From contig NZ_VTPX01000009.1 in assembly GCF_008298015.1 (NCBI RefSeq), positions 124,001-188,000 of the forward strand: 64,000 bases of DNA, written 5' to 3'. The notes beneath the pieces are model-generated. The model was not told the DNA's origin and ran no database searches. It saw nothing but the letters and a program-made list of their open reading frames with translations. The translations under genes were made by a program, and so were the position numbers. This document shows, piece after piece, positions 1-64,000 of this stretch. Each line of letters begins with the position of its first letter. Positions within the stretch are counted from its first letter, which is position 1. The DNA comes from Salinicola corii (GTDB taxonomy: Bacteria; Pseudomonadota; Gammaproteobacteria; Pseudomonadales; Halomonadaceae).

Positions 1-1008
1 GTCGCCATCATCAACGGTTTCGGTCTCGTGGCATTCCGCGACCCCCATGGCATCCGTCCCGTGGTCTACGGCACGCGCCAGACCGCCGAGGGACAGGAGG
101 TGATGATCGCCTCCGAGTCCGTGGCGCTCGACGTCGCCGGCTTCGAACTGGTACGCGACCTGGCGCCGGGCGAGGCGATCTTCGTCGACATGGACAAGAA
201 CATCCACACGCAGCAGTGTGCCGACAAGCCGCGGCTGACGCCGTGCATCTTCGAGCACGTCTACCTGGCGCGTCCCGACTCCATGCTCGACGGTGCCTAC
301 GTCTACGGCACCCGGATGCAGATGGGCCGCAAGCTGGGCGACCGCATCCAGCGTGAGTGGCCTGATCACGATATCGATGTGGTGATTCCGATTCCGGATA
401 CCTCCCGGACCACGGCGCTGGAATTGGCCCAGCACATCGGGGTGACCTTTCGTGAAGGCTTCATGAAGAACCGCTACATCGGGCGGACGTTCATCATGCC
501 GGGCCAGACCCAGCGCAAGAAATCGGTTCGCCAGAAGCTCAACGCCATCGCCAGCGAGTTCGAGGGCAAGAACGTGTTGCTGGTGGATGACTCCATCGTG
601 CGTGGGACGACCTGCAAGCAGATCATCCAGATGGCGCGCGACGCCGGCGCCAACAAGGTCTACTTCGCTTCCGCCGCACCGGCGGTGCGCTATCCCAACG
701 TCTACGGCATCGATATGCCGGTGGCCACCGAACTGGTCGCCCATGGTCGCACCGATGCCGAGGTGAGCGAACTGATTGGCGCCGACAAGCTGATCTATCA
801 GGATCTGGAGGACCTCAAGTCCGCCTGTCGCGAAGTCAATCCGGCACTGGACGATTTCGATTGTTCCGTCTTCGACGGCAGTTACGTGACTGGCGATGTC
901 GACGAGGCCTATTTCGCCGCGCTGGAGGCTTCTCGTAACGATGCCGCCAAGCAGCGCGAGAGCCTCAATGCTGTGGTCGACCTGCACAACGATATCGAGG
1001 ACGATTGA
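1..1008 (+). CDS. purF: Amidophosphoribosyltransferase, C-terminal part (partial at window edge)
   Basis: PurF makes 5-phosphoribosylamine from PRPP and glutamine, the first committed step of purine synthesis in the cytosol. The reading frame is open from base 1, so the gene begins outside the window and the N-terminal glutaminase nucleophile is not visible. Present are the end of the glutaminase half ([10 protein letters not shown]) and the phosphoribosyltransferase half, with the PRPP-binding loop [13 protein letters not shown] near bases 574-612. About 335 residues remain of a family length near 505. metZ follows 52 bases downstream, the same arrangement as in pseudomonads and relatives. 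Identification is secure; only the start is missing. Confidence 0.95.
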
Positions 1009-1060
1009 ACCTTCCGGCCCGATGATCCGCTCATCGGGTCCTGCTTTCAGGAGCTGCAGG

Positions 1061-2263
1061 ATGAGTTTTGACGACGACCTCACACCGGGGTTGGAAACAT
1101 TAGGCCTGGAGACGCTGGCGATCCGCGCGGGGCACGAGCGTACCCACGAGCAGGAACACGGCGAGCCGATCTTTCCGACTTCCAGCTTCGTCTACGGCAG
1201 CGCTGCGGAAGCGGCGCGCAAGTTCAAGGGCGAGGAGCCCGGCAACGTCTACTCCCGCTTCACCAATCCCACGGTACGTACCTTCGAACGGCGTCTGGCG
1301 GCGCTCGAGGGCGGCGAGCGCTGCGTCGCCACCAGTTCCGGCATGGCGGCGATCCTCTCCACCGTGCTGGCACTGCTGGAAGCGGGCGACGAAGTCATCG
1401 TGTCACGCTCGGTGTTCGGCTCGACCATTGCCCTGTTCGACAAGTACCTCGCCAAGTTCGGCGTGGTACCGCGGTATGTCGAGCTCAACGATCTGGCACA
1501 GTGGGAAGCGGCGATCACGCCCCGGACCAGACTGCTCTTCGCGGAGACGCCGTCGAACCCGCTCAACGAGCTGGTCGACATCGCGGCACTGGCCGAGCTG
1601 GCCCACCGCCACGGTGCCTGGCTTGCGATCGACAACTGCTTCCTCACCCCGGCGCTCCAGCGGCCGCTGGAGCTGGGGGCGGACCTGGTCATCCACTCGG
1701 CGACCAAGTATCTCGACGGTCAGGGCCGGGCGATCGGCGGGGCGGTCGTGGGGCGGGACCAGGAGCTCGAGCAACTCTACGGCGTCGTTCGTACCTGCGG
1801 CCCTTGCATGAGCCCGTTCAACGCCTGGATCTTCCTCAAGGGGCTGGAGACACTCAGCCTACGGATGGAGGCGCATAGCCGCAACGCGCTGGCGTTCGCC
1901 GAGTGGCTGGAGTCGCAGCCGGCCATCGAGCGTGTCCACTACAGTGGGTTGGAGAGTCACCCGCAGCATGCGCTGGCCAGGCAGCAACAGCGGGGGTTCG
2001 GCGCGGTGATGGGGCTCGAGGTGAAGGGCGGCCAGGAGGCGGCGTGGACGGTGATCGACAACACTCGCCTGATGTCGATCACCGGTAACCTGGGGGACGT
2101 CAAGACCACCATCACCCATCCCGGCACCACCACCCATGGCCGTCTCAGCGACGAGCAGCGCGCTTCCGCCGGCATCCGGGACGGCCTGATTCGCATCGCC
2201 GTCGGGCTGGAGACGCTAGACGATCTCAAGGCCGATCTCGCACGCGGGCTGAAATTGCTCTAG
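1061..2263 (+). CDS. metZ: O-succinylhomoserine sulfhydrylase
   Basis: A PLP enzyme of the Cys/Met metabolism family (400 aa, usual length about 400) that converts O-succinylhomoserine and sulfide to homocysteine in methionine synthesis. The PLP lysine is K216 in HSATKYLDGQG, and the cofactor-phosphate region TSSGMAAI lies near residue 91. The ATG at 1061 was chosen because CAGGAG lies about 10 bases upstream and the protein then begins like other MetZ proteins; the frame stays open further upstream but overlaps purF. Linkage with purF is the common gammaproteobacterial arrangement. A cystathionine gamma-synthase cannot be excluded by sequence alone, but this context favours MetZ. Confidence 0.9.
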   Translation: MSFDDDLTPGLETLGLETLAIRAGHERTHEQEHGEPIFPTSSFVYGSAAEAARKFKGEEPGNVYSRFTNPTVRTFERRLAALEGGERCVATSSGMAAILSTVLALLEAGDEVIVSRSVFGSTIALFDKYLAKFGVVPRYVELNDLAQWEAAITPRTRLLFAETPSNPLNELVDIAALAELAHRHGAWLAIDNCFLTPALQRPLELGADLVIHSATKYLDGQGRAIGGAVVGRDQELEQLYGVVRTCGPCMSPFNAWIFLKGLETLSLRMEAHSRNALAFAEWLESQPAIERVHYSGLESHPQHALARQQQRGFGAVMGLEVKGGQEAAWTVIDNTRLMSITGNLGDVKTTITHPGTTTHGRLSDEQRASAGIRDGLIRIAVGLETLDDLKADLARGLKLL

Positions 2264-2319
2264 CCGGCGAGGGCGCCGACCTGACGCGTTAGGTTGGTGG
2301 GCGCTAACCTGGGGTGCCC

Positions 2320-2379
2320 GACAAGGCGCCTTCCCGAAGGGAGCAAGGCTCCGGCGGTTGCGCTGGAGCCTTGTCGGTT
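2320..2379 (+). terminator. Terminator of metZ with an alternative pairing partner
   Basis: CAAGGCTCC (2344-2352) pairs with GGAGCCTTG (2365-2373) and is followed by TCGGTTTT, a typical intrinsic terminator. GACAAGGC at 2320-2327 can also pair with GCCTTGTC at 2368-2375, so the upstream copy competes for the same 3' arm. This could be chance or an attenuator-like switch. Confidence 0.7.
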
Positions 2380-2534
2380 TTGACGGTCGGGTTTCGGTTG
2401 GCCATTGCTATCTATTGTTCGTTCGTGGGGCCATACTGACGTTGTCACGTCGGCCTGGCTGGCTGAAATCATCATCACGTGGGTCGCAGCCGCCGGGTTG
2501 ACCAACTGGGTCGTATTCGGGCGAGGAAAATGTG

Positions 2535-2651
2535 ATGAGCAAAGGACGAGACAGCAAGAAAGACACCAAGAAGAAGCCCCTCCTGACAGCCAAGGAGAAG
2601 AAGGCTGCAAAGGCCTCCAAAAAGTCCGATAGCAGCATATTCAGTCATTGA
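2535..2651 (+). CDS. Small lysine-rich basic protein (38 aa), function unknown
   Basis: A short frame starting ATG at 2535 with GAGGA about 10 bases upstream and a terminator hairpin just after its stop. The product is very basic: roughly one third lysine, with runs such as KKDTKKKP and KEKKAAKASKK and no hydrophobic core. Such composition suggests nucleic-acid or ribosome association, but this is inference. It does not overlap another gene and lies in an otherwise empty interval between metZ and the cytochrome b561 gene. The ribosome-binding site, composition and terminator support a real gene. I do not recognise a named family. Confidence 0.55.
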   Translation: MSKGRDSKKDTKKKPLLTAKEKKAAKASKKSDSSIFSH

Positions 2652-2661
2652 AAGCGAAGCG

Positions 2662-2685
2662 GCCATCGATTCCTCGATGGCTTTG
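2662..2685 (+). terminator. Intrinsic terminator after the small basic protein gene
   Basis: GCCATCGA (2662-2669) and TCGATGGC (2674-2681) form an 8-bp stem with a 4-base loop followed by TTTG. It lies 10 bases after the small gene's stop, which fits termination of that transcript. Confidence 0.6.
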
Positions 2686-2962
2686 ACGATATCTGCCCAC
2701 CACACCGACTGTCATGTCAGGTATTGATGGCCGCGCTGCCTCGCGTCCGGGTGGCAGCGCGTTCCCCCTCGTTCTTCCCTCGATGCGATGTACGCCGGTG
2801 CGTCCGCGGAAGGCTCCGTCGGCTGTCACCGAGATGAGGCGGGAAACCGGCTCGTGTCTCCGTCTTATTGTTTCCCGCTCGTCACCAATCATTTTACGGA
2901 TCCCGCTCTAGCTTCCTGATCGTGAGGCAGTATGCTGAATCGAGACGAATGGGAGATACGCC
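2686..2962. other. Intergenic stretch without a visible gene
   Basis: Together with the terminator before it, this leaves about 310 bases without a coding region. I see no convincing frame with a ribosome-binding site. It presumably carries the promoter of the cytochrome b561-yceI pair, but no clear -35/-10 pair stands out. Confidence 0.5.
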
Positions 2963-3517
2963 GTGTGGGGTAATACGCGATCGGGTTGGGGCTGGGTCAG
3001 CATCGCCATTCACTGGGCGAGTGCGCTGGCGATTTTCGGTCTGTTCGCCCTGGGCTGGTGGATGACCGGCCTGGGGTACTACGATCACTGGTACCACCTG
3101 GCGCCATGGTGGCACAAGTCGATAGGCATCCTGGTGCTGCTGGTGAGTGTCCTGAGGGTGATCTGGAGGGTGCTGCAGCCGACGCCGGTCGCCCATGGCT
3201 CGCGGCTGGAACGAGGCGCGGCGCACATCGGCCATGGCTTGATCTATGCGCTGATGTTCGTCGTGATGATCTCCGGCTACCTGATTTCCACGGCGGAAGG
3301 CGACGGCATCAGCGTGTTCGGCTGGTTCACCATGCCGGCGCTGGTGTCGGGTTTGCCGGATCAGGCCGTGCTGGCAGGCGACGTGCACTGGTACGCGGCC
3401 TGGGCGCTGGTGGTTTTGGCCGTCGGCCACGGTCTGGCGGCCTGCAAGCACCACTGGCTGGATCGCCAGGATACGCTGGTCCGGATGCTGACGCCCCGTG
3501 CGGGCAGGCAGCGCTGA
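2963..3517 (+). CDS. Cytochrome b561 family membrane protein
   Basis: A 184-residue inner-membrane protein with four hydrophobic segments, fitting the prokaryotic cytochrome b561 (CybB) family, which is thought to move electrons between quinols and periplasmic partners through two b hemes. Histidines H17, H51, H142 and H156 sit in the positions expected for heme ligands at the ends of the helices. The start used is GTG at 2963, in front of [18 protein letters not shown]. The next gene encodes a secreted YceI protein, and a b561-YceI pair is a recurrent arrangement, so the two may cooperate in periplasmic isoprenoid or redox chemistry. Confidence 0.85.
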
Positions 3518-3611
3518 TCACGCTTTTCCGGCCAGGGCGGCCGGCCCCGTGCCGAACGCCCTGGCCGAATCGCTCGGCAACATGAATTCAATCGCTTCGA
3601 GGAGCAAGACG

Positions 3612-4199
3612 ATGTTGAAAAAGACCGCACTCGCCACGCTGATCGCCGCCGCGTCGGCCATGCCGCTGGCCCAGGCCCAGGCAGCCGACTACAAGATCGA
3701 CACCGAAGGCCAGCACGCCTTCATCCAGTTCAAGATCAGCCACCTCGGCTACTCGTACATTCTGGGCAACTTCAAGTCGTTCGACGGCGGGTTCAGCTAC
3801 GATCCCGAGTCGCCGGACGACTCCAGCGTCAACGTGACCGTCGACGTCGACAGCCTGGAAACCAATCACGCCGAGCGCAACAAGCATATCCTGAGCGGCG
3901 ACTTCCTCAACGCGGGCGAGTTCCCCCAGGCCACGTTCAAGTCCACCAGCTTCGACGTCGACGATGATGGCGAGGAGGCCGAAATGACCGGCGACCTCAC
4001 CATCCATGGCGTGACCAAACCGGTCACTTTCGAGGTCGATCACATTGGCGGTGGCGACGATCCGTGGGGCGGTTATCGTCAGGGCTTCGAAGCGACCACG
4101 ACGCTGAACCTGGCCGATTTCGACATCGACATGAGCCAGTTCCCGGAGCCGATGCACAGCGTCGAACTCTATATCGTGCTCGAGGGCATCCGTCAGTAA
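3612..4199 (+). CDS. YceI family periplasmic protein
   Basis: A 195-residue secreted protein with an N-terminal signal peptide ([16 protein letters not shown]... cleaved after an AQA-type site near residue 24), followed by a YceI/lipocalin-like beta-barrel domain known to bind long isoprenoid chains such as polyprenyl quinone precursors. Typical YceI features visible are the start [15 protein letters not shown] and the segment [20 protein letters not shown] at 3612 is preferred over the in-frame ATG at 3582 because GAGGAG precedes it by about 9 bases and the signal peptide then starts cleanly. It probably shares a transcript with the upstream cytochrome b561 gene. Confidence 0.88.
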
Positions 4200-4245
4200 G
4201 ACGTTTCGGGCAGGGAAGGCGTTCGGTGACGCCCCCCAAAGACGG

Positions 4246-4274
4246 GATCCCGGCCATGGTGCCGGGATCTTGTG
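4246..4274. terminator. Hairpin between convergent genes
   Basis: GATCCCGGC (4246-4254) and GCCGGGATC (4261-4269) form a 9-bp perfect stem between yceI and the convergent oxidoreductase gene. The following TTGTGT is only weakly U-rich, so it may act as a modest bidirectional terminator. Confidence 0.55.
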
Positions 4275-4323
4275 TCATGGGGCGTGGGTATGCGATGAGT
4301 CGTCTGACCGGCTGCGGCAGGGT

Positions 4324-5466
4324 TCAGCAGTCGCCCAGATAGTGCGCGACCTCGCGGCGGTCGCGACGATGCTTCCAGCGCCGAACCCAGCGACCGCGGC
4401 ACCATAGCGGGCCGCGCCAGGCGATGTCACGAAGATCACCCAGATTGAGTGCCTTCCAGCGCTCGCTCTGGCCATAGCGCAGGGCCCGGGATTCCCCTCC
4501 GACCGCCGCTTCCAGCGACGCCAGCAGCAGTGCGGTGCGCTCGCGTGTGGTCAGCCCCTCGCTGCGGCCGGCGGGCTTCTCCCCGGCCAGAAACAGGTTC
4601 GGGTCTTGCCGGCTACGCAGTTTCGCGTCGACATCGATGGCGTTGTTCTCGTCCCGGGCCAGGCCGAACATCTCGAGCGTGGGCGAAGGTTTCAGGCGAT
4701 CGGTCACGACGAGTAAATTGGCATCGACGACGCTGCCGTCGTCCAGGACTAACTGACCCCGATGGTAGCGGGTTGCCGTCGCGACCAGTTCCAGTTGCAG
4801 TCCGCGACGATGCAGGCGTTGAGTCAGCCAGCGATTGGCACGTTGACAGGCCCCGGGGAGCAGCTTCCGGTCATTGGCGATCAGCGTTACCGGCAGTCGA
4901 CGTCCGTAGCGCTCTCCCAGTGCCAGCAGGTTGGCGGCAAGCTCGACGCCATTCGGTCCGCCGGCGAGGAGCGCGACACGCGGCAGTCTGGCCGCAGCGC
5001 CTGCGAGTTGGCTTTCCAACTGCTGGCGCAATTGCCACAGATCATCGGCGGAAGCCGTGAAAACACCCTGCGCGGTATAGAAACCGGGGATGGCGTGTTC
5101 ATCCACGACTGGCGGCAGGTCGAGCGATAGCCAGTCATAATCGAGCTCGCGCCCGCCGGTGAGCGTGATTCGGCGCTGGCGTCGATCGACCTGCGTCACG
5201 TCGGCGCGAACATGTACACCGCCGTGAACGGCGATGCGGTCCGCAGGAAGACGAACGTCGTCGCGCTGCCATTCGCCACCCAGCATTCCGCCGAGCCAAT
5301 CCGAAAATGCGAAGTCCTGCTGGGTGACCAGCGTCACTCGAGCACCATGTTGGACGAGGCGCTCTGCATGGGCCGCAACGTGAAGATGGGAGTCGCCGTT
5401 GCCGACGAGTATCAGATGCCGGCCCTCAGGCGGACGGTCGGAAGAGCTCGGCTGAGTATTTGGCAT
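4324..5466 (-). CDS. FAD-dependent NADH-dehydrogenase-like oxidoreductase
   Basis: A 380-residue protein with two dinucleotide-binding halves of the pyridine nucleotide-disulfide reductase superfamily. An N-terminal beta-alpha-beta motif reads HLILVGNGDSHLHVAAHAE near residues 17-35, slightly atypical for GxGxxG. A second nucleotide-binding segment (VALLAGGPNGVELAANLL) lies near residue 170. The LFLAGE motif near 285 is the late FAD-contacting region. No CxxxxC redox pair is seen, so it resembles type II NADH dehydrogenases and SelD-linked NDH-like proteins rather than disulfide reductases. The C-terminus is unusually rich in arginine and tryptophan. Electron acceptor and pathway are unknown. 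Confidence 0.7.
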   Translation of the reverse strand: MPNTQPSSSDRPPEGRHLILVGNGDSHLHVAAHAERLVQHGARVTLVTQQDFAFSDWLGGMLGGEWQRDDVRLPADRIAVHGGVHVRADVTQVDRRQRRITLTGGRELDYDWLSLDLPPVVDEHAIPGFYTAQGVFTASADDLWQLRQQLESQLAGAAARLPRVALLAGGPNGVELAANLLALGERYGRRLPVTLIANDRKLLPGACQRANRWLTQRLHRRGLQLELVATATRYHRGQLVLDDGSVVDANLLVVTDRLKPSPTLEMFGLARDENNAIDVDAKLRSRQDPNLFLAGEKPAGRSEGLTTRERTALLLASLEAAVGGESRALRYGQSERWKALNLGDLRDIAWRGPLWCRGRWVRRWKHRRDRREVAHYLGDC

Positions 5467-5603
5467 GCCTCGATCCGGGCGGAAAATCAGCGTTCAGTCT
5501 AGCATGGGCTGGGAGTGGGGCTTGAAGATGTCGTTTTCACCCACAGTGTCCTTTTATCCGGCCTTCGACTTTATCTGGCCTTTCCTATCAAGGAGAAAGC
5601 ACC

Positions 5604-6416
5604 ATGGCGCGTCATATGCTGCCGCAACCCGGTCTGGGAACGTATCGTCTCAAGGAGCAGGCGGTGATCGATTCGGTGACCTCCGCGCTCGAACTCGGCT
5701 ATCGCCATCTCGATAGTGCCCAGATGTATGAAAACGAGGCCGCGGTGGGCAAGGCGATCCGCCAGAGCGGCGTTCCGCGCGACGAGCTGTTCGTGACCAC
5801 CAAGATCTGGTGGGACAAGCTGGAGCCGAAGGCGCTGACCGGGGCCGTCGAGCAGAGTCTCGAGAACTTCGGTCTCGAGCAACTGGACCTAATCCTGATC
5901 CACTGGCCTTCGCCCGGCGAGGAGGTGCCGATGGCCGATTACATCGCTGCCCTGGACGCGGCCCGGGCTCGCGGCCAGACTAGGCACATCGGTGTTTCCA
6001 ACTTCACCGTCGCGCAGATCGACCAAGCGCTCGGCTTGCCGGGCGGCGAGAACATCGTCACCAACCAGATCGAGGTGCACCCGTTCCTCGCCAACCGCAA
6101 GCTGGTCGAACACTGTCAGGCCAAAGGGCTCGATGTCACGGCCTACATGCCGCTGGCGGTGGGCAAGGTGATGAAGGACCCGGTCCTCGAGCGTATCGCC
6201 AACGCCCACGATGTCTCTCCGGCGCAGGTCGCCCTGGCCTGGATCGCGGCACGCGACATCATCGTGATTCCGTCCTCCACCAATCCGGCCAACCAGAAAT
6301 CCAACCTCGAGGCGATGAACCTCCGGCTCAGCGACGAGGAGATCGCCCGGATCGACGATCTCGATCGTGGGGACCGGCAGGCCAATCCGTCGTTCGCCCC
6401 GGATTGGGACGAGTGA
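5604..6416 (+). CDS. Aldo/keto reductase, DkgB-like
   Basis: A 270-residue cytosolic NADPH-dependent aldo/keto reductase resembling 2,5-diketo-D-gluconate reductase B and other small-aldehyde reductases. The catalytic tetrad is visible: Asp and Tyr in HLDSAQMYENE, Lys in TTKIW, and His in ILIHWPSP. The cofactor-binding end contains IPSSTNPANQKSNLEA. ATG at 5604 follows AAGGAG with normal spacing. Substrate cannot be told from sequence; methylglyoxal and diketogluconate are typical for the family. It is a single gene divergent from the upstream flavoprotein gene. Confidence 0.85.
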   Translation: MARHMLPQPGLGTYRLKEQAVIDSVTSALELGYRHLDSAQMYENEAAVGKAIRQSGVPRDELFVTTKIWWDKLEPKALTGAVEQSLENFGLEQLDLILIHWPSPGEEVPMADYIAALDAARARGQTRHIGVSNFTVAQIDQALGLPGGENIVTNQIEVHPFLANRKLVEHCQAKGLDVTAYMPLAVGKVMKDPVLERIANAHDVSPAQVALAWIAARDIIVIPSSTNPANQKSNLEAMNLRLSDEEIARIDDLDRGDRQANPSFAPDWDE

Positions 6417-6538
6417 AGCCCGGCCGGCGAGCGCGATGGGCGTCTTCCTGGCAGGCGTCGTGAAACGCCGGCGTTCACGGTCGTCGAATTTTTGTCGCGC
6501 TCGCGGGTCAAAGCGTTACCGTTTCAAGAGGATCAGCG

Positions 6539-6997
6539 ATGCGTACACGGATGACGGCGAAGCGAAAGAGTCCCGGTCTGCGCCCGGGTTTGGGACTGGG
6601 TGCAGGCGTACTGGCAGCCATGCTGGCATTGCCGGTCTGGGCCCAGGATGGCGCGGCGACGCAGGATTCGGCGCCGAATGTCGCGTCGGAGGATGAAGCG
6701 CCGCAGGCGCCCGCCAACGCCTCCCAGGTCGACCATGAGTCGATCGAGAAATCCGGCGGCGTCGGTCGGGAGAACGCCGGTTTCACCGCTGGCGGCGCCC
6801 AGACTCCGGTCGACCAGCGCCCCAACGCCTTGAGCTTCGATCAACTGGATGTGAACGGTGATGGCGTGATCGACGAGGACGAGGCAGTCAGCGCCGAGCA
6901 GCTGAACCTGTTCCAGCAGCTCAACGATCCGGAAGCCGGCGGCGTGACACGGGAGCGCTTCGAGCAGGCGATGGGCGCCGATACGTTAGCCGAGTGA
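6539..6997 (+). CDS. Exported EF-hand domain protein
   Basis: A 152-residue acidic protein with an N-terminal signal peptide (arginine/lysine-rich start, hydrophobic core, cut near LPVWAQ). A low-complexity Ala/Asp/Glu/Gln-rich stretch follows, then one canonical EF-hand calcium loop, DVNGDGVIDEDEA, near residues 104-116. A second degenerate helix pair follows (LNDPEAGGVTRERF). Calcium-dependent periplasmic binding is likely; the partner is unknown. GAGGATCAGCG ahead of the ATG provides a ribosome-binding site. A strong bidirectional terminator separates it from the convergent aminotransferase gene. Confidence 0.75.
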   Translation: MRTRMTAKRKSPGLRPGLGLGAGVLAAMLALPVWAQDGAATQDSAPNVASEDEAPQAPANASQVDHESIEKSGGVGRENAGFTAGGAQTPVDQRPNALSFDQLDVNGDGVIDEDEAVSAEQLNLFQQLNDPEAGGVTRERFEQAMGADTLAE

Positions 6998-7028
6998 GAC
7001 CGCCATGCCGTGGCGTTCTCCATTCCCG

Positions 7029-7060
7029 AAAAAAATCCCGGCCTGAGCCGGGATTTTTTT
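7029..7060. terminator. Strong bidirectional intrinsic terminator
   Basis: An A-tract, the stem ATCCCGGC (7035-7042) paired with GCCGGGAT (7047-7054), and a T-tract make a textbook two-way terminator between the convergent EF-hand and aromatic aminotransferase genes. Confidence 0.92.
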
Positions 7061-7086
7061 GTCGAGTCGCGGGTGCGACGCCGGGG

Positions 7087-8277
7087 TCAGTCGACGACGG
7101 CGGCGATCGCCTTGGCCACGTAGGGCAGGTTCTCGCTGGTGAATCCGGCGACGTTGGCGCGACCGGAGCCGACCATGTAGATGCTGTACTCGTCGCGCAG
7201 CCGCTTGACCTGCTCGGTGGAGAGCCCGGTATAGGAAAACATGCCACGTTGCTCGGCCACGTGGGCAAAGCGCTGGTCGAGGCCGTAGGGCTTGAGCGAA
7301 TCGACCAGGTCGCGACGCAGCGTGTTGATGCGGTCGCACATATCGGTCAGTTCGCTTTTCCAGAGCTGGGTCAGCTCTGCGGACTCGAGAATGTCGACCA
7401 CGATCGCAGCGCCGTGGGAGGGGGGCGTGGAGTAGTTTTCCCGCGCCACGATCGCCATCTGGGAACGTACGTTCTCCATCTGCTCGGCCGTTTTGGCGAT
7501 CACGATCAGGCAGCCGGTACGCTCGCGGTAGAGGCCGAAGTTCTTCGAACAGGAGCTGGTGATCAGCATCTCCTCGAGATTCTCGGCCAGCAGACGGACG
7601 CCGAAGGCATCGATGTCCAGGCCGTCACCGAAACCCTGGTAGGCGAAATCGACCAGCGGCAGCAACCCGCGCTCCTGGACGACGTCCAGAACCTGGCGCC
7701 ACTGATCCTGGTTGAGGTCGAAACCAGACGGGTTGTGGCAGCAGGCGTGCAGCAGCACCACGTCGCCCCGCGGAATCCGCTTGAGCGCGGCGAGCATGCC
7801 GTCGAAGTCGAGACGATTGTTTTCGTCGACGTAGGGGTAGCGCTGGATCGGGATCTCGGCGCCCTCGAAGATGCCGATGTGGTTCGGCCAGGTCGGGTTG
7901 GAGAGCCACACGCTCTTGCCCGGCAACTGGGTACGGATGAAATCCGCCGCCAGGCGCAGGGCGCCGGTGCCGCCGGGTGACTGGGTGGCGCTGGCCCGGT
8001 TGGCGGCCAGGACCGGCGAATCCGGACCCAGTACCAGTGGCAGCACCGCCTTGCCGTAGCGCGGATCGCCGTGAGAGCCGATGTAGCTCTTGGTCTTCTC
8101 GCTCTCCAGCAGACGTGCCTCGGCCTGTTTCACGGCGCGCATGATCGGCGTATTGCCGTCGGGATCCCGATAGACGCCGACGCCGAGATCGACCTTCTGC
8201 GGATTGGAATCCTGATTGTACGCTTCGATCAGCCCGAGGATGGCATCTCCCGGGACGCGCTCGATCTTCTCAAACAT
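7087..8277 (-). CDS. Aromatic amino acid aminotransferase
   Basis: A 396-residue class I aminotransferase of the aspartate/tyrosine aminotransferase type (TyrB/PhhC), transferring amino groups between aromatic amino acids or aspartate and 2-oxo acids. The PLP lysine is K245 in [15 protein letters not shown]; other cofactor contacts are N182 (CHNPSG), D210 and Y213 (DFAYQGF) and the motif arginine in YRERTG. It overlaps the end of the upstream pterin dehydratase gene by 8 bases, so the two are translationally coupled. This matches the phhB-phhC part of the phenylalanine hydroxylase operon in pseudomonads, which favours an aromatic catabolic role. No phhA lies in the window. Confidence 0.88.
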
Positions 8278-8617
8278 TAGCGTGCACTACCTCGTCGGTT
8301 CTGGCGGCCATGATGAAATCGTTGTGATGCAGGCCGCGGATCTTGTGGGTCCACCAGGTCACGGTGGCCTTGCCCCATTCGGTGGTGATCGCCGGGTGAT
8401 GGCCTTGCGACTCGGCGAGCTCGCCCACGCGGTTGGTGAAGTCCAGGGCCTGCGCGAAATTGCGGAACGTGAAGCTTCGCTGCAACTGCATGATGCCACC
8501 GCGCTCTACGATCTGCCACTTGGGCAGGGCCGGAAGCAGCTGGTCGATCTGCTCCGGCGTCAGGCGCGCTGCCTCTCCGTGGCAGGCGCTGCAGTGCTGT
8601 TCGGCGAGGGTCGGCAT
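8270..8617 (-). CDS. phhB: 4a-hydroxytetrahydrobiopterin dehydratase
   Basis: A 115-residue pterin-4a-carbinolamine dehydratase, which recycles the pterin cofactor of phenylalanine hydroxylase. The conserved pterin site is visible as [23 protein letters not shown] at 8617 (reading leftwards) follows GGAGA and gives the family's usual length; the longer frame upstream lacks support. An N-terminal CSACHG motif is typical of the proteobacterial PhhB group. Its stop overlaps the aminotransferase start. The expected partner phhA is absent here and must lie elsewhere or be lost. Confidence 0.9.
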
Positions 8618-8689
8618 GGCTCGTTTCTCCCTGCATGAATGGCAAGCGCCATGCGGCCTTGTCATGGCGCGGAGTGTGGTGGCCGGAGG

Positions 8690-9676
8690 TCAGGCGAACC
8701 CGACGACCTCGTGTGGCACGTAGGGCGCTTCCAAGCTCTCGATTTCCTCCGCCGTCAGCGTGATCTCCAGCGCTCCCAGCGCCTGATCCAGGTGGTGCGG
8801 CTTGCTGGCGCCGACGATGGGGGCGGTGATGCCGGGTTTCTGCAGCAGCCAGGCCAGCGCGATCTGGGCGGGGGAGACGTTGCGTGACCCGGCGAGCCCT
8901 TGCAGCGCCTCGATGACCGGTGCGTCATGTTCGAGCCCCAGCTTCCAGTTGCGCATCTGCTCGTCGCTCCTGGCGCGCGTGGTACTGCCTTCGCTGCCCA
9001 CCGGCTTGCTGCCGGCGAGAATGCCGCGGGCCAGCGGGCTCCACGGAATCACGCCCACGCCCTGGTCCAGGCACTGGGGAATCATCTCGCGCTCCTCCTC
9101 GCGGTAGATCAGGTTGACCATCGGCTGCATGGTGGCGAACTTCGTCCAGCCGTTGCGCTCGGCGACGTGCTGCGCCTTGGCGAACTGCCAGGCGTGCATG
9201 CTGGAGGCGCCGATATAGCGCGCCTTGCCCGCCTTGACCACCTCGTGGAGCGCCTCCATGGTCTCCTCGATGGGCGTGTCGTAATCCCAGCGGTGGGTCT
9301 GGTAGAGGTCGACGTAGTCCATGCCCAGCCGTTCCAGCGAGGCATCGATGGCGTGATGGATATGCTTGCGAGACAAGCCGCGCTCGTTGGGGGACTTGTT
9401 GCCGGTGGGGTTGTAGACCTTGGTCGCCAGCACCACCTCCTCCCGCCGCGCGAAATCCTTCAGCGCCTTGCCGACGACGCGCTCCGACTCGCCGTCGGAG
9501 TACATGTCCGCGGTATCGAAGAAGTTGATGCCGGCATCCAGCGCCTGCTGGATGAAAGGGCGGCTCCCGGCATCGTCCAGCACCCAGTCGCGCCACTGAG
9601 GCGTGCCGTAGGTCATGGTGCCGAGACAGAGCGGAGAGACCTTGAGGCCGGTACGGCCGAGGCGACGGTATTCCAT
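8690..9676 (-). CDS. Aldo/keto reductase of the Tas/YajO type
   Basis: A 328-residue aldo/keto reductase. The start MEYRRLGRTGLKVSPLCLGTM is typical of the group that includes E. coli Tas and YajO. The catalytic Asp and Tyr lie in FFDTADMYSDGESE, Lys in LATKVYNP and His in YQTHRWDYDT. The end (IVGASKPHHLDQALGALEI) is the NADPH phosphate-binding region. ATG at 9676 follows GGGAG; the frame stays open upstream but would run into the divergent SMC-module gene. Substrate is unknown. Confidence 0.85.
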   Translation of the reverse strand: MEYRRLGRTGLKVSPLCLGTMTYGTPQWRDWVLDDAGSRPFIQQALDAGINFFDTADMYSDGESERVVGKALKDFARREEVVLATKVYNPTGNKSPNERGLSRKHIHHAIDASLERLGMDYVDLYQTHRWDYDTPIEETMEALHEVVKAGKARYIGASSMHAWQFAKAQHVAERNGWTKFATMQPMVNLIYREEEREMIPQCLDQGVGVIPWSPLARGILAGSKPVGSEGSTTRARSDEQMRNWKLGLEHDAPVIEALQGLAGSRNVSPAQIALAWLLQKPGITAPIVGASKPHHLDQALGALEITLTAEEIESLEAPYVPHEVVGFA

Positions 9677-9821
9677 GCGAGAACTCCCGGTGAATCGTGG
9701 ATGAAGGGACTTCTCACCATAGCAGTCAATGGCGGGTTCGTTACGCGGATCGCCATGACCCGGCAGGCCATCCTTGGCATAATGCAGCGCTTTCTCTCGT
9801 TGTTCCCCGTCTGGAGTCGAC

Positions 9822-11264
9822 ATGACCGCCTGGAACAAGCTGCTGGTCGCGACGACGCGGCTGCTGGATCTACACGACAGCGCCCACGAACCGGGCTCGC
9901 CCTTCGTCCAGGTCTCCCAGGAGCAGCGTCGCGGCCTTCGCGACGGCTACTGGCTCGACCTGGGCTGCCTGCTGCTGGACTACCTGCTCGAGGTGGACTT
10001 CGCCACCAACAGCGCCTTTGTCACCCAGCGTCGCTGCCTGGCCCACCTGCGAGGGGACTATCCCGAGCTGCCAGCGGACGATCTGAGCTTCGTCATCAAT
10101 CTGCTGGCGACCCCCAGCGAGATTCACTATCGGGAGTGGCAGGCGGACGCCGCCGACAGCGGGGCCGGTGAGGGCGAAACCCCGCCGGGAACGCGCGGCG
10201 GCCGCAGCACCAAGCGCACGGCGTTGATCGAGAAGCAGGGCCAGACCGGCCAGGTGCGGTTGACGCCCAGCGGCCGCCAGGCGGTCACTCTGGCCAGCCA
10301 GGTCGAGGACCTGCTCTATTCGGAGTATGACGCCGCCAAGGTCATTGCCGCGCTCTCCCGCGGAGACTACGCCCGGGTCCCCGACATCACCCAGCAGATC
10401 CTGATGGCGATTCGCGCGCTGACCCAGGAGCTGCGGCGGGTTCGCGAGAATCCGACCCACGAGGGCAAGCTGGCCGCACTGCTGGACAACGAGCGTCACT
10501 ACCACAATGCGCTGAACACCATCCAGAGCACGCTGCTCAGCGCGCGGTCGCAGCTCTCGACGCCGACCCTGATCGCCCACTTCGATGCCTGGGCCGAGCG
10601 GCAGGAGGAGGAGTGGGACCTGCGCATGCTCTCCGCCACCATCGGGCGGGTGTTGAACGCCATCGAGAATCTCTCGCGGCGACTGTCCGAACTGTTGTCG
10701 GATATCGCCGAGGGACGGATCCAGTCGATGGGCGTGATCGACTTCGCCGGGCTGGCGCACCAACTGTTGCTCTCGCCGCCCCCCGAGCGTCTGCAGGATG
10801 CGGTGGTGGCGCGCATGATGCCGCTCGGCACGCAGGTAGCGATGCCCCGCGTGGAGACGCTGCTGCCGCTGGTGGAAACCCGCCGCGCCGAGCGCAGCGG
10901 GGCGGCGCTGGTCTTCGACGAGGCCAGTGACAAGCCCAGCGCCGATCCGCTGCTGGCGCGCTATCTCAAGGCGCGTGGCCCGGCCCTGCGCCAGCGCCTG
11001 CGGCAGGCGCCGCTGTCGCTGCCGGAAGCGCTCAGCGAGGGCTGGCACCACTTCGAGGCGGACCCGGCCCACACCGAAACCCTGGACTGCCTGCCGCAAC
11101 TGCTCAACACCTTCGTCGACACCCAACTGCTCGATGACCACCTGAGCGTCGGTATCGACGACACCCCATTCTCGATCGCGCTGCCCGACGGACGCCGCAT
11201 CGAGGGCGCGGTGACGCCCTCGCTGCGCCTGCGAAAGACGGCAACGAAAGAACAGAAGGTCTGA
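9822..11264 (+). CDS. Kleisin-like subunit of an SMC module (MksF/JetA-like)
   Basis: The first gene of a tightly packed three-gene set (480 aa). It is helical, with winged-helix-like ends and a long central helical part (about residues 165-300) rich in charged residues and leucine. The segment 110-140 is low-complexity (Gly/Glu/Thr/Lys). Position, size and neighbours match MksF of MksBEF condensins and JetA of Wadjet systems, the kleisin that bridges the heads of the SMC dimer. The call rests mainly on gene order next to the SMC-like ATPase; primary sequence shows no decisive motif. The stop is 3 bases before the next ATG, so the genes are co-transcribed. Confidence 0.6.
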   Translation: MTAWNKLLVATTRLLDLHDSAHEPGSPFVQVSQEQRRGLRDGYWLDLGCLLLDYLLEVDFATNSAFVTQRRCLAHLRGDYPELPADDLSFVINLLATPSEIHYREWQADAADSGAGEGETPPGTRGGRSTKRTALIEKQGQTGQVRLTPSGRQAVTLASQVEDLLYSEYDAAKVIAALSRGDYARVPDITQQILMAIRALTQELRRVRENPTHEGKLAALLDNERHYHNALNTIQSTLLSARSQLSTPTLIAHFDAWAERQEEEWDLRMLSATIGRVLNAIENLSRRLSELLSDIAEGRIQSMGVIDFAGLAHQLLLSPPPERLQDAVVARMMPLGTQVAMPRVETLLPLVETRRAERSGAALVFDEASDKPSADPLLARYLKARGPALRQRLRQAPLSLPEALSEGWHHFEADPAHTETLDCLPQLLNTFVDTQLLDDHLSVGIDDTPFSIALPDGRRIEGAVTPSLRLRKTATKEQKV

Positions 11265-11267
11265 TTT

Positions 11268-12197
11268 ATGAACATGATGGAAATGGGCGAGGTCGTTGCC
11301 TATCTGTTGCGCTACCGCACCGCGGAACGGGTCCCCAGCGGCGGCCGCAAGCGCCGCGCCGCGCGCGAGGGCCAGCTCTCCGAGCGCGACGTCTGTGCCC
11401 TGATCGACGACGCCCAGGAGAACGAGCGCGAGGCGTTGCGGGACTTTCTTGCCGGCCAGGGGCTGCGGCTCAAGGCGTTCGAATCCGGCGACTATCCGGG
11501 CATCGCACCGGGATCGCGGTTCTTCGCGCTGCTGCCGGATCCCGAGCTCGAGCAGCCGCCGCTCTACACCCGTGAAGCGGTATTCGAGGCACTCAAGCTG
11601 CGCCAGGAGAGCCGGGCCGAGCTGGCGCTGTGGTATCTGCAGCTGTGGCTGTTGCTGCATACCCTGATCTACACCCGGCTGAACCGTGCCCTGTCCGACG
11701 TCAGCCGCTATCAGGAGGCCACGTTCGTCACCCGCGAACTGGTCGAACTGGTGCGCGATCAACTGGAGACGCTGCGCGGTCTCGGCGATCGGGCACCGGA
11801 GAACAGCCGGGTGCTGCTCGATGAGCGCGGCGAGGACATCCCTCGTCGGGTCAAGGCGTTCATCGATCTGCTGGTGCGTGCCGGTCATCTCGAGGCCGTT
11901 CGAGAAGCCGTCGACGAGGATGTCTGGCAGCAGACCCTGCTGGGGGCACTGGAAGCCGAGCAGATTGGGGTCAACCACCTGACACACCTGATCGAGCTGA
12001 CCTCTACCGAGCCCTCGGACCGTCCCTTCGACAGCGCCGGGAAGGATGTCGCCGACGAGGCGCTGGACCAGAGTCCGGCCAGCGGGTCTGGCGATAGCGA
12101 CGACGATCCCGAGACGCGCGCCGCCGACATGTTCGACGAGCCGTCGGAAGACATGGATGGATCGACGACCGAGAACGCCGAGGAGAATCGCCGGTGA
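11268..12197 (+). CDS. MksE/JetB-like accessory subunit of the SMC module
   Basis: A 309-residue protein between the kleisin-like and ATPase genes. The first 240 residues look helical and winged-helix-like (for example PLYTREAVFEALKLRQESRA, then a hydrophobic helix ALWYLQLWLLLHTLIY). The last 70 are acidic and apparently disordered (SGSGDSDDDPETRAADMF). MksE/MukE/JetB proteins are KITE subunits binding the kleisin; size and order fit that role, although the acidic tail is longer than usual. The stop overlaps the next start as GTGA (12194-12197), indicating translational coupling. Assignment is by context. Confidence 0.55.
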   Translation: MNMMEMGEVVAYLLRYRTAERVPSGGRKRRAAREGQLSERDVCALIDDAQENEREALRDFLAGQGLRLKAFESGDYPGIAPGSRFFALLPDPELEQPPLYTREAVFEALKLRQESRAELALWYLQLWLLLHTLIYTRLNRALSDVSRYQEATFVTRELVELVRDQLETLRGLGDRAPENSRVLLDERGEDIPRRVKAFIDLLVRAGHLEAVREAVDEDVWQQTLLGALEAEQIGVNHLTHLIELTSTEPSDRPFDSAGKDVADEALDQSPASGSGDSDDDPETRAADMFDEPSEDMDGSTTENAEENRR

Positions 12198-15100
12198 GTG
12201 TCATCAACCGTATCGAGATCGCCAACCTGCTCAACAAGCACGGTGACATCGCCTCGCCCTGGGAAGCCAAGATGCGTCACCTGCTGCTCGACCTGCGCGG
12301 GCAGTCGAGCGCGATCAGCATGGAGAACGGCTTCGGCAAGACCACCATGGCCGAGGCCTTGATCGGCATGCTCTCCCGCGATCGCCAGCTCCTGACCCGA
12401 ACCCGGCGCAAGTGCTCGCCGTCGAAGGTCAACGGCGAGGGCCGCAGTTGGACGCACCTGCGCGTCGAGTTTCGCGCCCAGGACAGCGCCAGCCAGCAGG
12501 ACGACATGCTGGCCGTCGCCGGCGAGGAAGTCGCCGGCGAGACCTTCGTGTTCGGCATGTACGGCTACAGCGACGGCAGCGGGCTGGTGTTCTACCACTA
12601 TCCGGGCAAGCTGGCCGACGTACCGGTGCATCACATTACCCGTGACGGCAAGCTGGCGCTCTACGCCAATGCCGACTTCCAGAGCACGATGCGTGCGCAG
12701 GGGGTGACCCGGGCCCACAACCGCGAGGAGTGGCTGGAAGCGGTGGGGGCGCATATCTCGCGCCGTGAACTGGCGCAGATGGCGGCGTTCCAGAAGGAGG
12801 GTGGCGCCGACAAGAGCCAGATCTTCAACGCGATCAAGCCGCGCGCCGGCGAGAAGGCCGACCAGGCCTTCTTCTACGAAGTGCTGGCGCCGCAAATTCT
12901 GTCCGGGGCGACTCGCGGCGAGACCGACGAGGAGGAGGAACTGATCGAGGACGTGATCCTCAACTCCGGCACCCGGATCACCGAACTGCGCCATCGGCTG
13001 GCGGAAGCCGAAAGCGACCAGCAGCGCGCCGGTGACAAGGTCGAGCGGCTGGCCACCCTGAACGAAGAGGGCGAGGGGCTGCTCGAGGCGCGTCGCCAGT
13101 TGGCCGAACTCGATGCCTCGCTGCTCGAGGCCGAGCGACTGCTGGGTGGCCAGGCGCTGGCACCGCTGCCGGGCTTGCCGGGAGGCAGCGGCAGTGCCGA
13201 GCAGGCCGCACCCGCCGAGGAAGCGGCCGACAATGCCGTCGGCTTCGCCTGGGCGGCCGGCGATACCGAACGCCCGCGGGTCTCCACGTGGCTGTTGGCC
13301 AAGCTGTCGCGCCAGGCCGAGCGTAACGTGCGGTTGGCGCTTTCCGAACGCGGTGCGCGCGTCGATACGCATCGTCGCCTGATCCACTTGCCGCAGGCGA
13401 CCTGGATCACGGCCCGCGACATCGGTCATGTCTCGTTCGACCAGGCCCGGGCCTGGCTGGCGGACAGTCACGCCTTCAATGACGACGCCTCTCGCTACCG
13501 TGCGCTCGGCCTGCTCGACGACGCCGCCGAGGCGTTCGAGTCGATGGATGGCAACCGTTTTCGCGAAGAGGTGATCGCCGACCGCGAGTATCGCCGTTCG
13601 CTGCGGCTCGATGCCGAACAGCTCGATGAGGAGATGGAGCGGCTGGAGCAGGAGCGCGAGCAGCTGGAATCGCGGCAGCGAGATTTCATCGACAACCAGA
13701 GCGTCTACACCCAGGCACTGGCCGAGGGGCTCTTCACCGAGGCCGAGCTGGAAGCGCCGGAAGCCACCCGCGAGAGCGCGCAGGCCAGGCTGGCAGGGAC
13801 CCGCAAGGCCCATGCCGACCACCTGGGGCGGATGGGCGAGCTGAAGCAGCCGGCGCAGTGGTACGAAGCGTTCACTGCCGAACATCCCGCTACCACACCC
13901 GACGAACTGCTGGCGACCAAGGAAGCACAGCGGGAGCGTCTGGAAGCGCAGCTTGACGATTGGGACGCTCAGGCCAGTTCACTGGACACTCAGCGCGAGA
14001 CGATCCGCGAAGCGCTGCAGACGCGACGCGAGCAGCGCCAGCGCCTGGAAGGGGAGCTGGCGCCGCTGGCCTCCGGCCGGCAGGCCTGGCAGACCTTCGC
14101 CGAACGCTGGCCCGAGCACTCGGCGGTGGGGTTCTGGAGCGAACGCAAGAACGCGCTGGCAGAACACGAGCAGGCGCTGGCCGAGAGTCGGCGGGCCCAG
14201 AGCGATGCCAAGGCGCGCTTCGAACGGCTGACGCCGCTCAGGGACGCCGCCGAGCGTTATCGTCACTGGCACGGCGAGGCCTCGCCGGTGCATCTGCGGG
14301 ACACGCTCTATCGCCAGTCACGGGAAGCCCAGGATCGCCTGCACCGACTCGACCAGCAGGGCCAGCAGCTCGGGACCCTGCAGCAGGCGCTGCACGACTT
14401 CAGGGAGTTCAGCGAACAGGCGCCCTCGGCTTGGCTCAAGGATGCCAAGGCGCGCTACCCCCGCCTGCTGCGAGAGCAGGAGACGCTGGCGGCCGCCATC
14501 GACGCGCGCGAGCAGTATCTCGAGAGCCTGAGCGGCGATCCGCTGGCCCGGCTCGCTTCCGAGGCCGAAGCCCGGGCGTGTCTCGACGCCAGGGAGATCG
14601 CCTTTCGCCCCCTCCACGAGGTGCTGGCCGGTATCGAGGCGGAAGACGGCCAGCGTCGCGAATGGCTGGCCCAGGCCGCCGGCCAGCTGTTCGCGCCGGT
14701 GGTCGAAGGTGAAGACAACGCCCGCGAAGCGTCGCAGTGCCTGGTGGACGCCGGCTGCGGCGTTCCGGTGCTCGAGGCCGATCGCCTGCAGGCGACGCTG
14801 GCACGTGGCGAGCTGCCGCTGGGGGCGGTGCAGGGCGTCGAGACGCTGGCGGTCAAGGCCGCGCTCGACCCCGCTTATCTGACCGCGCTGCGGGAGGAGA
14901 CCCAGCAGCGTCTCGCGGTCGACCGTGAACGCCAGCTGGCGCTGGAAGCCGAGGTCCAGCGACTCGACCCCCACGGCGAGCGTTTCCGCCTGGCGCTGCA
15001 GGCCGAGGAAGCGGTCAGCCAGGATGTGGAAGTGCAACTGGCGGCGCTGGAGGAGCAGCGCGAGCGGGCCGAGAGCGAACGGCAGGCGCTCGAGCCGCGC

Positions 15101-17110
15101 CTGAGCGAAGCGGCGATGAAATCGATCGACGATTTCCAGCGCTTCCTCGAGGAGGGCGGCGAGCCCGCGCTGGAAGCGGCCGTCGAGGAGAGCGAGGCTG
15201 CCGCGGCTCGTATCGAGACGCTGAGTCCGCAGCGCGAGCAGGCCGCCAGGGAGCTGGAGACCCACGGTGAGCTCTGGCTGGCGGCGGAGCGATTCGCCAC
15301 GGCCGGTGGCGTCGAGCGTCTCGAGGAGATCGACGCCAGTCTGGCGGCGCTGACCGAGACCTTGACCGAGTACGAGGAGCGGTTCGCCGAGATCGCGCTG
15401 CAGAGTGAAGAGTTGAACGCCCGTCGCGACGCGTGTCGCGAGCAGCTGCGTCATCTGTTCGCCGACGGGGAGCGCGAGCGCCTGCGCCGCCTGGCGGCGT
15501 TCGTCGCCGAAGAGGGGCCTGGCTTCATGCGCGATGCCGAGGCTCAGGAAACGGCACTGGCGGCCGCACTGGCCCAGGCCAGTCGACGAGCCGACTTCGA
15601 TTTCGCGCGGATCCGGGCCTTCCTGGATGTCCGCGACGATCAGGGGGGCAATCGCACCCTGGAACGCGACATCGGCCGCCTCAAGCAGTCGCTCAAGGAG
15701 GCGCGGGAGCGGCGCAAGGCCAATGGTCGCGAGCAGGGCGCGGTGGAAGCCCGCGTGGCCCGCCACCAGCAGGCGCTGACGGTGGTGGACCAGCTGGCGG
15801 TGGCGTGGCTGGAGGTGTTGCGTCAACTGCCCGAGGGCTGGCTGGAGCGTGCCGCCGCGGACGCCACGGCCCGCTGGCCGGCGGTGGGTGTCGACGCGCC
15901 ACGGCTCGACGCGGCCATGGACGACTGGCGCCAGTGGCTGGCGACGGCGCTGGATGATCCCGACCAAGAGACGGATGCCGCCGCTTTCGATCTCGAGGCC
16001 TTGGAGACCTGTCAGCAGACCCTGCTGGAGGGGCTGGGCGGGCTCAACCTCGGCGAGCGTGCCCGCAACCGGGAGCGGCAGGCCCGCGATGTGGCGGCCA
16101 GGGAGAAGGCGCTGGCGCTGTCGCTGGAGTCGGCCAGTGCCAGCCGGCTGTTCAACGAAACCGAACGCGCGCGGCTGGATACGCTGGAGGGCGTCAGCCA
16201 CGCGGCGCTGGAGTCGCTGCGGGGTCTGCACCGTCAGCTGGGGGGGCAGCTGGAGGAGCATCGCCAGCGCGTGGCCCGGTTGCACGCATCCCGGGAGCAG
16301 ATCGAGGACACCCTGGTCGAGCGCCTGAGTTCGATCATCATCGACGCGGCCGGCAATCTGGAAATTCTCAAGCGTGTCGCGAAACGCTCCAGCGGCGGTG
16401 GCGCCTACTTCGAGGTCAAGGCCGACCTGATCGCCGACGAGTCGGTACGGGAGTTGATTCAGCAGTTGCTGGCGGACATCGACGCCCATCTCGCGGTACA
16501 ACGGCGGCGCCTCGAGCAGGCAGGCGATGGCGCGCAGGCCAAGGGCGGCCGCGACGACGAGCTGACCCGCCAGATTCGTCGACGCATCTATCGCGGGCTG
16601 TTCTGCGACGTCACGATCCGCCTCAAGCACGATGCGATCCGCCCGCATGGCCGGCTATTCTCGCTCAACGAGGACATGTCGGAAGGCCAGCGCGAGGCGG
16701 TCTCGCTGATGTGGTTGGTGAAACTTTCCGAGTTCGCCATCGAGCGCGAGTTGCGAGAGCTACCCGGTAGCCACAAGCGCCGGGCCCGTGCCAGCCGCGA
16801 GAGTGTCATCCTGCTCGATGGCCTGTTCTCCAAACTCTCCCATCGCCGCCTGATCCAGGATTCGCTGGAATCGCTGCGCAATACACGCGGGCGTTTCCAG
16901 ATGATCGGCCTGATCCACAACCCCAACTACGAGAACGACCCGAGCATCTTCCCCACCTATCTGGTCGGCAGCGTGATCGGCGGTCAGCAGGGGCAGGGCG
17001 GCCATGTCATCGTACGTGAGGGGCAGGCAGTGGCTCCCGAGGAGGCCGGCCGGGGTAGCGGCGAAGCCAGCCTGTTCGGTATCCACGTGACGCCGGCTCC
17101 GGTGGAGTGA
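12194..17110 (+). CDS. Very long SMC-like ATPase (MksB/JetC/MukB-like) with divergent motifs
   Basis: A 1638-residue protein. The N-terminal ABC-type head has a P-loop reading MENGFGKTT at residues 43-51, where the usual first glycine is methionine. It is followed by long charged coiled coil (about 450-820 and 910-1480, full of Glu/Arg/Gln/Leu). A less charged hinge-like globular part lies near 830-905 (QLFAPVVEGED...GCGVPVLEAD). The C-terminal head has a signature-like MSEGQREAVS near 1495 and a Walker B-like VILLDGLFSKLS near 1538-1549. The residue after the Walker B aspartate, normally the catalytic glutamate, is glycine (codon GGC). MksB is usually about 900-1000 aa and JetC about 1100, so the arms are long, closer to MukB. 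Start GTG overlaps the previous stop. It likely loads on DNA as a condensin-like loop former. Confidence 0.75.
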   Translation: MSVINRIEIANLLNKHGDIASPWEAKMRHLLLDLRGQSSAISMENGFGKTTMAEALIGMLSRDRQLLTRTRRKCSPSKVNGEGRSWTHLRVEFRAQDSASQQDDMLAVAGEEVAGETFVFGMYGYSDGSGLVFYHYPGKLADVPVHHITRDGKLALYANADFQSTMRAQGVTRAHNREEWLEAVGAHISRRELAQMAAFQKEGGADKSQIFNAIKPRAGEKADQAFFYEVLAPQILSGATRGETDEEEELIEDVILNSGTRITELRHRLAEAESDQQRAGDKVERLATLNEEGEGLLEARRQLAELDASLLEAERLLGGQALAPLPGLPGGSGSAEQAAPAEEAADNAVGFAWAAGDTERPRVSTWLLAKLSRQAERNVRLALSERGARVDTHRRLIHLPQATWITARDIGHVSFDQARAWLADSHAFNDDASRYRALGLLDDAAEAFESMDGNRFREEVIADREYRRSLRLDAEQLDEEMERLEQEREQLESRQRDFIDNQSVYTQALAEGLFTEAELEAPEATRESAQARLAGTRKAHADHLGRMGELKQPAQWYEAFTAEHPATTPDELLATKEAQRERLEAQLDDWDAQASSLDTQRETIREALQTRREQRQRLEGELAPLASGRQAWQTFAERWPEHSAVGFWSERKNALAEHEQALAESRRAQSDAKARFERLTPLRDAAERYRHWHGEASPVHLRDTLYRQSREAQDRLHRLDQQGQQLGTLQQALHDFREFSEQAPSAWLKDAKARYPRLLREQETLAAAIDAREQYLESLSGDPLARLASEAEARACLDAREIAFRPLHEVLAGIEAEDGQRREWLAQAAGQLFAPVVEGEDNAREASQCLVDAGCGVPVLEADRLQATLARGELPLGAVQGVETLAVKAALDPAYLTALREETQQRLAVDRERQLALEAEVQRLDPHGERFRLALQAEEAVSQDVEVQLAALEEQRERAESERQALEPRLSEAAMKSIDDFQRFLEEGGEPALEAAVEESEAAAARIETLSPQREQAARELETHGELWLAAERFATAGGVERLEEIDASLAALTETLTEYEERFAEIALQSEELNARRDACREQLRHLFADGERERLRRLAAFVAEEGPGFMRDAEAQETALAAALAQASRRADFDFARIRAFLDVRDDQGGNRTLERDIGRLKQSLKEARERRKANGREQGAVEARVARHQQALTVVDQLAVAWLEVLRQLPEGWLERAAADATARWPAVGVDAPRLDAAMDDWRQWLATALDDPDQETDAAAFDLEALETCQQTLLEGLGGLNLGERARNRERQARDVAAREKALALSLESASASRLFNETERARLDTLEGVSHAALESLRGLHRQLGGQLEEHRQRVARLHASREQIEDTLVERLSSIIIDAAGNLEILKRVAKRSSGGGAYFEVKADLIADESVRELIQQLLADIDAHLAVQRRRLEQAGDGAQAKGGRDDELTRQIRRRIYRGLFCDVTIRLKHDAIRPHGRLFSLNEDMSEGQREAVSLMWLVKLSEFAIERELRELPGSHKRRARASRESVILLDGLFSKLSHRRLIQDSLESLRNTRGRFQMIGLIHNPNYENDPSIFPTYLVGSVIGGQQGQGGHVIVREGQAVAPEEAGRGSGEASLFGIHVTPAPVE

Positions 17111-17119
17111 AGGATGAGA

Positions 17120-17151
17120 ACGGGCCTACCGCAACGGCAGGCCCGTTTTTA
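17120..17151 (+). terminator. Intrinsic terminator of the SMC module
   Basis: ACGGGCCT (17120-17127) pairs with AGGCCCGT (17139-17146), followed by TTTTT. It lies 9 bases after the SMC-like gene stop and closes the three-gene unit, so no fourth gene (JetD/MksG) is part of the operon. Confidence 0.88.
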
Positions 17152-17198
17152 TCCATCCGTGCGACGATCTCGGGTAATCCGCGCGGCCCGCGGCCGCA

Positions 17199-18350
17199 TC
17201 AGCGCGGCGAATCGTAACGTCCACCACGACCGTTGGAGTAGACCACCTGCCACAGCTGGAGATCTCGCGCCCGGAAAGCGCCGGCGCAGGAGCCGAGATA
17301 GTAGAGGAACATCCGCTTGACCCGCTCGCCGTAGTGGTCGGCGATCTCGTGCCAGTGGGCGAGCAGGTTCTCCTGCCAAGCCATCAGCGTGGTGTCGTAA
17401 TCGGCACCGAAGTTCTGCCAGTCCTCCATGATCAGCTTGCCTTCGCTAGCGTCGGCGACCTGCTGGATCGAGGGCAAGATGCCGTTGGGGAAGATGTACT
17501 TGTTGATCCAGGGGTCGATGCTGACCTCGTTGGTGTTGGAGCCGATCGTGTGCAGCACGAACAGGCCACCGGGCTTCAGCAGGCGTTTGACGGTATCGAA
17601 GTAGGTGGCGTAATTGCGCTGGCCGACGTGTTCGAACATGCCGATCGACACGATACGGTCGAATTCGCCACTGAGCTCGCGATAATCCTCGAGCAATATC
17701 TCCACCGGCAGCCCGGCGCAGCGTTCACGGCCCAGCTTTGCCTGCTCTTCGGAGATGGTGATGCCGGTGACCTCGACGCCGTACTGGCGGGCGGCATGCT
17801 CGGCGAAGCTGGCCCAGCCGCAGCCGATGTCGAGCACTCGCATGCCGGGTTCGAGATCCAGCTTGCGGCAGGCGAGGTCGAGCTTGGCGACCTGGGCCTC
17901 GTGCAGCGTGCGGGCTTCCTTCCAGTAGCCGCAGGAGTAGCAGAGCGTCTCGTCCAGCATGCGAGTGAAAAGGTCGTTGCCGAAGTCGTAGTGCTCCTTG
18001 CCGACGATATAGGCCCGAGCCTTGCTCTGCAGGTTCATGAAGGTGGACTGAAGCTTGTAGACGATGCGTTCGGTGGTGGTGTGCGCGACCGTGCCGAGTC
18101 CGTGGCGTAGCAGGCGGTGGATCATCTCGTCGATGCGATCGCACTCCCACCAGCCATCCATGTAGGCTTCGCCGAAGCCGATGGAGCCCTGGCGAACGAC
18201 CCGCGAGAAGAGGTCGGGGTGGTGAACGCGGATATCCCAGGGCTGGTTGCCGTTGAGGGTGACACCGGAGCCTTCGAGCAGTTTCTCCAGCGTTTGACGG
18301 GCGCGGGTGTCGGGCAGCGCGACGGGGGCGATAGGCGTATTACTGGTCAT
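17199..18350 (-). CDS. cfa: Cyclopropane-fatty-acyl-phospholipid synthase
   Basis: A 383-residue SAM-dependent enzyme that methylenates double bonds of membrane phospholipid acyl chains, protecting the membrane in stationary phase, acid or salt stress. The SAM site VLDIGCGWASFAEHAA begins at residue 172. The active-site cysteine region LCYSCGYWKEARTLHEAQ (C140) matches E. coli Cfa C139. The C-terminal RMFLYYLGSCAGAFRARDLQLWQVV is characteristic. ATG at 18350 gives the usual length; the longer frame upstream is arginine-rich and unlike the family. Family identity is certain. Confidence 0.94.
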   Translation of the reverse strand: MTSNTPIAPVALPDTRARQTLEKLLEGSGVTLNGNQPWDIRVHHPDLFSRVVRQGSIGFGEAYMDGWWECDRIDEMIHRLLRHGLGTVAHTTTERIVYKLQSTFMNLQSKARAYIVGKEHYDFGNDLFTRMLDETLCYSCGYWKEARTLHEAQVAKLDLACRKLDLEPGMRVLDIGCGWASFAEHAARQYGVEVTGITISEEQAKLGRERCAGLPVEILLEDYRELSGEFDRIVSIGMFEHVGQRNYATYFDTVKRLLKPGGLFVLHTIGSNTNEVSIDPWINKYIFPNGILPSIQQVADASEGKLIMEDWQNFGADYDTTLMAWQENLLAHWHEIADHYGERVKRMFLYYLGSCAGAFRARDLQLWQVVYSNGRGGRYDSPR

Positions 18351-18829
18351 ATTGTTTCCTAGCAAGGGGCGCAGTGTGCTCCCCGGCCGCCTGACGGCAT
18401 CGTTCCGCTCGAACGACGAAAAATAACCTTTTGAATTGCGGGTTCGACCGCGCTGACGCGTTTTTTCGGTCATTTTCCACTCGCTTGAAACGGCTCGAAG
18501 GATCAAGCTATGGCGGCGGGAGGGCGTGGTGCGCCACGGTCCCTGTTCCCTATTGGCCATGCGCTATCCGAAACAATAGGTGTTCGATGACGTTTCAGAT
18601 AGAGTCCAGCCGTAATTGCATTAGGCTTATTTACATTGCGTGCTAACGGCTTTGCCGTCAATAAGCCTAGCGCTATTGCCACGATAGTCCAGGCCCGAGC
18701 CCGCTTTTTTACAGGTGATTCGTCTCGTCGATATACTGGATCGACCCGGTCGAATCCACCGTCCGGCGTGGTCGGGATTCGAACGACGGAATTCAGCGCG
18801 ATGGGTAAACCGATCGAAGGAGCGAAACA
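18351..18829. other. Intergenic region with a nested inverted repeat, no gene
   Basis: About 480 bases between divergent genes, somewhat AT-richer than its surroundings. I see no supported coding frame. It must hold the promoters of cfa (minus) and of the thiamine-binding-like gene (plus). The only striking structure is the 46-base nested palindrome at 18623-18668. Confidence 0.6.
18623..18668. repeat. Nested inverted repeat
   Basis: Outer arms AGGCTTATT (18623-18631) and AATAAGCCT (18660-18668) enclose an inner stem ACGGC (18646-18650) and GCCGT (18654-18658) with a TTT loop. No U-tract follows, so it is not an obvious terminator; it could be an operator, an untranslated-RNA structure or a remnant. 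Confidence 0.6.
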
Positions 18830-19129
18830 ATGCACGTCATCGTCGATCTATGTGTCGTGCCGCTGGGAGTCGGGGTGTCGGTATCGCCCCATGTGGCGGC
18901 GTGTCAGCGAATTATCGAGGACTCGGGCCTCCATCATCGAATGCATGCCTACGGCACCAATATCGAAGGGCCGTGGGATGAGGTGATGGCCGTCGTCAAG
19001 GCATGCCATGAGGGGGTGCATGCAATGGGAGCGCCGAGAATCACCACGACGCTGAAAATGGGGACACGAACGGACCGAGAACAACGCATGGACGAGAAGG
19101 TCGACAGCGTCGAGGCCCTGCGAGGCTAG
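18830..19129 (+). CDS. MTH1187/YkoF family thiamine-binding-like protein
   Basis: A 99-residue protein of the DUF77 (MTH1187) family, ferredoxin-like dimers or tetramers that bind thiamine-like ligands. Characteristic pieces are VDLCVVPLGVGVSVSPHVAACQRIIEDSGL, divided by the usual turn, then MHAYGTNIEGPWDEV and GAPRITTTLKMGTR; lengths near 95-105 are normal. ATG at 18830 follows AAGGAG with 7-base spacing. Function in the cell is not established, and the neighbours give no hint of a pathway. Confidence 0.85.
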   Translation: MHVIVDLCVVPLGVGVSVSPHVAACQRIIEDSGLHHRMHAYGTNIEGPWDEVMAVVKACHEGVHAMGAPRITTTLKMGTRTDREQRMDEKVDSVEALRG

Positions 19130-19183
19130 CCTCGTCGACTTCGGGTAAAAACGGGAGAGTATGCGCTGGCCGGCGACAGGGGG

Positions 19184-19564
19184 TTAGCGGCAGCGAATCG
19201 TCCAGGTGACCTTGTAGCCATCGCCTTCCTGGGTGGCGGCCTGGAGCTCGGTGTCCTCGTCGACCGTGGCGCCCTCGAGCTGCTGGTCGGCGCTGGCGGC
19301 TTTGCCCGACTCCTCGCCCGGCCCCATCGTCTGCTGCTCGACGATGACGAATTCGTCGTAGTCCTGCGCTTCGCACTGCTCCAGAGCGCGCTCCTTGGCA
19401 TTGCTCATCGCTTCGTCCTTGTCGTCACCCAGACCGGTCACGACGTAACGGGTGGCTTCCTTCTCGACCGAGCTGCTGTCGCTGGCGCAGCCCGCGAGGG
19501 CGCCCACCGTGAGCAATCCCGTTAGGGCCATCCAGATCGGTGTCGTTGCTGTCGTCTTCATCAT
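19184..19564 (-). CDS. Small outer-membrane-type lipoprotein, function unknown
   Basis: A 126-residue predicted lipoprotein with a lipobox LAGC ending the signal sequence (LLTVGALAGCASDSSS). The mature part is acidic and contains repeated-looking helical stretches (DKDEAMSNAKERALEQCEAQDYDEF). It carries two further cysteines, one in EQC and one as the penultimate residue, which could form a disulfide. ATG at 19564 was preferred over a frame extension by 10 residues because it starts immediately before the charged n-region. I do not recognise a family. Confidence 0.65.
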   Translation of the reverse strand: MMKTTATTPIWMALTGLLTVGALAGCASDSSSVEKEATRYVVTGLGDDKDEAMSNAKERALEQCEAQDYDEFVIVEQQTMGPGEESGKAASADQQLEGATVDEDTELQAATQEGDGYKVTWTIRCR

Positions 19565-19728
19565 GTCACTCACTTCTTGTGTCACGGTGGCCAACTGGCC
19601 GTGCGCGAAATTGCAGCGTCGCCGGCTGGTGTTTCAGTTTAGAACCCCGATTGCTATCCGCAAGCTATCGAAATTCGTAAGTCATTCTACAACAGGGAAA
19701 ATGTCCCTGGTGCGCGACGTGCTGCCTG

Positions 19729-20637
19729 TCAGGCAGATGCGGGCGTCGTCGCTTCCGGTGCTCTCAGCCAGTTGTCGCCGGCGGATAGCAGATGCGCGGT
19801 CAGAGCAACGAGAAGCTCGCCGCCGTGGCGCCAGAAGTGCCAGTAGAGCGGCACGTCCAGGGGACGTTGCGGATCGAGATCGACCAGTTCCCCCCGCGAC
19901 AGCCCATCGCTCCCCTGGCACTCGGGGATCATGGCGTAACCGATGCCGGCGAGCGTCATGTGCAGCACGCCTTCCGACGAAGGGCAGAGGTGGTGCGGAA
20001 ACGGATCCTTGAAACCGTGCAGATCGAGATAGCGCTGATGCAGGCGATCTTCCGGTCCGTAGAGAATCGCCGGCGCCCGTTCCAGCGCCTGCTGCGAGAC
20101 ACCCTCCGCAAAATGGCGCTCGGCGAATCCGGGGCTGGCCATCACGCGATACCGCATGGTGCCGAGGGCACGAGCGCGGGCGCCCTGGACAGGCCGCGCG
20201 GTGGCGCAGATGCAGCCGGCCACCTCGCCATCGCGCATGCGGCGTAGTGCCACCTCCTGATCGTCCACCACCAGATCCAGCAGCACGCCGCGACGATGGC
20301 AGAAGTCGCCGAGGGTCGGGGCCCACCAGGTCGCGAGGCTGTCGGCGTTGATCGCCAGCCTGAGCCGTTGCGCGCCCTCGCCGAGTGCCGGGATCCGGTC
20401 GAGCAGGTCATGCTCCAGCAAACGCACCTGCTGGGCATGGTTGAGAAGCCGCTGGCCCAATGGGGTCGGCAGCAGGCGCGGCGTGCGGACGACCACCGGC
20501 TGGCCCAGTCGGGCTTCCAGCAACTTGATACGCTGGGAGACCGCCGACTGGGTCAGGTTGAGCTGCTGGGCGCCGCGATCGAATCCGCCTTGATCGACGA
20601 TGGCGGACAGCGCTTCGAGAAGTTTGTAATCCAGCAT
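19729..20637 (-). CDS. argP: LysR-type regulator ArgP (IciA)
   Basis: A 302-residue LysR-family activator, N-terminal helix-turn-helix (residues about 1-60, NLTQSAVSQRIKLLEARLGQPVVVR) and C-terminal effector-binding domain. ArgP activates the arginine exporter gene argO in response to arginine and lysine. The divergent neighbour here encodes exactly that LysE/ArgO type exporter, so the call is well supported by context. The start ATG at 20637 (MLDYKLLEALSAIV) matches the family's N-terminus; the longer frame would overlap the divergent promoter region. Confidence 0.87.
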   Translation of the reverse strand: MLDYKLLEALSAIVDQGGFDRGAQQLNLTQSAVSQRIKLLEARLGQPVVVRTPRLLPTPLGQRLLNHAQQVRLLEHDLLDRIPALGEGAQRLRLAINADSLATWWAPTLGDFCHRRGVLLDLVVDDQEVALRRMRDGEVAGCICATARPVQGARARALGTMRYRVMASPGFAERHFAEGVSQQALERAPAILYGPEDRLHQRYLDLHGFKDPFPHHLCPSSEGVLHMTLAGIGYAMIPECQGSDGLSRGELVDLDPQRPLDVPLYWHFWRHGGELLVALTAHLLSAGDNWLRAPEATTPASA

Positions 20638-20740
20638 CAAATATTCTAATGCCTCATTAGCCAATTCATTTTTATTAATAGTCGATGTCGCCGCATGATG
20701 CGAATCCCCGTGCCTTCGCGCAGCGCCATGAGAGTTCACT
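20638..20740. promoter_or_regulatory. Divergent argP/argO control region
   Basis: An AT-rich 103-base interval between the divergent regulator and exporter genes (with TTCTAATGCCTCATTAG and runs of A/T). LysR regulators bind such shared regions; no precise box can be fixed from one sequence. Confidence 0.5.
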
Positions 20741-21355
20741 ATGGGAACGTCAGTCATTCAGGGTTTGTTGATCGGCGCCACGCTGATCGTGGCCATCGGG
20801 GCGCAGAATGCGTTCGTCCTGAGGCAGGGCCTGCGTCGCGAACATGGCTGGCTGGTGGCCGGGATCTGCGCCTTTTGCGATCTGACGCTGGTGGCCGCCG
20901 GCGTGGCGGGCCTCGCGCCGCTGATCGCCTCGAGCGTTACCGGCCTGCAGCTGGCGCGCTGGGGTGGCACTGGTTGGCTCGTGTGGCAGGCCGCGGTAGC
21001 GTTCAGGCGTGCGGTGCGCCCCCGCAGCCTCGAAGTAGGGGAGTCCGCGAATGGACTCCCGGCGGCAGGTGCGTGGTCGGTGATCGCGGCCACGCTGGCG
21101 GTGACACTGCTCAACCCCCACGTCTATCTGGATACGGTGGTGATGCTGGGCATCATCGGCGGCCAGCAGTCCAGCCCCGTCGGATTCGTGGTTGGAGCGT
21201 CGCTGGCGTCGCTGGTCTGGTTCTTCGGGCTGGTCGGACTGGCGCACTGGCTGTCGCCACGGCTTCGCAACCCGCGGTGGTGGCAGGGCATCGACACGGC
21301 GGTCGGAGCGATCATGCTGCTGGTCGCCTGGCAGCTCGCGACTCGAACGCTGTGA
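20741..21355 (+). CDS. argO: LysE/ArgO family amino-acid exporter
   Basis: A 204-residue inner-membrane exporter of the LysE superfamily with about six hydrophobic segments. It starts with the hallmark GLLIGATLIVAIGAQNAFVLRQGL and has the LLNPHVYLDTVVMLG motif in the second half. ArgO exports arginine (and canavanine), LysE lysine. Divergence from an ArgP-like regulator favours ArgO. ATG at 20741 gives the standard family start. Confidence 0.88.
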   Translation: MGTSVIQGLLIGATLIVAIGAQNAFVLRQGLRREHGWLVAGICAFCDLTLVAAGVAGLAPLIASSVTGLQLARWGGTGWLVWQAAVAFRRAVRPRSLEVGESANGLPAAGAWSVIAATLAVTLLNPHVYLDTVVMLGIIGGQQSSPVGFVVGASLASLVWFFGLVGLAHWLSPRLRNPRWWQGIDTAVGAIMLLVAWQLATRTL

Positions 21356-21361
21356 ACAGGG

Positions 21362-22735
21362 TTAGCCAATCTGAATGTCGCCTTTGGCATAGCGAACGCC
21401 CCGGGCCTGCCGTGTCGCCAGGAAATAGCCGACGGAGAGCGGTCCCACCCGGCCCAGCAGCATGGTCAGACCCAGCAGGAACTGCCCCGGCAGCGAAAGA
21501 TCGCTGGTGATGCCCCGGGACAACCCCACGGTACCGAAGGCGGATACGGTCTCGAACGCCAGATCGAGAAACGACTGTTTGCTGTCGGTGATGGTGAGCC
21601 CGAACAGCGCCATTACCACCAGCAGGACCCCGGCCAGCGCTACCGTGATCGCTTTGATCACGGTCTCCTGGGGGATCGAGCGGCCGAAGACCGTGGGGTG
21701 TTCGGTGTTGCGGTAGAACGCGCGGGCCGTCAGCAGCAGGACCACGAAGGTGGTGATCTTGATGCCGCTGGCGGTGGAGCTCGAGCCGGCACCGATGAAC
21801 ATCAGCACCATCACCAGCAGCGTCGAGGCGTCGGTCAGCGAGCCGGTCTCCAGCGTGTTGAAGCCGGCCGTACGCGGGGTGACGGCCTGGAACCAGGCCG
21901 CCTGCAGCTTGGCGAAAACGCTCCCCAGGCCTCCCAGGGTGCCGGGATTGGACCACTCCAGGCCGAGCAGGATCGCGGTGGCGATCACATTGAGCCAGAA
22001 CGTGGCCAGCAGCACGACCTTGGTCTGCATCGCCAGGCGCGACCAGCGACGATGGCGATAGAGATCGCTGACCACCACGAAGCCCAGCCCGCCGACGATG
22101 AACATCAGCGTCACCGTTGCATTGACCAGCGGATCGCCGACCTCCTTGATCAGGCTGTCGGAAAAGGTCGAGAAACCGGCGTTGTTGAACGCCGAGACGG
22201 CGTGGAAGAGGCTGTGCCACAGCCCCATCTCCAGCCCCTGCTCGGGCACCCAGTGGCAGGCCAGCAGCAGCGTGCCGACGGTCTCGGTGATGAAGGCGAA
22301 GGCGACCACCAGCTTGACCAGGTCGCGGATGTCGCTGAAGGCGATCTCTCCCAGCGCCTCGCGGACCAGGTTCTGCTGGCTCAGCGGCAGCCGCGTTCCC
22401 AGCAGCAGCACCGTCAACGCGGCGAAGGTCATGAAGCCCAGGCCGCCTACCTGAATCAGGACCAGCACCACCAACTGGCCGATGAATGTCAGGTCCTTGC
22501 CCACATCGATCACGCTGAGCCCGGTGACGGTGACCGCCGAGGTCGCGGTGAACAGGGCCTCGTGCCAGGCCAGGGGGCGCGTCGCGCTGCCCGGAAGCCA
22601 TAGCAGCAGGGCGCCGATGGCGCAGAGCAGCGCGAAACCGAGCAGCAGTATCTCCGGTGGAGAGAGCCTGATGACACCGCCGTGCGGGGCGCGACGAAAG
22701 GGCCGCTTGAGTCGTTGCCAGCGTCTCACTCGCAC
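21362..22735 (-). CDS. KtrB/TrkH-type potassium transporter subunit
   Basis: A 457-residue membrane protein with the four-fold M1-P-M2 architecture of the SKT superfamily. Pore loops are visible around TATSAVTVTGLSVIDVG, SAFNNAGFSTFSDS, TPRTAGFNTLETGSL and SAFGTVGLSRGITSDLS, each carrying the conserved filter glycine. The segment GAGSSSTASGIKITTF is the gating-loop region of KtrB. It starts with GTG at 22735, preceded by GGAGGG. The upstream gene is the cytosolic RCK partner, so together they form a Na+-dependent Ktr-type potassium uptake system important for osmotic adaptation. Confidence 0.9.
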   Translation of the reverse strand: MRVRRWQRLKRPFRRAPHGGVIRLSPPEILLLGFALLCAIGALLLWLPGSATRPLAWHEALFTATSAVTVTGLSVIDVGKDLTFIGQLVVLVLIQVGGLGFMTFAALTVLLLGTRLPLSQQNLVREALGEIAFSDIRDLVKLVVAFAFITETVGTLLLACHWVPEQGLEMGLWHSLFHAVSAFNNAGFSTFSDSLIKEVGDPLVNATVTLMFIVGGLGFVVVSDLYRHRRWSRLAMQTKVVLLATFWLNVIATAILLGLEWSNPGTLGGLGSVFAKLQAAWFQAVTPRTAGFNTLETGSLTDASTLLVMVLMFIGAGSSSTASGIKITTFVVLLLTARAFYRNTEHPTVFGRSIPQETVIKAITVALAGVLLVVMALFGLTITDSKQSFLDLAFETVSAFGTVGLSRGITSDLSLPGQFLLGLTMLLGRVGPLSVGYFLATRQARGVRYAKGDIQIG

Positions 22736-22796
22736 CCTCCGCGGTGGCTGGCGGGCGCCTCGAGGGCGTCTCGTGCAGAGGGATGAGGCGGAACGC

Positions 22797-23453
22797 TCAT
22801 ATCTGTTTGCCGATTTCGCGCAGTGCCTGCAGGTCGCCCATCAGGATCAGGCTGTCGCCGGCCTGGAGCGGGGTGTCGTCGTCCGGCGTGCGAATCACCT
22901 CTTCGCCACGCTTGATGGCGACCAGAGACAGGGCCTCGGGATCGATGGCGAGGTTGGCGACGCTGGCACAGTTCTCGATCAGACGGTCGGTGGTCTCGAT
23001 CTCGACGATGAACTGGCGCTCGCCCAGCCGGATGAAATCGACCATGGCGTGATAGTTGAGGCTCTCCGCGACCCGCACGCCGACATCGTATTCCGGGTAG
23101 ACGACGCGGTCGGCGCCCAGGCGCTTGAGCAACTTGTAGTGAGCATCGGAGTGAGCCTTGGCCCAGATCTCCTTGGCGCCGAGCTCCTTGACGTGGAGTG
23201 TGCAGGTGACGCTGGCCTCGACGTTATCGTCGACATCGATGACCACGACGTCGTAGGCATCCAGCGAGAGCTCGCTCAACGCTTTCTCGTCGGTGAGGTC
23301 GGCGATCACCGCGTGATCGAGCATGTCCGACAGCGCGTCGATCCGAGTTTCGTCGGCGTCGACCCCGAGCACCTGGTTCTGATGACGTTTCAGTTCGCGT
23401 GCAACAGTGCTGCCGAAGTAGCCCAACCCCAGAATGGCGAAGTGCCGGGACAT
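22797..23453 (-). CDS. KtrA/TrkA family RCK regulatory subunit
   Basis: A 218-residue soluble protein with an N-terminal Rossmann domain (FAILGLGYFGSTVARELKR) binding nucleotide, typically ATP/ADP or NAD(H), and a C-terminal TrkA-C domain (about residues 140-218). The single-RCK length matches KtrA rather than the tandem TrkA. It is followed, 61 bases downstream on the same strand, by the KtrB channel gene, forming one operon. ATG at 23453 begins right at the Rossmann strand. Confidence 0.9.
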   Translation of the reverse strand: MSRHFAILGLGYFGSTVARELKRHQNQVLGVDADETRIDALSDMLDHAVIADLTDEKALSELSLDAYDVVVIDVDDNVEASVTCTLHVKELGAKEIWAKAHSDAHYKLLKRLGADRVVYPEYDVGVRVAESLNYHAMVDFIRLGERQFIVEIETTDRLIENCASVANLAIDPEALSLVAIKRGEEVIRTPDDDTPLQAGDSLILMGDLQALREIGKQI

Positions 23454-23695
23454 CGGAATCTCCTTATCGATCGGCGCCGGTAATGCCGACCGGCGAGTGG
23501 GCTGGATCATCGCTGTGGGCCAAGCTTTGCACAACCTCCGGCATCCTACCAACCACGACTTGGTCGCGCATGTCGCGCGTCGACGCTACAATCTTCCGCC
23601 GCAATCGGCCCGTCCTGGGCAACTTCTTGCGCCGCGCCCCGACCCTCGATACGGGGCTAGCGTATTCAGGCCGTCCACTGGAACGACGAGGAAGC

Positions 23696-25141
23696 ATGAC
23701 CGCAATCGCACGACCCAAGAATCTGTGGCTGGGACGTTGGGGCTTTGTCCTGGCGGCTACTGGCTCGTCCGTGGGGCTGGGCAATATCTGGAAATTCCCG
23801 TACATGACCGGCGAATACGGTGGTGGCGCTTTCGTCATGGTTTACCTGGTCTGCATCGTGGCCATCGGCGTGCCGGTGATGATGACCGAGATCGCACTGG
23901 GGCGCAGAGGCCGGGGCAGCCCGATCGACGCGATCCGGCGGGTGGCGCGGGAGTCCGGACGCAGCGGGCTGTGGTCGGGACTTGGCTGGATGGCGATGCT
24001 GTGCGGCTTCATGATCCTGTCGTTCTACGTCGTGGTTGCCGGCTGGGCGGTCTCCTACCTGTGGAAGTCGCTCAGTGGTGGCCTGACGGCCGACAGCGTC
24101 GAGGGCATGGCGGCCATCTTCGGTGCCAACAACGCCAATCCCTGGAATCTCGGTTTCTGGAGTACGCTCGTCACCGTGGCGACGATGGCGATCGTGGGGC
24201 TGGGCGTCCAGGCGGGGATCGAGCGCAGCGTGCGCTGGATGATGCCGGGGCTGGTGGTCATGCTGGTGGTGATGATCGTGTACGCGATCTTTTCCGGCAG
24301 CTTCGGCGCCGGCGTGCAGTTCCTGTTCGCCTTCGATCCCGGCAAGCTCACCGGACAGGCCATCCTGGCGGCGATGGGGCACGCCTTCTTCACCCTGTCG
24401 CTGGCCTCCGGCGCGATCCTCACCTACGGCGCCTACTTGCCGGCGGGCCAGTCCATCGGTCGTACCACGCTGATGGTCGCCATCTGCGACACCCTGGTGG
24501 CGCTGATGGCCGGGCTGGCGATCTTCCCGGTGATCTTCGCCAATGGCATGGACCCGGCGTCCGGCCCCGGCCTCATCTTCATGAGCCTGCCGCTGGCGTT
24601 CCAGCAGATGCCGCTGGGCGGGGTGATCGAGACGATCTTCTTCCTGATGTTGACCGTGGCCGCGCTGACCTCGGCCATCTCGATGATCGAAGCCACGGTC
24701 GCCTGGCTGAACGAAAGCCACGGCCTGTCACGCGCCAGGGCGGCCTGGGGCGTCGGTATCCTGCTGTGGATCGTGAGTACGCTGGCGATGCTGTCGTTCA
24801 ACGTCGGCGCGGACTGGAAGCTGGCGGGGCGTCACTTCTTCGACTGGCTGGATTTCCTGACCTCGCGCTTCCTGATGCCGCTGGGTGGGCTGGGAACGGC
24901 GTTGCTGGCCGGGTTCGTGCTGCGTCGAGAGAGCCTCGAGGTGGAGCTTGGGTTGCCGTCGGCCATCCACGCCCTGTGGCGATTCACGATCCGCTATGTC
25001 TGTCCGGTGGCGATCGTGATGGTGTTCCTGGATGCCCTGGGTGCGCTGAATGCGGATTTCGACTGGCGCTGGCTGGCAATGGTGTTGGCCCTGGCGCTGC
25101 TCGCGGAGGTGGTTCTCGCCCGCCTGACGCGTCGGGCGTAA
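23696..25141 (+). CDS. Neurotransmitter:sodium symporter family transporter
   Basis: A 481-residue inner-membrane protein with about 11-12 hydrophobic segments of the NSS (SNF) family, importing amino acids or related solutes with sodium. The first transmembrane segment carries the signature LAATGSSVGLGNIWKFPYMTGE, which forms part of the Na+ and substrate site. Further family features are GRRGRGSPIDA and SLASGAILTYGAYL. ATG at 23696 has GAGGAAG just upstream. Substrate cannot be predicted. It is divergent from ktrAB; both are sodium-coupled systems. Confidence 0.88.
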   Translation: MTAIARPKNLWLGRWGFVLAATGSSVGLGNIWKFPYMTGEYGGGAFVMVYLVCIVAIGVPVMMTEIALGRRGRGSPIDAIRRVARESGRSGLWSGLGWMAMLCGFMILSFYVVVAGWAVSYLWKSLSGGLTADSVEGMAAIFGANNANPWNLGFWSTLVTVATMAIVGLGVQAGIERSVRWMMPGLVVMLVVMIVYAIFSGSFGAGVQFLFAFDPGKLTGQAILAAMGHAFFTLSLASGAILTYGAYLPAGQSIGRTTLMVAICDTLVALMAGLAIFPVIFANGMDPASGPGLIFMSLPLAFQQMPLGGVIETIFFLMLTVAALTSAISMIEATVAWLNESHGLSRARAAWGVGILLWIVSTLAMLSFNVGADWKLAGRHFFDWLDFLTSRFLMPLGGLGTALLAGFVLRRESLEVELGLPSAIHALWRFTIRYVCPVAIVMVFLDALGALNADFDWRWLAMVLALALLAEVVLARLTRRA

Positions 25142-25157
25142 GCCTGGTGCAACGGTA

Positions 25158-25181
25158 CGGGCGGGCGCCGAGGCCCGCCCG
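25158..25181. terminator. GC-rich hairpin between convergent genes
   Basis: CGGGCGGGC (25158-25166) pairs with GCCCGCCCG (25173-25181), a strong 9-bp stem between the symporter gene and the convergent SIMPL gene. No U-tract follows, so termination may be partial or Rho-assisted. Confidence 0.5.
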
Positions 25182-25188
25182 AAGGTCA

Positions 25189-26016
25189 TCAGTCGTCGAT
25201 CTCCCAGGTCACGCTCACGCCGGCGTCGATGCTGATCTCGCCGCTGCGGTACTCCGCCGCGCTGCTGCCGCTGCCACTGTCGGCTGCCGCGGCACGCATC
25301 ATCATCTGCGGTTGATAGCGGGGCGCCGTGGTCTCTTCGATATTGACGACATCGCCCAGGTCGACATCCAGCGTATCGGCCATCATCTCGGCCTTCTGGC
25401 GTGCCCGCTCCAGCGCCTGCTTGAGTGCGCGATCGTCCGCCGCGTCGCTGTCCTGGAGCCCGTAGCTGACGCCGTCGAGAGAGTCGACGCCAGCGGCGGT
25501 CAGGGCGTCGAGCACGCGGGGCAGCCGGTCGAGATCGTTCAGCGTCAACGACACCGAACGTTCGACCTGGGTGCGCACCTTCGGCGGCGTGTCGTCATCG
25601 CCCCGATTGCCGGACTGCACGATGTCCGGGCGCACGCTGAGCGAGCCGGCACGAATCCGCTTGCTATCGACGCCGGCGTTTTCCAGGGTCCGGATCAGCT
25701 CGCCGGTGCGGGATTCGAGCCGGTCCCGCGCCTCCTTGATGGCGTCGCTATCGCCCGAGGACTCCTCTCCCTGGACCTGGGCCGGCGTGCGCTCCCACAG
25801 TCGCGCATTCAGCGTCGCCTGATCCGGTGCGACATCGATCGTGGCGTTGGCCTGGACGTGGAGCTGATGTGGCGTCTTGTCGGCGAGCGCCGGCGTGGCC
25901 AGGGCAATGGTCGCCACTACCCCGGCAAGCCCGAGGCTCAGGTTCCGGGCCAGGCTTCTGCCACGGGGTGAGGCGTGAGAGTGGGCTGAACGATTGATCA
26001 GAGCGTCGTGAGACAT
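25189..26016 (-). CDS. SIMPL (DUF541) domain periplasmic protein
   Basis: A 275-residue protein with an arginine-containing signal peptide (cleaved near TPALADKTP) and a SIMPL/DUF541 domain, the family of E. coli YggE and BP26, oligomeric periplasmic proteins linked to oxidative and envelope stress. Family features seen are HVQANATIDVAPDQATLNARLWE, KRIRAGSLSVRPDI and the C-terminal ALERARQKAEMMADTL. An inserted acidic segment (EESSGDSDA) is visible. ATG at 26016 follows GAGGAAG. Precise function is unknown. Confidence 0.82.
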   Translation of the reverse strand: MSHDALINRSAHSHASPRGRSLARNLSLGLAGVVATIALATPALADKTPHQLHVQANATIDVAPDQATLNARLWERTPAQVQGEESSGDSDAIKEARDRLESRTGELIRTLENAGVDSKRIRAGSLSVRPDIVQSGNRGDDDTPPKVRTQVERSVSLTLNDLDRLPRVLDALTAAGVDSLDGVSYGLQDSDAADDRALKQALERARQKAEMMADTLDVDLGDVVNIEETTAPRYQPQMMMRAAAADSGSGSSAAEYRSGEISIDAGVSVTWEIDD

Positions 26017-26136
26017 GGCACTTCCTCTATCGAAAAACGCGTGTCGCGCACAATGTGGGCGCTGCATAGACGCCTCAGGCGTCCTTCGGTTCCCATGCTA
26101 TGCTCGCCGGCACCTTTAGCCCAACTCGCAGAACCG

Positions 26137-27093
26137 ATGATGCGCTCTCTTTCCCCATTGCTGAACGCCGTGATGTCGCTGGTGCCGTGGTGGCCGGCGA
26201 TCGCCGCCGTCGGTGCGGCGCTGCTACCGCTGCACGCCATGGCGGAGGTCGATGCCATCAGCGTCGAAGACGACGGCGGACGCACCGTTACCCTGTCCCG
26301 GCCCGCCGAGCGCATCGTCGCGCTGGCGCCGCACCTGGTCGAGATGAGCTATGCCGTCGACGCCGGCGGGCAGTTGGTCGGGGCCATCGAGGGGAGCGAC
26401 TATCCGCCGGCGGCGGCACATATCGATCGGGTCGGCAGCTACCGTGGTATTCCCATCGAACTGGTCATCGCCAAACGGCCGGATCTGGTGCTGGCCTGGG
26501 GCAGTGGCACGCCGGCATCGCTGATCGAGCAACTGGATCGGCTAGGCATCCCCGTTTATCGCAGCGAGCCGCGGCGGCTCGACCAGATCGCCGGCGACCT
26601 ACGCGATATTGGCCGGCTCAGCGGCCATGACGCCGCCGGGGAGAAGGCTGCCTCGCGGTTCGAGCGGGAATTGCAACGCAGCTCACAGACGCTGTCACCA
26701 AAGCCGCGGGTCTTCTACCAATTGGGGCAGTCGCCATTGACCACGCTGGCCGGCGGCCAGATCGTGACCCAGATCATTCGTCACTGCGGCGGCGAGCCGC
26801 TATTCGAGGAGGCACCCGTACTGGTGCCGCAGATTGGCTGGGAATCGCTGCTCGAGGCTCGGCCGCAGGTCATTCTGGCGGCCGGCGACGACGACCGCTG
26901 GAAAGCGTTCTGGGCACACCACGATGAATTGCCGGCGGTGCAAGACGGCGCGCTCTACACCGTCGATCGGGACGCCATCAGCCGGCCCGGACCGCGCATG
27001 ATCCAGGCGGTGCGGGAGGTATGTCAGGCGCTGGCCGATGCGCATCGCAAGGTGAAGGGGGCGCCTGATCGAGCGCCGCCGTTTTCAGGCTGA
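26137..27093 (+). CDS. BtuF-like cobalamin ABC transporter binding protein
   Basis: A 318-residue periplasmic binding protein of the helical-backbone class (BtuF/FhuD fold). It has an N-terminal hydrophobic export signal, then ISVEDDGGRTVTLSRPAERIVALAPHLVEM, the standard first lobe of BtuF-like proteins. The second lobe starts near KPRVFYQLGQSPLTTL. Its gene ends 3 bases before the convergent end of the cobalamin adenosyltransferase gene, and a riboswitch-controlled BtuB-like receptor lies 10 kb away, so vitamin B12 is the likely ligand. No BtuCD permease or ATPase is adjacent. Heme or siderophore binding is the main alternative. ATG at 26137 lacks a strong ribosome-binding site. Confidence 0.72.
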   Translation: MMRSLSPLLNAVMSLVPWWPAIAAVGAALLPLHAMAEVDAISVEDDGGRTVTLSRPAERIVALAPHLVEMSYAVDAGGQLVGAIEGSDYPPAAAHIDRVGSYRGIPIELVIAKRPDLVLAWGSGTPASLIEQLDRLGIPVYRSEPRRLDQIAGDLRDIGRLSGHDAAGEKAASRFERELQRSSQTLSPKPRVFYQLGQSPLTTLAGGQIVTQIIRHCGGEPLFEEAPVLVPQIGWESLLEARPQVILAAGDDDRWKAFWAHHDELPAVQDGALYTVDRDAISRPGPRMIQAVREVCQALADAHRKVKGAPDRAPPFSG

Positions 27094-27096
27094 GCC

Positions 27097-27696
27097 TCAG
27101 TAGTCGATGCCGCGGCGCGCTTGAATCCCGGCATCGAAGGCGTGCCTGGTGTCTTGCATTTCGGTGACCGTGTCCGCCATCTCGACCAGCTCGCGGTGGG
27201 CATTGCGCCCGGTCACGATGACGCTCTGCTCCGGCGGGCGATCGGCAATGGCGCGCTTGACCGTGTCGATGTCGAGATAGCCGAACTTGAGCATGTAGGT
27301 GATCTCGTCGAGCACCACCAGATAGATCTCAGGGTCGGCGAGCAGGCGCTCGGCTTCTCGCCAGACCTCGAAGCAGGCGGCGGTGTCGCTGTCGCGGTTC
27401 TGGGTATCCCAGGTGAAGCCCGTGGCCATGACGTGGACCTCGAGCTGGGGATCCTCGATCAGCCGCTCGCGCTCGCCGCACTCCCACAGCCCCTTGATGA
27501 ACTGGATCACGCCGACACGGTAGCCGTAGCCCAGCGCCCGGGTCACCGTGCCCCACGCCGCCGTGGTCTTGCCCTTGCCGTTGCCGGTGAAGACCAGCAG
27601 CAGGCCCCGCTGCTCGGTAGCAGTGGCGACCTTCTCGTCGACGTGGGATTTGAGCTTCTGCATGGCTTGCTGGTGACGCTGCTGGCGATCGCTCAT
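27097..27696 (-). CDS. cobO: Cob(I)alamin/cob(I)yrinic acid a,c-diamide adenosyltransferase
   Basis: A 199-residue CobA/CobO/BtuR-type adenosyltransferase which attaches the adenosyl group to corrinoids, needed both for B12 synthesis and for salvage. The ATP-binding loop TGNGKGKTTAAWGT (residues about 35-48) is the unusual P-loop of this family; YRVGVIQFIKG and LDEITYMLKFGYLD follow as expected. ATG at 27696 matches the family N-terminus (MSDRQQRHQQAMQKLK). A small winged-helix gene precedes it on the same strand. Confidence 0.93.
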   Translation of the reverse strand: MSDRQQRHQQAMQKLKSHVDEKVATATEQRGLLLVFTGNGKGKTTAAWGTVTRALGYGYRVGVIQFIKGLWECGERERLIEDPQLEVHVMATGFTWDTQNRDSDTAACFEVWREAERLLADPEIYLVVLDEITYMLKFGYLDIDTVKRAIADRPPEQSVIVTGRNAHRELVEMADTVTEMQDTRHAFDAGIQARRGIDY

Positions 27697-27745
27697 GGGC
27701 GACTCCGATTGATGACGGTCGAGGTAGCAGGGCGATGTGACGGAC

Positions 27746-28054
27746 TCACGGCCTGGGCAGCGGATATCCCAGGGCGCTGGCGATCTCTTCGGCGTGGTCA
27801 TTTACCCAGGTCGAGGAAATGGGGCCCCAGTCACGGATCACATAGCGTCCGATCTGATGGCGCTCTCCCTTGGACTGCTCGAACTCGCAGTGAATGTCGA
27901 GCTCGGCGAGCGCGGCGAGGGTATCCTGGGCCGTGCGGCGTGGCATGCCACTGAGCTCGACGATGCCCGGAACGCTGGCGGCGAGGCCGGCGTCGATCAG
28001 ATGGGCGACGTAAAGTCGCCGATAGAAACTGGTTCGGGTCTTGCTCAGCGGCAT
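27746..28054 (-). CDS. Small winged-helix DNA-binding-like protein
   Basis: A 102-residue protein whose first 70 residues read as a winged helix-turn-helix (FYRRLYVAHLIDAGL, then VPGIVELSGMPRRTAQDTLAALAELDI as the recognition helix pair and wing). It ends with a short helical tail (STWVNDHAEEIASALGYPLP). It lies 49 bases upstream of cobO on the same strand and could regulate it, although that is inference only. ATG at 28054 was chosen over an in-frame GTG 15 bases upstream; neither has a strong ribosome-binding site. Confidence 0.68.
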   Translation of the reverse strand: MPLSKTRTSFYRRLYVAHLIDAGLAASVPGIVELSGMPRRTAQDTLAALAELDIHCEFEQSKGERHQIGRYVIRDWGPISSTWVNDHAEEIASALGYPLPRP

Positions 28055-28088
28055 GCTTTGGCTCGTCACTCGGGAATGTCGTCCGATG

Positions 28089-29147
28089 CTACGCCAACCT
28101 CTCCCGTTCGACGACCGCCGATGCCGCGACCGCCGATGCCGCGATCGCCGACTCGCCTCCAGCGGCCATGGCTTCCAGCATCAGCCCGCGATAGTCGATC
28201 AGCCAAATGACGAATCGGTCGATACCCTGCTCGAGGGAGACGCGAGGGGTATAGTCGATGACCGATCGCAGCTTGTGGGTATCCGCCCAGGTCCGCTCGA
28301 CGTCACCTGGCTGCATCTGCTTGAAATGCCTCGTGGCGGTGGTCCCCAGGCGTCGCTCCAGCGTATCGACGAAGTCGAGCAGGGCGATCGGCTTGCCGCG
28401 ACCCAGGTTGTAGATCTCGTGGGGCGCGGAGCGGTCGGCATTGGGCCGGGGCGCGTGGGGCAACAACCGCACGATGCACTCGATCACGTCGTCGATGTAG
28501 GTAAAGTCCCTCGCCATGCGACCGTGATTGAAGATGTCGATGGGTTCTCCACGCAGCAGGCTCGCCGCGAACAGGCAGGGTGCCATGTCCGGGCGTCCCC
28601 ACGGGCCGTAGACCGTGAAGAATCGCATCCCGGTGGCCGGTAGTCGATGCAGATCGGCGTAGCTGTAGGCCATCATTTCGTTGGCGCGCTTGGTCGCGGC
28701 GTAGATCGACGCGGGCTGATCCACGGGGTCGGTCTCCCGAAACGGCAGCGTTTTCTGGCGCCCATAGACCGAGCTGGAGGAGGCGTAGAGTAGATGCTCG
28801 ATGTCGTGTCGCTTGCACACGTCGAGCAGGTTGAGAAATCCCGTCAGGTTGCTGCGACCGTACTCGTGGGGGTGCTCCACGGAGTGGCGTACGCCGGCCT
28901 GCGCCGCGAGATTGATGACATGGGTGAAGCGCTCGCGCGCGAAAAGCGTCTCCAGCGATGCCAGATCCGCGATATCCACGCGGTGGAAAGGAATGCCCGA
29001 CAATCGTTCCATGCGTGCCTGCTTGAGCGACACGGCGTAGTAGTCGTTGAGATTGTCCAGCGCGACGACGCTGTGACCCTCGCGAGCGAGGCGTTCGGCG
29101 AGGTGAAAGCCGATGAATCCGGCCGCGCCGGTGACGAGAATTTTCAT
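28089..29147 (-). CDS. NAD-dependent sugar-nucleotide epimerase (UDP-glucuronate 4-epimerase-like)
   Basis: A 352-residue short-chain dehydrogenase/epimerase. It has the NAD-binding start MKILVTGAAGFIGFHLAERL and the catalytic YxxxK as YAATKRANE, preceded by ASSSSVYG. DNLNDYYAVSLKQARM is typical of UDP-glucuronate/UDP-galacturonate 4-epimerases. ATG at 29147 follows AGGAA. It lies 58 bases downstream of an ArnT-like glycosyltransferase on the same strand, so it may supply a uronic-acid-derived sugar for surface polysaccharide or lipid A decoration. The last 20 residues are an Ala/Ser/Val-rich repeat encoded by short tandem DNA repeats. Confidence 0.85.
   Translation of the reverse strand: MKILVTGAAGFIGFHLAERLAREGHSVVALDNLNDYYAVSLKQARMERLSGIPFHRVDIADLASLETLFARERFTHVINLAAQAGVRHSVEHPHEYGRSNLTGFLNLLDVCKRHDIEHLLYASSSSVYGRQKTLPFRETDPVDQPASIYAATKRANEMMAYSYADLHRLPATGMRFFTVYGPWGRPDMAPCLFAASLLRGEPIDIFNHGRMARDFTYIDDVIECIVRLLPHAPRPNADRSAPHEIYNLGRGKPIALLDFVDTLERRLGTTATRHFKQMQPGDVERTWADTHKLRSVIDYTPRVSLEQGIDRFVIWLIDYRGLMLEAMAAGGESAIAASAVAASAVVERERLA
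28117..28150. repeat. Tandem 15-base repeat in the epimerase 3' end
   Basis: Two consecutive near-identical 15-base units (GCCGATGCCGCGACC and GCCGATGCCGCGATC) followed by a partial third. They encode the Ala-Ser-Ala-Val-rich C-terminal tail of the epimerase. Copy-number variation would lengthen the tail in frame. Confidence 0.7.
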
Positions 29148-29205
29148 GCTGGTTCCTGTATTGAAAGAATCTTCACCGCCCGGGCCGGTGAGCCTCAAGT
29201 TAATT

Positions 29206-30828
29206 CTACCAGTCGCATGCGGGCAGTCGGGGACTAAATGACAGTGCGGTGACGGGCACGATATCCAGCTTTCCCCCGCGATAGTCGAACACATGGGCGG
29301 CGCTGTCATGGGCGATCAGCGGGCGGAGGTCGCGATCTCGACCTACGACCCATCCTGACGGCGCCTGGTTGCCGAACCGACAGAGATCGGCAGGATCGCC
29401 GGAAAGCGCGACGAGAGGTCTCTGCAGGCGCCCGGCGAACTGGAAGGTGGCCTGATAGTTGTCGCCATCGAAGGCCACCGGAACGCCGCCGGCTTCCAGT
29501 CTGGCCAGTAGCTTGCCCGGGGCGTCGATGTCATAGCGGTTCCACAGCGGGGCCAGCATCAGCTGTGCCGTTATCAACATGGCGACCGCCACGCCGAGAG
29601 AGAGGCCGCGGATCGTCTGCGCGGCGCCGTGCCAGCGTTGCCGCCATACGATGGCGGCGAAGGCGAGTAGCGCGAGGGCGCCGAAAGGCGAAATCATCGA
29701 GCCGACGGCCTCGTCGCGGCCGAATCCCGCCAGACCGAGCGCTGTCAGGCCCAGTAGTGCCATCGCCACAGCGGCCGCCCATGGTCGGAATGGCCTGCGA
29801 GGGTCGACCTGGCCCAGTCGGTCCATGATCAGAAGCGCCAGCGCGGGCAGCAACGGCATCAGATAGTGGATCTGCTTGCCACTGATCATCGAGAAGATCA
29901 GCAGCGGTGCGATCAGCCAGATCCAGGCCAGTCGCTGATGGCGATGCTTCGGGAGGCGTGGCCACCCGGCGGGCCACAGCAGCCAAGGGAAGGTCAGCAG
30001 AGGCAGCCATGGCAGGTACCACCACGCCGGGCGCGCATGGGCCATGGCATGCTGCAGGCGATCAACACTCTGGCCCCAGAGCAGGTCCCGGGCGTAGTCG
30101 GCGCCGCCCAGCCAGGCGGCGGGCAGCGCCCAGGCCAGCAGCATCGAGAACCCTAGCGCCAGGGTGAAGGCCAGGCGCCGCCGACCGGGCCCGCCCAGCG
30201 GCGAAGCGCGCCAGAGCGGGATCGACAATAAAATCGGTGCCAGCGTCACGAAGGCCGCCGGCCCCTTGGCCAGCAGCGCCAATCCCAGCCATAGTCCGCT
30301 GACGGTGGCCTTGCGCAAGTCGAACCGACCCGCGATCAGTGGCGAGATGGCACCCAGCAGGCAGGCACTCAGCAGCACGTCGAACATCAGCGCGCCGGCG
30401 TAGAGATTCCACATCAGCATGGTGCCGAGCACCATCGGTGCCAGTCGGGCCTGGCTGCCGGCGTAACCCAACCGGCGCGCTATTCGATAGAGATGGATCA
30501 TCGCGACCAGCGAGGCCAGGGGCGATATCGACTTGGGCCACCAGTCGTTGACGCCGAACAGTGTCCAACCCGACTGGATCAGCCAGAACAGCAGCGGCGG
30601 CTTGTCGGCGTAGGCCGCTCCATTCATGAGCGGAAGCCAGACAGAGTGGGCCTGCCACATCTCCCAGGCGACCGAAACGTAACGGGTCTCGTCGATCGGC
30701 ATCAGCGGTTTGGCCAGCGCGGAGGCGAGGGAGATCGCCCACAGCAGGACGATGACGAGAACGTCCCGGTGCCTGGCCTCCAGCCGTCGCGTGTGCGACG
30801 AGTGTGAAGAGTTTTGGGTGATGATCAC
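29206..30828 (-). CDS. ArnT-like (GT83) membrane glycosyltransferase, copy 1
   Basis: A 540-residue inner-membrane GT-C enzyme with about 12 hydrophobic segments. The first periplasmic loop carries the catalytic Asp-Glu in MPIDETRYVSVAWEM and the second acidic site region YADKPPLLFWLI, as in ArnT, which moves aminoarabinose from undecaprenyl phosphate to lipid A. The C-terminal soluble part is periplasmic. Its promoter faces the PmrA/QseB-like regulator gene, suggesting regulation by that two-component system. No arnBCAD genes are in the window, so the sugar may differ from aminoarabinose. Confidence 0.8.
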   Translation of the reverse strand: MIITQNSSHSSHTRRLEARHRDVLVIVLLWAISLASALAKPLMPIDETRYVSVAWEMWQAHSVWLPLMNGAAYADKPPLLFWLIQSGWTLFGVNDWWPKSISPLASLVAMIHLYRIARRLGYAGSQARLAPMVLGTMLMWNLYAGALMFDVLLSACLLGAISPLIAGRFDLRKATVSGLWLGLALLAKGPAAFVTLAPILLSIPLWRASPLGGPGRRRLAFTLALGFSMLLAWALPAAWLGGADYARDLLWGQSVDRLQHAMAHARPAWWYLPWLPLLTFPWLLWPAGWPRLPKHRHQRLAWIWLIAPLLIFSMISGKQIHYLMPLLPALALLIMDRLGQVDPRRPFRPWAAAVAMALLGLTALGLAGFGRDEAVGSMISPFGALALLAFAAIVWRQRWHGAAQTIRGLSLGVAVAMLITAQLMLAPLWNRYDIDAPGKLLARLEAGGVPVAFDGDNYQATFQFAGRLQRPLVALSGDPADLCRFGNQAPSGWVVGRDRDLRPLIAHDSAAHVFDYRGGKLDIVPVTALSFSPRLPACDW

Positions 30829-31048
30829 GCGATGGTGTCCCGACGTGGCTGTGAGCCGCTACTGTGGCGCCGGTGTCTTAACGAAATATTATCCTGCAAG
30901 GAAGACGGCCGGCATCGGACTGGGCAACCATATCTAATGGAATTGAGGGCGCGATGCGATAAGAAATCGTTAAGGTGGGTGTGCCTCAATGGCACTGGAC
31001 GGATGAGATTTCACGGATATCCATGGGTAAACCAGGACGGAAACCGCA
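30829..31048. promoter_or_regulatory. Divergent control region with PmrA-box-like repeats
   Basis: Between the ArnT-like gene and the response regulator gene. On the minus strand, bases 30960-30974 read CTTAA, six bases, then CTTAT: two half-sites 11 bases apart, as in PmrA/OmpR-family boxes. A second weaker site (CTTAA, six bases, ATTAT) lies at 30877-30892 on the plus strand. Both could let the regulator control itself and the glycosyltransferase. Confidence 0.55.
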
Positions 31049-31711
31049 ATGCGTGTTTTGTTGGTGGAAGACGACCCCTTGCTGGGTGACGGCATCCGAA
31101 CTGCTCTGATCCGAGAGGGCTATGTCGTCGATTGGCTGATGAAAGGCCGCGATGCGCTGGAAGCGGTGCGCGTCGAGCCCTTCTCGTTGGTGATACTCGA
31201 CCTGGGACTACCGGATATCGATGGGTTGGTGGTATTGAAGGAGTTGCGTCGCCAGTATCCGATACCGGTCCTGATTCTGACCGCCCGCGACGCCGTCGAG
31301 CAGCGTATCCAGGGGCTGGATGCGGGTGCTGACGACTACGTGCTCAAACCGTTCGACCTGCAGGAACTGCTGGCTAGGATGCGGGTCGTGACCCGGCGCG
31401 CCGAAGGGCGCTCGACCCAGTTGCTGTCCATTGGACGGTTGACCATCGACGAGTCGCAGCACGAGGTTAGCTGGCGAGGGGATACGATCGCCTTGGGGCG
31501 TCGTGAATTCGCGCTACTGCTCGAGCTGGCCCGAAACAGCGACAAGGTGATGTCCCGGCCCAAGCTGGAAAGTCTGCTCTATGGCTGGGGCGAGGAGGTC
31601 GGCTCCAACGCGCTCGAAGTTCACGTCCACCACCTGCGGCGCAAGCTCGACAAGCATCTGATCACCACCGTGAGAGGCATCGGTTATCGTCTGGATAGCC
31701 GCGTGGCATGA
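31049..31711 (+). CDS. OmpR-family response regulator (PmrA/QseB-like)
   Basis: A 220-residue transcription regulator with an N-terminal receiver domain (acidic pocket E7-D8-D9, phosphoacceptor D51 in VILDLGLPDIDG, K100 in YVLKPF). The C-terminal winged-helix domain ends HVHHLRRKLDKHLITTVRGIGYRL. The sequence resembles PmrA and QseB. It overlaps the next gene by 4 bases (ATGA), forming an operon with its sensor kinase. The genomic setting among lipid-modifying glycosyltransferases supports control of envelope charge, responding to metal ions or antimicrobial peptides, which is inference. Confidence 0.88.
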   Translation: MRVLLVEDDPLLGDGIRTALIREGYVVDWLMKGRDALEAVRVEPFSLVILDLGLPDIDGLVVLKELRRQYPIPVLILTARDAVEQRIQGLDAGADDYVLKPFDLQELLARMRVVTRRAEGRSTQLLSIGRLTIDESQHEVSWRGDTIALGRREFALLLELARNSDKVMSRPKLESLLYGWGEEVGSNALEVHVHHLRRKLDKHLITTVRGIGYRLDSRVA

Positions 31712-33105
31712 CATCGATTCGCCGTTATCTCAATTTCACCCTCGCTGGCGTGCTGGTCCTGGTCATGGCCCTGGCCGTGACCGCCGCCTACCTGATCACC
31801 CGACACGAGATGGAAGAGATCTTCGACGCTCAGTTGAGTCTGCAGGCTCGCGTCGTGTCGGGGCTCGTCGATATCGACACCACGCCGCAAACGTACGCGG
31901 CGATCGCGGAGCAGCTCTCGCAGCCGGGCCATTTTGCTCGCTGGTATGGCCAGACCGGCAGCCTCATCGACAAGATCGGCAATCCGAAACGCTACATTCA
32001 CGAAGAGGGAATGCTGTCGCTGGGCTTCTGGGATGCCGAGCATCGACCGATTCTGATGGGGCCGCGCTGGCACGGGGAGGACGCCTTTCCGGCGCCGAGT
32101 GACGCGGGATATCGTTGGCAGCGCTTCGACGGCCATCGCTGGCGAGTATTCAGCATGCCGATCGAGGGCGGGCGCTGGCTGAGCGTCGGACTGCGGGAAG
32201 CGTTTCAGGACGAACTCTCCAACAAGGTTGCGCTAGGCAATTTCGTCCCGTTGCTGTTGGCGCTGCCAATTCTGATCTGGTTGATCGCTCGGCTGATCCG
32301 GCGCGGCCTGGCGCCGATCGGGCATCTGTCCCGCCAGGTTCAGACCCGGGACGAAAAAGATCTCAGCCCGATTCGGGTGGCGGTGCCACGGGAGCTGCAG
32401 ACTCTGCGCGGTGCGCTCAACGACTTCATCGAGCGACTCGGCCAGACGCTGGAGCGCGAGCGACGCTTTACCGCGGACGCGGCGCATGAGTTGAGAACAC
32501 CGCTGGCGGCGATGAAGATTCATCTGGACAACGCCCGCTTTGGCGAACCCAGCGCGCTGGACAAGGCTTACAGCGGCATCGAGCGATTGCAGCGAGTGGT
32601 CGAACAGCTGCTGCTGCTGGCCCGGCTCGATATTCATCAGGAGCGCCCGGCCCCGGAGCCGGTCTCGCTGCCGGCGCTGGTCATGGATCTGGCTGCCGAC
32701 CTGTGGCCGCTGGCCGAATCGCAGCAGCAGGAGCTGGAGATCGTCGAGGACGACCCTGTCAGCGTGACGGGCAACGCCACCGAGCTGGGAATCCTGATTC
32801 GCAATCTGATGGACAACGCACTGCGCTATACCCCGTCGGGCGGTCGGGTTGTCGTGACCATGGGGATTGAAGAGCAGCGCCCGTGGCTGAGAATCGCCGA
32901 CTCCGGACCAGGGATCCCCGAGTCCATGCTGGAAGCCGTGACCCAACGCTTCCAGCGGGCATCCGATCAGCGCATCAGCGGCAGCGGTCTGGGCTTGTCG
33001 ATTGCCGTCGAGCTCGCCGAGCGCCAGCGTGTGAGAATGTCTCTCGCCAACCGCGACGGTGGAGGGCTGGCGGTGCGACTGGACTGGCTGGACGTCGTCG
33101 CCTGA
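31708..33105 (+). CDS. Sensor histidine kinase (PmrB/QseC-like)
   Basis: A 465-residue membrane kinase with two transmembrane segments (about residues 11-31 and 171-192), a periplasmic sensor between them, a HAMP-like linker and a HisKA domain with the phosphorylated H260 in AADAAHELRTPLAA. The HATPase domain has N, G1 and G2 boxes (NLMDNALRY, ADSGPGIP, GSGLGLSIAVE). It is translationally coupled to the response regulator gene. The periplasmic part is about 140 residues, closer to QseC/PmrB than to large sensors. The signal is unknown. Confidence 0.88.
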   Translation: MTSIRRYLNFTLAGVLVLVMALAVTAAYLITRHEMEEIFDAQLSLQARVVSGLVDIDTTPQTYAAIAEQLSQPGHFARWYGQTGSLIDKIGNPKRYIHEEGMLSLGFWDAEHRPILMGPRWHGEDAFPAPSDAGYRWQRFDGHRWRVFSMPIEGGRWLSVGLREAFQDELSNKVALGNFVPLLLALPILIWLIARLIRRGLAPIGHLSRQVQTRDEKDLSPIRVAVPRELQTLRGALNDFIERLGQTLERERRFTADAAHELRTPLAAMKIHLDNARFGEPSALDKAYSGIERLQRVVEQLLLLARLDIHQERPAPEPVSLPALVMDLAADLWPLAESQQQELEIVEDDPVSVTGNATELGILIRNLMDNALRYTPSGGRVVVTMGIEEQRPWLRIADSGPGIPESMLEAVTQRFQRASDQRISGSGLGLSIAVELAERQRVRMSLANRDGGGLAVRLDWLDVVA

Positions 33106-33167
33106 TTCCATTTGCCTGACCCCGCTCTCGAGGTGCCGGATTCGACGCCACGAGAGGTGCTTTGGCT

Positions 33168-34910
33168 TCAAACGCTGGGCGCGCTGCCGGTGTCGTCCGG
33201 CAACGTGGTGGGCGCCACGAATATTGTTGCCGCGTCGGCATCGCCCTGGCATCGGCCGACGGCGGTTGCCGGGATGAGCCACCAGTCGTCGCCATTCTGA
33301 ATGCCCATGTCATGAATCTGGTCGCGGTTGATGCAGTCGTAATCCTTGGCCTGGCGTTTCATCGCAAACATCCAGCGGCTTCGATCCTGCTGCAGCCAGG
33401 CGAACGCTCGCCGGAACTGAGCGCTGGCGGGGGTGCGGTCGCCGAACTGGATGCTGGGTTGGCGCGACTGGAGCAGGAACTCCTCGTCGAAGTCCGGCAT
33501 CGCCAGCCAGGCGCCGGCGCCGGTGATCGACCGAACCTGAGCCATCATGCCACGTGGCGAGCGGGCGTGATCCTGCAGTGCGTAGCCCCAGGTCGACCAG
33601 CTCACCCAGAACACCACCAGCCAAATGGTCAACGCCCAGAGCCCACGACGAGGCCGCAGGGCCAGTAGTCCGGCCGCGATGGTGCCGATCACGATCCACC
33701 AGGCCCACGGGGACACGGCATGACGCTCGGCGACCTTGGCCAGCGCGGGCAGGCCTGCGGCGCCAAGAACACCCGCGGCCAACAGCAGCCCGCCCAGCAA
33801 TGTCAGCAGGCCGAAACCCAGCCAGTGCAGGCGCTTCCTGGTGACGAGCCCCGGCAGCAGTGGGGCCATCGCCAACACCAGTAGTGGTAAGGTCGGTAGC
33901 ATGTACACACCGCGCTTGCCAGGCGAGAGGGAAAAGAAGATCACGATCAGCACGATCGAACTGAGCGGCAGCAGGAACCGTGGATCGGATCGCCGCAGGC
34001 GGCGCCACCAGGCGGGCAACGCCCACGGAAAGGCGAGAATCAACGGCATCCACGCCCAGGGCAGTACGCTGACCAGGTAGTAGTACCAGGGTTCGAGATG
34101 GGTCCAGGAGTCGGCGTACCGCTGCCCGGTCTGCTTGAACAGGATGTTGTCCCGGTAGGCTGCCAGCGATGGATCGTCTCCCCAGGTCGACATGACGATC
34201 ATCGGCACTGCCCAGGCGGCAATGCACAGCAGCATGGCAGCGATGCCCTGAATGGCATCCTTGAGCGTGATGCGTGTGATCGGTCCGCGGGAGTGTCCGG
34301 AATAGGTCATCCACAGCCAGGCCGGGAGCAGTGTCAATGGCAGGATGCCGACGCCTTTGGTGATGATGCCCAGGCCCATCGCTGCCCAGCCCGCCAGCCA
34401 CCAGATTCTGGCGGGGCCAAGCAGCGCGTGGCGCAACAGGCCATAGGTGGCGAGCGTGGTGCAGAAAGTCAGCATCATGTCGATCTGGGCGGTCTTGGCC
34501 TGCAGCACGAACTGGAATGCACTCAGCAGCGCCAGTCCCGACATCAGCGCGATACGCCGACCGTACAGCCGACGACACAAATCCACCGTCAACAGTAGGG
34601 TGCCGATACCGGCGAGGGCGGTGGGAATCAGGAAGCCCCAGCGCACGGAGCCGGTCAGCCAGATGCTTAGTGCCGATGCCCACATGAATACCGGAGGCTT
34701 GTCGGGATAGAGCTCGCCGCCACGATGCGGAAACCAGAACTGTCCGGTTCGCAACATCTCCAGCGCGTTGAGCGCGAAACGCGGTTCATCGGCCGGCCAG
34801 GGGTCGCGCAGGCCGATACCGATGCCCAGCAGGACGATGGTGAAAAGCAGCAACAACAGCCAGGCACGCCGATAGTGGGCCTGCGAGGGATCGGACAGGA
34901 AGCGCCGCAT
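33168..34910 (-). CDS. ArnT-like (GT83) membrane glycosyltransferase, copy 2
   Basis: A 580-residue GT-C membrane protein with about 12 hydrophobic segments. The catalytic loop reads DPWPADEPRFALNALEML, with YPDKPPVFMWASA next, the ArnT layout. It differs clearly from the copy at 29206-30828, so the two are not recent duplicates. It is the last gene of a three-gene minus-strand operon, after a GT2 transferase and a small LABN membrane protein, which suggests a complete module that loads a sugar on a lipid carrier, moves it across the membrane and transfers it to lipid A or another acceptor. Convergent with the kinase gene. Confidence 0.8.
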   Translation of the reverse strand: MRRFLSDPSQAHYRRAWLLLLLFTIVLLGIGIGLRDPWPADEPRFALNALEMLRTGQFWFPHRGGELYPDKPPVFMWASALSIWLTGSVRWGFLIPTALAGIGTLLLTVDLCRRLYGRRIALMSGLALLSAFQFVLQAKTAQIDMMLTFCTTLATYGLLRHALLGPARIWWLAGWAAMGLGIITKGVGILPLTLLPAWLWMTYSGHSRGPITRITLKDAIQGIAAMLLCIAAWAVPMIVMSTWGDDPSLAAYRDNILFKQTGQRYADSWTHLEPWYYYLVSVLPWAWMPLILAFPWALPAWWRRLRRSDPRFLLPLSSIVLIVIFFSLSPGKRGVYMLPTLPLLVLAMAPLLPGLVTRKRLHWLGFGLLTLLGGLLLAAGVLGAAGLPALAKVAERHAVSPWAWWIVIGTIAAGLLALRPRRGLWALTIWLVVFWVSWSTWGYALQDHARSPRGMMAQVRSITGAGAWLAMPDFDEEFLLQSRQPSIQFGDRTPASAQFRRAFAWLQQDRSRWMFAMKRQAKDYDCINRDQIHDMGIQNGDDWWLIPATAVGRCQGDADAATIFVAPTTLPDDTGSAPSV

Positions 34911-34924
34911 GAGCGAGGTCTCGT

Positions 34925-35221
34925 TCAGAAATTCGAGGGGGTTTCCGGGACGCTAGCCTGGTGCTTTTCCCGCCGGATCAGCATCAGGTTACGAATGTAG
35001 ATGACCAGGCCAGCGCCCTGACCGGCGATGAACACCGGGTCGCGACGGTAGATGGCATAGGCCAGCAGCGTGGCGCCGCCGCCGAGGCTGAAGAACCAGA
35101 AGGCGACGGGAATGACGCTGCGTCTGGCGCGTTCGCTGGCGAGCCACTGAATGATGAAGCGGGCCGAAAACAGGGCCTGCCCGATGAAACCGATAATCAC
35201 CCATATCCATTCCTGATTCAT
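34925..35221 (-). CDS. Small membrane protein with lipid-A-disaccharide-synthase N-terminal (LABN) domain
   Basis: A 98-residue protein with three hydrophobic segments and the LABN hallmark WVIIGFIGQALFSARFIIQWLASE. LABN domains occur as stand-alone small proteins beside glycosyltransferases, and their function is not firmly established; they resemble the PQ-loop/SWEET half-transporter pattern. It overlaps the upstream GT2 gene by 4 bases and precedes an ArnT-like gene by 14 bases. In this position a flippase-like role for a lipid-linked sugar is attractive, but this is inference. Confidence 0.82.
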   Translation of the reverse strand: MNQEWIWVIIGFIGQALFSARFIIQWLASERARRSVIPVAFWFFSLGGGATLLAYAIYRRDPVFIAGQGAGLVIYIRNLMLIRREKHQASVPETPSNF

Positions 35222-36021
35222 GACGTCGCCTCCTTGCCATCAGTGCGCCGATGATCGGTCACTGCGTCGCCGGCCGGGGCCGTCATCGCCGCCGGCAGCT
35301 CGACGCAGGTCGCGGGTAGCCGGCTACGTCGGCGTAACCACATCACTCCGACCATATCCACCAGTCCGACCCACAGGCGGTTGTTGAGCCCATAGTGCGA
35401 TTCCCCTGCTCCTCGTGGTCGATGGTTGACCGGAACAGAAACGCACTGGCCGCCTTGGGCGCGTATCAGCGCCGGCAGAAAGCGGTGCATGTGATCGAAA
35501 TAGGGTAGCGACACGAAGGCGTCGCGACGCACCACCTTGAGCCCGCAACCGGTATCCGGCGTGGCATCGTTCAACAGCGCCGAGCGCACGCGATTGGCGA
35601 CCCTGGATGACGTGCGCTTGATCCAGTCGTCGCGACGATTGATGCGATGACCCGCGACCAGCGCGACATCTCCACGCCGAGCGCGCTCGAACAGCCTGGG
35701 CAGGTCGGCCGGATCGTTCTGGCCGTCGCCGTCGAGCGTGCCGAGCCAGATGCCTCGCGCGGCCCTGGCTGCCTGCCAGACGGAGGTGCTTTGCCCCGCA
35801 CTCAGCGCATGGCGCATCGGACGCAGGCGGGGGGACCGCGCCGCGCGTCGTTCCAGTAGATCCCAGGTGCCGTCGGTCGAGGCGTCGTCGACCACGATCA
35901 CTTCGTGGTCGATATCGGCCAGCGCCCGCTCGATCTCGTCGAGCAGGCCGGGTAGATTGCCGGCCTCGTCCTTGGCCGGTATCAGGATCGAGAGCAGGGG
36001 GGAGTGAAGGGGTGAGCGCAT
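35218..36021 (-). CDS. Family 2 glycosyltransferase (ArnC/dolichyl-phosphate-mannose-synthase-like)
   Basis: A 267-residue GT-A fold enzyme. LLSILIPAKDEAGNLPGLL and VIVVDDASTDGTWDLL form the nucleotide-sugar site, and TLDGDGQNDPADLP is the metal-binding DxD. HRPRGAGESHYGLNNRLWVGL is the acceptor-loop region typical of polyprenyl-phosphate transferases. It likely charges undecaprenyl phosphate with a sugar. ATG at 36021 (MRSPLHSPLLSIL) puts the catalytic domain at the N-terminus as is usual; an in-frame ATG at 36069 is an alternative. It is the first gene of the GT2-LABN-ArnT operon. Confidence 0.83.
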   Translation of the reverse strand: MRSPLHSPLLSILIPAKDEAGNLPGLLDEIERALADIDHEVIVVDDASTDGTWDLLERRAARSPRLRPMRHALSAGQSTSVWQAARAARGIWLGTLDGDGQNDPADLPRLFERARRGDVALVAGHRINRRDDWIKRTSSRVANRVRSALLNDATPDTGCGLKVVRRDAFVSLPYFDHMHRFLPALIRAQGGQCVSVPVNHRPRGAGESHYGLNNRLWVGLVDMVGVMWLRRRSRLPATCVELPAAMTAPAGDAVTDHRRTDGKEATS

Positions 36022-36256
36022 TGATGGTAATTCCCTGGCGAGCTGACCGGCTGCCTGGGCGCTCGACATCACTCGTCTCGCAGGATGTGTGGCCCAGGCA
36101 GTTCCGGTCTGGCTCGATTGAACGTGTCGCGGAGCGCGCGAGCGGAGTTCCGCCATGGTCGCGAGCCAGACTTAAAGGAATCTTAAGCGATAGTCGCGGG
36201 GAGGACATTCCAACCAACCAAGGGGCGTCCTCCGCGTGGTGGCCGATGCTCGAGAA

Positions 36257-37333
36257 TCAGCCGAACAGGTCCTGCTGGGCGTGGGGCGCACGGAAGCGGG
36301 TGGTATCGAGCCCCATGTCCGCTCGTTGTCCCATTCCCAGCCGCTTCGCGGCGCGGCGGAAGCGTTGGCCGATCATGTCCACGAACAGGCCGTCGCCACG
36401 CATGCGATGGCCGAAGCGGCTGTCGTTGCTCTGGCCCCCGCGAGATTGGCGAATCAGGCTCATCACCTTGCCCGCGCGCTCCGGATAGTGCGCCTCCAGC
36501 CAGGCCTCGAACAGCGGCGTCACCTCGCGCGGCAGGCGGAGTAGCGTCCAGTTGGCGGTTCGGGCGCCGGCGTCGGCGGCTCGGGCCAGGAGCGTCTCGA
36601 TTTCGCTGTCGTTGATGGCGGGTATCACCGGCGCCACCAGTACGCCGACCGGCACCCCGGCCTGGTGCAGGTCCCTGATGACCTTGAGGCGCGCCGCGGG
36701 TGAGGCGGTGCGCGGCTCCAGGGTGCGTTTCAACTCGTTGTCGAGCGAGGTCAGGCTGACGAAGACGCGCACCAGGCGCTGGCGGGCCATCTCGGCCAAC
36801 AGTTCCCGGTCGCGTAGGATCAGTGCGCTCTTGGTCACCAGCGTGACCGGATGGCGACACGCCAGCAGCAGCTCCAGCAGCGAGCGCGTCGTACCGTGTT
36901 GGGCCTCGATCGGCTGATAACAGTCGGTGTTGCCGGAGAGATTGATGGGGCGGCAGGCGTAACCGGGCTTGCACAGCTCCTCGCGCAGCCGGTCCGCCAT
37001 GCCGGTCTTGGCGATCAGGCGCGTCTCGAAATCGATGCCGGGAGAGAGATCCCAGTAGGCGTGGCTGGGCCGGGCGTAGCAGTAGATGCAGCCGTGCTCG
37101 CAGCCGCGATAGGGATTGAGCGAACGATCGAACCCCAGGTCCGGCGATTGATTCCAGGAGAGCGCCGTACGGGGCGCCTCGAACTGGACCTGGGTGGCGA
37201 TCCGGGGCGGCAGCTCTTCCTGCCACCAGCCGTCGTCTTCCCGGGTACTGTGGGTGGGCTGGAAACGGTTGTCGGGATTGTAGGTCGCGCCGCGGCCTTT
37301 CATGGGGCCGGTAGGCCTGGAGGGAGACGTCAT
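36257..37333 (-). CDS. PA0069-family radical SAM protein (SplB-related)
   Basis: A 358-residue radical SAM enzyme. The iron-sulfur site is C78, C82 and C85 in RGCEHGCIYCYARPSH, and the N-terminal MKGRGATYNPDNRFQP is typical of the PA0069 subfamily, related to spore photoproduct lyase-like proteins. Substrate is unknown. ATG at 37333 is backed by CAGGAG about 9 bases upstream. Its promoter region contains a nearly perfect LexA operator ending 18 bases before the start, so it should be induced by DNA damage. Confidence 0.85.
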   Translation of the reverse strand: MTSPSRPTGPMKGRGATYNPDNRFQPTHSTREDDGWWQEELPPRIATQVQFEAPRTALSWNQSPDLGFDRSLNPYRGCEHGCIYCYARPSHAYWDLSPGIDFETRLIAKTGMADRLREELCKPGYACRPINLSGNTDCYQPIEAQHGTTRSLLELLLACRHPVTLVTKSALILRDRELLAEMARQRLVRVFVSLTSLDNELKRTLEPRTASPAARLKVIRDLHQAGVPVGVLVAPVIPAINDSEIETLLARAADAGARTANWTLLRLPREVTPLFEAWLEAHYPERAGKVMSLIRQSRGGQSNDSRFGHRMRGDGLFVDMIGQRFRRAAKRLGMGQRADMGLDTTRFRAPHAQQDLFG

Positions 37334-37351
37334 GCCAGCGACTCCTGTGAA

Positions 37352-37371
37352 TACTGTCTATATATACAGTA
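37352..37371 (-). promoter_or_regulatory. LexA (SOS) box
   Basis: The 20-base site TACTGTCTATATATACAGTA matches the gammaproteobacterial LexA consensus TACTGTATATATATACAGTA at all but one position. It lies 18 bases upstream of the radical SAM gene's ATG, where bound LexA would block transcription. Confidence 0.9.
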
Positions 37372-37400
37372 TCACTGGAAACGACGGGGGTGAAAGCGAT

Positions 37401-37450
37401 TTACAGAGGGAAGAGGGAAGAACAGCGGCGCCGGGGTGTCGGCGCCGCTG
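37401..37450 (-). terminator. Terminator of the BtuB-like receptor gene
   Basis: On the minus strand CAGCGGCGCC (37450-37441) pairs with GGCGCCGCTG (37432-37423), a 10-bp stem, followed by a pyrimidine-rich run TTCTTCCCTCTTCCC. It lies 34 bases after the receptor stop and insulates the SOS-controlled gene downstream. Confidence 0.75.
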
Positions 37451-37483
37451 AGTGCGAAAGTCATTTATGAATGCGAAAGGCAT

Positions 37484-39352
37484 CTAGAAACTGAGCTTCA
37501 CGCCACCTTCGAGATAGCGGTCCTGGGTGTCATATCCATCCACCAGGTGATAATCCTTGTCGAAGGCGTTTTCCAGCTTGGCCGACAGTTCGACGGTCGG
37601 CGTGACCTGCCAGGCGGTGCGCAGATCGACCACGCCGTAGCCGGCCGTGGTGGTGTCGCCGTAGGGAAAGGCGAACTGCGTGTCGCGGCGGTCGCCCGCG
37701 GCCCGCAGGGTGGCGCCAACGGACCAGGCGGCGAGACTGTAATCGGCATCGACCCGACCAAACGTCCTGGCGCGGCGCTTGAGGCGGTCGCCGGTATCGC
37801 GATCCTCCGGGTCCTGGTGAGTCAGGCTGGCGCGCAGGGCGAGACCGCCCTGTTGCCACCCACCGCTCAACTCGACGCCGCGGATGCGTGCTTCATCGAC
37901 GTTGTAGGGAATATAGGTCGTCGGATCGTAGCTGATCAGATCGTCGATCCGGCTCTCGAACACGGATACCCGAGCGTCCCAAGGGCCGCGATCCAGGGCC
38001 CAGAAGGCCTCCAGTGTCTTCGAGGTCTCGGCGTCGAGATCGGGGTTGGTGCCGTAAGGTCCGTAGAGATCGATCAGATTGGGCGCCTTGAAAGCAGTGC
38101 CGTAGCTGACGCCGATCCGCTGGAACCGGGTCAGGTGATAGGCATAGCCGAGATTACCGGTGGTCTCGTCGCCGAACCGTGAATCGTCGTCATAGCGCAA
38201 TGAGCCCGATACTTCGTGGGGACCATATTGGCGTTGAACCATGGCGTAGAGGCCGTAGTTCTCGCGGCTGTCCTTTTGATATCGCGAGCCGTAGGCGTAA
38301 TCGTCGTAGTCGAGGCGCTCCTCGCGGTAGTCGACCCCGAGCACGTCGACGCCATTTCCCCGCGTGAAGCGGTGCTGCAATCCCAGCTCGTTGCGGTGTG
38401 ACTCGGTGCGACTGTTGCGCTCGCCGTTGTAACGCTCCTCCCGCTGCTCGTCGAAATGACCGGCGGTAAGAATCATGTTCCAGTCGGTGTCGAGCGCAAC
38501 GTCGAGCTGACCGCCGAAGGTCTGCAGATAACCCTCGGTCCGGCAGTCCTCGGATGCGCCCAGGGCACCGACGGGGTAACAGTCGTCGTAATCGGTGTCG
38601 AAGTTCTGGCGCAGAGCATTGAAGCTGAAGTCGACCCGGTCGTTGAAACGGTGAGAAAGGCCCAATTGGCCACCACTGCGTTCGAAGCCATCGCGCTCGC
38701 CGCTGGTGTCGGCCTCAGTGGCGTTGAAGCCGTCGCCGTCGCGGCGAAACAGGCTGGCGTTGAGGCGGGTGTCGTCGTCTCCCGTGGAGACGAACAGGTT
38801 CTGCTTGTTGGTGCTGTTTTCCCCGACTCTCAGGTTCAGCGCGCCTCGAGTACCATCGCCGCCACGCCGGGTGAATATCTGGATTACGCCGCCGATGGCA
38901 TCAGCTCCATAGGCCGCCGCACGCGGGCCGCGCACGATTTCAATACGCTTGATCGCCTCGACCGGCAAGAACTCCAGGCTCGCACCGCCGCTCGTCGCCG
39001 AATTGACCCGGACGCCGTCGATCAGAACGACGCTATGATCGGACTCGCTGCCGCGTATGAACAGGCTGGTGAGGCTGCCGGGCGCGCCGGTCTGGGCGAT
39101 CTCGATGCCGGCGCGGTTCTGCAGCAGCTCGACCACGCTATCCGCCTGGCTGCGCTCGATCTCGGCACGATCGATGATGGTGGTGCTGGCCAAGACGTCT
39201 GCCTGCGATTGCGGCAGGCGATTGGCAGTGACCTGGACATCGTCTAGCTGCTGTTGTCGTTGAGCCGGCGCCTGCTGGGCCTGGGCCGAAAGCGCGGTCA
39301 TGGCGACCGTGAGCGCGACACCCGAGGCGACGGCGTTCTTGTTGTAACGCAT
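37484..39352 (-). CDS. btuB: BtuB-like TonB-dependent vitamin B12 receptor
   Basis: A 622-residue outer-membrane receptor with a signal peptide (cleaved near SAQAQQ), a TonB box region (DDVQVTANRLPQ), a plug domain (IDRAEIERSQADSVVELLQ; LFIRGSESDHSVVLIDGVRVN; EIVRGPRAAAYGADAIGGVIQ), and a 22-strand barrel ending in phenylalanine. Length matches BtuB (about 614 aa). The cobalamin riboswitch in its leader makes B12 or another corrinoid the ligand. ATG at 39352 is preceded by GGGGA. A binding protein and an adenosyltransferase gene lie 10 kb upstream; no BtuCD is in the window. Confidence 0.92.
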   Translation of the reverse strand: MRYNKNAVASGVALTVAMTALSAQAQQAPAQRQQQLDDVQVTANRLPQSQADVLASTTIIDRAEIERSQADSVVELLQNRAGIEIAQTGAPGSLTSLFIRGSESDHSVVLIDGVRVNSATSGGASLEFLPVEAIKRIEIVRGPRAAAYGADAIGGVIQIFTRRGGDGTRGALNLRVGENSTNKQNLFVSTGDDDTRLNASLFRRDGDGFNATEADTSGERDGFERSGGQLGLSHRFNDRVDFSFNALRQNFDTDYDDCYPVGALGASEDCRTEGYLQTFGGQLDVALDTDWNMILTAGHFDEQREERYNGERNSRTESHRNELGLQHRFTRGNGVDVLGVDYREERLDYDDYAYGSRYQKDSRENYGLYAMVQRQYGPHEVSGSLRYDDDSRFGDETTGNLGYAYHLTRFQRIGVSYGTAFKAPNLIDLYGPYGTNPDLDAETSKTLEAFWALDRGPWDARVSVFESRIDDLISYDPTTYIPYNVDEARIRGVELSGGWQQGGLALRASLTHQDPEDRDTGDRLKRRARTFGRVDADYSLAAWSVGATLRAAGDRRDTQFAFPYGDTTTAGYGVVDLRTAWQVTPTVELSAKLENAFDKDYHLVDGYDTQDRYLEGGVKLSF

Positions 39353-39501
39353 GTGATGTGATCCCCAACTGCGTGGCGCGATCGAGTACCGCCGTGGCCT
39401 GGGCGATGGCGATGGCGCTGAATCTTGACCAAGACGCAATGGGAGGACGGACGTGACGAGACCCGCTGCGGGCGTCGGTTCGCTCGGGCAGGCAGGGTCG
39501 C

Positions 39502-39531
39502 CACTGGATGAGCCCTCCGCATCAACCAGTG
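39502..39531 (-). promoter_or_regulatory. Probable expression platform hairpin of the riboswitch
   Basis: On the minus strand CACTGG (39531-39526) and CCAGTG (39507-39502) form a hairpin whose 5' arm overlaps the CACTG that closes the riboswitch P1 stem. P1 and this hairpin therefore exclude one another, as expected for a switching element. No U-tract follows, so control may act through Rho or translation. Confidence 0.55.
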
Positions 39532-39776
39532 AAGAGAAACGCGCCGGTCTCCGGACTCTCGCGCGATGACCCTCAGGTCATCCGATACGCACGCCTTCCC
39601 ATAATCCCGGACGTTCCCTTGAAGTTGATTCTATCGAATCGATATCCGGTGGATCACAGTGGCTGGATGGCTTGATGGCGCATCCCGGTGGTATCCAAGG
39701 AAATGTAGTGTTCCTAACGCGATTACCGTTGCGGGGGCAGTGCGGGGTTCTCACCCGCTTCCCGAGGGAAACACTG
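39528..39776 (-). ncRNA. Cobalamin riboswitch
   Basis: Read on the minus strand, the conserved core is visible: GGTGAGAACCCCGCACTGCC continuing into CCCCGCAACGGTAA (about 39755-39720), the GCCACTG element (about 39666-39658), GGGAAGGCG, and the B12 box AGTCCGGAGACC (about 39562-39548). CAGTG at 39776-39772 pairs with CACTG near 39534-39530 to close P1. It precedes the BtuB-like gene by about 175 bases and should repress it when adenosylcobalamin is plentiful. Confidence 0.93.
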
Positions 39777-39780
39777 TCTA

Positions 39781-40036
39781 AATGTCTGTGCAGTCAAATC
39801 GCGGCGTTGCGCGCTGCTCAAAGTCCTCACCTATAACCCATAGGCTCCGGCTTCTGCGCTGCGTGCGCCTTGCGCTTTATACTGCTCGACAATTGATACA
39901 GCGCTTCCCGTGCACACGTCTCTCGACGGGCCGGATTGTCGCAGCTTCCTCCCCACAAGTGAATTCAGGATCGGCATGGTGGCCGATGAAATCATGTGGA
40001 GACGGTACCCGCGGTGCCACGGACGGATGCAAGTCG
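39781..40036. other. Intergenic region between riboswitch and stator operon
   Basis: 256 bases, with the riboswitch promoter expected at its left side on the minus strand. A short palindrome (CCTAT, five bases, ATAGG) lies near 39832. No gene is supported here. With the riboswitch leader this makes nearly 700 bases without coding sequence (39353-40036). Confidence 0.5.
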
Positions 40037-40891
40037 TTACGGCGTCGGCGAGTTCGGTTCCTGGAGTACCAGTTCCACCCGGCGGTTGCTGGCGCGCCCG
40101 GCGGGGGTGTGATTGCTGGCCAGGGGGTGGGTCGAGGCGTAGCCGATCGCTCGCAGCCGGTCACCACCGATGCCGGCCAACCGCAGCACACGCACCACCG
40201 CCGAGGCACGCGCCGCCGACAGCTCCCAGTTGGAGGGAAAGCGCGGGGTCGAGATCGGTACGCTGTCGGTATGGCCTTCGACCGAGATGGTGCCCTTGAA
40301 TGCCTGAAGTGTCGGGATCAGTCGTTCGACCAGCCGTCGACCGTTGTCGCTCAGCCCCACGGCGCTGCTGTCGAAGAGCAGATGGTCCTGGATCCGCAGG
40401 TTGAATCCATGGGGGATCGCGGTTATCTCGACGCCGTCGATCTGCGGCAGCGCGGCGGCGGGCGTGGGATCGGGCAGATCGAACAACGGCACGCTGAACA
40501 CCATCGGGACCGTGGCCACCCTCTTCTCGGGTGCCGCGACCGGGCCGGGCGAATAGAAGCCGGCATCGCTGGCCAGCGGCGCGGGCGCGAGCTGTCGCGG
40601 TGGGCGATAGAATTCACCGACGGTCGCCGCCGGGAGAGGCGCGGGCGGTCGTGTCGCAGGAATCTGCAGCGGCAGGGCAGTGACCGCGGGCGTCTCGAGG
40701 TCGCGATCGACGAGCTGGCCGCCGTAGAGCGCCAGCATCAGCACGAAGAACGTGATCAGCAGCATGAGCATGTCTAGGTAGCTCATCAGCCAGGAATCGC
40801 TCTCGCTGCTGCGTCCGGCGTCGTCGAAGGGGCCGTCGTCGAACAGCAGGTCGGAGAAGGGGCCGCCAGGGGAGATCGCGGCCAGGCTCAT
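40037..40891 (-). CDS. MotB-like protein with OmpA/MotB peptidoglycan-binding domain
   Basis: A 284-residue inner-membrane protein with one transmembrane helix near residues 37-60 (SYLDMLMLLITFFVLMLALY). It has a proline-rich periplasmic linker and a C-terminal OmpA/MotB domain binding peptidoglycan (LLFDSSAVGLSDNGRRLVERL, VEGHTDSVP, NWELSAARASAVVRVL, GRASNRRVEL). The aspartate in SYLDML at the start of the helix corresponds to the ion-carrying Asp of MotB/PomB. Encoded with a MotA-like partner, overlapping by 4 bases. No flagellar genes lie nearby, so it may power flagellar rotation from a detached locus or serve another envelope machine. Confidence 0.82.
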   Translation of the reverse strand: MSLAAISPGGPFSDLLFDDGPFDDAGRSSESDSWLMSYLDMLMLLITFFVLMLALYGGQLVDRDLETPAVTALPLQIPATRPPAPLPAATVGEFYRPPRQLAPAPLASDAGFYSPGPVAAPEKRVATVPMVFSVPLFDLPDPTPAAALPQIDGVEITAIPHGFNLRIQDHLLFDSSAVGLSDNGRRLVERLIPTLQAFKGTISVEGHTDSVPISTPRFPSNWELSAARASAVVRVLRLAGIGGDRLRAIGYASTHPLASNHTPAGRASNRRVELVLQEPNSPTP

Positions 40892-41706
40892 GCGGATTCG
40901 GCCGCGGTGTCGGCGGGCTGCGGGCGTCGCACATCGCGCATCTCGTCGCGATGTTCAGCGCGGTAGGTGTTCAGCGCCTCCTCGATGAAAGCCGGCAGGC
41001 GACGCTTGCTGACCATCATGATCCCCTCGAGCAGCAGCGTCATGGCCATCAGCCGGGCCTCGGTGCGGCGTTCGAGCTTGACCGCGATCGGCTTGAACAG
41101 CAGGTTGGCCAGCAGAATGCCGTAGAACGTCGACATCAGAGCCACCGCCAGACGCGGGCCGATCACCGCCAGGTCGCCGGCCTGGATCACCTCCAGCATG
41201 TTGATCAGCCCGACCAGCGTACCCAGCATTCCGAATGCCGGCGCGTAGACCGCCATGGTGCGCAGGATCTGTGCCTCGGTACGCTCCTTGGCCTTCACCC
41301 GCACCATGCGCCAGCGCAGCATTTCACGGATCTCCTCCTCGCGGGTATTGGCGATCACCATCTGTATGCCGGTCCGCAGGAAGGGATTGGTCGTGCTCTC
41401 CAGCGCGCCTTCGATGGCGCGGATATTGCCACGGCTCCAGTGGCGCGACATTTCGATCAACTGCCCGAGGTCGCTCTCCAGCTCGCTGGCCTGGGGCTCG
41501 CGTCGGAACACCACCGCGATCTGGCGGCACAGCCGCTGCATCTCCCGCAGCGGGTAGCTGATGAAGCTGGCCGCCAGCGTGCCGGTGAGCACGATCGCCA
41601 GCCCCGGCAGGTTGAAGAAGCTGCTTGGGGCCTGGGCGGTGAACAGCACGACGGTCGCCAGTAGCAGAGCACTGGCGATGATGCCGATGAGCGTGGATGG
41701 GTTCAT
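40888..41706 (-). CDS. MotA/PomA-like ion channel subunit
   Basis: A 272-residue inner-membrane protein of the MotA/TolQ/ExbB superfamily with four hydrophobic segments: two near the N-terminus (LIGIIASALLLATVVLF and FFNLPGLAIVLTGTLAASFI), two near residues 155-200 (YAPAFGMLGTLVGLINML; VALMSTFYGILLANLLF). The cytoplasmic loop between them carries charged residues (RWRMVRVKAKERTEAQ). This layout is MotA/PomA rather than ExbB (three segments). It overlaps the MotB-like gene downstream, so the pair forms a stator complex using proton or sodium flow. Confidence 0.82.
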   Translation of the reverse strand: MNPSTLIGIIASALLLATVVLFTAQAPSSFFNLPGLAIVLTGTLAASFISYPLREMQRLCRQIAVVFRREPQASELESDLGQLIEMSRHWSRGNIRAIEGALESTTNPFLRTGIQMVIANTREEEIREMLRWRMVRVKAKERTEAQILRTMAVYAPAFGMLGTLVGLINMLEVIQAGDLAVIGPRLAVALMSTFYGILLANLLFKPIAVKLERRTEARLMAMTLLLEGIMMVSKRRLPAFIEEALNTYRAEHRDEMRDVRRPQPADTAAESA

Positions 41707-41790
41707 GAACGGCTCGCGACGTGGAAAACGGGCATGGTGCCCATCTTATGCGCGATGAGGCGCGGCCAAAGGTCCTAATTGGCGGGTGTA

Positions 41791-42606
41791 TCAGGCGCTT
41801 TTTGTATTCGACGCACGCGCGGCGGCCTCTTCCGCGTGGAAGACGAAACGCGTGGGATCGTCGCTGATCACACCGTCGACACCCCAATCCCAGAGCTTCT
41901 CGAAGGTGACCGGGTCGTTGGCGGTATAGCAGAACAGCTTGATCTCTTCGTCGGCGATCTCCTGGGCCCGCTTGATCTTCAGCTTGCGCCAGTCCAAGTG
42001 CAGGCTGTAAGCGGAAAGCCGCTCGGTCTCCAGCCACCAGCGCTTGGGGGCCTTGTCGTCGAGCACTCCGAGGCGCAGCCGGTCGGGATCGGATTCCAGT
42101 GCCCGCGCCGCCGTCAGGGCGTGACGGTCGAACGAGGAGACGATCAGCTTCTCCGCCGGCAGCGCTTCCAGCGTCGGCGGCAGGGTGGCCTGCACCAGTT
42201 CGATGGCGTTGCGGCCGCGGCAGACCTTGAGTTCCAGATTGAGACCCATGTCGAGTCGCTTGATCAATGCCAGCATCGCTTCCAGGGTCGCCATGGCCTC
42301 GCCCCGATACTGCGCGCCGAACCAACTGCCGACATCCAGCTTGGCGGCGCTCTCGGCATCCAGCTTCACCAGCTTGCCACGGCCATTGGAACAGCGCTTG
42401 AGACCGGCGTCGTGCCAGATCACCGGGGTACCGTCCCCAAGCAGTTGAACGTCCAGCTCGACCCACTCGCAGCCGGCGTCAGCCGCGGCCTGAACGGCCG
42501 CCAGAGTGTTCTCCGGCGCCCGTGCGGAGAGACCGCGATGGGCGATATAGCGCGGAGCGGCGTGGCGGGAGAGGGCGTCGGAAGGTGCGGCAGAGCTCTG
42601 GGTCAT
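41791..42606 (-). CDS. ugpQ: Cytosolic glycerophosphoryl diester phosphodiesterase
   Basis: A 271-residue GDPD family enzyme that cleaves glycerophosphodiesters from phospholipid turnover to glycerol-3-phosphate and an alcohol. Catalytic and metal-binding motifs are visible: YIAHRGLSARAPENTLAA and ELDVQLLGDGTPVIWHD near the N-terminus, LNLELKVC in the middle, and GVDGVISDDPTRF at the end. There is no signal peptide, so it resembles cytosolic UgpQ rather than periplasmic GlpQ. ATG at 42606 has GGAGA upstream and matches the family start; the longer frame is unlikely. Confidence 0.9.
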   Translation of the reverse strand: MTQSSAAPSDALSRHAAPRYIAHRGLSARAPENTLAAVQAAADAGCEWVELDVQLLGDGTPVIWHDAGLKRCSNGRGKLVKLDAESAAKLDVGSWFGAQYRGEAMATLEAMLALIKRLDMGLNLELKVCRGRNAIELVQATLPPTLEALPAEKLIVSSFDRHALTAARALESDPDRLRLGVLDDKAPKRWWLETERLSAYSLHLDWRKLKIKRAQEIADEEIKLFCYTANDPVTFEKLWDWGVDGVISDDPTRFVFHAEEAAARASNTKSA

Positions 42607-43197
42607 TGCGTCGGGGTCTCCGGCCAACGCTGGGTTGGGGTTGGCCACTATCCATGTTGAGAAGCAATTTCGCTGTCGAGGACGGCATGCTGGGTCGAGT
42701 ATCGCACGCCGGATCGACAAGCGTGTGCCGCGTCGCGACGGTCAAGCCGTTTCGGCAAGCGGCGTGCGCGGTCGTCGAGGTCGAGACCGCGGGCGTCCGG
42801 GCCCGGTCTTCGGCTACCGCCTGACCTTCGACTACCGTGACGCCGCCGTCAAGATAAACTGCCGGACGTGGGGATCCCGTATCGAGGCCTTGACCCGGAT
42901 GCGGACTGTCGCACTGGCATCATGCCATTGGCCAAGTCTGGGCCAGGGAGATGACGGCCCGATGAATCAGAAAGACATTCATATGAGAATGATTATTGTT
43001 AGTTGATGCTGTTGCACATTGTTTGCAATAATCCTCCGCCACGCTGCCGGGGACGAACAGGCGACGCGCTCGGGAACGCGCGAAAGCATCGCTGCGCACG
43101 GATAGAAAAGAAACGGCAGGGCGGACGCGGTGAAAAGGGTGCGGCTAAAAAAAACGCAGCTTAAGACAACGACGAAAATATCGGTAGGGGGCGGATC
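42607..43197. other. Intergenic region upstream of the siderophore locus
   Basis: 591 bases without a supported gene. The left part is GC-rich like coding DNA but no frame has a convincing start or family resemblance. The right part turns AT-rich and carries the Fur box and the leader of the receptor gene, ending in GGTAGGGGGCGG before ATG. Confidence 0.6.
42985..43003 (+). promoter_or_regulatory. Fur box of the siderophore locus
   Basis: GAGAATGATTATTGTTAGT matches the 19-base Fur consensus GATAATGATAATCATTATC at 13 positions, in the most AT-rich part of the interval, 195 bases before the receptor start. Iron-replete Fur would repress the receptor and probably the biosynthetic operon downstream. 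Confidence 0.72.
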
Positions 43198-45411
43198 ATG
43201 CGGGTCAAGGGTAAGCGGGCGGTGTTGAGACGGACGGTGTGGGGGACTCTGGTGGTCTCCACGGGCTTGGCGACGGGCGTGCCGGTGGCCCTGGCAGCCG
43301 ATGCCGTGGTCGCGAACACCGGAGCATCGGGAACGCGTCAGGCGGGCGCGACGGACGGCGGCACCCAGACGATGGTGGTCACGGCGACGCGCTCGGGCAC
43401 CGAGCGGCAGGACTCGCCCCAGGTGATTCGCGTGATCACGCGTGAGGAACTCGCGCAGCAGCAGCGCATCACCTCGGATTCGTCGGAAATGCTCAGCAAC
43501 CTGCTGCCGGACTATTCGCCCCCGCGCCAAAAGATGAGCGGCAGTGGCGAGACGCTACGCGGGCGCGCGCCGCTGGTCATGATCGACGGCATCCCACAGT
43601 CCAATCCGCTGCGTCCGACCGGGCGCGAGCTGCACACCATCGACTTCTCGATGATCGATCACATCGAGGTCATCAAGGGGGCGAACGCCACCAATGGCCT
43701 GGGTGCGGCCGGTGGCGTCATCAACCTGATCACCAAGCGTCCCGAGCCAGGCGCGTTCAATCAGCACTTCGAGGCCGAGGTGACTACGCCGACATCGGAA
43801 TTGAACGCGGACATCACCAGCTACCGCACCAATTACGGCGTCAGTGGCAACAAGGACAACCTCGACTACCTCTTCTCGCTGAGCTATGAGGACCAGGGGC
43901 TCTACGTTGATGGCGATGGCGATCCCATCGGCGTCGACAATACCCAGGGCGATCTGATGGATTCCGACGCCTACGACGTGTTCGGCAAGGTCGCCTACTG
44001 GTTCGACGATGACCGCCGGCTGCAGTTCAGCGTCAATCACTATCGTCTCGAGGGGCAGAACAACTACGTCAGCGTTACGGGCGATCGCGCCAATGACGTG
44101 CCGACGACCTCCGAACGCGGCGATCCCGAGGGCTCCGCGCCCTACAACAGGGTGTGGACCACCGGCGTCACCTGGGACGACTACGACTTGGCCGGCATGC
44201 ACCTGAACGTGCTGGCGTTCTACCAGGATTACGAATCGCTGTTCGGGGCCACCAATTCCGGGTCGTTCCAGGATCCGAGCATTGCGCCGGTGGGCACGCT
44301 CTATGACCAGACCATGGCGGAGACGCAGAAATACGGGCTCAAGACGTCGCTGACCAAGGATGGTCTCTGGGACGACCGTATCAAGCTCACGCTCGGTTTC
44401 GATGTCATGCGCGATGATACCGAACAGTATCTGTGGGGCACGGATCGCACCTACGTGCCCAAGGTGAAATATACCGATCTGTCGCCGTTCATCCAGGTGG
44501 ATTTCAGCCCGATCGATTCGGTGACCTTCTCGGCCGGCGCGCGCTATGAATACGCCAAGCTCGATATCGACAGTTACCGGACAGTAGCCGCTAACAACGG
44601 GGTCGATGTCGAGGGCGGCTCGCCCGATTTCGAAGAGACGCTCTACAACGCCGGTGTGGTGTGGCGCCCCATCGACAACTGGAGCCTGTTCGCCAACTAT
44701 TCGGAAGGGTTTTCGATCCCCGACGTCGGCCGCGTGCTTCGTGGCATCAACACGCCGGGTCAATCTGTCGACAGTTTCGAGAATCTGCGCCCTATCGTCA
44801 CGGACAACATCGAAACCGGTGTGCGCTACGACGATGGTCGTCTGAACGCCGAATTGTCGTACTACGTTTCATCGTCCGACTTCGGCACGCGCCTGACGAC
44901 ACGGGACGACGCCTTCGTGATGCAACGCGAAGAGACCGAAATCGAAGGCATCGAAGCTTCCGTCGGCTACGAGTTCACCGACAAGCACTCGGGAAGACTG
45001 GCCTATTCCCATACCCGGGGGCGATACGACAGCGACAACAACGGCACGCTCGATTCCAGGCTCAATGGCCTAAACGTCGCCCCCGATCGTTTGATCGCGA
45101 GCTGGTCCGCTCGGTGGTCGCCGAAATGGACGTCTTTCCTTCAGGTCAACCACGCCTTCGACAAGAGCTTCGACGATAGCGCCAATGGCTGGGATACCGA
45201 CTTCGACGGTTACACGCTGGTCGATGCCGCCGTCGGTTACCAGTTGCCGGTGGGCGAACTGAACGTCGGCATCGCTAACCTGTTCGACAAGCAGTACATC
45301 ACCTACTACTCCCAGAGCGCGCTCGATAGCCCGAATGCCGGCTACATGAACGACCGTTATTTCGCGGGGCGCGGTAGAACGCTGAGCGTGGGTTACAGCG
45401 TGGACTTTTGA
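43198..45411 (+). CDS. TonB-dependent ferric-siderophore receptor (achromobactin receptor-like)
   Basis: A 737-residue outer-membrane receptor with a signal peptide (cut near VALAADAV), a TonB box (QTMVVTATRS), a plug domain (DSSEMLSNLLPDYSPPR; MIDGIPQSNPLRPTGREL; VIKGANATNGLGAAGGVIN) and a barrel ending in ...GYSVDF, the terminal phenylalanine typical of outer-membrane insertion. Gene position at the head of an achromobactin-type set fits the receptor Acr of Dickeya. It lies downstream of a Fur box and 242 bases before the biosynthetic operon, so that operon may also have its own promoter. Confidence 0.86.
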   Translation: MRVKGKRAVLRRTVWGTLVVSTGLATGVPVALAADAVVANTGASGTRQAGATDGGTQTMVVTATRSGTERQDSPQVIRVITREELAQQQRITSDSSEMLSNLLPDYSPPRQKMSGSGETLRGRAPLVMIDGIPQSNPLRPTGRELHTIDFSMIDHIEVIKGANATNGLGAAGGVINLITKRPEPGAFNQHFEAEVTTPTSELNADITSYRTNYGVSGNKDNLDYLFSLSYEDQGLYVDGDGDPIGVDNTQGDLMDSDAYDVFGKVAYWFDDDRRLQFSVNHYRLEGQNNYVSVTGDRANDVPTTSERGDPEGSAPYNRVWTTGVTWDDYDLAGMHLNVLAFYQDYESLFGATNSGSFQDPSIAPVGTLYDQTMAETQKYGLKTSLTKDGLWDDRIKLTLGFDVMRDDTEQYLWGTDRTYVPKVKYTDLSPFIQVDFSPIDSVTFSAGARYEYAKLDIDSYRTVAANNGVDVEGGSPDFEETLYNAGVVWRPIDNWSLFANYSEGFSIPDVGRVLRGINTPGQSVDSFENLRPIVTDNIETGVRYDDGRLNAELSYYVSSSDFGTRLTTRDDAFVMQREETEIEGIEASVGYEFTDKHSGRLAYSHTRGRYDSDNNGTLDSRLNGLNVAPDRLIASWSARWSPKWTSFLQVNHAFDKSFDDSANGWDTDFDGYTLVDAAVGYQLPVGELNVGIANLFDKQYITYYSQSALDSPNAGYMNDRYFAGRGRTLSVGYSVDF

Positions 45412-45653
45412 TCGTTGCCGGGTGAATCGCGCTTCGCGAGAGACTTCCTTGGCAATCTGGGATGAGGTCGTCAGCGGCCCCTCTCGAGTACATGGCGGAA
45501 TCCAAGAACAAACCGCCTTTCGACGAACCGTCAAGCGAGCCAGCGGACAGGCCCGCGGACAGACCGACAAGTCGCCTGCCGTAACAGGACCAGGCGCACT
45601 GATGTGACTAGCCGGACGAGGAATACGACTGGAAGCTACCAAGCGGAGAGTGT

Positions 45654-47399
45654 ATGAACGTTCGGCCCAATACCGGGTCTTCCAGGGCGGTCAGCGACCG
45701 CGCCTCGACCCATGCGTTGCTCAATTGTCTCATCAAGGAGTACGCCTTACCCAACGGCTGGATTGCCTATCGTTGGCCCGCAGACTCTCGGGGTCTCGGC
45801 GAGCTGCGAGGGCAGCAAGGCCAGCCGCTCGACCTGCACTGGCCGGGAGAGCATGGCTTCGACTGTTGCCTGCTCGTCGATCGACGTGCCTACCTGGGAC
45901 AGCACCGCTATCTATCCGACCCCTACGTCCGCCTGTCGGGCGTGCACGAGTGGCGGGCATGTTCGTTCCTGCAGTTGGCCGAAGTGCTGATCGCGGCCGT
46001 CGCCGCCGATGATGGTGAGGTCAACGCCGAACTGTTCGAGCAGATGCGTCAGAGCGAGCGCGGTATCGCCGAGATGCTGGCTGCCAACGCGGCAGTGCAG
46101 GATGCACCGCGCGACTATCTCGCCAGCGAGCAGCGGCTCTGGTTCGGTCATCCCACCCATCCCGCCCCCAAGGCCAGGCAGTGGCCCGACTCGATGAACT
46201 CGCGCCGATATTCGCCCGAGTTTCAGGCGCTCACCCCTCTACATCAGTTCTCTTTTCCCCGGGAGGGATTCGAGTGCCGCACGAACGGCTTGGCGACCGC
46301 TGACGTCGAGGCGGCGGTAGGGCGTCAGGGCGTCGAGGCGGACCGCGTGGTGCTCAGCATGCATCCAGTCCAGGCGGCACTCTTCAAACAGGACCCGCGA
46401 GCGACGCGGCTGCTCGCCGATGGCACCTGCCGGGATCTGGGCGAAAGTGGGTTCTCGGCGGCACCGACGGCATCGTTGCGGACCTGGTATGTGAAGGACC
46501 ATCCATACTTCATCAAGGGGTCGCTGAACGTTCGGATAACCAACTGCGTGCGCAAGAACGCCTGGTATGAGATCGAGAGCGCGCTGGTCATCGACCGACT
46601 GTTCCAGCGCTTGAAAGCCCAGCGCGACCACACGCTCGCCTCGATGCAGCTGGCTCGGGAACCCGCCAGCGTGCACTGGGCGCCGCTTTCCGGTGACGAT
46701 GAAGAGCGGCGCTGGTTCACCGAGCAGACCGGCATCGTGCTGCGCGAGAACTTCTGCGTCGACGAGGGGGAATCGCGCTGCCTGATGGCGGGTGGCCTGT
46801 TCGGGCGCGATGTCGACCTGTCGCCCTGGGTCGGCCGAGTGATCGGCGACCGGGATCCGGTGGCCTGGTTCGAGGCGTACCTCGAGGCCCTCGTCATGCC
46901 CGTCTTGTCACTCTTCTTCCGGCACGGCGTGGTGCTCGAGCCACACCTGCAGAACTGCGTGCTGATCCATGACCACGGCTGGCCCCGGGCGGTGCTGATC
47001 CGCGATTTCGAGGGCACCAAGGTGACCGCAGAGCACGGTGCTCGCTGGCTCGAGGAGGGTCTGGCGCCAAGGGTCAGAGAATCTCTCATCTACCCGCGCG
47101 CGCAGGGCTGGTGTCGAGTTGCTTACTGCCTGTTCGTCAATCATCTGGCGGAGGCGATTCTGGCACTGAGCTGGCATCGTCCGGCGCTCGGCGAGCGGCT
47201 GTGGCTAAGCGTTCACGCGCATCTCGTCAGCGTCCGCCGTCGGCTCGGTGTCAGTACGCCGGAACTCGACGCTGTCATCGCCGGTGGCGCGATTCCGTGC
47301 AAGACGAATCTGAAGGTGCGCCTGATGGGGGCCTCCGATCGTCAATCGCTCTACGTGCAGCTACCGAGCCCGTGGCGCCGGGAGGTGGCCTGTGCCTGA
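45654..47399 (+). CDS. acsD: NRPS-independent siderophore synthetase, AcsD-like
   Basis: A 581-residue IucA/IucC family (NIS) synthetase. AcsD adenylates citrate and esterifies it with L-serine, the first step of achromobactin assembly. Visible family signatures are MHPVQAALFKQDPRATRL, YVKDHPYFIKGSLNVRITN (ATP-binding, with the conserved Arg/Thr/Asn), VLRENFCVDEG and the late HLQNCVLIHDHG...VLIRDFEGT, which holds the HxQN motif and Arg-Asp. ATG at 45654 follows GGAGAG. Its stop overlaps the next gene by 8 bases. The symbol rests on gene order and family. Confidence 0.82.
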   Translation: MNVRPNTGSSRAVSDRASTHALLNCLIKEYALPNGWIAYRWPADSRGLGELRGQQGQPLDLHWPGEHGFDCCLLVDRRAYLGQHRYLSDPYVRLSGVHEWRACSFLQLAEVLIAAVAADDGEVNAELFEQMRQSERGIAEMLAANAAVQDAPRDYLASEQRLWFGHPTHPAPKARQWPDSMNSRRYSPEFQALTPLHQFSFPREGFECRTNGLATADVEAAVGRQGVEADRVVLSMHPVQAALFKQDPRATRLLADGTCRDLGESGFSAAPTASLRTWYVKDHPYFIKGSLNVRITNCVRKNAWYEIESALVIDRLFQRLKAQRDHTLASMQLAREPASVHWAPLSGDDEERRWFTEQTGIVLRENFCVDEGESRCLMAGGLFGRDVDLSPWVGRVIGDRDPVAWFEAYLEALVMPVLSLFFRHGVVLEPHLQNCVLIHDHGWPRAVLIRDFEGTKVTAEHGARWLEEGLAPRVRESLIYPRAQGWCRVAYCLFVNHLAEAILALSWHRPALGERLWLSVHAHLVSVRRRLGVSTPELDAVIAGGAIPCKTNLKVRLMGASDRQSLYVQLPSPWRREVACA

Positions 47400-48672
47400 G
47401 TTATCCGATTCCGTCCGACAAGCGATTCTCGATCGGCGGGAAAGCCTGGGCGAACCGATGGCGGCGTTCTTCTATGACCTCGCGGCGCTGGCCGCCCACG
47501 CCGAGACGGTCAAGCGCGCGCTGCCGGTCGGCGTCGAGCTCTTCTACGCGATCAAGGCCAACAGCGAGCCGGCGATTCTCGACACCCTCGCCCCCATCGT
47601 CGACGGCTTCGAGCTCTCATCGGGGGGCGAGCTAGAGCGCGCCGCCGAGTGCCGCCAGCGCCTGCCTTGGGTACTCTCCGGCCCCGGCAAGCTCGATACG
47701 GACCTGCGCCGGGCGCTTGAACTCGGCGTGGAGGCGATCCACGTGGAGAGCCTGGGAGAGATCGAACGTCTCGCGCATATCGCCGATCGACTCGGGCGCG
47801 ATCAGAGCGTCTTCCTGCGCGTCAATCCCGAGCTGCCGGAAGCGTTCTCCACGCGGCTCAACATGGCGGGTAGCGCGACACCGTTCGGCTTGGACGAGAC
47901 CGATCTGCCCTCGGCCATTGCGCTCGTGGCGGCCTCGACGCATCTACACCTTCACGGGTTTCACGTGCACGCCATGTCGCATCAGAAAAGCGTCGAGCGA
48001 CACTGCGCGCTGATGGATCTGTTGCTGGAGAAGTGGGAGCAGTGGTGCGCGCTGCTGGGCCCCGACACCCGTCCGACGCACCTCAACGTCGGCGGGGGGA
48101 TCGGCGTCGACTATCTCACCGACACCCGCTTCAACTGGCCGGCACTGTGTGCCCATCTCGAGACGCGGCTGGCGAGCCTCGAGTCGCCGCCGCGCGTGCG
48201 ATTCGAGATCGGGCGCTATCTCAGCGCGTTCTGCGGCTTCTACGCGGTCGAAGTGCTGGATCGCAAGACCAGCCATGGCGAGCACTTTCTGATCTGCCGG
48301 GGCGGCACGCACCATTTTCGTTTGCCGGCGGCCCAGGGTCATGACCACCCGGTCATTCATCTGCCGCGTCATCGCGACTCGGCAAATGGCGATCCCCAGC
48401 GCTTCAACGTGGTCGGCCAGTTGTGCACGCCGAAAGACGTCTTCAGTCGCGCGTGCTGGCTGCGGGACATCGAGGTCGGCGATCTGCTGGTACTGCCGCT
48501 GGCGGGGGCCTATGGCTACAACATCTCCCATGCGGATTTTCTGTGTCATCCGCGCCCGCCGCTTTTCTTTCTGTCCAACGCGCCCGAGGCCGCGCCGGAT
48601 GTCGGTCTTTCCAAGAAGCCCGGGGTCGCGCCGGGTCTCAAGACGACATCCGGGGTGCCGGAGACTCCATGA
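47392..48672 (+). CDS. acsE: PLP-dependent decarboxylase, AcsE-like
   Basis: A 426-residue fold-type III decarboxylase (diaminopimelate/ornithine decarboxylase superfamily). K55 in FYAIKANSEP binds PLP, GFHVHAMSHQ contains the stacking region, LNVGGGIGVDY binds the phosphate, and EIGRYLSAFCGFYA and CTPKDVFSR complete the dimeric active site. In achromobactin assembly AcsE decarboxylates the citryl-serine intermediate to the ethanolamine ester; SbnH does the analogous step in staphyloferrin B. GTG start at 47392 overlaps acsD, and the stop overlaps the exporter start as ATGA, so translation is coupled. Confidence 0.82.
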   Translation: MPELSDSVRQAILDRRESLGEPMAAFFYDLAALAAHAETVKRALPVGVELFYAIKANSEPAILDTLAPIVDGFELSSGGELERAAECRQRLPWVLSGPGKLDTDLRRALELGVEAIHVESLGEIERLAHIADRLGRDQSVFLRVNPELPEAFSTRLNMAGSATPFGLDETDLPSAIALVAASTHLHLHGFHVHAMSHQKSVERHCALMDLLLEKWEQWCALLGPDTRPTHLNVGGGIGVDYLTDTRFNWPALCAHLETRLASLESPPRVRFEIGRYLSAFCGFYAVEVLDRKTSHGEHFLICRGGTHHFRLPAAQGHDHPVIHLPRHRDSANGDPQRFNVVGQLCTPKDVFSRACWLRDIEVGDLLVLPLAGAYGYNISHADFLCHPRPPLFFLSNAPEAAPDVGLSKKPGVAPGLKTTSGVPETP

Positions 48673-50048
48673 TCACCCCGGTATCACGAGTGATGAGCGT
48701 GGTGCTGCTGGGAGCGGGACTGGTCAGCCTGAGCAACAGCATGCTCAACCCGGCACTGCCGGCTTTCATGCGCGCTTTCGAGATCGGGGCGGGTCGGGCC
48801 GGTGGCGTGGTGTCAGTGTTCATGGTCGCAATGGTGGTGGCGATGCCGCTCACCGGCTATCTCGGCCAGCGCTTCGGGGCCCGGCGGCTCTACCTGGGCG
48901 GCATCCTGCTGTTCTGTCTCGGCTCGGCGGTGGGGGCGCTGGCGGCCAGTTTCGTCGGCGTGCTGGCTGCGCGGGCGCTGCAGGGGGCCGCCAGCGGTCT
49001 GGTGATCCCGCTGTCGTTGCCGCTGCTGTTCAGCGTGGTGCCTCGGGAACGCCGTGGCCGGATTTCCGGCACCTGGGCCGGCGTCGTCATGCTGGTGCCC
49101 GCGGTCGGCCCGTTGTGCGGTGCGCTGGTACTTCAGTCTCTCGACTGGCGCTGGCTCTTCGCGCTGAATCTGCCACTTGGCGCTCTCGCCTGGGGCTTGG
49201 CGGCGATCTGCCTGCCCGACGCTCCGAAGGCCGCCCCGAGGCGTGCGTTCGATGGTGTGGGATATGCGGGCATCGCCGGCGCGGTGGTGCTGGCCATGGC
49301 GGCGGGCGAAGCCTTCGCGCATGGCTGGCTACGAGTCGCCTCCCTGGGACTGATGCTGGCTCTGGTCGCGGGCTGGGCATTCGTGCGCTGGGAGCGGCGG
49401 CACCCCGAGCCGTTGCTCGATCTTTCCATACTGACGCGGCGTGACTACCGCCTCGGCGTGATCATCAGCGTGCTGCAGTCGATCAACATGTTCGGTTGCC
49501 TGGTGCTGGTGCCGCTGTGGGTCCAGGTGGTGATGGGGCAGAGCCCGCTGTGGACGGGCGTGGCGCTACTCTGCACTGCCCTATGCGCCGCCGCCGGTGG
49601 TCGGCTCGGCGGTATCTGGCTCGACCGCCGTGGACCGTTCCCGATGATCCCGGTGGGGCTCGCGCTGAGCGCCGTCGCCACGCTGGCCCTGGGTCAGGTG
49701 GTCGGTGAGCTTTCGATCGTCGCGTTCTGCGCGCTGATGGCGCTGCGCGGCCTGGGCATCGGTTTCTCCTACCTGCCGGCCACGACGATCGCCCTTGGCG
49801 CGCTGCCTGATGACATCACCACACAGGGTGCCGCCGTCAACAACATGGCGCGTCGAGTCAGCGCGTCGCTGGCGATCGTGGCCGTCTCGTTCGCCATCGA
49901 TGCCATGCCCGAACGGCACCTGCCGCTCGATCACACGCTATCGATTCTATTTCTTGTCGTCGGGCTTTCGTCGCTCGCTGCACTGCCGTTCGCCTGGCGG
50001 CTGAGGGCGTGCACGAGCGAGCCCGACCCCTCGAGGAGGATGTCATGA
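48669..50048 (+). CDS. MFS transporter, probable siderophore exporter (YhcA-like)
   Basis: A 459-residue major facilitator with about 12-14 hydrophobic segments of the drug:H+ antiporter type. Motifs are GYLGQRFGARRLYLGG (MFS motif A), a region GTWAGVVMLVPAVGPLCGALV (motif C, DHA2-like) and RRAFDGVGYAGI. It sits between acsE and acsC exactly as YhcA does in the achromobactin locus, so it probably exports the finished siderophore. ATG at 48669 overlaps the acsE stop, and its own stop overlaps the acsC start (ATGA), showing it is part of the same unit. Confidence 0.82.
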   Translation: MITPVSRVMSVVLLGAGLVSLSNSMLNPALPAFMRAFEIGAGRAGGVVSVFMVAMVVAMPLTGYLGQRFGARRLYLGGILLFCLGSAVGALAASFVGVLAARALQGAASGLVIPLSLPLLFSVVPRERRGRISGTWAGVVMLVPAVGPLCGALVLQSLDWRWLFALNLPLGALAWGLAAICLPDAPKAAPRRAFDGVGYAGIAGAVVLAMAAGEAFAHGWLRVASLGLMLALVAGWAFVRWERRHPEPLLDLSILTRRDYRLGVIISVLQSINMFGCLVLVPLWVQVVMGQSPLWTGVALLCTALCAAAGGRLGGIWLDRRGPFPMIPVGLALSAVATLALGQVVGELSIVAFCALMALRGLGIGFSYLPATTIALGALPDDITTQGAAVNNMARRVSASLAIVAVSFAIDAMPERHLPLDHTLSILFLVVGLSSLAALPFAWRLRACTSEPDPSRRMS

Positions 50049-51961
50049 CTTCGTCTCTTGCCGGGCGCTCCGCGCTCGACGGGCAACGACCCGAACCGCA
50101 CCCGCACCGGCCTGATGAAGCCCAGAGTGGTGATTGGCTGGAGGACCCGGTGGGCTGGCGTCACTATCCGCGTATCGCGCGCCGGGTGACGGGGCAACTG
50201 CTGCAGACGCTGCTCTACGAGGACGTGTTCGCGTGGCGGGCCTTCGCCCGTGAGGACGCCGATGGCGCCACTCACGATATTCACGTCACGCTCGATGAAG
50301 GTCTGCGCTACCGGGCCCGCGGTTGGTGTTTCCACGGCTTCTCGCTGATTCGTCTCGACTTCGCGTCGCTGCGCCGTTGCGAGAGCGCGGCGAGCCACCC
50401 CGAAGACGGCGCGACGAGCGTGCTGTCATTGTCGCAACTGCTTGCCGATCTGCAGACGCGAGTGGGGGCCGACGTGAGCCTCGAGCGTCTGACGCGGGAG
50501 CTCGAGCAGACCCTGCTCCACGATCTGCAGTCGGCCATCGCCCACACCTTTCACCCGTCACCGACCAAGCTGGCGGCGGATGCGCTCGAGCGCTATTTCA
50601 TCGACGCGCACAGCTACCACCCGTGCTACAAGTCGCGCCTGGGCTTCTCGCTGGCGGACAACGCCCGCTACGGACCGGAGTTCGGCCATTCGTTCGCTGT
50701 GGTGTGGCTCGCGGTGCCGCGCGCGCTGAGCGTCGCCGTGAGCATCGACGAAGACGCGGTGGATGCGTTTCTCGCCGCTCAGGCCGGCAGTGAGGTCGTG
50801 GCCCGCTTCGATGCCTGGCTGGCGGGGCAAGGCCGGTCCGCCGATACGATGCGGTTGCTGCCGGTGCACCCCTGGCAGTGGCGGCATGCCGTCATGCGGG
50901 CGTTGCACGCCGAGATCGCCGACGGGCAGGTCGCCATGCTCGGGCAAGGCGAGCGGCGCTACACGCCGCAGCAGTCGATTCGCACACTGGCGCCCGTCGA
51001 TGGTCGCGCGCCCTATCTGAAGCTGGCGATGAATCTGACCAACACTTCCAGCACGCGGCTGCTGGCTCGCCATACGGTCGTCAACGGGCCGATCGTCACG
51101 CGCTGGCTGAAGACGCTCATCGCCTCGGATCCCAAGGCCCGGGAGCGGGGCTTCGTGCTGCTGGGCGAAAACGTCGGCGTCAGCCTCGACGAGCGCGCCT
51201 TTCCCGAGCGCCAGTATGCCCGCGTCTATGGTATGACGGGGGCGCTGTGGCGGGAAAACGTCGCCCAGTACTTGCATGCCGGGGAACGCGCGGTGCCGTT
51301 CAACGGCTTGACGCAGTTGACGCGGGACGAAGCGGGTGAACCCGCGCGACCCTTCATCGATCCGTGGGTTCGGCGCCACGGTCTCGAGGCGTGGGCTAAG
51401 CAGGTGATCGAGGTCGCCAGCGCGCCGCTTTTGCATCTGCTCTATGCCGAAGGCATCGCGCTCGAGTCCCACGGCCAGAATATCGTGCTGATCCACCGCG
51501 ATGGCTGGCCCGGACGCGTGGCGCTCAAGGACGTCCACGACGGCGTGCGCTACAGCCGTGCGCACCTGGCTCACCCCGAGTGCGAGCCGGCCCTGGAGCC
51601 CGTGCCGCCACGTCACGCCGCGCTCAACCGCAACTCGTTTCTGCTCACCGACGACCCGGCGGCGGTGCGCGACTACGTCTGCGACGCGTTCTACTTCATC
51701 GCGCTGGCCGATCTGGCGGTTTTCCTGTGGCGTCACTACGGGCTCGCCGAGTCCCGCTTCTGGCAGTTCGCCGGCGAGACCGTGCTGGCCTATCAGCAAG
51801 CCCATCCCGAGCATGCCGCGCGCTTCGATATCTTCGACGTCTTCAGCCCGCAGTGGAAGGTCGAGGCGCTGACGCGACGTCGACTGTTCGGGGACGACGT
51901 GCCGCAGGTCAAACAGGTGCCCAATCCGCTGGCGTCGTGGCGCGCCGGGGAGTATGAGTGA
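50045..51961 (+). CDS. acsC: NRPS-independent siderophore synthetase, AcsC-like
   Basis: A 638-residue IucA/IucC family synthetase. Signatures are HSYHPCYKSRLGFSLADN with the conserved HPxxKxRxG, LLPVHPWQWRH, QQSIRTLAPVDGRAPYLKLA, and ALESHGQNIVLIHRDGWPG...LKDVHDG with HxQN. The HPxxK motif marks the class that uses carboxylate substrates other than free citrate prochiral groups. In achromobactin assembly the AcsA and AcsC enzymes add diaminobutyrate and 2-oxoglutarate-derived units. ATG at 50045 is preceded by a perfect GAGGAGG. It overlaps both neighbours. Confidence 0.82.
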   Translation: MTSSLAGRSALDGQRPEPHPHRPDEAQSGDWLEDPVGWRHYPRIARRVTGQLLQTLLYEDVFAWRAFAREDADGATHDIHVTLDEGLRYRARGWCFHGFSLIRLDFASLRRCESAASHPEDGATSVLSLSQLLADLQTRVGADVSLERLTRELEQTLLHDLQSAIAHTFHPSPTKLAADALERYFIDAHSYHPCYKSRLGFSLADNARYGPEFGHSFAVVWLAVPRALSVAVSIDEDAVDAFLAAQAGSEVVARFDAWLAGQGRSADTMRLLPVHPWQWRHAVMRALHAEIADGQVAMLGQGERRYTPQQSIRTLAPVDGRAPYLKLAMNLTNTSSTRLLARHTVVNGPIVTRWLKTLIASDPKARERGFVLLGENVGVSLDERAFPERQYARVYGMTGALWRENVAQYLHAGERAVPFNGLTQLTRDEAGEPARPFIDPWVRRHGLEAWAKQVIEVASAPLLHLLYAEGIALESHGQNIVLIHRDGWPGRVALKDVHDGVRYSRAHLAHPECEPALEPVPPRHAALNRNSFLLTDDPAAVRDYVCDAFYFIALADLAVFLWRHYGLAESRFWQFAGETVLAYQQAHPEHAARFDIFDVFSPQWKVEALTRRRLFGDDVPQVKQVPNPLASWRAGEYE

Positions 51962-52743
51962 TGGCCCGCATCAATCGATTGAAACGAGCGTTGTCGGCGG
52001 ACCATGAGGTGTATGGCCTGCTGGCGTCGATGCCGACCCCGGCGTCGATCGAGCTGATCGGCGAGGCGGGTTTCGACTTCGTGGTGATCGATACCGAACA
52101 CGTGTTGATCAACCCGGAGACGATCGAAAACATGATCCGCACCGCCGAGCGCTACGACATCACGCCGCTGGTGCGTGTGCCGGATGCCGATCCCAAGCGC
52201 ATCCTGCGTCTGCTCGATGGTGGCGCGCAGGGCATCGTGTTGCCCCAGGTGGAAAGTGCGATGACGCTGCGTGCCGCGATTCGCGCCAGCCGTTATGCCC
52301 CCGAGGGCGAGCGCAGTCTCAACGCCGGCCGTCCCGGGGCGTTTGGCCGTCATGCGCTCGCCGACTACGTCACCCAGGTCAACGCCGAGATCATGGTCGT
52401 GGCGATGATCGAGAGTGCCGCTGGCGTGGAGAACATCGACGAGATCGTGGCGGTGAATGGGCTCGACCTGATTCTCGAGGGCGCGGCGGATCTCTCGCAG
52501 TCCCTCGGCGTGAGCTGGCAGACCGATCACCCCAAGGTTCGCGCAGCGCTCGAGCGCACCGCCGATGCCTGCCGCGCGCACGACATTCCCTACTGCGCCT
52601 TTCTGCGTCAGGGCGGGCTACGTGCCTGCTGGCAGGCGCGGGGTGTCAACGCCTTCATGCTCGGCGACGAGCGCGGTATCGCTTTCCGAGCGCTTCAGAG
52701 CGCGCTTAACAACGTCAAGCAGGAAACGGAGTCCCTTTCATGA
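51961..52743 (+). CDS. acsB: HpcH/HpaI aldolase-family protein, AcsB/SbnG-like
   Basis: A 260-residue class II aldolase-fold TIM barrel. Features are FDFVVIDTEHVLINPE, PLVRVPDADPKRILRLLDGGAQGIVLPQVE, AMIESAAGVENIDEI with the metal-ligand Glu, and LEGAADLSQSLG with the Asp. In staphyloferrin B loci the homologue SbnG condenses oxaloacetate and acetyl-CoA to citrate, giving a dedicated citrate supply; AcsB holds the same place in the achromobactin locus. ATG at 51961 overlaps the acsC stop (TGATG); an upstream GTG at 51958 is possible. Its stop overlaps acsA by 4 bases. Confidence 0.8.
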   Translation: MARINRLKRALSADHEVYGLLASMPTPASIELIGEAGFDFVVIDTEHVLINPETIENMIRTAERYDITPLVRVPDADPKRILRLLDGGAQGIVLPQVESAMTLRAAIRASRYAPEGERSLNAGRPGAFGRHALADYVTQVNAEIMVVAMIESAAGVENIDEIVAVNGLDLILEGAADLSQSLGVSWQTDHPKVRAALERTADACRAHDIPYCAFLRQGGLRACWQARGVNAFMLGDERGIAFRALQSALNNVKQETESLS

Positions 52744-54689
52744 CCGATCATGAACGTCAAGCCGCCGAGCGGCAGATTTTGCGCACGCTGGTGGATGCAC
52801 TGTTGGCCGAGAACCTGTTCGGTGGAGTGCCGACACGTTGGCTCACCGCGGAGGACGCGGAGATGGCGGCATTTCCGTGCGTCCTGCGCGATGGATCGAA
52901 GGTGAGCGTCCACTGGCGGTTGTGGTGGTGCTCCCTTGGGCAGGATAGCGGTGATGGTCTGGCATTCTGGGTTCAGCCGGGCATCACCCAGACCTGGTGT
53001 CTGGTGCCGGGGAGTTGGGTCTGGCGACTGCCTGTCGGGCTTGAGGGGCTGCCGCTCCCGGCGGGTAGCGCGGGTGGCCGTGAGCCGGAGGCGCTCTCGC
53101 CCGAGGGGCTGATGCGGTGGCTGTTCGCGGCGACGCATCCGGCGTCGACGACGCCCACGGCGGGGGAGTCGGTATTTCTCGAGGCGCTGGAGACCAGTGT
53201 GTGGCAGCGCGCACGCTCCCAACGTCACCGTATCGACCCCGCGCGCACGGTCACGGGCTCCGTACTCGCGCGTTTTACCGCGCTGGAGCAGTGGGCCTCG
53301 CTGCGGGATCGTCCCTATCATCCGACGGCCAAGGCCAAACAGGGTCTGGATGCGACCGATTACGCAGCCTACGTCGCCGAGTTCGACGCCGACATCGCGC
53401 TTTGCTGGGTCGCGATTCGCCGCGCCCAATCGATGACGGGGGCCGGTGTGGCAGACGGTGAGTCGCCGGCCGACTGGCTGCTGGACGCCCGCGCGCGGTC
53501 AGCCCTGCAAGACGAGATGCGCGCGCGCGGGTTGGACGAGACGCACGTGGCGATACCCATGCATCCGTGGCAGCGCGAGCACGCGGTGCCACGCTGGCTG
53601 GCGGAGGCGTTCGCCGCCGGGGCGTGCGTGGATCTCGAAACGCGTTCGCCGGGGTGGAAGGCCAGCTCGTCGCTTCGCTCGCTACTGCCGACACGGGAAT
53701 CGCCGCACACGCTCAAGCTGCCGATGGCGGTGCACTCTCTCGGCGCTTCGCGCTATCTGCCGGCGGTGAAGATGATCAACGGCGACCTGAGCGCCGCCTT
53801 GCTGGCGCAGGCGCGTGCGCTGGACCCTCGGTTGGGCGAGGCGCTGCACCTGTGCGACGAGGGGCGCTGGTGGGCCTACCTGCCACAAGACGCCACGCTG
53901 TTCGACGAGGCGCCGCGTCATCTTTCCGCGATGGTGCGCAGCTATCCCACGCCACTGCTGGAGGATGCGCGTTATCAACTGGTGCCGATGGCGACGCTCG
54001 GAACGCCCCTGGACGCGCCGCGTCATCATCCGTTCGACGACTGGCTTCAGCAGCGTGGCTGGAAAGCCAGCGCCGACAATGTCCGTCGATTGCTGGGTGA
54101 GGTGTGCGAGCGTTTCTTCGAACTCTGCCTACGGCTCTTCCGACTTGGCATGCTCCCCGAGGTTCACGGTCAGAACGCCGTGATGGTGTTGCACGAGGGC
54201 CGGGTCCAGGGTCTTCTGCTGCGCGATCATGACTCTCTGCGCATCGCGGTGCCACGGCTCGAGGCCCATGGCATGGCGGATCCCTGCTATCGCATCAAGC
54301 CAGGGCATGCCAACACGCTCTACCACGATGATCTCGGTGAGTTGCTGTTCTGGTTGCAAACCTTGGCGATTCAGGTCAACGTGCGCTCCATTGTGGATAC
54401 AATCGCTTCTCATTACGATATTTCGGAAGTTACGCTTTGGCACGAAGTCGCGGATCAGCTCCATCGCCAGATCGACGATCTGCCGTTCTCGACGGCGGAT
54501 CGCGAGATGCTGAACCGGCGTCTGTTCGAGGCGTCGCACTGGCCATTCAAACACCTGATCGGGCCGATCATCCAGCGCGCGGGCGGACCGGGCAGCATGC
54601 CCTTCAGCACGGGCGAAGCGATCAACCCGTTCCAGGCGATTGGCTGGCAGCGGCGCCGCGTGGGGGAAGCGACGACCGCCGACGCCTGA
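52740..54689 (+). CDS. acsA: NRPS-independent siderophore synthetase, AcsA-like
   Basis: The third IucA/IucC family synthetase of the locus, 649 residues. Signatures are RPYHPTAKAKQGLDATDY (HPxxKxK), AIPMHPWQREHAVPRW, SSLRSLLPTRESPHTLKLPM and PEVHGQNAVMVLHEG...LLRDHDSL with HxQN and Arg-Asp. It ends with GPGSMPFSTGEAINPFQAI. Gene order identifies it with AcsA. ATG overlaps acsB as ATGA. A 125-base repetitive-looking spacer follows, the only real gap between acsD and the end of the operon. Confidence 0.82.
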   Translation: MTDHERQAAERQILRTLVDALLAENLFGGVPTRWLTAEDAEMAAFPCVLRDGSKVSVHWRLWWCSLGQDSGDGLAFWVQPGITQTWCLVPGSWVWRLPVGLEGLPLPAGSAGGREPEALSPEGLMRWLFAATHPASTTPTAGESVFLEALETSVWQRARSQRHRIDPARTVTGSVLARFTALEQWASLRDRPYHPTAKAKQGLDATDYAAYVAEFDADIALCWVAIRRAQSMTGAGVADGESPADWLLDARARSALQDEMRARGLDETHVAIPMHPWQREHAVPRWLAEAFAAGACVDLETRSPGWKASSSLRSLLPTRESPHTLKLPMAVHSLGASRYLPAVKMINGDLSAALLAQARALDPRLGEALHLCDEGRWWAYLPQDATLFDEAPRHLSAMVRSYPTPLLEDARYQLVPMATLGTPLDAPRHHPFDDWLQQRGWKASADNVRRLLGEVCERFFELCLRLFRLGMLPEVHGQNAVMVLHEGRVQGLLLRDHDSLRIAVPRLEAHGMADPCYRIKPGHANTLYHDDLGELLFWLQTLAIQVNVRSIVDTIASHYDISEVTLWHEVADQLHRQIDDLPFSTADREMLNRRLFEASHWPFKHLIGPIIQRAGGPGSMPFSTGEAINPFQAIGWQRRRVGEATTADA

Positions 54690-54814
54690 GCGATTCCACG
54701 CTGGGCGCCGCTGGGGCCTTGGGTTCCGATTCGCTCCCGAATTCGGTATCGGGTCCGGTTCCACGAACGGCTCTGGGTTCGATAACGACCTTGGCGTCGG
54801 GTTCGATATCAGCC
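54690..54814 (+). repeat. Spacer with degenerate repeats before cbrA
   Basis: 125 bases between acsA and cbrA with recurring GGGTTCGAT, GGTATCGGGTCCGG and GGGTTCCGATTC units. The frame leading into cbrA is open and would encode a Ser/Gly/Leu-rich stretch. It may be an untranslated spacer or a hotspot of slippage. Confidence 0.5.
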
Positions 54815-55750
54815 ATGACCTCGCGCCGGCACGTGCTCGCCATGCTGCTGGCTCTGGCGACCCTGCCGGCGCTGGCGCGGGCAGGCACGTCGTCGGGGGC
54901 CGAGGCGCGGGGGACAGAAAAGACGAGTTCGCGCCGCGTGGTGACCCTATTTCAGGGTGCGACGGACACCGCCGTCGCGCTCGGGGTGGTTCCCGTTGGC
55001 GTCGTCGAGTCCTGGCTCGACAAGCCGGTCTACCCCTATCTGCGCGCGGCCCTGGCCGACACCACGCTGGTGGGTCTGGAGACCCAGCCAAGCCTCGAGG
55101 ACATCGCGCTGCTCGCGCCCGATCTGATCGTCGCCTCGCGATTTCGACATCAGCGTATCGAGCCACTGCTGTCGGCCCTGGCGCCGGTGGTGATGCTGGA
55201 CGACATCTATCGCTACCGGGATACGCTGACGGTCATGGCGAGTGCGCTCGGTCTGGAGGTGCGCGCACAAGCGTTGAACGCACGCCTCGCGGCACGACTG
55301 GCGCAGTTGCGTGCCCGGTTGAAAGCGCACTTCGGGGTGCGCTGGCCACTGACGGTGTCGTTGATCGATGTGCGGGCCAACGAGGTGCGCAGCTATCTGG
55401 CCCCCAGTTTCGGCGGTTCGGTGCTGGCCGCCCTGGGGTTTCGCTGGAACGCGGCGCAACGCCGGCTTTCCGGCGTCCTGGTCAAGTTGAGCGGCATCGA
55501 GAGCCTGCCGACACTGGATGCCGAGGTATTCTTCGTCATGCGTCACAGCCGCGGTGCCGCCGTGGCTGCGCACTACCGGCGGCTGCAGGCGCATCTGCTG
55601 TGGCAGCGGATGGATGCGCCGCGCCACGGCGAGGTCCGCGAGGTAGACGCCATCGACTGGAGTCTTTCGGGTGGCATTCTCGGCGTCTTCGCCATGCTCG
55701 ACGACGTCGATGCCTGGCTCGCGGCCGATGAACGGCGGGCGCGGACATGA
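54815..55750 (+). CDS. cbrA: Ferric-siderophore ABC transporter binding protein, CbrA-like
   Basis: A 311-residue periplasmic binding protein of the FecB/FhuD type with a signal peptide (MTSRRHVLAMLLALATLPALARAG). Then come RRVVTLFQGATDTAVALGVVPVGVVESW and IALLAPDLIVASRFRHQRIEPLLSALAPVVML, the usual first-lobe motifs. CbrA delivers ferric achromobactin to the CbrBCD permease. The ATG at 54815 has no clear ribosome-binding site, which is unusual here; the frame is open upstream, so an earlier start is possible but would place the signal peptide internally. It overlaps cbrB by 4 bases. Confidence 0.8.
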   Translation: MTSRRHVLAMLLALATLPALARAGTSSGAEARGTEKTSSRRVVTLFQGATDTAVALGVVPVGVVESWLDKPVYPYLRAALADTTLVGLETQPSLEDIALLAPDLIVASRFRHQRIEPLLSALAPVVMLDDIYRYRDTLTVMASALGLEVRAQALNARLAARLAQLRARLKAHFGVRWPLTVSLIDVRANEVRSYLAPSFGGSVLAALGFRWNAAQRRLSGVLVKLSGIESLPTLDAEVFFVMRHSRGAAVAAHYRRLQAHLLWQRMDAPRHGEVREVDAIDWSLSGGILGVFAMLDDVDAWLAADERRART

Positions 55751-56769
55751 ATGCCCATGGACGGTGGGGGCAGGGCCGCCGGGCGCGGCGACGGCTCTTG
55801 GCATGGTCGGGCCTGCTGCTGCTGGCGATGGCGGTCAGCCTGATGGCCGGCTCCCGATGGCTCGGCCCCGAGGCGCTGTGGCACGCGCTATGGTCGCCGT
55901 CGCCGACCAACGTCGACGACCTGCTGGTTCGCACCACCCGCACGCCCCGCACGCTGTTGGCGGCGGTGGTGGGCGCGAGCCTCGGCGTCGCCGGCGGCAT
56001 CATGCAGACGCTGACCCGCAACCCGCTGGCGGCGCCGGGGCTGCTGGGCGTCAACGCGGGCGCGCTGTTCGTCGTGGTGATGTTGGTCACGCTCGGGGGC
56101 GACCTGCCGGCCGCCGTGACCCACCTGGGCGCGTTCGGCGGCGCGGCACTGGCCGTCGCGCTGGTATGGGGTGTGGCGATGCGGCGGGGGCATTCCGTGG
56201 GGCCGCTACGGTTGCTGCTGGCCGGGGCGGCGTTGACGGCGCTCTTTCACGCCTTCAGCCAGGCGCTGCTGGTGGTCGATCAGCAGGGCCTGGATTCGGT
56301 GCTGTTCTGGCTCGCCGGTTCGGTGGCCGGCCGTCCCCTGGCGGGCAGTTGGCCGATGCTGATCGTGGCGCTGATCGCGCTCGTTGCCTGCGCGCCGTTC
56401 CTGCGCCAGTGGAACGTGCTGGCCGCGGGGGAAGCGGTCGCAATCGGCGCCGGCGTGGCCGTGCGTCGGCTACAGCTGGTCTCGGTCGCGCTGATCGTGG
56501 TGCTGGCGGGGGCCTCGGTCACGCTGGCGGGCAATATCGCGTTCGTCGGACTGATCGTGCCGCATCTCGCGCGGCGGCTGGCGACGCCGGACCATCGTGA
56601 GTGGCTGCCGCTGGCGGCCGTGATCGGTGCCGTGCTGCTGCTGCTGGCGGACGTGGCCGCACGCACGCTGATCCTGCCCCGGGAGATACCGCTGGGGGTC
56701 ATGACCGCGCTGCTCGGCGCGCCGTTTTTCATGTGGCTGGTGCGGCGTCAGGGAGTGCAACATGGCTGA
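55747..56769 (+). CDS. cbrB: FecCD-type ferric-siderophore permease, CbrB-like
   Basis: A 340-residue inner-membrane permease of the BtuC/FecCD family with about 10 hydrophobic segments. Hallmarks are RTPRTLLAAVVGASLGVAGG, MQTLTRNPLAAPGLLGVNAGA near residue 80 and the ATPase-contact region NIAFVGLIVPHLARRL near 265. The C-terminus reads PREIPLGVMTALLGAPFFMWLV as in all members. It pairs with the following permease. It overlaps cbrA (ATGA) and cbrC (8 bases). Confidence 0.87.
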   Translation: MNAHGRWGQGRRARRRLLAWSGLLLLAMAVSLMAGSRWLGPEALWHALWSPSPTNVDDLLVRTTRTPRTLLAAVVGASLGVAGGIMQTLTRNPLAAPGLLGVNAGALFVVVMLVTLGGDLPAAVTHLGAFGGAALAVALVWGVAMRRGHSVGPLRLLLAGAALTALFHAFSQALLVVDQQGLDSVLFWLAGSVAGRPLAGSWPMLIVALIALVACAPFLRQWNVLAAGEAVAIGAGVAVRRLQLVSVALIVVLAGASVTLAGNIAFVGLIVPHLARRLATPDHREWLPLAAVIGAVLLLLADVAARTLILPREIPLGVMTALLGAPFFMWLVRRQGVQHG

Positions 56770-57790
56770 CGTGCGGGCGCTACGTATCGGCGGGTTTTCG
56801 CGCGCGATCGTCTGGCGGCCCTGGTGGCGCGTGCTGGCGGTCGGGGTGGCGCTGCTGCTCTCGCTTTCGAGCTGCCTGGCACTGGGCAAGGTGCCGCTGG
56901 GGCCCACGGCGCTGTGGCATGCGCTCTGCACGCCCTCTAGCGACACGGGGCTCATCGTCTGGCAACTGCGGTTGCCGAGGATTCTGCTGGGCGCATTGGT
57001 CGGTGGGGCGCTGGCGCTTTCCGGCTGGCTGTTGCAGCAGGTGATGCGCAATCCGCTGGCCTCGCCGGATACCCTGGGTGTCACCAGCGGTGCCAGCGCG
57101 GCAGCGGTGGGCTATCTCTCGCTGCTGGCCGCCGATTCCGGCAGCGCCTGGCTGCCGCTGGCGGCGGCGGCCGGGGCGCTGGTGGCAGTGGGCCTCGTCT
57201 ACCGGCTGGCATGGCATCGAGGCACGACGCCGCTGCGCCTGGTGCTGATGGGGATCGGGCTGTCGGCGTTGCTGACGGCGGCGACCACCTATCTGCTGGT
57301 GTCCAGTGCGTTTTCGACCACGCTGTCGGCCTACGTGTGGCTGACGGGCAGCGTCTACGGCGGTAACTGGTCCGACGTGGCGCGTCTGGCCGTTGGCGTT
57401 GCCGTCGCGCTCGTGGCCATGGGAGCGTTGATGCGCCACGCGCTGCTGGCGGGGGTCGACGACGCGCTGGCGGTCGGCATTGGGGTACGCGTGCAGGTGA
57501 TGCGCGGCGCGCTCACGCTGCTGGCGGCGGTGCTTGCTGGGCTGGCGGTGGCCTGGGGTGGGGCGATCGCGTTCGTGGGGCTGATCGCGCCGCATCTCGC
57601 CAAACGCCTGGTACGCATACCCGGCACGGCGCAGGTAGTGATGTCGATCGCACTCGGTGCGATCATCGTCATGCTGGCGGATCTGGCTGGACGCACGCTG
57701 TTCCTGCCGCGGGATCTCCCGGCGGGCTTGTTCGTGGCGGCCATCGGGGCGCCATTCTTTCTGATGTTGCTGATTCGACAGGTGCGCTGA
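56762..57790 (+). CDS. cbrC: FecCD-type ferric-siderophore permease, CbrC-like
   Basis: A 342-residue BtuC/FecCD family permease, partner of the previous gene. Family motifs are RLPRILLGALVGGALALSGWLLQQVMRNPLASPDTLGVTSGA, read in pieces, with GAIAFVGLIAPHLAKRL near residue 265 and LPRDLPAGLFVAAIGAPFFLMLL at the end. Together the two proteins form a heterodimeric transmembrane channel powered by the CbrD ATPase. It ends 3 bases before the cbrD start. Confidence 0.87.
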   Translation: MADVRALRIGGFSRAIVWRPWWRVLAVGVALLLSLSSCLALGKVPLGPTALWHALCTPSSDTGLIVWQLRLPRILLGALVGGALALSGWLLQQVMRNPLASPDTLGVTSGASAAAVGYLSLLAADSGSAWLPLAAAAGALVAVGLVYRLAWHRGTTPLRLVLMGIGLSALLTAATTYLLVSSAFSTTLSAYVWLTGSVYGGNWSDVARLAVGVAVALVAMGALMRHALLAGVDDALAVGIGVRVQVMRGALTLLAAVLAGLAVAWGGAIAFVGLIAPHLAKRLVRIPGTAQVVMSIALGAIIVMLADLAGRTLFLPRDLPAGLFVAAIGAPFFLMLLIRQVR

Positions 57791-57793
57791 TCC

Positions 57794-58708
57794 ATGACAA
57801 GGCTCTCCGCCAACGATCTCACGCTCGGCTATCAGCGCCAGGTCATCATGCGCGAACTGTCGCTGGCCTTGCCCGAGAGCCGGATCTCGGTGCTGATCGG
57901 CGCTAACGGCTGCGGCAAGAGCACGCTGCTGAAGGCCCTTGCACGCCTGCTGACGCCCTGGCAAGGCCAAGTCATGCTCGACGGTGACGACATCCATCAC
58001 CAGCCCACCCGGCGCGTGGCGCGGACGTTGTCGCTGCTGCCGCAGCATCCGGTGGCGCCGGAGGGCATCACGGTTCGCCAACTGGTCAGTCTCGGACGCC
58101 ATCCCCACCAGAGCTGGCTGGCCCAATGGTCGGAGGAGGACGAGCGCCAAGTGGAGCTGGCCCTGATGCGCACGGACCTGACGGCGCAGGCCCACCGCAG
58201 CGTGGACACGCTCTCCGGCGGGCAGCGCCAGCGCGCCTGGATCGCCATGGCCGTGGCGCAGGATACCCCGCTGATGCTGCTCGACGAGCCGACCTCGTTT
58301 CTCGATCTGACCCATCAGATGGAGGTGCTGGAGCTGCTCAAGAGCCTCAATCGCGAATCGGGCAAGACGATCGTCATGGTGCTGCACGATCTCAATCTGG
58401 CCTGCCGCTATGCCGATCACATCGTGGCGCTGCGTGACGGCGCGATCGTCGCGCAGGGAGCGCCCCAGGCCGTCGTCACCCGCGAACGGGTCAAGGATAT
58501 CTTCCAGCTCGAGTGCCGGATCATCGAGGACCCGTTCTTCCATACCCCGCTGTGCATTCCGTTCGGCCCAGGGAGCCGCTCCGTGGGTGGCGAAAGCGGT
58601 CTGTCGGGGCAAGGGGCGCCGTCCATGCAGACAACCGAGTCGTCCAGCCAGCAGAACATGCACACCGGGAGCAAACACGTGACCGCGGGCTGGGAGATCG
58701 ACGGATGA
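57794..58708 (+). CDS. cbrD: Ferric-siderophore ABC transporter ATPase, CbrD-like
   Basis: A 304-residue ABC ATPase with Walker A GANGCGKST (residues 36-44), Q-loop in LLPQHP, signature LSGGQRQRAWIAMAVAQ, Walker B LMLLDEPTSFLD and the H-loop VLHDLNLA. FecE/FepC proteins are about 255-265 aa; this one carries about 40 extra C-terminal residues rich in Ser, Gly and Gln, after CIPFGPGSRS. The stop overlaps the next start as ATGA. It energises uptake through the two preceding permeases. Confidence 0.88.
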   Translation: MTRLSANDLTLGYQRQVIMRELSLALPESRISVLIGANGCGKSTLLKALARLLTPWQGQVMLDGDDIHHQPTRRVARTLSLLPQHPVAPEGITVRQLVSLGRHPHQSWLAQWSEEDERQVELALMRTDLTAQAHRSVDTLSGGQRQRAWIAMAVAQDTPLMLLDEPTSFLDLTHQMEVLELLKSLNRESGKTIVMVLHDLNLACRYADHIVALRDGAIVAQGAPQAVVTRERVKDIFQLECRIIEDPFFHTPLCIPFGPGSRSVGGESGLSGQGAPSMQTTESSSQQNMHTGSKHVTAGWEIDG

Positions 58709-59574
58709 GCGCGGTACGCGTGAACGGGTTCACGTCCGATCAGTGGCACTATCTGACCGACACGCTGCGCCTGATTCCCGCGTCGCGGGCCGACGGCCGC
58801 TCGCTGGGGGCACGCGAGTTGCTCGACCCCGAGCGCTGCCGGACGCTCCTCGCCCAGGTTGCGCCGTCGATCGGTGCGCCGGAACGCCGCACCGCCGCGT
58901 CGCTACTGACGAAGCGGCTCGGCTTCCTGCTCACCGGCGCGCCGCTCTATGCGCTCTCCGTCTGTGATCGCGGCCTCGATCTGTCGCTGGACAACTGCGT
59001 GATCGAATTCGCTCACGATGCCGGGCGCTGGACCTCGTCGTTGCCACTGCGTTCGCTCGAGGGCGAGACTTGGCCACGAGGTGATCGGGACATGGCACGT
59101 CGCGAGTTGGTGCAGCGACTGTTTGCCGGACTCATCGCGCCGATCTGGCACGTGCTGGAAACCGAGGGCGGAGTGTCGTCGCGAATCCTGTGGGAGAACC
59201 TTGCCGTACGCGTCTACTCGCTCTACGAACGCCGCCTGGCGCGGCTGGAAGGCGAGGCGGTTCGTACGCGCTGCGCCGAGGACTTCGCGTTCCTGCGCGA
59301 CGCCGAGCCCGATCTCTACGGGCTAGACTTCAACCCGATCGCGCGTTTCTTCCACGCTCGCTCGGGTACGAGCGAGGGCGGTACGGAGCGCTTCCGGCGT
59401 ACCTGCTGTCTCTACTTCAAGGCCACGTGCCCCGCGGAGTACTGCCAGACCTGCCCGCTGCTGAAGCCCCGAGAGGCGCGCGGTGCTCCGGCGGCTCGCC
59501 GCCGTCATGCCTCGACGCCGGCGCGGATCGAGGCTGCGACGGTTCAAGCGACGCCTGGATGGGAGCGATCATGA
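58705..59574 (+). CDS. FhuF-like ferric-siderophore reductase
   Basis: A 289-residue cytosolic protein ending in the FhuF-type iron-sulfur motif: C234 and C235, then C247 and C250 in CCLYFKATCPAEYCQTCP (CC, eleven residues, C, two residues, C), a [2Fe-2S] site. FhuF-family proteins reduce imported ferric siderophores to release Fe(II). An extra cysteine, C242, lies inside the motif. The gene overlaps both cbrD and the next gene by 4 bases, so it belongs to the siderophore operon and is the likely iron-release step. The N-terminal two thirds are not similar to anything I can name. Confidence 0.8.
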   Translation: MSAVRVNGFTSDQWHYLTDTLRLIPASRADGRSLGARELLDPERCRTLLAQVAPSIGAPERRTAASLLTKRLGFLLTGAPLYALSVCDRGLDLSLDNCVIEFAHDAGRWTSSLPLRSLEGETWPRGDRDMARRELVQRLFAGLIAPIWHVLETEGGVSSRILWENLAVRVYSLYERRLARLEGEAVRTRCAEDFAFLRDAEPDLYGLDFNPIARFFHARSGTSEGGTERFRRTCCLYFKATCPAEYCQTCPLLKPREARGAPAARRRHASTPARIEAATVQATPGWERS

Positions 59575-60236
59575 GCTATGGCGTTAACCCCTGCCATGAC
59601 GGGGTCGAGGATGGGGTCATCGAGGCCTATCGGCTGCTCTCGACCTCGGCGCTCGGACATCTGACCCACACCGGTTATCTACCTGGGCTGCGCGCGCTGC
59701 ATTCCGACACGCACCTGTGTGGCCGCGCGTTGACGGCGGAGATCGATTCCCGCGACAGCCGTGTGTTGCGCGAGGCGCTGATCATGGCGCGACCCGGAGA
59801 CGTGCTGGTGATCGTGGATCACGACGCGGTCAGCGGGTGCGAGCCCTGTCTGGCCTGCTGGGGCGAGCTGCGCACGTTGGCGGCCTGCGTCAAGGGACTT
59901 GCCGGTGTCGTCGTGATCGGCGCCATCACTGACGTGCAGGCACTGCGGGCCTTGTCGCTGCCGATTTTCCACCGCGACATCAGTGCACTGACCATCCCCG
60001 CTGGGGAGTCGCGCTGGGGTGAGCTCAATCGCCCTGTGAGCCACGCCGGTGTCGGCATTGCGCCGGGGGATCTGATCTTCGGCGACGATGATGGCCTGTT
60101 CGCACTCTCGCCCGCTCGGGCGACATCACTGCTGTCGGCCATACAGGAGAAGGAGGCCGCGGACGCGCGGCGGCGCGACGAGCTGCTCGCCCGTCTAGGC
60201 GACTCTCGACTTGGCTCGAGTGGTGCGCGTGAATAG
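59571..60236 (+). CDS. RraA-like protein at the end of the siderophore operon
   Basis: A 221-residue RraA/HMG-aldolase superfamily protein. Typical elements are GRALTAEIDSRDSRVLREAL, ARPGDVLVIVDHD, LACWGELRTLAACVKGLAGVVV and the site GAITDVQALRAL. Active aldolases/oxaloacetate decarboxylases have Arg-Asp in that site (GxxRD); here the Arg is T120 while D121 remains, so the usual 4-hydroxy-4-methyl-2-oxoglutarate aldolase activity is doubtful. ATG at 59571 overlaps the reductase stop by 4 bases. A role in siderophore precursor metabolism or in RNase E inhibition cannot be decided. Confidence 0.72.
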   Translation: MSYGVNPCHDGVEDGVIEAYRLLSTSALGHLTHTGYLPGLRALHSDTHLCGRALTAEIDSRDSRVLREALIMARPGDVLVIVDHDAVSGCEPCLACWGELRTLAACVKGLAGVVVIGAITDVQALRALSLPIFHRDISALTIPAGESRWGELNRPVSHAGVGIAPGDLIFGDDDGLFALSPARATSLLSAIQEKEAADARRRDELLARLGDSRLGSSGARE

Positions 60237-60432
60237 TCGAACGCCCACGTGATCCACCCGGCATTCGAGTGGTCGATAACCGAGCATACCCACGAGCGAG
60301 GCGACAGGCCCGCCGCTGGTGTCTGTGGTAGTCTGCGCGGTTGCAACCGGTGGTCGCGCCACGCCCGGGCCGTTTTTCCGAGGCCGGGCGGATCGCCGGA
60401 CACCCTTGCCGAAAGTCGCCCTGGAGAGCCCG

Positions 60433-61005
60433 ATGAAAATCGTCCACGTCAAGAATCCCGAGACCCGCGAAGCCTGTCTCGCCAAACTCTGCGCCAGCGT
60501 CTACGGCCAGGAGGCGGGACTGGCGCCGCTGGTGACGTTTGCCGGCACCCAGGGCGTGCTGTTCAAGCAGGAGGCGGCCCGGCTGTTCGCGCTAACCGAA
60601 GACGACGGCACGATCCTGTGTCTGGCGCTGATCTCGTCCGATGTCGACGGCGGGACCATGGAGGTGGGCATGCTGTCGACGCCCGAGGGCAAGGGGGATA
60701 CCCGACACAGCCGGCATTTGGTCAAGACACTGGCGGAAAAGGCCCCGCTGCGCGTGACGGCTGCAGACGAGACAGGCGAGGCGTTCTTCCGACGCTGTGG
60801 CATCGAGCGCTGGATCGACGGCGATGGCGGCCTGCGTATCGGCCTGGGACCGCTCCATCCGACGCCGGTAAACGGTGTGCTGCCCAGCGTGGTGCGCTTC
60901 AATGGCGACGGTATCGTGCGCACCTTCAAGCAGGAACCCGAGACCTTCGAGGCCTACAAGTCACGCTTCGTCGCTGCCCTGGAGCGCTATTCCAACATCG
61001 CGTGA
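60433..61005 (+). CDS. Conserved-looking protein of unknown function (190 aa)
   Basis: A 190-residue soluble protein, no signal peptide or membrane segment. An alternating beta-alpha pattern (ARLFALTEDDGTILCLALISSD; MEVGMLSTPEGKGDTRHSRHLVKTL; TGEAFFRRCGIERWIDGDGG) resembles a GNAT acyltransferase fold, where the third segment would be the usual late helix and strand. The acetyl-CoA loop motif is not clear, so I make no functional call. ATG at 60433 follows CTGGAGAGCC. It stands alone between the siderophore locus and a quinone oxidoreductase gene. Confidence 0.7.
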   Translation: MKIVHVKNPETREACLAKLCASVYGQEAGLAPLVTFAGTQGVLFKQEAARLFALTEDDGTILCLALISSDVDGGTMEVGMLSTPEGKGDTRHSRHLVKTLAEKAPLRVTAADETGEAFFRRCGIERWIDGDGGLRIGLGPLHPTPVNGVLPSVVRFNGDGIVRTFKQEPETFEAYKSRFVAALERYSNIA

Positions 61006-61117
61006 CACCGGCTGCTTCCAACGCCACCCTGGCGCGGCCTGATCCATCGACTTGACCCGCCTCGGGAATGGCGCTTGGATGACAGACCAAGAGTCATCAG
61101 CCCAACAAGGAAATGTC

Positions 61118-62095
61118 ATGGCCAAACGCATTCAGTTCGCCCGTACCGGTGGCCCGGAGGTTCTCGAGACCGTCGAGGTCGAGCCGTCCGAACCCAAGGC
61201 GGGAGAAGTCAGGGTCAAGAACCACGCCATCGGTCTCAACTTCATCGATATCTATTTCCGCACCGGGCTCTACCCGGCGCCGGCCATGCCGTCCGGGCTG
61301 GGGACCGAGGGTGCCGGGGTCGTCGACGCCGTCGGCGAGGGCGTGACCCATCTCGAAGTGGGGGATCGTGTCGCCTACGCCCAGGGCCCTCTTGGCGCCT
61401 ATTCGCAATACCACGTGCTGCCGGCGGACAAGGTCGTCCAACTGCCGGAGGACATTCCCTTCGAGACCGCCGCCGCCGCCATGCTCAAGGGGCTGACCTC
61501 CCAGTATCTGTTGCGCCAGACGTTCCCGCTGGAAGGTGGCGAGACCATTCTCTTCCACGCCGCTGCCGGCGGGGTCGGTTCGATCGCCTGTCAGTGGGCG
61601 AAAGCGCTGGGCGTCAGGGTGATCGGTACTGTCGGTTCCGCCGAGAAGGCCGAATTGGCGATGAACAATGGCGCCTGGGCGACGATCAACTACCGTGAGG
61701 AAAACGTGGTCGAACGCGTTCGCGAGCTGACCAACGGCGCCATGGTGCCGGTGGTGTACGACTCCGTCGGCAAGGACACCTGGACCACGTCGCTGGACTG
61801 CCTGGCGCCCAGGGGGCTGATGGTCAGCTTCGGCAACGCTTCCGGCGCCGTCGAGGGCGTCAACGTGGGCATCCTCAACCAGAAGGGGTCGCTCTACCTG
61901 ACCCGTCCCAGCCTCAATGGCTACGCCGACACGCGCGAGCGCTTCGAGGAGATGTGTCTCGACCTGTTCGACATGCTAGAGAGCGGCAAGGTCAAGGTCG
62001 ACATCGCCCAGCGCTTCACGCTGGACGAGGCCGGCAAGGCGCAGGAGGCGCTGGCGTCCCGTCGGACCACGGGGTCGACGATTCTGATTCCGTGA
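61118..62095 (+). CDS. qor: NADPH:quinone oxidoreductase, zinc-free MDR family
   Basis: A 325-residue medium-chain dehydrogenase/reductase lacking zinc ligands. The start IQFARTGGPEVLE, the segment GLNFIDIYFRTGLYPAP and the NADPH-binding HAAAGGVGSIACQWAKALG match E. coli Qor, which reduces quinones with NADPH. The last part (RTTGSTILIP) is also diagnostic. ATG at 61118 is preceded by AAGGAAA; the frame stays open for 22 codons upstream without support. A strong terminator follows. Confidence 0.92.
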   Translation: MAKRIQFARTGGPEVLETVEVEPSEPKAGEVRVKNHAIGLNFIDIYFRTGLYPAPAMPSGLGTEGAGVVDAVGEGVTHLEVGDRVAYAQGPLGAYSQYHVLPADKVVQLPEDIPFETAAAAMLKGLTSQYLLRQTFPLEGGETILFHAAAGGVGSIACQWAKALGVRVIGTVGSAEKAELAMNNGAWATINYREENVVERVRELTNGAMVPVVYDSVGKDTWTTSLDCLAPRGLMVSFGNASGAVEGVNVGILNQKGSLYLTRPSLNGYADTRERFEEMCLDLFDMLESGKVKVDIAQRFTLDEAGKAQEALASRRTTGSTILIP

Positions 62096-62124
62096 AGTCC
62101 GCGAGCGTTGTCGTATGATACCGA

Positions 62125-62159
62125 AGCCGACGCCGCGATCACGCGGCGTCGGCTTTTTC
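62125..62159 (+). terminator. Intrinsic terminator after qor
   Basis: AGCCGACGCCGCG (62125-62137) pairs with CGCGGCGTCGGCT (62142-62154), a perfect 13-bp stem with a 4-base loop followed by TTTT. It ends the qor transcript before the SLC13 gene. Confidence 0.93.
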
Positions 62160-62196
62160 GGTCCGGGCGGAGTTCGTTCGCACAAGGAGTGTGTCG

Positions 62197-63984
62197 ATGC
62201 AGGATGCATACTGGGTCTTCCTCGTACTGGCGTTGACGCTGGCGGCCTTCGTCTGGGGCCGGTTCCGCTACGATCTGGTGGCCATGGCCGCGCTGCTGGC
62301 CTGCGTGCTGCTGGGCGTCGTCCCGGCGGACGAGGCGTTTTCCGGCTTCGGCCACCCGGCGATCATCACGGTGGCGGCGGTGCTCGTGCTCAGCCGCGGC
62401 TTCGAGCACTCCGGCGTCGTCGACTGGATCGCGGAGAAGACCCTCAAGGCGGGGAGCCAGCCGATCTGGCAGCTGGCGGTGCTGACCACCACGGTCATCC
62501 TGCTGTCCGCCGTCATGAACAACGTCGGCGCGCTGGCACTGTTGCTGCCGGTAGCGGTTCGCGTCGCCCGCGAGCACGGCACTTCGCCATCGCTGCTGTT
62601 GATGCCGCTCGCGTTCGGCTCGCTGCTGGGTGGCCTGATCACGCTGATCGGCACGCCGCCGAACATCATCATCAGCGCCTTTCGCGCCAGTCAGGGGGAG
62701 GGCGCCTTCCGAATGTTCGATTTCGCCCCCGTGGGCGGTGGTGTCGCGCTAGCTGGCCTGGCGTTCATGCTGCTGCTGGGCTGGCGTCTGACGCCACGAC
62801 GGCAAGGGCAGGCATCCGCCGACGAGCTGTTCGAGACATCGGCCTATCTGAGCGAACTGACGGTCGGAGAGGAGTCCAAGGCGGCTGGTTGGACGCTACG
62901 CCAGCTGGGTGAGGTATGCGACGAGCCGGTACCGGTCCTCGGCGTCGTGCGGAACGGTGAACAGCTTCCCGGTAGCCGCTTCTTCGGCACCCTGCAGGCC
63001 GGCGATATCGTGTTGCTCGAAGCGGACCCCGACGATCTCAAGCAACTGGAGGACAAGGGCGGGTTGACCATCGGTGCCCATGATCGAGACGTCGATGAAT
63101 CCAAGCTCCCCAAGCTGGATACCGAAGATCTGCAACTGGTCGAGGCCGTGGTGCGCACTGATTCGATGATGACGCAGCGTACGGTGACGCAACTGCGGCT
63201 GCTCGATCAGCACGGACTGCATCTGGTGGCGGTCTCGAGGGATGGGACACGGCTGAAGCAACGGCTGCGGGAGGTGCGCTTCCAGCCAGGAGACGTGCTG
63301 CTGTTGCAGGGTGACGAGAACGGGCTCAGCGATAGTCTGTCGGCGCTGGGATGCCTGCCGTTGGCCAGCCGCAAGCTGTCGTTGGGGCAGCCGCGCCAAC
63401 TGCTGCTGTCGGTCGTGATCTTCGCGGTCGCGATCGGGGCGATGATGTTCGACCTGCTGCCGGCGGCGATCGCGCTGTCGCTGGCGGCACTGGTCACGCT
63501 AGCGCTGGGTGTATTGCCGCTGCGTGAAGGCTACGACGCTATCGAGGGGCCGGTGATTGTGCTGCTGGCGGCGATGTTGCCGGTGGGAACGGCGCTTGAG
63601 ACCAGCGGCGGGGCACAGATGGTGGCGGACGGGATGATGGCGCTGGGGAGTGGCTGGCCACCGGTGGCCACGCTGGTGACGCTGTTCGCGATCACGTTGC
63701 TGCTCTCCAACGTCATTAACAACGCCGCCGCGGCATTGCTGATGGCGCCGATCGCCGCCAGTCTCGCCAGTGGCTTGGGTGTCTCTCTCGATCCGTTCCT
63801 GATGGCGGTGGCCGTCAGCGCGTCGTGCGCCTTTCTGACACCGATCGGTCACCAGTCGAACACGCTGGTCATGGGCCCGGGTGGCTACCACTTCCGGGAC
63901 TACTGGAAGCTCGGATTGCCGCTGTCGCTGGTCGTCATGTTAACGGCAATTCCCTTGATTTTGCTTATTTGGCCGCTATCGTGA
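62197..63984 (+). CDS. SLC13/DASS-type carrier with TrkA-C domains
   Basis: A 595-residue inner-membrane carrier. The N-terminal half (residues about 1-200) has hydrophobic segments and the family motif TVILLSAVMNNVGALALLLPVAV plus LITLIGTPPNIIIS, the first substrate/sodium loop. A cytosolic middle part (about 205-385) contains two TrkA-C (RCK-C) regulatory domains. The C-terminal half has the second repeat, NVINNAAAALLMAPIAASLA and LTPIGHQSNTLVMGPGGY. Homologues move sulfate, dicarboxylates or other anions. ATG at 62197 is preferred to GTG at 62191 because AAGGAG lies 7 bases before it. Confidence 0.86.
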   Translation: MQDAYWVFLVLALTLAAFVWGRFRYDLVAMAALLACVLLGVVPADEAFSGFGHPAIITVAAVLVLSRGFEHSGVVDWIAEKTLKAGSQPIWQLAVLTTTVILLSAVMNNVGALALLLPVAVRVAREHGTSPSLLLMPLAFGSLLGGLITLIGTPPNIIISAFRASQGEGAFRMFDFAPVGGGVALAGLAFMLLLGWRLTPRRQGQASADELFETSAYLSELTVGEESKAAGWTLRQLGEVCDEPVPVLGVVRNGEQLPGSRFFGTLQAGDIVLLEADPDDLKQLEDKGGLTIGAHDRDVDESKLPKLDTEDLQLVEAVVRTDSMMTQRTVTQLRLLDQHGLHLVAVSRDGTRLKQRLREVRFQPGDVLLLQGDENGLSDSLSALGCLPLASRKLSLGQPRQLLLSVVIFAVAIGAMMFDLLPAAIALSLAALVTLALGVLPLREGYDAIEGPVIVLLAAMLPVGTALETSGGAQMVADGMMALGSGWPPVATLVTLFAITLLLSNVINNAAAALLMAPIAASLASGLGVSLDPFLMAVAVSASCAFLTPIGHQSNTLVMGPGGYHFRDYWKLGLPLSLVVMLTAIPLILLIWPLS

Positions 63985-64000
63985 GCCTATCTTCGTTTAT

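Follow-up and report, generated by a model that had tools for sequence, protein, structure and literature searches.

The systems closest to the locus described here are Wadjet (JetABCD or MksBEFG, types I-III), MukBEF of E. coli and MksBEF of P. aeruginosa. In the accessible parts of one review (PMC10586767), MukBEF is reported as a replacement of Smc-ScpAB, both MksBEF and MukBEF are treated as lineages with past loss of JetD, and their derivation from Wadjet, MksBEF likely through loss of JetD, is called a tempting speculation. There, and in the accessible part of a second paper (PMC7485682), P. aeruginosa MksBEF is presented as a nuclease-less complex of the Wadjet group that exists beside Smc and has a role in chromosome maintenance.

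We analyzed a three-gene locus of Salinicola corii, contained in a window (the whole stretch of DNA that was analyzed) of 64,000 nucleotides. The locus resembles Wadjet in its kleisin-KITE-SMC gene order and in the presence of JetD in 21 of 67 related loci (of 114 confirmed matches, the best 80 were taken, and these represent 67 distinct loci). It differs in lacking JetD, both next door and in the genome, and in its ATPase, which exceeds in length all JetC models encountered and carries a D-G rather than a D-E Walker B motif. With E. coli MukBEF it shares the F-E-B order, subunits of roughly similar size (440, 234, and 1486 aa in E. coli) and the lack of a linked nuclease in the window, and MukF and MukE chains are among its best fold matches, with weak scores. 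In contrast to MukBEF, there is no significant sequence match, the Walker B of MukB is D-E, and the window's genome retains Smc alongside the module. This housekeeping Smc is encoded elsewhere in the genome (TIGR02168, 1056.5 bits); the same model gives the window ATPase 12.2 bits, against a cut-off of 567.35. Being nuclease-less and coexisting with Smc, the module is likened to P. aeruginosa MksBEF as that complex is described in the literature, not by sequence.

Organization of the module and its ATPase

The features of the locus, in window coordinates, are as follows.

9822..11264, + strand: MksF/JetA/MukF-like kleisin (F), 480 aa, predicted identity
11268..12197, + strand: MksE/JetB/MukE-like KITE subunit (E), 309 aa, with a variable acidic C-terminal tail
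12194..17110, + strand: MksB/JetC/MukB-like SMC ATPase (B), 1638 aa, GTG start
12320..12346, + strand: Walker A of B, residues 43-51 (MENGFGKTT), from alignment
16676..16690, + strand: ABC signature of B, residues 1495-1499 (MSEGQ), from alignment
16805..16831, + strand: Walker B of B, residues 1538-1546 (VILLDGLFS), with Gly1543 (16820-16822) at the usual catalytic Glu position
17111..17198, no strand: site of jetD in relatives, here holding just the terminator between the ATPase gene and cfa
17119..17150, + strand: intrinsic terminator at the operon end, a hairpin and T tract, from folding

The open reading frames bear out the three genes of a sequence-only reading, with lengths of 480, 309, and 1638 aa, a 3-bp gap between F and E and a 4-bp overlap between E and B, all on the + strand. 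The terminator proposed to close the operon was likewise recovered as the hairpin at 17119-17150 (-33 kcal/mol, z -7.1, equalled by 0 of 200 shuffles); it is missing from the list of a simple terminator scan. Nothing else lies between the end of the ATPase gene at 17110 and the end of cfa (- strand) at 17199, in agreement with the claim that no nuclease gene adjoins the module. The N-terminus MSVINRIE, read from the GTG start of B, is common to most of 21 aligned relatives. F, E, and B occur together in all 15 flanking regions retrieved from relatives, one of which (L042) has a frame-broken ATPase gene, so the module is not a chance arrangement. The kleisin-KITE-SMC order is upheld by sequence motifs, the genes' context and fold matches of weak score, and the three products are most likely a kleisin, a KITE subunit and an SMC-type ATPase with the corresponding folds.

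B has a Walker A near its N-terminus and an ABC signature and Walker B near its C-terminus. The long stretch between them is less well conserved and has a high content of L, E, A, K, R, and Q. The Walker A reads [I/V]SMENGFGKTT in 66 of 68 aligned ATPase rows and MNMTNGVGKTS and VNLTNGGGKTT in two distant rows. All 68 have D-G, not D-E, in Walker B and hence lack the catalytic glutamate normally present there. Two sequences outside the alignment (L050 and L087) also have D-G, as does a truncated relative carried on plasmids. The corresponding motif is D-E in E. coli MukB and in six JetC-like ATPases compared as ordinary JetC, three of which PADLOC labels JetC1. The window ATPase thus lacks the catalytic Walker B Glu expected of a Wadjet ATPase, but this residue is not universal in Wadjet either, the type III JetC of locus L143 having D-N. 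The missing Glu speaks against loop extrusion of the usual ATP-driven kind. There is precedent in the group for atypical ATPases: MksB of P. aeruginosa PA14 reportedly is odd and seems to lack Walker A (PMC10123090).

The unusual length attributed to the ATPase also holds, as 1638 aa exceeds E. coli MukB (1486 aa) and every PADLOC JetC model seen: type I, 1093-1215 positions; type II, 1355-1365 and one partial model of 390; type III, 1451-1486. Type III JetC is similar in having a long ATPase (1481 aa in L143, PADLOC JetC3) and, in this one example, a Walker B without Glu. The head profiles of B match it weakly, however: the N-terminal head with 4.9% probability, though over 161 columns, and the C-terminal head not at all.

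Similarity of the core proteins to SMC systems

Identities proposed for the three proteins from gene order and size fared differently in sequence and structure comparisons with the Muk, Mks, and Jet families. Sequence profiles gave no family match. In Pfam, no match came near the cut-off for F, E, or B; Pfam and NCBIfam contained no MukBEF or Mks family match to the window proteins; and the PADLOC JetA, JetB, and JetC models had no significant match to the window F, E, and B or to the proteins of a distant relative, L118. The B protein of another, L119, gave a weak PADLOC JetC3 match (E 0.0054). Matches of an NCBIfam archaeal SMC-related model and PADLOC LmuB to the middle of B (8e-4 and 1e-3) were rejected as coiled coil, and a JetC3 search of the class, positive in 10 of 185 genomes, was read in the same way, all matches falling within positions 744-1157 of 1471. 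Searching the PDB with the B protein sequence returned no match, and profile searches there returned just unrelated chains or coiled coils, none with E below 0.02. When the heads and presumed hinge stretch of B were compared with seven JetC and MukB sequences, just Walker A matched, at a probability of at most 60%; this short match came from the N-terminal head profile, the C-terminal one giving none, and the comparison revealed no hinge.

Structure searches of 350,542 PDB chains did yield weak kleisin and KITE fold matches. For F, the top Foldseek match was a JetABCD chain, and MukBEF kleisin chains were also recovered (E > 0.001, low TM-scores). For E, whose model is of low confidence (pLDDT 49), MukE-MukF entries held ranks 1-4 and 7, JetABC rank 6 and ScpAB rank 9, with E 0.03-0.15, low TM-scores, and Tetrahymena p45C at rank 5; the matched chains were taken as MukE, JetB, and ScpB by their length. 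For both proteins, unrelated folds followed close behind the top matches.

The module is most likely the core of a Wadjet/Mks branch that has diverged very far and is left unassigned by Pfam, NCBIfam, and PADLOC; the suggestion of a distinct clade is upheld in this form. All three core proteins thus escape the defence and domain libraries used. We found no description of the branch in the open-access PMC literature searched; the operon lists of one survey (PMC7617805) may include it.

History of jetD in the branch

Among the 67 loci, jetD lies directly after the ATPase gene in 21, overlapping or abutting it, and is absent from 45; in the remaining one (L100), just 205 bp follow B and the presence of jetD cannot be judged; the tree treats this locus as jetD-less. 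The 45 include L049 and L050, the latter being a second contig of the former's genome. In L061, 629 bp follow B. Salinicola salarius DSM 18044 is among the jetD-bearing strains. Two distant gammaproteobacterial relatives, L118 and L119, have four genes with JetD directly after B, recognized by PADLOC and above the Pfam cut-off. Toprim residues are invariant in 20 aligned JetD rows (18 of the 21 lineage JetD with L118 and L119). In a JetD tree, the lineage, L118, L119 and a plasmid copy stand apart from seven other Wadjet JetD with 97/99 support and long branches.

The expectation that close relatives would have no immediately linked JetD therefore failed, and with JetD linked in 21 of 67 loci, its absence from the window appears secondary. 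A scan of the window's 30-contig genome with JetD_C (PF09983) and a lineage-specific JetD profile gave no match, nor did either profile match in 17 of 18 genomes of the genus. The proposal of an SMC module without nuclease thus stands for the window and its genome, but the module did not start out without a nuclease.

On a B tree of 68 rows, from which L087 (frame-broken B) and L050 were left out, jetD presence demands at least 13 changes, 12 of them forced by well-supported branches; some of the 13 are perhaps regains. A Dollo count gives 28 losses, an upper figure. The jetD and B trees have 10 of 20 splits in common, which leaves room for some gain or transfer in this history.

Both flanks of the missing jetD align in 8 of 12 locus pairs, and those of the window align with the jetD-bearing locus L088. 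Just the upstream flank aligned in 3 of the 12; in one further pair (L089) the second match lies inside jetD, and a 3' jetD remnant is present. The jetD-less sisters L075 and L086 retain different 5' remnants (about 80 and 60 bp), which suggests that each may have lost the gene on its own after the two had diverged. In S. salarius 1A01339, the intergenic sequence is like that of other jetD-less Salinicola, and strain DSM 18044 of this species may thus have regained its jetD. On these patterns, the branch most likely descends from a JetABCD-type system of four genes and lost jetD secondarily and repeatedly, with part of the gene's distribution perhaps due to gain or transfer. Whereas the review places JetD loss in the past of MksBEF and MukBEF, here sister species differ, some with jetD and some without. 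As even sister strains of one family fall on either side, the idea of a Wadjet origin becomes testable by comparing close relatives.

Selection on the core and its probable role

The jetD-less core is kept under strong selection and has not decayed, as judged from its coding sequences. For B, dN/dS was 0.059-0.140 in 14 pairs of jetD-less loci, 0.052-0.165 in 8 jetD-bearing pairs and 0.070-0.161 in 8 mixed pairs; for jetD, it was 0.21-0.32 in 8 pairs. The pairs were hand-picked near neighbours that share members and are not independent, and dS was saturated in three of them, two jetD-less and one for jetD. Absence of jetD did not raise the values for B and F above those found in its presence. 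For E, the maximum was 0.244 in jetD-less and 0.165 in jetD-bearing pairs, with medians alike (0.13 and 0.14). Some of the divergence seen between jetD-less loci may be older than the loss itself. Of the 45 jetD-less loci (among the 67), 44 have an uninterrupted ATPase gene. In S. tamaricis this gene is frame-broken. A core intact under selection without its nuclease probably has a job of its own.

B was found in all 18 searched genomes of the genus and the core in 70 of 201 family genomes by tally, one of these by a coiled-coil match alone; the other 131 had no match at all. This patchy occurrence suits an accessory system. On plasmids, the sole relative is the truncated one, on two P. aeruginosa megaplasmids; among viral contigs, 64 stretches fit a pattern and none was confirmed. 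Distant relatives may have gone unnoticed in the class and phylum samples, where scoring covered the best two candidates of each genome.

We favor, at a probability of about 0.68, a divergent Wadjet/Mks core under selection from which the ancestral JetD has gone and which acts on the chromosome beside Smc, like MksBEF. Such a core would bind ATP, entrap chromosomal DNA and organize the chromosome or a large replicon alongside the housekeeping Smc, without DNA cleavage in jetD-less lineages. Several observations count against this reading: the patchy family distribution, L118 amid defence-like genes, the missing catalytic Glu, head profiles that barely match JetC or MukB, weak fold matches with unrelated folds near, and the higher maximum of E dN/dS, alongside divergence that may predate the loss. 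Bolder, and in our view rather doubtful, is the suggestion that the complex of this SMC lineage, without a Walker B Glu, works as a DNA clamp switched by ATP (or with a different catalytic base) instead of as a normal loop-extruding motor, and that sister species are repeatedly converting a plasmid-defence machine into a complex that has no nuclease and acts on the chromosome. If true, its D-G Walker B would call for a rethink of what working SMC heads require.

The patchiness and the neighbours of L118 would also fit a role still in defence, with JetABC silencing or trapping plasmids uncut or borrowing a nuclease encoded elsewhere. JetD-bearing relatives exist, and the possible re-acquisition of jetD by S. 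salarius DSM 18044 would suit a nuclease that can be swapped in and out; neither JetD profile matched in the window's genome or in 17 of 18 in the genus, however, and we regard this role as unlikely, although a serious competitor. Loss of jetD could instead be a first step towards loss of the whole locus, in line with the jetD remnants in three loci, the broken ATPase gene of S. tamaricis and the 131 family genomes without a match, whole-locus losses being invisible to a search that starts from B. Such decay is disfavoured as quite improbable by the near-universal integrity of B in jetD-less loci and by dN/dS values of B and F that do not rise without jetD. Least credible is a resemblance due to coiled coil and P-loop alone, with no SMC complex behind it. 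It would account for the absence of significant Pfam and convincing PDB sequence matches, the NCBIfam and PADLOC matches at coiled-coil level, and the low-confidence models with weak fold scores. Yet JetABCD, MukBEF, and ScpAB chains stand at or near the top of all PDB chains searched for F and E, and the fourth gene of two relatives encodes JetD above the Pfam cut-off.

Organization and distribution of the module

The sequence-only reading had described a three-gene module closed by a terminator, and our analysis found this description accurate. The genes are:

9822-11264, co-directional with E and B: F, putative kleisin, 480 aa
11268-12197, co-directional with F and B: E, putative KITE subunit, 309 aa
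12194-17110, co-directional with F and E: B, putative SMC-type ATPase, 1638 aa

Downstream of B, the strong hairpin with its T tract is followed by cfa on the opposite strand. B shared 99% identity with its nearest named relative, from Salinicola sp. EAC73, which places the window in Salinicola, and was present in 24 of 58 relatives searched, including all 18 of the window's genus. Matches were found in 70 of 201 genomes of the family sample, although that of genome G023 covered just 108 positions of the middle part. The class sample yielded 4 of 369 (the window, the four-gene relatives G405 and G362, and one short middle-part match) and the phylum sample 2 of 398, both from the window's family.

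In the named collection, the best 80 of 114 confirmed matches represented 67 distinct loci, hosted by Halomonadaceae genera, Oceanospirillum, and one genome labelled only Gammaproteobacteria, which contributed two. At 38 of these 67 loci, cfa lay downstream of B on the opposite strand (62 bp to 6.5 kb away), suggesting that these lineages have long had the module at this place on the chromosome; at the remaining 29, cfa was not found in the available flank.

Presence and absence of jetD

In G405 and G362, B is followed by a fourth gene (359 and 357 aa) identified as JetD, the Wadjet toprim nuclease, by PADLOC (8.4e-18 and 1.5e-10) and passing the Pfam JetD_C cut-off (31.7 and 26 bits vs 22). 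JetD_C matches also occurred immediately 3' of B in three close relatives, one a Salinicola. Among the 67 loci from the best 80 of 114 matches, 21 carried a JetD ORF after B, joined to it by a 4-bp overlap or 3-bp gap in 15. An alignment of 20 JetD rows (18 of these 21 plus the two four-gene relatives) retained E-N and W-G-D-x-D-x-E-G throughout. A six-frame profile search of the other 46 loci detected only a 3' jetD remnant, in L089; among them is L100, which stops 205 bp past B and whose jetD status cannot be judged. The window's 30-contig genome contained no match to JetD_C or to the lineage JetD profile, and among the 18 genomes of its genus only G008 had one. The B-cfa intergenic stretch common to jetD-less Salinicola (L085:13010-13477; L093:12896-13487) was partly inverted between strains and contained short tandem units.

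Probable loss of jetD and retention of the core

The absence of jetD is most likely a loss and not the original state. Outgroups carry the gene. On the 68-row B tree its distribution required 13 changes, 12 of them forced by well-supported branches; shuffled labels required a mean of 19.4, and none of 500 shuffles was as low as 13. Of 12 pairs compared, 8 aligned on both sides of the missing gene, as did the window; 5' jetD remnants persisted in L075 (~80 bp) and L086 (~60 bp). The jetD and B trees had 10 of 20 splits in common. In S. salarius, the gene of strain DSM 18044 forms a long branch of the jetD tree, and the intergenic sequence of its sister strain 1A01339 resembles that of other jetD-less Salinicola; jetD has thus probably been regained or transferred in some cases.

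With reserve, the core is retained for a task not needing the nuclease. Of the 45 loci judged jetD-less, 44 have an uninterrupted B; in the other, from S. tamaricis (L087, NZ_CP023559.1), the gene is split over several frames, either truly or through a sequencing fault. Pairs without jetD (n = 14, two of them with dS > 1.3) had B dN/dS of 0.059-0.140, though part of their divergence may predate the loss; for pairs with jetD (n = 8) the range was 0.052-0.165, and for mixed pairs (n = 8) it was 0.070-0.161. For E, the maximum was 0.244 in jetD-less vs 0.165 in jetD-bearing pairs (medians 0.13 vs 0.14); jetD itself gave 0.21-0.32 (8 pairs). Because the search began from B, it misses any genome from which the entire locus has gone.

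An unusual Walker B motif and a proposed role

In ABC and SMC ATPases, catalysis usually depends on the Walker B Glu. All 68 aligned B proteins had D-G in place of D-E, unlike MukB and six JetC-like ATPases (three assigned as JetC1 by PADLOC), which have D-E. The Glu was likewise missing from a PADLOC type III JetC of the same family (L143:2672-7117; D-N). Being common to jetD-bearing and jetD-less forms, D-G is older than the jetD losses.

Since the window's genome encodes a normal Smc elsewhere (1056.5 bits), B-E-F is an additional SMC complex. It would, by analogy with P. aeruginosa MksBEF (PMC7485682), entrap chromosomal DNA under ATP control; loop extrusion is doubtful because of the D-G Walker B.

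Wadjet-group members lacking the nuclease are already known from PMC7617805, whose supplementary list possibly includes these operons. As far as open-access PMC searches go, what is new is a branch whose core proteins go unassigned by the libraries used, jetD presence and absence alternating among sister species without decay of the core, and the D-G Walker B.

The G405 relative (L118:693-18954) neighbours genes read from sequence as RT-like, nucleotidyltransferase-like, Fic-like, and SbcD-like, and an AAA_27 ATPase assigned by library search. On a P. aeruginosa plasmid (L169; NZ_MT732184.1, 227999-244799), a truncated B relative comprising the C-terminal part only, also with D-G, lies close to mer genes and a transposase of the Tn3 family, and an annotated JetD-domain protein comes next.
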